DNA of 13,215 nt from Bacteroidia bacterium (GTDB lineage Bacteria > Bacteroidota > Bacteroidia > NS11-12g > UBA9320). Location of the stretch: positions 1 through 13,215 of the forward strand of contig JAKMFK010000172.1 in NCBI GenBank assembly GCA_022425465.1, written 5' to 3'. How positions within the stretch are numbered: position 1 is the first letter of the stretch; each line of letters opens with the position of its first letter. The notes under the pieces were generated by a model, which was given only the letters and a program-made list of their open reading frames with translations, made no database searches and was not told where the DNA came from. Positions 1-13,215 of the stretch are shown piece by piece. The translations under genes and the position numbers were made by a program.

Positions 1-2
1 GC

Positions 3-437
3 ATAGTAGGTTATTATACTAACCAAAACTTTAGCCCAATGAGAATTTATTTTACCAAGAATATTCCTGATTCATTAATTACAAGTGAATTACAGTCAAT
101 GGCTTCTAATACAATTGTAAACAATAAAGTTTATTCAAGAAATAAAGAACTTAATGCTTCATTTTATCTCAAACAAGCAGGTAATACAAAGAATACAGCA
201 TTAGCTGTTGCAGGTTTATCAGCACTAATTGGTGGACTGATGTTATCATCAAGTGACCCTAACAATCCTGACTCTAGCCCTTCTGCAACCCCAATATTCG
301 CTGTTGGCGGGATTGTTTCCCTAATACTAAATGCAGTTGGTAATAATGCTTTAGTCAAAGCAGGTGAAGCAATGGAATTAGAGAAAATAAAAGAATTTAA
401 GGCAAAAAACACTACCCCCACCTCCACCAAACCATAA
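3..437 (+). CDS. Hypothetical membrane protein, 5' end probably outside the window
   Basis: I do not recognise this protein. The frame is open from base 3 to the stop at 435-437, with no stop before the first ATG at 39, so the true start may lie left of the window; ATG 39 (132 residues) is the only in-window ATG candidate and has no visible ribosome binding site. From that ATG, a polar N-terminal half rich in Asn, Ser and Lys (about residues 1-52) is followed by two hydrophobic, Gly/Ala-rich segments (about 53-70 and 84-108). A Ser/Pro/Asn-rich loop separates them. A charged Lys/Glu-rich tail ends in Thr/Pro repeats. This suggests a small protein with a helical membrane hairpin. No catalytic motif or cysteine is visible. 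The antiparallel open frame over the same bases looks like a shadow. Coding status is fairly likely; function is unknown. Confidence 0.55.
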   Translation: MVGYYTNQNFSPMRIYFTKNIPDSLITSELQSMASNTIVNNKVYSRNKELNASFYLKQAGNTKNTALAVAGLSALIGGLMLSSSDPNNPDSSPSATPIFAVGGIVSLILNAVGNNALVKAGEAMELEKIKEFKAKNTTPTSTKP

Positions 438-578
438 GGTTATACACCCATTCTGAGCAAAGGCTAAAGAATTGAAACCGATATTTTAAAAGGGTACGGG
501 GGTGTTAAATAAGAAAAATAGTTGGGATTTTTTAGGGAAATTAACTGCCTCAGGACTGCCACAAAATAGTTTTTTGAC

Positions 579-586
579 TACTTTTG
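579..586 (+). promoter_or_regulatory. Possible Bacteroidota -7 promoter element upstream of the tRNA
   Basis: TACTTTTG fits the Bacteroidota -7 consensus TAnnTTTG. It would start transcription about 65 bases before the tRNA, leaving a leader to be processed. No convincing TTTG lies 17-20 bases upstream, so only half of the promoter is supported. In AT-rich DNA such matches also arise by chance. Confidence 0.3.
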
Positions 587-601
587 CAGCCTTACAATTG
601 T

Positions 602-616
602 CTTTAATGATTAAAG
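602..616. repeat. Short perfect inverted repeat in the tRNA leader
   Basis: CTTTAAT and ATTAAAG form a perfect 7-bp dyad around a single central G, between the possible -7 element and the tRNA. The spacer is too short for an RNA hairpin with all seven pairs, so a protein-binding site or chance are the alternatives. Nothing else supports a function. Confidence 0.25.
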
Positions 617-659
617 CAATAATCCCTTAAAGACTAGTTGCATCCGCTTAATACAAGCA

Positions 660-733
660 GGGCCTATAGCTCAGTTGGTTAGAGCACCTGACTCATAATC
701 AGGTGGTCCCTGGTTCGAGTCCAGGTGGGCCCA
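660..733 (+). tRNA. tRNA with CAT anticodon, probably tRNA-Ile2 (alternatively elongator Met)
   Basis: All four arms fold. The acceptor 660-666 pairs with 726-732 (one G-U pair). The D stem is 669-672/682-685. The anticodon stem 687-691/699-703 is perfect, with loop CTCATAA and anticodon CAT at 694-696. The T stem 709-713/721-725 encloses the loop TTCGAGT. Discriminator A is 733 and CCA is not encoded. The intact G1-C72 pair and the lack of three G-C pairs in the anticodon stem exclude initiator tRNA. The acceptor pairs C4-G69 and C5-G68 resemble E. coli Ile2 (ileX) rather than elongator Met (U4-A69, A5-U68). The likely product is therefore an Ile tRNA whose C34 is converted to lysidine by TilS to read AUA. 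Ile versus Met remains a judgement by eye. Confidence 0.93.
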
Positions 734-748
734 CTAAATATTATTAAG

Positions 749-773
749 GGCCTACTTTCAAGTAGGCCTTTTT
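749..773 (+). terminator. Rho-independent terminator after the tRNA
   Basis: An 8-bp GC-rich stem (GGCCTACT, 749-756; AGTAGGCC, 761-768) with a 4-base loop is followed by TTTTT and further T-rich sequence. It lies 15 bases past the tRNA end, as expected for a monocistronic tRNA transcript. Confidence 0.85.
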
Positions 774-956
774 AATTTTGCATTGTGCACATTTATAACA
801 CAATCTGTCATTAAGCTCATAATTAAATTATTGTTTTGGCAAATGAAACCCTATTAAAATCTAAACTATTTATCTTGTTCAGTACCCCCTAACCCAAATC
901 CTTTACTCAGAATGTTGGTTTAGCCCTATGGTTTGGGGTTGGTGAAAGGTTTAAAA

Positions 957-1805
957 TTAATGACTATTTATGAAGTTATTGAATTCAGTCTTTGCAGTTA
1001 TATTTTTGAAAAGAGAGCCGTGGTCACCGCCACTAATTTCAACAAACTGTCTATTCTTACAACTTGTATAATTTAATACGTCTTGTTTAAACTTCGGCCA
1101 AGAGTACATTTGTATAGGAGAGTCACTTAACCCTTGAATAAACAAAATGTCAGACTTGAATCCATTTGTAAAATTGAGCAATGACCTTTGAAAATAAGCG
1201 TTTGGGTTGTTAGAGGTAGTTCCATAGGTGTTTCTTAGTTTGGTACATTCAGCACTAGATTGAACTTGCCCATTTTCCTCCAGCTCACATCTAAAAATAA
1301 GATTTAATGGTCCTGGTGCATTAGCAATTACACCATTTGTTTGATGCATTGTATTAAGCCTTGTCACCATGTAGCCTCCTTGAGAGTGTCCACCAAGAAA
1401 TATCTTTTTTACGGTTAATCCTAATTCCTGACTTGCTTCATTTTTCAACCATAATAAGGCAGCTTCACCTTGAACAATATTGTCGCCTAATAATACATTT
1501 TCTTGTGGATATGCTACACTCACAATCATCATATCATTTCTATCTAAAATATCCTTGAATTTATCAAGTGTTGTATTGGCAGCAGTCATTAAGTTGCTAT
1601 CATATAATAATGTTCCGTGGAATACTAACAAGACATCAACTTCATTTAGAGCAGGTTTGTCTATTACAACATCAACATTAATGTTGATGTAGGTAATTGA
1701 CTTTGTTATTCTGTGTGATTTTAGGATTGGCTGTTCTGTCGAATTGTCTTTGTCACACGAAAAAAAAAGCATAATTGAAAGTATGATATTCAATACCCTT
1801 TTCAT
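957..1805 (-). CDS. Alpha/beta-hydrolase lipoprotein (esterase/peptidase-like)
   Basis: Predicted secreted serine hydrolase anchored to a membrane by lipid. From the ATG at 1805 it has 282 residues: a short basic N-terminus, hydrophobic segment and lipobox-like LFFSC with lipid-acceptor Cys17, followed by acidic residues. The frame extends nine codons upstream to an ATG at 1832, but that start would bury the signal peptide, so 1805 is preferred. Fold features appear in order: oxyanion HG at 63-64, nucleophile elbow GHSQGG with Ser141, probable acid Asp228 in a GLSDS segment, and His262 in GGDHG. This is a complete Ser-Asp-His triad in hydrolase order. Two pairs of Cys (173/187 and perhaps 249) could form disulfides. 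It resembles secreted feruloyl-esterase or polyhydroxyalkanoate-depolymerase-like hydrolases, but the substrate is not readable. It is monocistronic and divergent from amt. Confidence 0.85.
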   Translation of the reverse strand: MKRVLNIILSIMLFFSCDKDNSTEQPILKSHRITKSITYININVDVVIDKPALNEVDVLLVFHGTLLYDSNLMTAANTTLDKFKDILDRNDMMIVSVAYPQENVLLGDNIVQGEAALLWLKNEASQELGLTVKKIFLGGHSQGGYMVTRLNTMHQTNGVIANAPGPLNLIFRCELEENGQVQSSAECTKLRNTYGTTSNNPNAYFQRSLLNFTNGFKSDILFIQGLSDSPIQMYSWPKFKQDVLNYTSCKNRQFVEISGGDHGSLFKNITAKTEFNNFINSH

Positions 1806-1809
1806 ACCC

Positions 1810-1817
1810 CAAATATA
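1810..1817 (-). promoter_or_regulatory. Possible -7 promoter element abutting the hydrolase start
   Basis: On the minus strand this reads TATATTTG, a match to TAnnTTTG, ending 4 bases before the ATG at 1805. If real, transcription would start at or near the start codon, giving a nearly leaderless mRNA. No TTTG is found at the expected upstream distance, so this may be chance. Confidence 0.25.
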
Positions 1818-2004
1818 TGAGTTGTACCTCAATGGTTAATTTTGGAATAGGGATTAATGCTACTAAAAGCCATAAATTGAAGAAAAATTCAAAAAGCTTT
1901 TAATTGTAAAAAAATACATTTTAATCTATTTATACTCCCATTTTTATCAAAAATTATTTTTTTCTTTTTTTATTGAGACAAATCTTCTTTTTTTACACCC
2001 ATAA

Positions 2005-3282
2005 ATGGGAAAAAAATTAAATTTTATTGTTTTAACAATTTTGGTTTTGATTTGCACTTTTGTAGCAAACAATTATGAAGAGTTGTCATCTGCAATCGAT
2101 TCAGGTGATACAGCTTGGATGTTGGTAGCTAGTGCTTTTGTTCTGCTCATGACACCTGGACTGTCATTCTTTTATGGTGGGATGATTAACAAAAAAAATG
2201 TAATCTCTACCATGTTGCAGAGTTTTATTGCCTTAGGGGTAATTAGTGTTTTATGGGTGGTAGTCGGTTTTAGCCTAGCTTTCGGAGAAAGTATTGGTGG
2301 AATTATTGGAAATCCATCTACCTATTTTGCGTTTAAGAATGTAGGGTCAAATCCTAATCCTGCATTTTCATCAACAATTCCTTTTTTGCTTTTTGCACTT
2401 TTTCAACTCAAATTTGCCGTAATAACGCCAGCTTTAATTACGGGTAGTTTTGCTGGTCGTGTGAGGTTCAGGAGCTATATTTTCTTTATGGTCCTCTTTA
2501 GTATTTTTATATATAGTCCATTAGCTCATATGACTTGGCACCCAGACGGTTTATTCAGAAATTGGGGTGTATTGGATTTTGCAGGGGGAACAGTTGTTCA
2601 TATGTCAGCTGGTTTTGCGGCATTAGCGGGTGCTGTTTTTCTGGGTAAAAGAAAGACGCTTACAGAAGACTCCATTAATGTTCCTTATGTTATTTTAGGA
2701 ACAGGTTTGTTGTGGTTTGGATGGTTTGGTTTCAATGCAGGATCAGCTTTAGGAGCTAATGCAGATGCAGTAATTGCTTTTGCAAATACAAATATCGCTT
2801 CAGCTACAGCAATGATAACTTGGGTTTTTTATGAGCGAATGCTTGGACGTAAAATGTCTGCATTGGGAGCATGTATTGGAGCAGTAGTTGGATTGGTAGC
2901 TATTACTCCAGCGGCAGGTTTTGTAAATATTGGTCAATCGATGTTCATAGGATTTATTGCATCCATTATTTCCAACTGGGCAATTAATTTTAAGAATAAA
3001 ACGGGTATCGATGATACGCTCGATGTTTTTCCAAGTCACGGTGTTGGCGGTATAGTTGGTATGCTACTTACTGCGGTTTTTGCTTCAGAAGTTGGGCTGA
3101 TTTATGGTGAAACAACCACGTGGTATAATCACTTGATAGCTTTAGTGATTACTTCTGTATATTGTTTTGGAGGTAGTTATCTGCTTTACTTTATTGTCGA
3201 TAAATTATTGAGTATGCGAGTCAGAGAAGATCAAGAGGATAGAGGGTTGGATCAGAGCCAACATGGCGAAAAAATTGATTAA
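2005..3282 (+). CDS. amt: Ammonium transporter, Amt/MEP/Rh family
   Basis: Inner-membrane trimeric channel that takes up ammonium. The 425-residue protein has an N-terminal hydrophobic segment (about 5-21), a periplasmic stretch, then eleven membrane helices. Amt signatures are clear: DTAWMLVASAFVLLMTPG (35-52), Asp191 followed by FAGGTVVHMSAG carrying the first pore histidine (His199), NAGSALGANA (244-253), and PSHGVGGIVG carrying the second pore histidine (His345). The cytoplasmic tail (about 403-425) keeps the conserved basic-acidic pattern ending in HGE that contacts the GlnK regulator in E. coli AmtB. No PII gene (glnB/glnK) is adjacent, unlike the usual glnK-amtB pair, so regulation by PII would have to act in trans. 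ATG 2005 gives the expected length; no Shine-Dalgarno is visible, as is common in this phylum. It is monocistronic, ending in a terminator. Confidence 0.96.
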   Translation: MGKKLNFIVLTILVLICTFVANNYEELSSAIDSGDTAWMLVASAFVLLMTPGLSFFYGGMINKKNVISTMLQSFIALGVISVLWVVVGFSLAFGESIGGIIGNPSTYFAFKNVGSNPNPAFSSTIPFLLFALFQLKFAVITPALITGSFAGRVRFRSYIFFMVLFSIFIYSPLAHMTWHPDGLFRNWGVLDFAGGTVVHMSAGFAALAGAVFLGKRKTLTEDSINVPYVILGTGLLWFGWFGFNAGSALGANADAVIAFANTNIASATAMITWVFYERMLGRKMSALGACIGAVVGLVAITPAAGFVNIGQSMFIGFIASIISNWAINFKNKTGIDDTLDVFPSHGVGGIVGMLLTAVFASEVGLIYGETTTWYNHLIALVITSVYCFGGSYLLYFIVDKLLSMRVREDQEDRGLDQSQHGEKID

Positions 3283-3283
3283 A

Positions 3284-3311
3284 AAAAAGCCCATATACAT
3301 GTGGGCTTTTT
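3284..3311. terminator. Bidirectional terminator between amt and the convergent membrane protein gene
   Basis: AAAAAGCCCA (3284-3293) pairs with TGGGCTTTTT (3302-3311) around an 8-base loop. The A run on one side and T run on the other let it act for both strands. It starts two bases after the amt stop and lies 19 bases past the end of the opposing gene. Confidence 0.85.
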
Positions 3312-3330
3312 CAATTGAATAAATTCTATT

Positions 3331-3738
3331 TTAGACTGTTCCTTTCTTAGATCCATATAATAAAAGACCATAAGAAACTAGTCCCATAATAATTACTGGT
3401 AAAGGAGCTGCCAAACCATCATTTGTAATGAATGAGATTAAATCTGGTAAAGCACAAAATCCCCAAATAACACTATACAAGAATGAAAGTCTTCTTAAAG
3501 TAGCTTCGTCATTAAACGATCTAGATCCAATAAGTAAGAAGATTAATCCTGTAAAAATTAGACCGACTACCATAGCAAAGTTTTCAAATAACTTTACGGC
3601 ATCTGCAGAGGGTGTATCTCCAAAAACATCGGCAAGTAACATAGCTTTGAAATCAGCGTTGAATAAGCTGAGAGGTAGTGGTAAAAGTTGTAAAAATGCG
3701 AGTACCGCTACAATTGTAAAAATAGTTTTAATTTTCAT
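3331..3738 (-). CDS. Small four-helix membrane protein of unknown function
   Basis: The 135-residue product has four predicted membrane segments: about residues 5-26, 54-70, 83-104 and 113-129. A polar stretch (about 27-50) follows the first helix and a short Ser/Arg/Asp-rich loop follows the second. No cysteine pairs, histidine clusters or catalytic motifs are seen, and I cannot name the family. The ATG at 3738 is followed directly by a Lys-rich start and a hydrophobic helix, so the start is credible. The gene is separated from the photolyase operon behind it by 87 bases that hold a promoter-like element, so it is probably transcribed on its own. The open frame on the opposite strand has a hydrophilic, low-complexity translation and is a shadow. 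Confidence 0.75.
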   Translation of the reverse strand: MKIKTIFTIVAVLAFLQLLPLPLSLFNADFKAMLLADVFGDTPSADAVKLFENFAMVVGLIFTGLIFLLIGSRSFNDEATLRRLSFLYSVIWGFCALPDLISFITNDGLAAPLPVIIMGLVSYGLLLYGSKKGTV

Positions 3739-3755
3739 TTTAGTTTATGAATTAA

Positions 3756-3777
3756 TTGGTTTAAGAAACCAAATATA
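3756..3777 (-). promoter_or_regulatory. Possible -7 promoter element overlapped by a perfect dyad
   Basis: On the minus strand 3777-3770 reads TATATTTG (fits TAnnTTTG), about 32 bases before the ATG at 3738. A perfect inverted repeat, TTGGTTT-AAG-AAACCAA (3756-3772), overlaps the end of this element and the likely start point. Such a placement would suit a repressor operator, or a hairpin at the very 5' end of the mRNA. No upstream TTTG was found at the right spacing. Confidence 0.4.
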
Positions 3778-3796
3778 AATAAAACTTGGCATTTGT

Positions 3797-3826
3797 AGTT
3801 GTGAGCTGATGCTAGGTGGCACAACT
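3797..3826 (-). repeat. Inverted repeat at the end of the photolyase operon
   Basis: AGTTGTG and CACAACT form a perfect 7-bp inverted repeat around a 16-base loop, beginning at the stop codon of the last photolyase-operon gene. It could protect or define the 3' end of the mRNA, but there is no U-tract, so it is not called a terminator. Confidence 0.3.
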
Positions 3827-5286
3827 TATTCTAATGAAGACAAAAATTCTTCAGCTATTTTTAGCTGTTCATCCATTTTGGGACCTTCCATTTTTCGAGC
3901 TAGATTTACCATCATACTCATTCGTCTATTTTTAGAAAATTCTTCATGATTAACATAGATGAATCGCCAATAAAGGGCATTCCATGTTCTACACCATTCT
4001 CCCTTTTTGTAATCACTCATTTTTAAAATATAGTTGCTACCACTACAATAGGGTTTGGTTGTCATCAGACCTCCATCTGCATATTGAGTCATACCATATA
4101 CATTAGGTACCATTACCCAATCGTAGGCATCTACATACATCTCCATGAACCATCGATAGACTTCGTCTGGGTCAAATTCACAAAGCATCATGAAGTTTCC
4201 CATGATCATTAATCGTTCTATGTGATGGGAATACCCTGTTTTTAGTAGTTTTTGGATGGTTTTGTCTATTGGTACTATTCCGGTGCTGCCTGTCCAAAAA
4301 CTTTTTGGGATTTTTCGAGAATAACCAAAGTGATTTGTAGTTCGTTGTTTTACTCCATCCAGTGTGTAGATTCCTCTTATGAATTCTCGCCAGCCCAAGA
4401 TTTGACGAATAAAACCTTCTAAACTATTCAATGGGAAATGCTGAACTGAATGAGACTTGAGAACTTCATTGATAATTTGTTTTGGACAAAGTAGACCTAT
4501 ATTTAACATAGGTGTGAGTATAGAATGCCATAACCAATGTTCTTCTTTAACAATGGCATCTTCATAGTCTCCAAATAAGACAAATCGTTCTTGAATAAAT
4601 TGGTCTAGATGTTCTTCGGCTTTTTGATGGGTTATTGGGTAATAAAATGAATTTATATCACCATAATTGCATTTGAAATTATTCTCTACATAGCCTTTAG
4701 CCTCAGCAATATACTTATTCTCTGTTGGGTGTTTATATTTTGGAATTGGAGTTCCTTTTGGAACTTTTTTACGATTATCAGCATCAAAGCTCCATTTTCC
4801 TCCTACAGGTTTATTGTCATCCTCTAACAAGATTTTATGTCTTTTCCTAGATTCACTATAAAAGCTTGCCATTAGGTATTTTTTTTGAACTTTCAGTAAA
4901 TCACCAACTTCTTTTTGGGTATTTATAAAATTGGGGTTTTCATGTTGAATGGATTCAACATTATATTTTTTAATAAACCTATTGATTCTTCCTTCGAGTA
5001 AGTAATCATCAGAAACAAAGTAATGAATTTGATTTTTTTGATTTTTTTCTAGAATTGATTCTAGACTAAATTTATCTGTCGATTGAATATATATTACGGA
5101 GGTTTTATCTGATATGTAATCAGCATAGTATTTCATGCTAGCTCTGTGTAGAACTAACTTTTGTTTGTGGAATTTGTATTGGTTAAAATATAAATCGTCT
5201 TCTATCAGATATATCTTTTCACACTCTTCAACTAATGTGGAGTTTTTATATAATTGATGCGGAAATACAAGTCCTATTTTTTTCAT
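3826..5286 (-). CDS. FeS-BCP/CryPro-type photolyase lacking two Fe-S ligand cysteines
   Basis: Predicted FAD photolyase of the bacterial (6-4)/CryPro group, which in Agrobacterium PhrB repairs (6-4) photoproducts with FAD, a ribityllumazine antenna and a [4Fe-4S] cluster. The 486-residue length is typical. Family marks are the N-terminal antenna domain beginning KKIGLVFPHQL, GGKWSFD (162-168), LEGFIRQILGWREFIRG (289-305), the paired active-site histidines His354-His355 in HHIERLMIMGNF, and PNVYGMTQYADGG (394-406). Cys369 and Cys432 match two of the four cluster ligands (Cys350 and Cys454 of PhrB). The segment that normally carries the CxxC pair between MSDY and the last cysteine is missing: here MSDY (423-426) runs straight into KKGEWCRTWNALYW. 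A four-Cys cluster therefore cannot form in the standard way, although Cys414 (KPYC) lies nearby. The start codon overlaps the preceding stop (ATGA), and an AAGGA sequence lies upstream. It is the last gene of the operon. Confidence 0.92.
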   Translation of the reverse strand: MKKIGLVFPHQLYKNSTLVEECEKIYLIEDDLYFNQYKFHKQKLVLHRASMKYYADYISDKTSVIYIQSTDKFSLESILEKNQKNQIHYFVSDDYLLEGRINRFIKKYNVESIQHENPNFINTQKEVGDLLKVQKKYLMASFYSESRKRHKILLEDDNKPVGGKWSFDADNRKKVPKGTPIPKYKHPTENKYIAEAKGYVENNFKCNYGDINSFYYPITHQKAEEHLDQFIQERFVLFGDYEDAIVKEEHWLWHSILTPMLNIGLLCPKQIINEVLKSHSVQHFPLNSLEGFIRQILGWREFIRGIYTLDGVKQRTTNHFGYSRKIPKSFWTGSTGIVPIDKTIQKLLKTGYSHHIERLMIMGNFMMLCEFDPDEVYRWFMEMYVDAYDWVMVPNVYGMTQYADGGLMTTKPYCSGSNYILKMSDYKKGEWCRTWNALYWRFIYVNHEEFSKNRRMSMMVNLARKMEGPKMDEQLKIAEEFLSSLE

Positions 5287-5843
5287 ATGATAATAATTCC
5301 TTCGTTAATATCTCCCATTTCTAAATGTTTATTGTTTTGATGTCTTAATCCAGATAGGAGTGCCATAAGAGCGTCAATTTGATGCCAATTGGTGGGGGTG
5401 TCGTTTAAATGAATAGGTGTTTTTTCTAGTAATTTTAAAAGAAATAAATCGATGTCTTTTTTGTAATGAGTACTCTTGATTAGCTTAGATTGAAAGAAGG
5501 CCGGATAGACTTCATAAAAAGCAACAGTTTTGAATGAATTTTTTAAACTCATCGCTCGAGCGGTTAATCCACCCAGAAACATTGGAGACATGGCACTTGT
5601 TTCAATATCTGCTTTACGATAGTGAAAATTTTGACCTTGGCCATGGTATGCACTTGGGATGCTCAAGGGTGCATCAATATAGACTGATTCAGGGTTAATT
5701 TCTTCTAACATTGATTTTAGCCATGAATCGGTGTGTTGTTTTTTGGCTACTTGAATAAATTGAACTTGATCATTGCTCAGATGAGCAATTACACTATTCC
5801 CGCTCAATTGAGCCCCAAAGTCTATACCTATTATTTTAGCCAT
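5283..5843 (-). CDS. DUF429-like predicted nuclease (RNase H fold) inside the photolyase operon
   Basis: The 186-residue protein resembles DUF429/COG4923-type predicted nucleases with a ribonuclease H-like fold. What is seen: an N-terminal strand and turn [12 protein letters not shown] with Asp8, a second strand VYIDAPLSIP with Asp57, a charged YRKADIE stretch (75-81), EVYPAF with Glu111, and a C-terminal helix HQIDALMALLSG with Asp157. Three aspartates in this order fit the metal-binding pattern of RNase H-fold enzymes, but activity is unproven. The gene starts 13 nt before the cryptochrome-DASH stop and ends in a 4-nt overlap with the next photolyase, so it is probably translationally coupled to both. 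The context suggests a role in DNA repair or in handling damaged nucleic acid; that is inference. The assignment rests on motif reading by eye. Confidence 0.8.
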   Translation of the reverse strand: MAKIIGIDFGAQLSGNSVIAHLSNDQVQFIQVAKKQHTDSWLKSMLEEINPESVYIDAPLSIPSAYHGQGQNFHYRKADIETSAMSPMFLGGLTARAMSLKNSFKTVAFYEVYPAFFQSKLIKSTHYKKDIDLFLLKLLEKTPIHLNDTPTNWHQIDALMALLSGLRHQNNKHLEMGDINEGIIII

Positions 5844-7048
5844 TTTTCTCTGTAACTCTTAGTTGGGTCATAACGATCTGCTTGACCTTGAGTGTTAAAC
5901 TTACGAAATGGCCGGGGGTCATTACCAACACCAGCAATGTACATCCAGTTGCCCCAATTACTTGCAGGGTCGTAGTCAATCAATTGACTTTCCATCCATG
6001 CTGCACCCCATCGCCAGTTAATATTTAAATCGTGAACTAGAAAACTTGCTACATTTTGTCTGCCTCTATTACTCATCCATCCTGTAGCTTTGAGTTCAAT
6101 CATATTGGCATCAACCAAATCATCTCCAGTGTTACCATTTGCCCAATTCCAGAATGTATTCTCATGATTTCTGTATGAAATCGTTTTTCCATTTATACCA
6201 TTTTTTTTAAAAAAAAGGGAGCCATGCTTGCGAAGCTGAAATTGAAAAAAATCCCGCCAGAGCAATTCAAAAATCAACCAATAGGTTGACGAATTAGCCC
6301 CTAATTTATTCTCGTAATCCTTAACTAAATAATGGATTGTTCGAGCAGAAATATTTCCATTTGAAAGCCATGGACTAAACCTACTACTAAAGTCTGTTCC
6401 AAGCATTCCATTTCTTGTTTCTTTGTATGTTGATAAGAGTTTTTTCTCGAAGAAATAATAGTTCAAACGATGAATGGCCTGTTGCTCCCCTCCAGCTAGT
6501 TTGTAAGGCACATTAAAAGTAGGTATGTTAGGAAGATTTATTGGCTTTTGAAATGAACCATACTTTTCTATTTTTTTTCTAAATGAACTGAAAACATCAG
6601 GTGTTTTGTTTAATTCAAAAGGTAGCGTCATAGTATTGATTAAAGTAAAATTATCAAGTGCTATGTTTTTGTTAGTTTTAGATAAAACCTGATGTTCTAT
6701 CTCTAATTCTTCGGTTCCAAATAACTTCTGGTAAGTTAAAATTTCATCGTCACTTATTTCAAGTTCTTTAAGTTCATCAATGGCTTGAAAGATGGTTAAT
6801 TCTATGCCTAATTTTTCGAGGTCTTTTTTTAATTCCTGTAGGGATTCGTTTATAAACTGTTTTCTTTTATCGCCAATTAGTGGAAAACCAAGCTGATGGT
6901 TTTCACCATACTTGGCATTCGTAATATAAAAGCAACGAATGGATTTTAAGGTATGGTGAACTGATATAACCTCATGGTCAGATACACGTTGGTCATTTCT
7001 AAACCAATGAATTATTTTTTTATTTTTTATTTCTTCGACAACGTTCAC
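5831..7048 (-). CDS. Cryptochrome DASH
   Basis: FAD-containing cryptochrome of the DASH subgroup, whose members repair cyclobutane dimers in single-stranded or looped DNA and may act in light responses. It has 405 residues, somewhat short for the family: the chain ends a few residues after the FAD domain, at REKWLK. Domains are a photolyase N-terminal alpha/beta domain (about 10-165; [13 protein letters not shown], 14-26) and a helical FAD domain (about 190-400). DASH hallmarks are [22 protein letters not shown] (207-228, phosphate and FAD binding), [15 protein letters not shown] (254-268), [20 protein letters not shown] (313-332), and [16 protein letters not shown] (364-379), which keeps the Asn364 and Trp368 equivalents of the flavin-site Asn and proximal electron-transfer Trp. 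The start is GTG at 7048: a stop lies four codons upstream and no ATG precedes the conserved motif. It starts 29 nt inside the zinc-ribbon gene. Confidence 0.95.
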
Positions 7049-7154
7049 TACAATATTTTACGTTTTCCCAGTTTCTTTCCCATTTTTTTCGCCAATTAAA
7101 GGGTAGACCACAAGTCAAGCATTCCTTTGAAGGAAGGTTCTTTTTTTTATGCAT
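7020..7154 (-). CDS. DUF2256-type four-cysteine zinc-ribbon mini-protein (44 aa)
   Basis: This small gene is easily missed by length cut-offs. Read on the minus strand from ATG 7154 to TAA 7022-7020 it encodes 44 residues. After a Lys-rich N-terminus comes CLTCG (Cys12, Cys15), then a Trp-rich basic middle ([12 protein letters not shown], 18-29), then [10 protein letters not shown] (Cys35, Cys39). The CxxC...CxxxC spacing and the WRKKW...VKYCSxxCR signature match what I know of DUF2256, a family of about 50-residue proteins. It probably binds one zinc; the strong positive charge would suit nucleic acid binding. It begins 21 bases after the SDR stop and overlaps the cryptochrome-DASH start by 29 nt in another frame, so it lies within the same operon. 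Its function is unknown; context suggests a photolyase accessory factor. Confidence 0.93.
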
Positions 7155-7175
7155 TTATATTGTGGTTAGCAGAAT

Positions 7176-7847
7176 TTATCCGTTGGATAAACTACTCATT
7201 CCTCCATCTATTCCTATAATTTGCCCACTAATCCATTGAGCTTTATCACTCAATAAAAATTGAGTCATGTGTGCAATGTCACTTGCCTCTCCAATAGATT
7301 TAAGTGGATGCCTTTGTTCAGCTCCTTCTCTTTGTTTTTCGTTTCTTAAAAGCTTTTCAGCCAATGGAGTATTTGTAAGACTTGGAGCAATACAGTTTAC
7401 TCTAATTTTAGGGGCTAATTCTGCTGCCAATGCTCTTGTTAGACCTTCTACAGCACCTTTTGCGCCAGCAATACTGCTATGAAAGTGCATTCCTTTTTGG
7501 ACTGCTACAGTGCTAAAAAGAGTAATGCTGGCATTTGAAGATTCTTTGAGGTTGGGTAAAAAGTTCTTGATTGTTTTTACTGCACCTAAATAATTAATAT
7601 TTAAATCGTGTTGAAAATCAGCTATTTTCAATCCTCTAAAAGGTTTTAAATTGATGCTCCCTGGACAATATACCAAAGCATCAACGGGACCTTCAATTTC
7701 CGGGAAATTTGGTTCATCGTCTTGGATATCTACTCCACCTTGACTCCTACTCATGAGAATGGTTTCGTTACCCTCAGCAAGTAATAACTCATTTAGTTTT
7801 TCGCCAATTCCAGTATTTCCTCCAACTATAAGTATGCGTTTGCTCAT
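7176..7847 (-). CDS. SDR-fold protein lacking the catalytic tyrosine
   Basis: First gene of the photolyase operon. The 223 residues show a classical short-chain dehydrogenase/reductase Rossmann fold: nucleotide-binding GGNTGIG (9-15), Arg34 after the second strand (suggesting NADP), Asn85 in the NxxG-like NYLG position, Ser112 at the catalytic serine strand, Lys130, and a C-terminal RVNCIAPSLTNTP and SGQIIGIDGG. The active-site YxxxK motif is altered: the position four residues before Lys130 is Ile126 (SSIAGAKGA), encoded by ATT, and the neighbouring residues are His121, His123 and Ser125 rather than Tyr. Standard carbonyl/alcohol dehydrogenase chemistry is therefore unlikely; a redox-sensing, binding or altered reaction is possible. 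SDR genes near photolyase/cryptochrome genes are, to my recollection, recurrent in Bacteroidota and marine Proteobacteria. The start at 7847 is secure from the N-terminal motif. Confidence 0.9.
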   Translation of the reverse strand: MSKRILIVGGNTGIGEKLNELLLAEGNETILMSRSQGGVDIQDDEPNFPEIEGPVDALVYCPGSINLKPFRGLKIADFQHDLNINYLGAVKTIKNFLPNLKESSNASITLFSTVAVQKGMHFHSSIAGAKGAVEGLTRALAAELAPKIRVNCIAPSLTNTPLAEKLLRNEKQREGAEQRHPLKSIGEASDIAHMTQFLLSDKAQWISGQIIGIDGGMSSLSNG

Positions 7848-7920
7848 AGTTTTAATAACACGTTTTTAGTAATTTAGTTTAGGTGAACATTGTATTGGGT
7901 ATTGTGTTTTAATTTTACTT
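7848..7920. promoter_or_regulatory. Divergent control region between the two photolyase transcription units
   Basis: These 73 bases must hold promoters for both the leftward five-gene operon and the rightward class I-like photolyase. The sequence GTATTG occurs twice in direct orientation (7892-7897 and 7899-7904), flanked by ATTGT at 7889-7893 and 7901-7905. This could be a tandem operator or part of a promoter. No recognised light-regulator operator can be named. No -7 match is visible for the leftward promoter. Confidence 0.45.
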
Positions 7921-7923
7921 TTG
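7895..7923 (+). promoter_or_regulatory. Possible Bacteroidota promoter overlapping the photolyase start
   Basis: TTG at 7895-7897, then 18 bases, then TACTTTTG at 7916-7923 fits the Bacteroidota -33/-7 pattern better than any other site in the window. It conflicts with translation: the predicted transcription start falls at or after the TTG codon at 7921, which is the only plausible start codon. Either the start would have to lie on a longer transcript from further upstream, or the match is chance. Confidence 0.35.
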
Positions 7924-9375
7924 GTAAGGCAAGAAGTAAATATTGTTTGGTTTAAGAGGGATCTACGACTAAAGGACCATCTACCCTTATCGTCCTCAAT
8001 AGATCAAGATTTGCCAATTATATTACTATATATTTTAGATTCCGAATATGTTAATAATCCTCATTATTCAGATCGGCATTGGCAGTTTGTCAAAGACAGT
8101 TTAAAAAATATGTCAAGACAGCTCAAATTATATGACCACAAGTTGTCAGTTTTGGAGGGTGATACGGTCGAGGTATTCAAAAATATTCACACTAAGTTTT
8201 CTATTAAAAACATCTATTCTCATCAAGAGACGGGATTAGTATTTTCATATTCTATCGATAAAAAATTAAAAAATTGGGTTGGTAGTGAGAAAATTTCATG
8301 GTCCGAATTTCAACAAAATGGAATTATCAGGGGGCTTAAAAACAGGGATGATTGGGTTAAAAAATGGTATGCATACATGCATAGTTCTGAAATAGTCGTT
8401 GATTTGAGCTTATCAAAAACGATCTTGTTCAAGTCAAAAAAATTTGAACCTACTTATTTTATGAACTTGGGCAATGATAGTCATATTCAGTCTGGCGGTG
8501 AGGATTTAGCAATAGATATACTAAATGATTTTATATCGAATAGGAGCAAGCAATATTCCTATCATATTTCAAAACCAAATGAAAGCAGGACTTCTTGCAG
8601 TCGATTGTCCGCTCACATAGCTTGGGGCAACATGAGTATACGGCAAGTATATCAGGCTGCATACCACGCAAAAAAGAATGGAAACAAAAGAAATTTAAGT
8701 GCCTTTCTATCCAGGCTTAGATGGCACTGTCATTTTATTCAGAAGTTTGAACAAGAAGTAGAAATGGAGTTTCTTCCTCAAAATAAGGGGTATATATCTT
8801 TAAGGAGGGAATCAAATCCAGCTTATATAAAAAGTTGGGAAGATGGAAATACAGGGATCCCTCTTGTTGATGCTTGTATGCGATGTGTCAAAAAAACGGG
8901 TTATTTAAATTTTCGGATGCGTGCCATGTTGGTATCTTTTTTGACTCATGCCTTGTTGCAAAATTGGGATGACGGTATTCAATATCTTGCAAAACAATTT
9001 ACTGATTTTGAGCCAGGAATTCACTACCCTCAGTTTCAGATGCAGGCCTCTGTTACGGGAATCAATACAATTCGAATATATAATCCAATTAAACAAGCTA
9101 AAGATCATGACCCAAAAGGTATTTTTATAAAGAAATGGGTGCCAGAATTGAGTGATTTCCCAACAGAATATATTTATGAACCATGGAAAATGAATGAAAT
9201 GGAACGCAGTTTATTTGGGCTTAAAACGTCGTATCCTCAGCCCATAATTGATTTATCAGAGGCACTGAAAAAAGCTCGAAAAGTCTTGTGGTCCGAAAAG
9301 GGGTCAAAAGACGTTAAAAATGGGAAACAATCAGTTTTGAGTATGCACGCTGTTCCTGGGAGAAAAGAGCAGTAA
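7921..9375 (+). CDS. Class I-like photolyase/cryptochrome, TTG start
   Basis: Predicted FAD photolyase (484 residues). The N-terminal domain opens with VNIVWFKRDLRLKDHLPL (6-23). The helical FAD domain has TSCSRLSAHIAWGNMS (224-239), FLSRLRWHCHFIQKFE (262-277), WEDGNTGIPLVDACMR (306-321), the GYLNFRMRAMLVSFL helix (327-341) and RIYNPIKQAKDHDPKGIFIKKW (385-406), all in class I order. By eye alignment with E. coli PhrB through the shared NP motif, the proximal triad Trp382 falls on Phe372 and flavin-site Asn378 on His368, within HYPQFQMQAS. This points to a distinct subgroup, either photolyase or sensory cryptochrome. The start must precede residue 6; the frame upstream has no ATG or GTG back to the stop at 7870, so TTG 7921 is used. 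It converges on the prc gene with only 4 bases between stops, leaving no room for a terminator. Confidence 0.9.
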   Translation: MVRQEVNIVWFKRDLRLKDHLPLSSSIDQDLPIILLYILDSEYVNNPHYSDRHWQFVKDSLKNMSRQLKLYDHKLSVLEGDTVEVFKNIHTKFSIKNIYSHQETGLVFSYSIDKKLKNWVGSEKISWSEFQQNGIIRGLKNRDDWVKKWYAYMHSSEIVVDLSLSKTILFKSKKFEPTYFMNLGNDSHIQSGGEDLAIDILNDFISNRSKQYSYHISKPNESRTSCSRLSAHIAWGNMSIRQVYQAAYHAKKNGNKRNLSAFLSRLRWHCHFIQKFEQEVEMEFLPQNKGYISLRRESNPAYIKSWEDGNTGIPLVDACMRCVKKTGYLNFRMRAMLVSFLTHALLQNWDDGIQYLAKQFTDFEPGIHYPQFQMQASVTGINTIRIYNPIKQAKDHDPKGIFIKKWVPELSDFPTEYIYEPWKMNEMERSLFGLKTSYPQPIIDLSEALKKARKVLWSEKGSKDVKNGKQSVLSMHAVPGRKEQ

Positions 9376-9379
9376 ATGA

Positions 9380-11461
9380 TTAGTTCAAATCCTCAATTAT
9401 CTGAAGAGCTTCATAAATATATGGATTTTTACTGACGCTATTAACCCAGTCTGAATTTCTTTTTTTTCGAGATTCTTCTGCTTCAATTACCTCAATGTCA
9501 ACTCCTGGGTTTGATACGTTGAAATTTTCAATTTTCTCTTTGCCAATTTTCTCAAATTTTTCACCTTCCTCTTTCTCTTTAATTTTAGCATTTGAATAAG
9601 CTGAGAAGTTAAGAGCATAGGTCGAATTTTCTCGTTGTTTTTCCCAACGTTTCGCATTCTCTTCAATGAGATTGAAGGTAGCATTTTTGTTAATTCTTGA
9701 CTGACTTTTTTTGATAATTTTATCTGAAATGGAATGGCTGTTTTTTTCAAAGCTAGAACCCTTTATTTGATCCCAAGGAAGAGGATAATCGTGCTCTTGT
9801 TCACCCGTTTCCAAATACATATAGTTGTCCGGAATGATTACATCTGATTGAACTCCTTTTAGTTGGGTAGCATCACCATTGATTCGATAGAATTTTTGAA
9901 TGGTTAGTTTAATACTCCCAATATCGGGTATATTTTTATTTCGAAGGGTTCGGTTTAGTGGCAAGAATCGTTGAACAGTTCCTTTACCATGCGTGGAACG
10001 GGAGCCGATAATAATAGCTCGATCGTAATCCTGCATTGCTGCAGCCATAATTTCAGATGCCGAAGCACTGAACTCATTAACCATAATGACCAATGCACCT
10101 TCCCATTCAGCACCTGGGTAACGATCTTCAAGAATATGTGCTGACCTGCCTTTTTCTTTCACTTGAACAATAGGACCTTTATCAATGAACAATCCACCCA
10201 TTTTAACTACATCATCCAGCGAACCTCCACCATTATTTCTTAAATCAAGAATGATTCCTTGAACCTGTTCGTCTCGAAGTTTTTCTATCTCCGTTTTAAC
10301 ATCTTTCCAACTAAATCTCCCTTTTGGATTTTGAAAATCAGCATAAAAGCTAGGAAGGTAAATGTAGCCTGCTTTAATTCCATCTTCATCACTTAATAAA
10401 AGTGATTTGGCATAGGTTTCCTCTAAAACAACAATGTCTCGAGTTATGGTAATATCTTGTTCATTACCATCTGGTTTACGAACGGTGAGTGTAACTTTTG
10501 ATCCTTTTGGTCCGCGAATAATTTTGACAGCGTCACTTATTCTCCAATCAATAATTTCTACAGGTTCTTCTCCTTCCTGAGTAACCTTAAGAATTAAGTC
10601 ATTGGCTTGTAATTCTCCTTGAAGCGAGGATGGTCCACCAGGAATAATGTTTGTAATTTTAATATAACCATCTTTTTCCTGAAGTTGAGCCCCTATACCC
10701 TCTAATCGTCCTGACATTTGGATGTCAAAGTCTTCTTTTTGCTCAGGTGGAAAGTAATTGGTGTGAGGATCATAAACTGTGGTTATGCTGTTTGCATAAA
10801 TGGCTAGTCGATCTTTTCTATCGAGTCTTTTTATTCTCTTATACCAATCCCTGTGTGTTTTTAAAACACTTTTTCTAGCGATTGCTTGCAGCGAATCCAT
10901 TGATTTTGGTATGAATGTGGTGTCCTTGTTTTCTAGTGATTTTTCTTGTGCTTTGTAATCGGAATATAAGCGAGTAAGTACACTATATTTAAGGTATTTT
11001 CTCCAACGATCTTTAAGTTCTTTTTCTGATTGGGTATATGGGATTTCTTCACCAAAGTCGACTATTTCGTCTTTGCTAAAATCCATTGGTTTATTCAAGA
11101 TTTCCTCAAAGAACCGTTCTGTTAATTCTGTTCTTTGCTCTAAGAGTTCAATCGATTTATCAAAGAAAACGGATGTTCCATTAATTATTTCATCGTCTAT
11201 TGTTGTTTTAAAATAGTTTAACTCATCGATGTCGGATTGGAGAAATAATCGTTTGTTCGCATCTAGATTATCAATGTATAATTGAAAGGCTTTTTCAGAA
11301 AAATCGTCATCAATTGAAATGGGGTCATAATGAGCATTTTGAAGGTTCATATTAATAGCTCTGAGCAAAATGTCTTCTCCAAGATCCTGATTTTTAGTGT
11401 AGAATCCAAAGGCTACAAAAACAAGTGGTCCAAGTAGAAAAAATGCGTTTCTGAATTTCAT
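9380..11461 (-). CDS. prc: Tail-specific (carboxy-terminal processing) protease, S41 family
   Basis: Periplasmic or membrane-associated endoprotease that degrades or trims proteins from the C-terminus. The 693-residue length matches the long Tsp/Prc type. Order: an N-terminal hydrophobic signal/anchor (about 6-20, no lipobox Cys), a helical N-terminal domain (about 30-235) with YDPHTNYFPPE (230-240), a PDZ domain (about 250-330, starting near LEGIGAQL), a core with GIILDLRNNGGGS (402-414), the catalytic serine in NEFSASASEIMAAAMQDYDR (462-481; probably Ser467) and catalytic Lys493 in HGKGTVQRFLPL. A charged C-terminal region (about 560-693) matches the tail of this subtype. The Ser-Lys dyad is intact. 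ATG 11461 sits directly before the signal segment. It is monocistronic and convergent with the photolyase gene. Confidence 0.96.
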   Translation of the reverse strand: MKFRNAFFLLGPLVFVAFGFYTKNQDLGEDILLRAINMNLQNAHYDPISIDDDFSEKAFQLYIDNLDANKRLFLQSDIDELNYFKTTIDDEIINGTSVFFDKSIELLEQRTELTERFFEEILNKPMDFSKDEIVDFGEEIPYTQSEKELKDRWRKYLKYSVLTRLYSDYKAQEKSLENKDTTFIPKSMDSLQAIARKSVLKTHRDWYKRIKRLDRKDRLAIYANSITTVYDPHTNYFPPEQKEDFDIQMSGRLEGIGAQLQEKDGYIKITNIIPGGPSSLQGELQANDLILKVTQEGEEPVEIIDWRISDAVKIIRGPKGSKVTLTVRKPDGNEQDITITRDIVVLEETYAKSLLLSDEDGIKAGYIYLPSFYADFQNPKGRFSWKDVKTEIEKLRDEQVQGIILDLRNNGGGSLDDVVKMGGLFIDKGPIVQVKEKGRSAHILEDRYPGAEWEGALVIMVNEFSASASEIMAAAMQDYDRAIIIGSRSTHGKGTVQRFLPLNRTLRNKNIPDIGSIKLTIQKFYRINGDATQLKGVQSDVIIPDNYMYLETGEQEHDYPLPWDQIKGSSFEKNSHSISDKIIKKSQSRINKNATFNLIEENAKRWEKQRENSTYALNFSAYSNAKIKEKEEGEKFEKIGKEKIENFNVSNPGVDIEVIEAEESRKKRNSDWVNSVSKNPYIYEALQIIEDLN

Positions 11462-11597
11462 GGTTAGTTTAATTTTGCTATCATGGATTTATTAACATGA
11501 AACGAGATCATGATGAGCTTATTCTAATTACGCTACTAATTTACGATTAATCTTTCGAGAGTAATGGTGATTTCTGCAAAAATATTCAGATATACGA

Positions 11598-11625
11598 TAA
11601 ATTAAATTACCACGAAGTTGTGGTA
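11598..11625 (-). terminator. Weak terminator downstream of ndk
   Basis: On the minus strand TACCAC-AACTTC-GTGGTA (11625-11608) forms a 6-bp hairpin followed by ATTTAATTT. The stem is short and the T tract is interrupted by A, so efficiency may be low; its place 20 bases after the ndk stop fits. Confidence 0.5.
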
Positions 11626-11644
11626 GAAAATAGATCCTAATGAA

Positions 11645-12061
11645 TTAGAACATTTCAAAAGCAGAGAAGAAAAATGAAGCTTCGATTCCTGCATTTTCAT
11701 TGCTATCGCTTCCATGAATGGCATTGGCATCGATGGATTTGGCATACTTCTGACGAATAGTTCCTTCCGCAGCTTCAGCTGGGTTTGTTGCACCTATTAG
11801 TGTACGAAAGTCAGTTACAGCGTCATCTTTTGTTAATACTGCTGCAACAATTGGACCTGAAGTCATGAATGATACTAAATCTGCAAAGAAGGGGCGTTCT
11901 TTATGGATACCATAAAAAGCTTCTGCCTTCTCTTTTGAAAGGTGGAGATATTTCATCGCTTTGATTGAGAAGCCTCCAGCAATAATATCGTCAATAATTT
12001 TTCCAGTGTGCCCGTTTGCGACAGCATCTGGTTTTATCATAGTAAATGTGATGTTAGACAT
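11645..12061 (-). CDS. ndk: Nucleoside diphosphate kinase
   Basis: Cytoplasmic enzyme transferring the gamma-phosphate of ATP to nucleoside diphosphates through a phosphohistidine. The 138 residues match the usual NDK length. Seen: [10 protein letters not shown] (5-14) with Lys10, [11 protein letters not shown] (49-59), and the active-site [15 protein letters not shown] (113-127) with His116. The open frame continues upstream to an ATG at 12148, adding 29 residues with no resemblance to NDK and running into the divergent nrnA; ATG 12061 ([14 protein letters not shown]) is clearly the right start. A -7-like element 24 bases upstream supports this. It lies next to prc on the same strand, but 183 bases separate them. 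Confidence 0.97.
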
Positions 12062-12084
12062 TTGATTTTTATTTAAAAGGACGG

Positions 12085-12092
12085 CAAAAATA
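12085..12092 (-). promoter_or_regulatory. Likely ndk -7 promoter element
   Basis: On the minus strand this reads TATTTTTG (fits TAnnTTTG) and is followed by C. It would start transcription about 15-20 bases before ATG 12061, a sensible leader. The upstream TTTG is absent at the expected distance. Confidence 0.4.
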
Positions 12093-12135
12093 GAAATATC
12101 CCGTTCTTTTTGCGAGTTTTGTCGTAAATAAAACA

Positions 12136-13143
12136 GTGCAAGATACAATACGTCATAACCTCGACCAATTACGAAACCACTCTGGAAAAATCATCATAAC
12201 AGCTCATCATAAACCAGACGGTGATGCGATGGGCTCGTGTTTGAGTTTATATAACTATTTTAAAAATGTGGGTATAGCTTCTAAAGTGATTGTCCCAACA
12301 GATTATGCTTCTAATTTAAATTGGTTGCCAGGTAATGACGATGTAAATATTTATGAAAATAATGCTCCGTCTTTTGACGATGAAATTGATAACGCAGATT
12401 ATATATTTTGCCTTGACTTTAATGCATTAAGTAGAATAAATCAGATGGGAGAAAAGGTTGGAGGAAGTAATGCTGTAGTCATTGTTATTGACCATCATCA
12501 AAGTCCAGAAGATTTTGACAACGAGCGTTTTATTGAAATAGGTGCAAGTTCAACGTGTGAACTTATTTATCGCTATATCAACAAGCACTTAGATCCGGCT
12601 TTTATAGATGAAAAAGTGGGACAATGTATATATACTGGTTTAATTACAGATACAGGGTCTTTTCGGTTTTCAAGCACGACCAGTTCAACCATAAGAACAG
12701 CTGCAGACTTAATGGATTTAGGTGTTGTGCCGGATAAAATTTATCGATTGTTATTTGATCAAAATAGAATAGAGCGGCTTCAGCTTTTGGGGCATTTATT
12801 ATCCAATAATTTAGAGATTTTAGAAGGAGGCAAGGTTGCCATGGGATATTTATCATTAGAGGAAATTGAGCAGTTTGATATTGTTACAGGGGATACGGAG
12901 GGTTTTGTAAATTACGGGTTGGGTATAGCTGGAGTAAAAATGAGTGCCTTGATAATTGATAGAGGGCCACTAGTAAAAATGAGTTTTAGAAGTGTGGATT
13001 CTTTTCCATGCAATATTTTTAGTGCTGAAAACTTCAATGGTGGTGGACATAAAAATGCAGCGGGAGGTGCAAGTCAAGATACTCTGCAGCAAACAATTGA
13101 CAAGTTCAAATCAGTAATCCAAAACTATCGAGAATTCTTATGA
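12136..13143 (+). CDS. nrnA: DHH/DHHA1 phosphoesterase, NrnA-type oligoribonuclease / pAp phosphatase
   Basis: Predicted manganese-dependent phosphoesterase that degrades nanoRNAs and dephosphorylates pAp, as characterised for Bacillus NrnA. All motifs are present in the 335 residues: motif [12 protein letters not shown] (23-33) with His24, Asp28 and Asp30; Asp94 in FCLDFN; the DHH triad Asp119-His120-His121; Asp172 in LITDTGSF; and the C-terminal DHHA1 substrate-binding [14 protein letters not shown] (300-313). The start is GTG at 12136: the next upstream in-frame codon of interest is a TAG stop at 12091, and residues 18-22 already form the first strand. It is divergent from ndk across 74 bases. 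Its TGA stop overlaps the ATG of the next gene (ATGA), so the two are probably co-translated. Confidence 0.93.
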
Positions 13144-13215
13144 GGTTGAATAGCTACATTCTAGTTTTAGTTGTATTAATTATTTCATGTAGTGAAGATG
13201 CTTTCCAACAAGAAG
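13140..13215 (+). CDS. Lipoprotein, N-terminal fragment cut by the window edge; possibly GldI
   Basis: Starting with ATG 13140, which overlaps the nrnA stop, 25 codons remain before the window ends. They encode a basic residue, a hydrophobic segment (about 6-15) and a lipobox-like LIISC with Cys17, followed by Ser-Glu-Asp. This is a credible lipoprotein signal peptide. From memory, gldI, the gliding-motility FKBP-type peptidyl-prolyl isomerase lipoprotein, often follows a DHH phosphoesterase gene in flavobacteria, but none of the isomerase domain is in view. The name is therefore a guess; the lipoprotein start is well supported. Confidence 0.7.
   Translation, partial: MRLNSYILVLVVLIISCSEDAFQQE

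What the first reader, a model, noticed from the sequence alone, without database searches (positions are those of the whole stretch)
3826..9375. Compact photolyase/cryptochrome island with three paralogues and three accessory genes
Seen: a five-gene minus-strand unit (SDR, DUF2256-type zinc ribbon, cryptochrome-DASH, DUF429-like nuclease, FeS-BCP-like photolyase), with 29, 13 and 4 nt overlaps among the last four genes, divergent from a class I-like photolyase. Known: the three photoenzyme families differ in substrate, with single-stranded CPD, (6-4) and CPD or sensory roles among them. Inference: the accessory proteins act in light-dependent repair or signalling, for example damage recognition, zinc-dependent DNA contact, or flavin/redox handling. 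The retained compactness suggests the products are needed together.
Basis: partly seen in the sequence, partly recalled or inferred. Interest (0 to 1): 0.72.

Follow-up and report, generated by a model that had tools for sequence, protein, structure and literature searches.

The report
Photolyase island with DUF2256 partner
A compact bacterial gene island for light-driven DNA repair combines a (6-4) photolyase, a second photolyase-like enzyme and a tiny four-cysteine protein that, in the genomes sampled here, mostly appears only when that (6-4) photolyase does, which points to an unstudied helper of a well-known kind of repair enzyme.

Summary
The layout is real: a five-gene minus-strand unit (SDR, DUF2256, CRY-DASH, DUF429-like, prokaryotic (6-4) photolyase) divergent from a sixth gene, with overlaps of 29, 13 and 4 nt that are near-invariant in 14 same-genus loci. 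Two labels need correction. The 'FeS-BCP-like' enzyme has lost the four FeS-ligand cysteines but keeps the (6-4) repair residues; FeS-less relatives are already known. The 'class I-like photolyase' lacks the class I catalytic set and belongs to a distinct subfamily. The main finding is DUF2256, a 44-aa four-cysteine protein that tracks the (6-4) photolyase in three genome samples (both in 66/97, 58/198 and 41/143; mismatches 7, 12 and 8), often unlinked. Among phylum genomes with another photolyase-type gene it is in 50 of 52 with the (6-4) enzyme and 4 of 47 without. One natural (6-4) photolyase-DUF2256 fusion was found. In the phylum sample the divergent subfamily occurs in 27 genomes, all with the (6-4) enzyme; in an alphaproteobacterial sample, 15 of 17. 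The SDR is Tyr-less in photolyase loci of several phyla. DUF429 is dispensable. I read the island as a photorepair module in which DUF2256 is a dedicated partner of the (6-4) photolyase; binding and biochemistry are inferred.

The parts
3826..5286 (-). Prokaryotic (6-4) photolyase (DPRP, PF04244), FeS-less clade
   Evidence: PF04244 181.5 bits; best PDB 8ijy 286 bits; FeS ligands lost, H355, W331, D168, D243 kept; FeS-less side of the tree
5283..5843 (-). DUF429-like protein, RuvC/RNase H-like fold, optional member
   Evidence: homologues at 40-48% identity carry PF04250; AF2 pLDDT 96.5, best PDB RuvC 4ep4 E 9e-5; D8, D57, E111, D157 invariant in 64 homologues
5831..7048 (-). CRY-DASH, GTG start
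   Evidence: TIGR02765 412 bits, cut-off 317; PDB 6kii 315 bits
7020..7154 (-). DUF2256, 44 aa, four-Cys finger, WRKKW motif
   Evidence: PF10013 79 bits, cut-off 25; co-occurrence and fusion
7176..7847 (-). Tyr-less short-chain dehydrogenase/reductase (SDR)
   Evidence: PF13561 128 bits; catalytic Tyr position is Ile, His conserved at Lys-7
7921..9375 (+). Divergent photolyase-like flavoprotein subfamily (PHR-like), TTG start; lacks class I CPD catalytic set and Trp triad
   Evidence: PF03441 211 bits; residues; 27 of 27 phylum-sample genomes with a member are DPRP-positive
7848..7920 (.). 73-nt divergent intergenic region between the SDR and PHR-like genes
   Evidence: coordinates; promoter scan of 3200-9600 not above shuffles

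Best explanation
The island is a light-dependent DNA-repair module centred on an iron-sulfur-less prokaryotic (6-4) photolyase (DPRP). Conserved overlaps imply that its minus-strand genes are translated as a coupled unit (inferred from sequence). The DPRP most likely binds FAD and repairs (6-4) photoproducts with the His366-type and Tyr424-type residues it retains (inferred from residues that were tested in PhrB). DUF2256, a small treble-clef-like four-cysteine finger, is a dedicated partner of the DPRP. It probably docks on it, perhaps near the C-terminus as in the natural fusion, and helps fold it, load it or bring it to DNA (co-occurrence and fusion shown; binding inferred). CRY-DASH adds ssDNA CPD repair (known for the family). 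The divergent PHR-like flavoprotein is a DPRP-linked auxiliary rather than a CPD photolyase (genome association shown; role inferred). The Tyr-less SDR is a recurrent, non-classical NAD(P)-fold accessory. The RuvC-fold DUF429 protein is optional.
For: Overlaps conserved in the genus. DUF2256 versus DPRP: 66 both, 5 DUF2256 only, 2 DPRP only, 24 neither in 97 relatives; 58/5/7/128 in 198 genomes of the phylum; 41/2/6/94 in 143 genomes of an alphaproteobacterial class, where no CRY-DASH passes cut-off. Of 57 phylum pairs, 32 are unlinked, so a shared locus alone does not explain it. Among phylum genomes with another photolyase-type gene (DASH-model match at E 1e-40 or better, a cut that I chose), DUF2256 is in 50 of 52 with DPRP against 4 of 47 without. 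Of 80 DUF2256 loci from several phyla, 37 have DPRP in the fetched flank and 37 more have it elsewhere in the genome. Natural fusion P0118. DPRP retains H355 (PhrB H366), W331, D168 and D243, and Y413 in the KPY motif (PhrB Y424).
Against: DPRP without DUF2256: 2, 7 and 6 genomes in the three samples, and Haloferax among the controls; of 13 DPRP genomes without another strong photolyase match only 8 have DUF2256. DUF2256 without DPRP: 5, 5 and 2 genomes. Of the five relatives, two (G017, G065) are cut by contig ends, but G015, in the window's genus, has SDR-DUF2256 followed by other genes, with no DPRP found in the genome. Three of the phylum exceptions carry CRY-DASH, so DUF2256 may also serve DASH. 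One fusion protein among the 120 listed hits of each of two searches. p-values ignore phylogeny. No expression, binding or repair data. The DUF2256 model's PDB matches are not significant (E 0.43 or worse). FeS-ligand mutants of PhrB were insoluble or not expressed (PMC4619345, abstract seen), so ligand loss could also mean changed function.
Confidence: 0.55

Rival explanations
1. Shared-ecology reading: the genes sit together and co-occur because sunlit surface bacteria keep a light-stress kit, without DUF2256 or the PHR-like protein acting directly on the (6-4) photolyase.
For: The genes are often unlinked (32 of 57 pairs); CRY-DASH is also strongly associated (40 of 41 genomes with DPRP and DASH carry DUF2256); DUF2256 is weaker where DPRP is the only strong photolyase match (8 of 13).
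Against: Photolyase-bearing phylum genomes without DPRP rarely have DUF2256 (4 of 47); the match holds where no CRY-DASH passes cut-off; in one genus (g28) six sampled genomes have both genes and three have neither; fusion P0118.
Confidence: 0.2
2. Signalling reading: the DPRP and the PHR-like flavoprotein act as blue-light sensors, as CryB of Rhodobacter does, with DUF2256 as output partner or regulator that contacts nucleic acid or another protein.
For: CryB, a relative of the DPRP (3zxs), affects global gene expression (PMC3320616, abstract start in the listing and passages); the PHR-like subfamily lacks CPD catalytic residues and the Trp triad; YacG, first by rank in the fold search, is listed there as a gyrase inhibitor (not significant).
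Against: The DPRP here keeps repair-essential His and Tyr and the Mg-site Asp residues; no separate output domain was matched in the unit by Pfam.
Confidence: 0.15
3. Cofactor-supply reading: the Tyr-less SDR and DUF2256 help make or load a flavin or antenna chromophore for several photolyase-family proteins of the island.
For: DUF2256 associates with DPRP and also with DASH; the SDR recurs in photolyase loci in several phyla with the Tyr lost (9 of 9); antenna cofactors of the FeS-less subgroup M are called diverse and in need of study (PMC9178010, passage).
Against: No cofactor-enzyme family was matched specifically (the SDR scores below the NCBIfam cut-off in each of the 25 best of 198 matches shown); only 9 of 80 DUF2256 loci have this SDR nearby, so it is not obligatory.
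Confidence: 0.1

Closest known systems
Prokaryotic (6-4) photolyases (FeS-BCP: PhrB, CryB; FeS-less subgroup M with PromaPL)
   Same: DPRP N-domain, FAD domain, (6-4)-type His, Mg-site Asp residues
   Different: No FeS ligands (as reported for subgroup M); encoded in an overlapping unit with DUF2256, DASH and SDR
CRY-DASH
   Same: TIGR02765 above cut-off, Q and Y at the two lesion-contact positions
   Different: Start codon lies inside the DUF2256 gene with a conserved 29-nt overlap
Class I CPD photolyase (E. coli, 1dnp)
   Same: Fold and FAD-domain family of the divergent gene
   Different: E274R, N341F, M345A/S, N378H, W384M, Trp triad broken; a separate subfamily
PhrSph98 bifunctional photolyases
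   Same: Non-canonical bacterial photolyase; one is known in a two-photolyase operon (PMC9649867)
   Different: PhrSph98 homologues are reported to keep E310, N384, M388 and N412 (passages); the PHR-like subfamily has lost what I take to be the corresponding class I residues
YacG / FCS-type fingers (Pfam TRASH clan)
   Same: CxxC...CSxxC pattern; DUF2256 listed in the same clan as zf-FCS relatives (PMC4047054, passage); top-ranked but non-significant fold matches
   Different: WRKKW core of DUF2256; genome association with DPRP
DUF429 / RuvC-like nucleases
   Same: Fold and four conserved acidic residues
   Different: The window protein itself has no Pfam DUF429 hit

Membership tests
Prokaryotic (6-4) photolyase (DPRP) | PF04244 domain plus FAD-binding domain | tested here: met
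   181.5 and 28.1 bits, both over cut-off
Prokaryotic (6-4) photolyase (DPRP) | Repair-essential His (PhrB H366) and Tyr (PhrB Y424) | tested here: met
   H355 and Y413, 44 of 44 rows each; His mapped via 9hnk H365, one number off PhrB; Tyr mapped by the KPY motif in the Y424F primer; roles from PMC4619345 passages
Prokaryotic (6-4) photolyase (DPRP) | Mg-coordinating Asp pair | tested here: met
   D168 and D243 align to D178/D253 (roles predicted in PMC12082625, passage), 44 of 44 rows
FeS-BCP subtype | Four FeS-ligand cysteines | tested here: not met
   P339, K427, gap, R433; 47 of 80 aligned DPRP rows lack the set, one of those (L146) because its contig ends
FeS-less subgroup M | Grouping with PromaPL in a tree | not tested
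   PromaPL was not in my alignment
Prokaryotic (6-4) photolyase (DPRP) | (6-4) repair activity | not testable with these tools
   needs biochemistry
CRY-DASH | TIGR02765 score over cut-off | tested here: met
   412 against 317 bits
CRY-DASH | Gln/Tyr at the two lesion-contact positions | tested here: met
   GRQN and NW-Y motifs aligned to 6kii/1np7 by eye; table in PMC7560933
Class I CPD photolyase | E274, N341, M345, N378, Trp triad | tested here: not met
   R, F, A, H and a broken triad in the window; R, F and H in 31 of 31 rows and in 17 of 17 alphaproteobacterial members; residue roles recalled
DUF2256 | PF10013 match and four Cys | tested here: met
   79 bits; C12, C15, C35, C39 invariant in 37 sequences
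DUF2256 | Zinc binding | not testable with these tools
   inferred from cysteines and clan
Classical SDR | Glycine-rich NAD(P) motif | tested here: met
   GGNTGIG (motif recalled)
Classical SDR | Ser-Tyr-Lys catalytic set | tested here: not met
   Thr, Ile and Lys in the window by my count against the recalled FabG motif; Ile or Val in place of Tyr in 23 of 23 rows (window and 22 relatives) and in 9 of 9 loci of the 80
DUF429 | PF04250 over cut-off | tested here: inconclusive
   none for the window; 17-18 bits against 23 in two relatives; many homologues at 40-48% identity carry it

The most novel reading that the evidence does not exclude
Bacterial (6-4) photolyases normally work with a dedicated DUF2256 zinc-finger subunit that purified-enzyme studies have missed, and in many lineages with a second, catalytically re-tooled flavoprotein (His facing flavin N5, no Trp triad) that exists mostly alongside the (6-4) photolyase; together they form a multi-protein photorepair system rather than a single-enzyme one.
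Probability: 0.35. Interest if true: 0.82.

Novelty: new variant of a known kind. Interest (0 to 1): 0.6.

Why it matters
Prokaryotic (6-4) photolyases are, as far as the papers I saw go, studied as stand-alone enzymes. A 44-aa protein present in 66 of 68, 58 of 65 and 41 of 47 sampled genomes that have one, and in 4 of 47 phylum genomes that have only other photolyases, would change how these enzymes are reconstituted and give a widespread family of unknown function (DUF2256) a first testable role. The FeS-less clade and the PHR-like subfamily offer natural tests of what the FeS cluster and the canonical residues are for.

Tried and rejected
DUF2256 as a substitute for the lost FeS cluster: rejected, because DUF2256 also neighbours DPRPs that keep all four cysteines. 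DUF2256 belonging to CRY-DASH alone: rejected as sole partner, because the alphaproteobacterial sample has no DASH over cut-off (0 of 143) yet keeps the match. DUF2256 with some other constant neighbour where DPRP is unlinked: I scanned 20 neighbour proteins from 18 of the 43 such loci; the only recurrent one was an M17 peptidase in three loci of related sphingomonad-type bacteria. DUF429 as defence gene: only a weak PADLOC hit (21 bits), dropped. Promoter and terminator scan: counts not above shuffles, no use made. Rfam: only a tRNA. A literature search on accessory zinc fingers matched its terms too loosely to inform. Contig ends as the explanation of all DUF2256-only relatives: tested for G015 and rejected. 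Rows dropped or kept: in the phylum count of DUF2256, G150 (below cut-off) was dropped and the partial match G221 kept; G000 was left out of the 57 linkage pairs; for the PHR-like count, 27 matches of 426 bits or more were kept and the other 23 listed rows, 261 bits or less, set aside as other photolyases. The DPRP tree warns that a long-branch row, L116, may be misplaced. At least four of the 80 cross-phylum loci (L106, L120, L147, L153) are contigs also met among the relatives, by equal contig length or sequence.
Full report
What is there. The window is the whole of one contig of a draft genome (1.78 Mb, 309 contigs, 88% complete). On the minus strand lie SDR 7847-7176, DUF2256 7154-7020, CRY-DASH 7048-5831 (GTG start), a DUF429-like gene 5843-5283 and a DPRP photolyase 5286-3826. 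A photolyase-like gene, 7921-9375, is divergent on the plus strand (TTG start). The stated overlaps of 29, 13 and 4 nt are exact. I measured the same junctions by script in the 14 loci of the window's genus that hold both DUF2256 and DASH. DUF2256->DASH overlaps by 29 nt with a GTG start in 13 of 14 (50 nt in one). DASH overlaps the next gene by 13 nt in 14 of 14, whether that gene is the DUF429-like one (10) or, where it is missing, the DPRP itself (4). DUF429-like->DPRP is 4 nt in 8 of 8 measurable loci. Such constancy suggests selection on translational coupling, and that DUF429 was gained or lost without disturbing it. The divergent gene is missing in four genus loci, L040-L043. In a further genus genome, G015, SDR-DUF2256 is present but DASH and DPRP do not follow it.

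The (6-4) photolyase. The DPRP protein matches PF04244, and its nearest solved relatives are of the prokaryotic (6-4) photolyase kind (8ijy 286 bits, 9hnk 270 bits, PhrB entries 268-270 bits). The Caulobacter enzyme's FeS ligands are C349, C437, C440 and C453 (PMC12082625, passages). 9hnk has cysteines at exactly these numbers, from which I take it to be that enzyme; against it the window reads P339, K427, a gap and R433. The Mg-site residues D178/D253 are D168/D243, and the His that I map to PhrB H366 is H355. In PhrB, H366 and Y424 are essential for repair, Trp342 and Trp390 carry electrons, and Cys mutants were insoluble or not expressed (PMC4619345, abstract and passages). The window keeps W331 and W379 at the two Trp positions, although the first is Tyr in 17 of 44 family rows. 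In 80 DPRP rows from my loci (79 different), 33 keep all four cysteines and 47 do not; one of the 47 is only cut by its contig end. The tree has one deep split between the two kinds, and the window is on the FeS-less side. FeS-less members are already known as subgroup M with PromaPL (PMC9178010, passages). I did not place PromaPL in my tree, so membership in subgroup M as such is inferred.

DUF2256. This is a 44-aa protein with four cysteines and the core WRKKW; 37 sequences from several phyla share C12, C15, W21, R22, K24, W25, W29, V32, C35, S36 and C39. It is a known Pfam domain of unknown function. In the held library two papers name it: one lists it among frequent small proteins (PMC11796252, passages), the other puts it in the TRASH clan with DUF329 (PMC4047054, passage). 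That YacG belongs to DUF329 is recalled. Its AlphaFold model (mean pLDDT 82) ranks YacG and an FCS finger first in the PDB, but at E 0.43 or worse, so this is only suggestive.

Co-occurrence. Relatives, 97 genomes, the window's own included: both 66, DUF2256 only 5, DPRP only 2, neither 24. Of the five, G017 and G065 are cut by contig ends at the expected DPRP place; G015 is a real exception at its locus; G027 and G060 were not resolved. Phylum sample, 198 genomes drawn evenly, 197 of them at least 90% complete: 58, 5, 7, 128. Alphaproteobacterial class sample, centred on a Rhizobium genome, 143 genomes: 41, 2, 6, 94. Fisher p-values are 1e-15, 6e-36 and 7e-27 but ignore shared ancestry. Within one genus (g28) of the phylum sample, six genomes have both and three have neither. 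Of 57 phylum pairs, 25 lie within 6 kb and 32 do not, so the association is not just hitch-hiking on one locus. Control for a light-exposed lifestyle: among 99 phylum genomes with a DASH-model match at E 1e-40 or better (class I/III or DASH type; my cut), DUF2256 is in 50 of 52 with DPRP and 4 of 47 without; in the 13 DPRP genomes without such a match it is in 8. CRY-DASH is also associated: DUF2256 is in 40 of 41 genomes with DPRP and DASH, 18 of 24 with DPRP alone, 3 of 5 with DASH alone, and 2 of 128 with neither. In the alphaproteobacterial sample no genome has DASH over cut-off (0 of 143), so I take DPRP as the main partner, with DASH a possible second. Among the 14 control genomes, DUF2256 occurs in Caulobacter and Synechococcus, DPRP in these and in Haloferax.

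Neighbourhoods in other phyla. 37 have DPRP in the fetched flank, 20 of them at 100 bp or less, and 43 have some photolyase-family gene. Of the 43 loci without a local DPRP, 37 genomes have one elsewhere. The six that do not are five MAGs, one of them of the window's genus and cut at a contig end (L120), and Runella zeae. Twenty neighbour proteins that I scanned in 18 of those 43 loci gave no recurrent partner apart from one peptidase in three related loci.

Fusion. Among the 120 listed relatives of the window DPRP, one protein, P0118 (540 aa, one 18.2-kb contig), carries an FeS-less DPRP followed by DUF2256. A second search with P0118 as query listed no other fusion among its best 120. Both listings are capped, so rarity is uncertain.

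The divergent gene. Mapped on E. coli photolyase, E274, R278, N341, N378 and W384 become R, H, F, H and M in 31 of 31 rows (window and 30 relatives); M345 is A or S, W306 is variable and W382 is F or L. The residue roles in E. coli are recalled. Of 20 alphaproteobacterial places that I picked from the hits, 17 gave full-length members; R, F and H hold in 17 of 17 and M in 16 of 17. In a published table the two lesion-contact positions read M/W (CPD), H/W (6-4), Q/Y (DASH), V/Y (plant cry) (PMC7560933, passage); here they are A or S/M. In the phylum sample there is a clean gap between 27 matches of 426 bits or more and the other 23 listed rows at 261 or less. All 27 genomes are DPRP-positive (65 of 198 overall) and 26 carry DUF2256. 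Of the 17 alphaproteobacterial members, 15 sit in DPRP-positive genomes (not G432, G472). I call it PHR-like. It may correspond to a group already drawn in someone's tree, such as the 'DASH-like' group in PMC9178010 (figure legend); I could not check that. It does not fit the PhrSph98 group, whose homologues are reported to keep E310, N384, M388 and N412 (PMC9649867, passages and section 17).

Accessory genes. The SDR keeps the glycine motif and the Lys, but the catalytic Tyr position is Ile or Val in all 23 rows of window and relatives and in 9 of 9 members found in the 80 loci (score 141 or more, one of them from the window's genus). The seven lower-scoring SDRs of the 80 loci that could be read at this site have Tyr. 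A His seven residues before the Lys is present in those 23 and 9. The DUF429-like protein has a RuvC-like fold (4ep4, E 9e-5, the only PDB match at E 0.001 or better) and four invariant acids D8, D57, E111, D157 in the 64 homologues that I aligned of 120 listed. Two of the 80 loci have it: the window's genus and Runella zeae, where it lies directly upstream of DUF2256.

Reading. The evidence fits a photorepair module with DUF2256 as dedicated partner of the (6-4) photolyase. Shown: gene content, conserved overlaps, residue changes, co-occurrence, one fusion. Inferred: coupled translation, physical binding, repair activity, and the roles of the PHR-like protein and the SDR. That I found no role for DUF2256 in print rests in a library of openly licensed papers only; the listings on photolyases showed none by title or abstract start. 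One 2022 paper states that only two earlier reports described photolyases in operons (PMC9649867, passage).

Noticed in passing
G000:C131:7553-8131: The same genome holds a further photolyase-family gene outside the window (161 bits to the DASH model, 447-aa frame), perhaps an ordinary CPD photolyase.
   Followed up: no
L054 (G015, window's genus): SDR and DUF2256 stand together without DASH, DPRP or DUF429 downstream; two other genes (291- and 494-aa frames) follow.
   Followed up: partly
L139:5376-6123 (Runella zeae): DUF429-like gene directly upstream of DUF2256 in a genome without detectable DPRP; it has two other photolyase-family genes.
   Followed up: partly
L036, L074, L075, L082, L088, L099: Relatives with PHR-like - DUF2256 - FeS-type DPRP - DASH, all on one strand: a similar parts list built round the other DPRP clade.
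   Followed up: partly
G357:C1:818569-819212: Small alphaproteobacterial genome whose DPRP reads in two pieces with stops inside one, while DUF2256 is still present.
   Followed up: no
L145:4976-5980: A flavin amine oxidase lies directly upstream of an unlinked DUF2256 in a Rhodospirillales MAG, reminiscent (recalled) of light-induced lipid or carotenoid clusters.
   Followed up: no
window 3331-3738: 135-aa hypothetical protein without Pfam or NCBIfam match at E 0.001, 97% identical in G003 in the same place next to the ammonium transporter.
   Followed up: no
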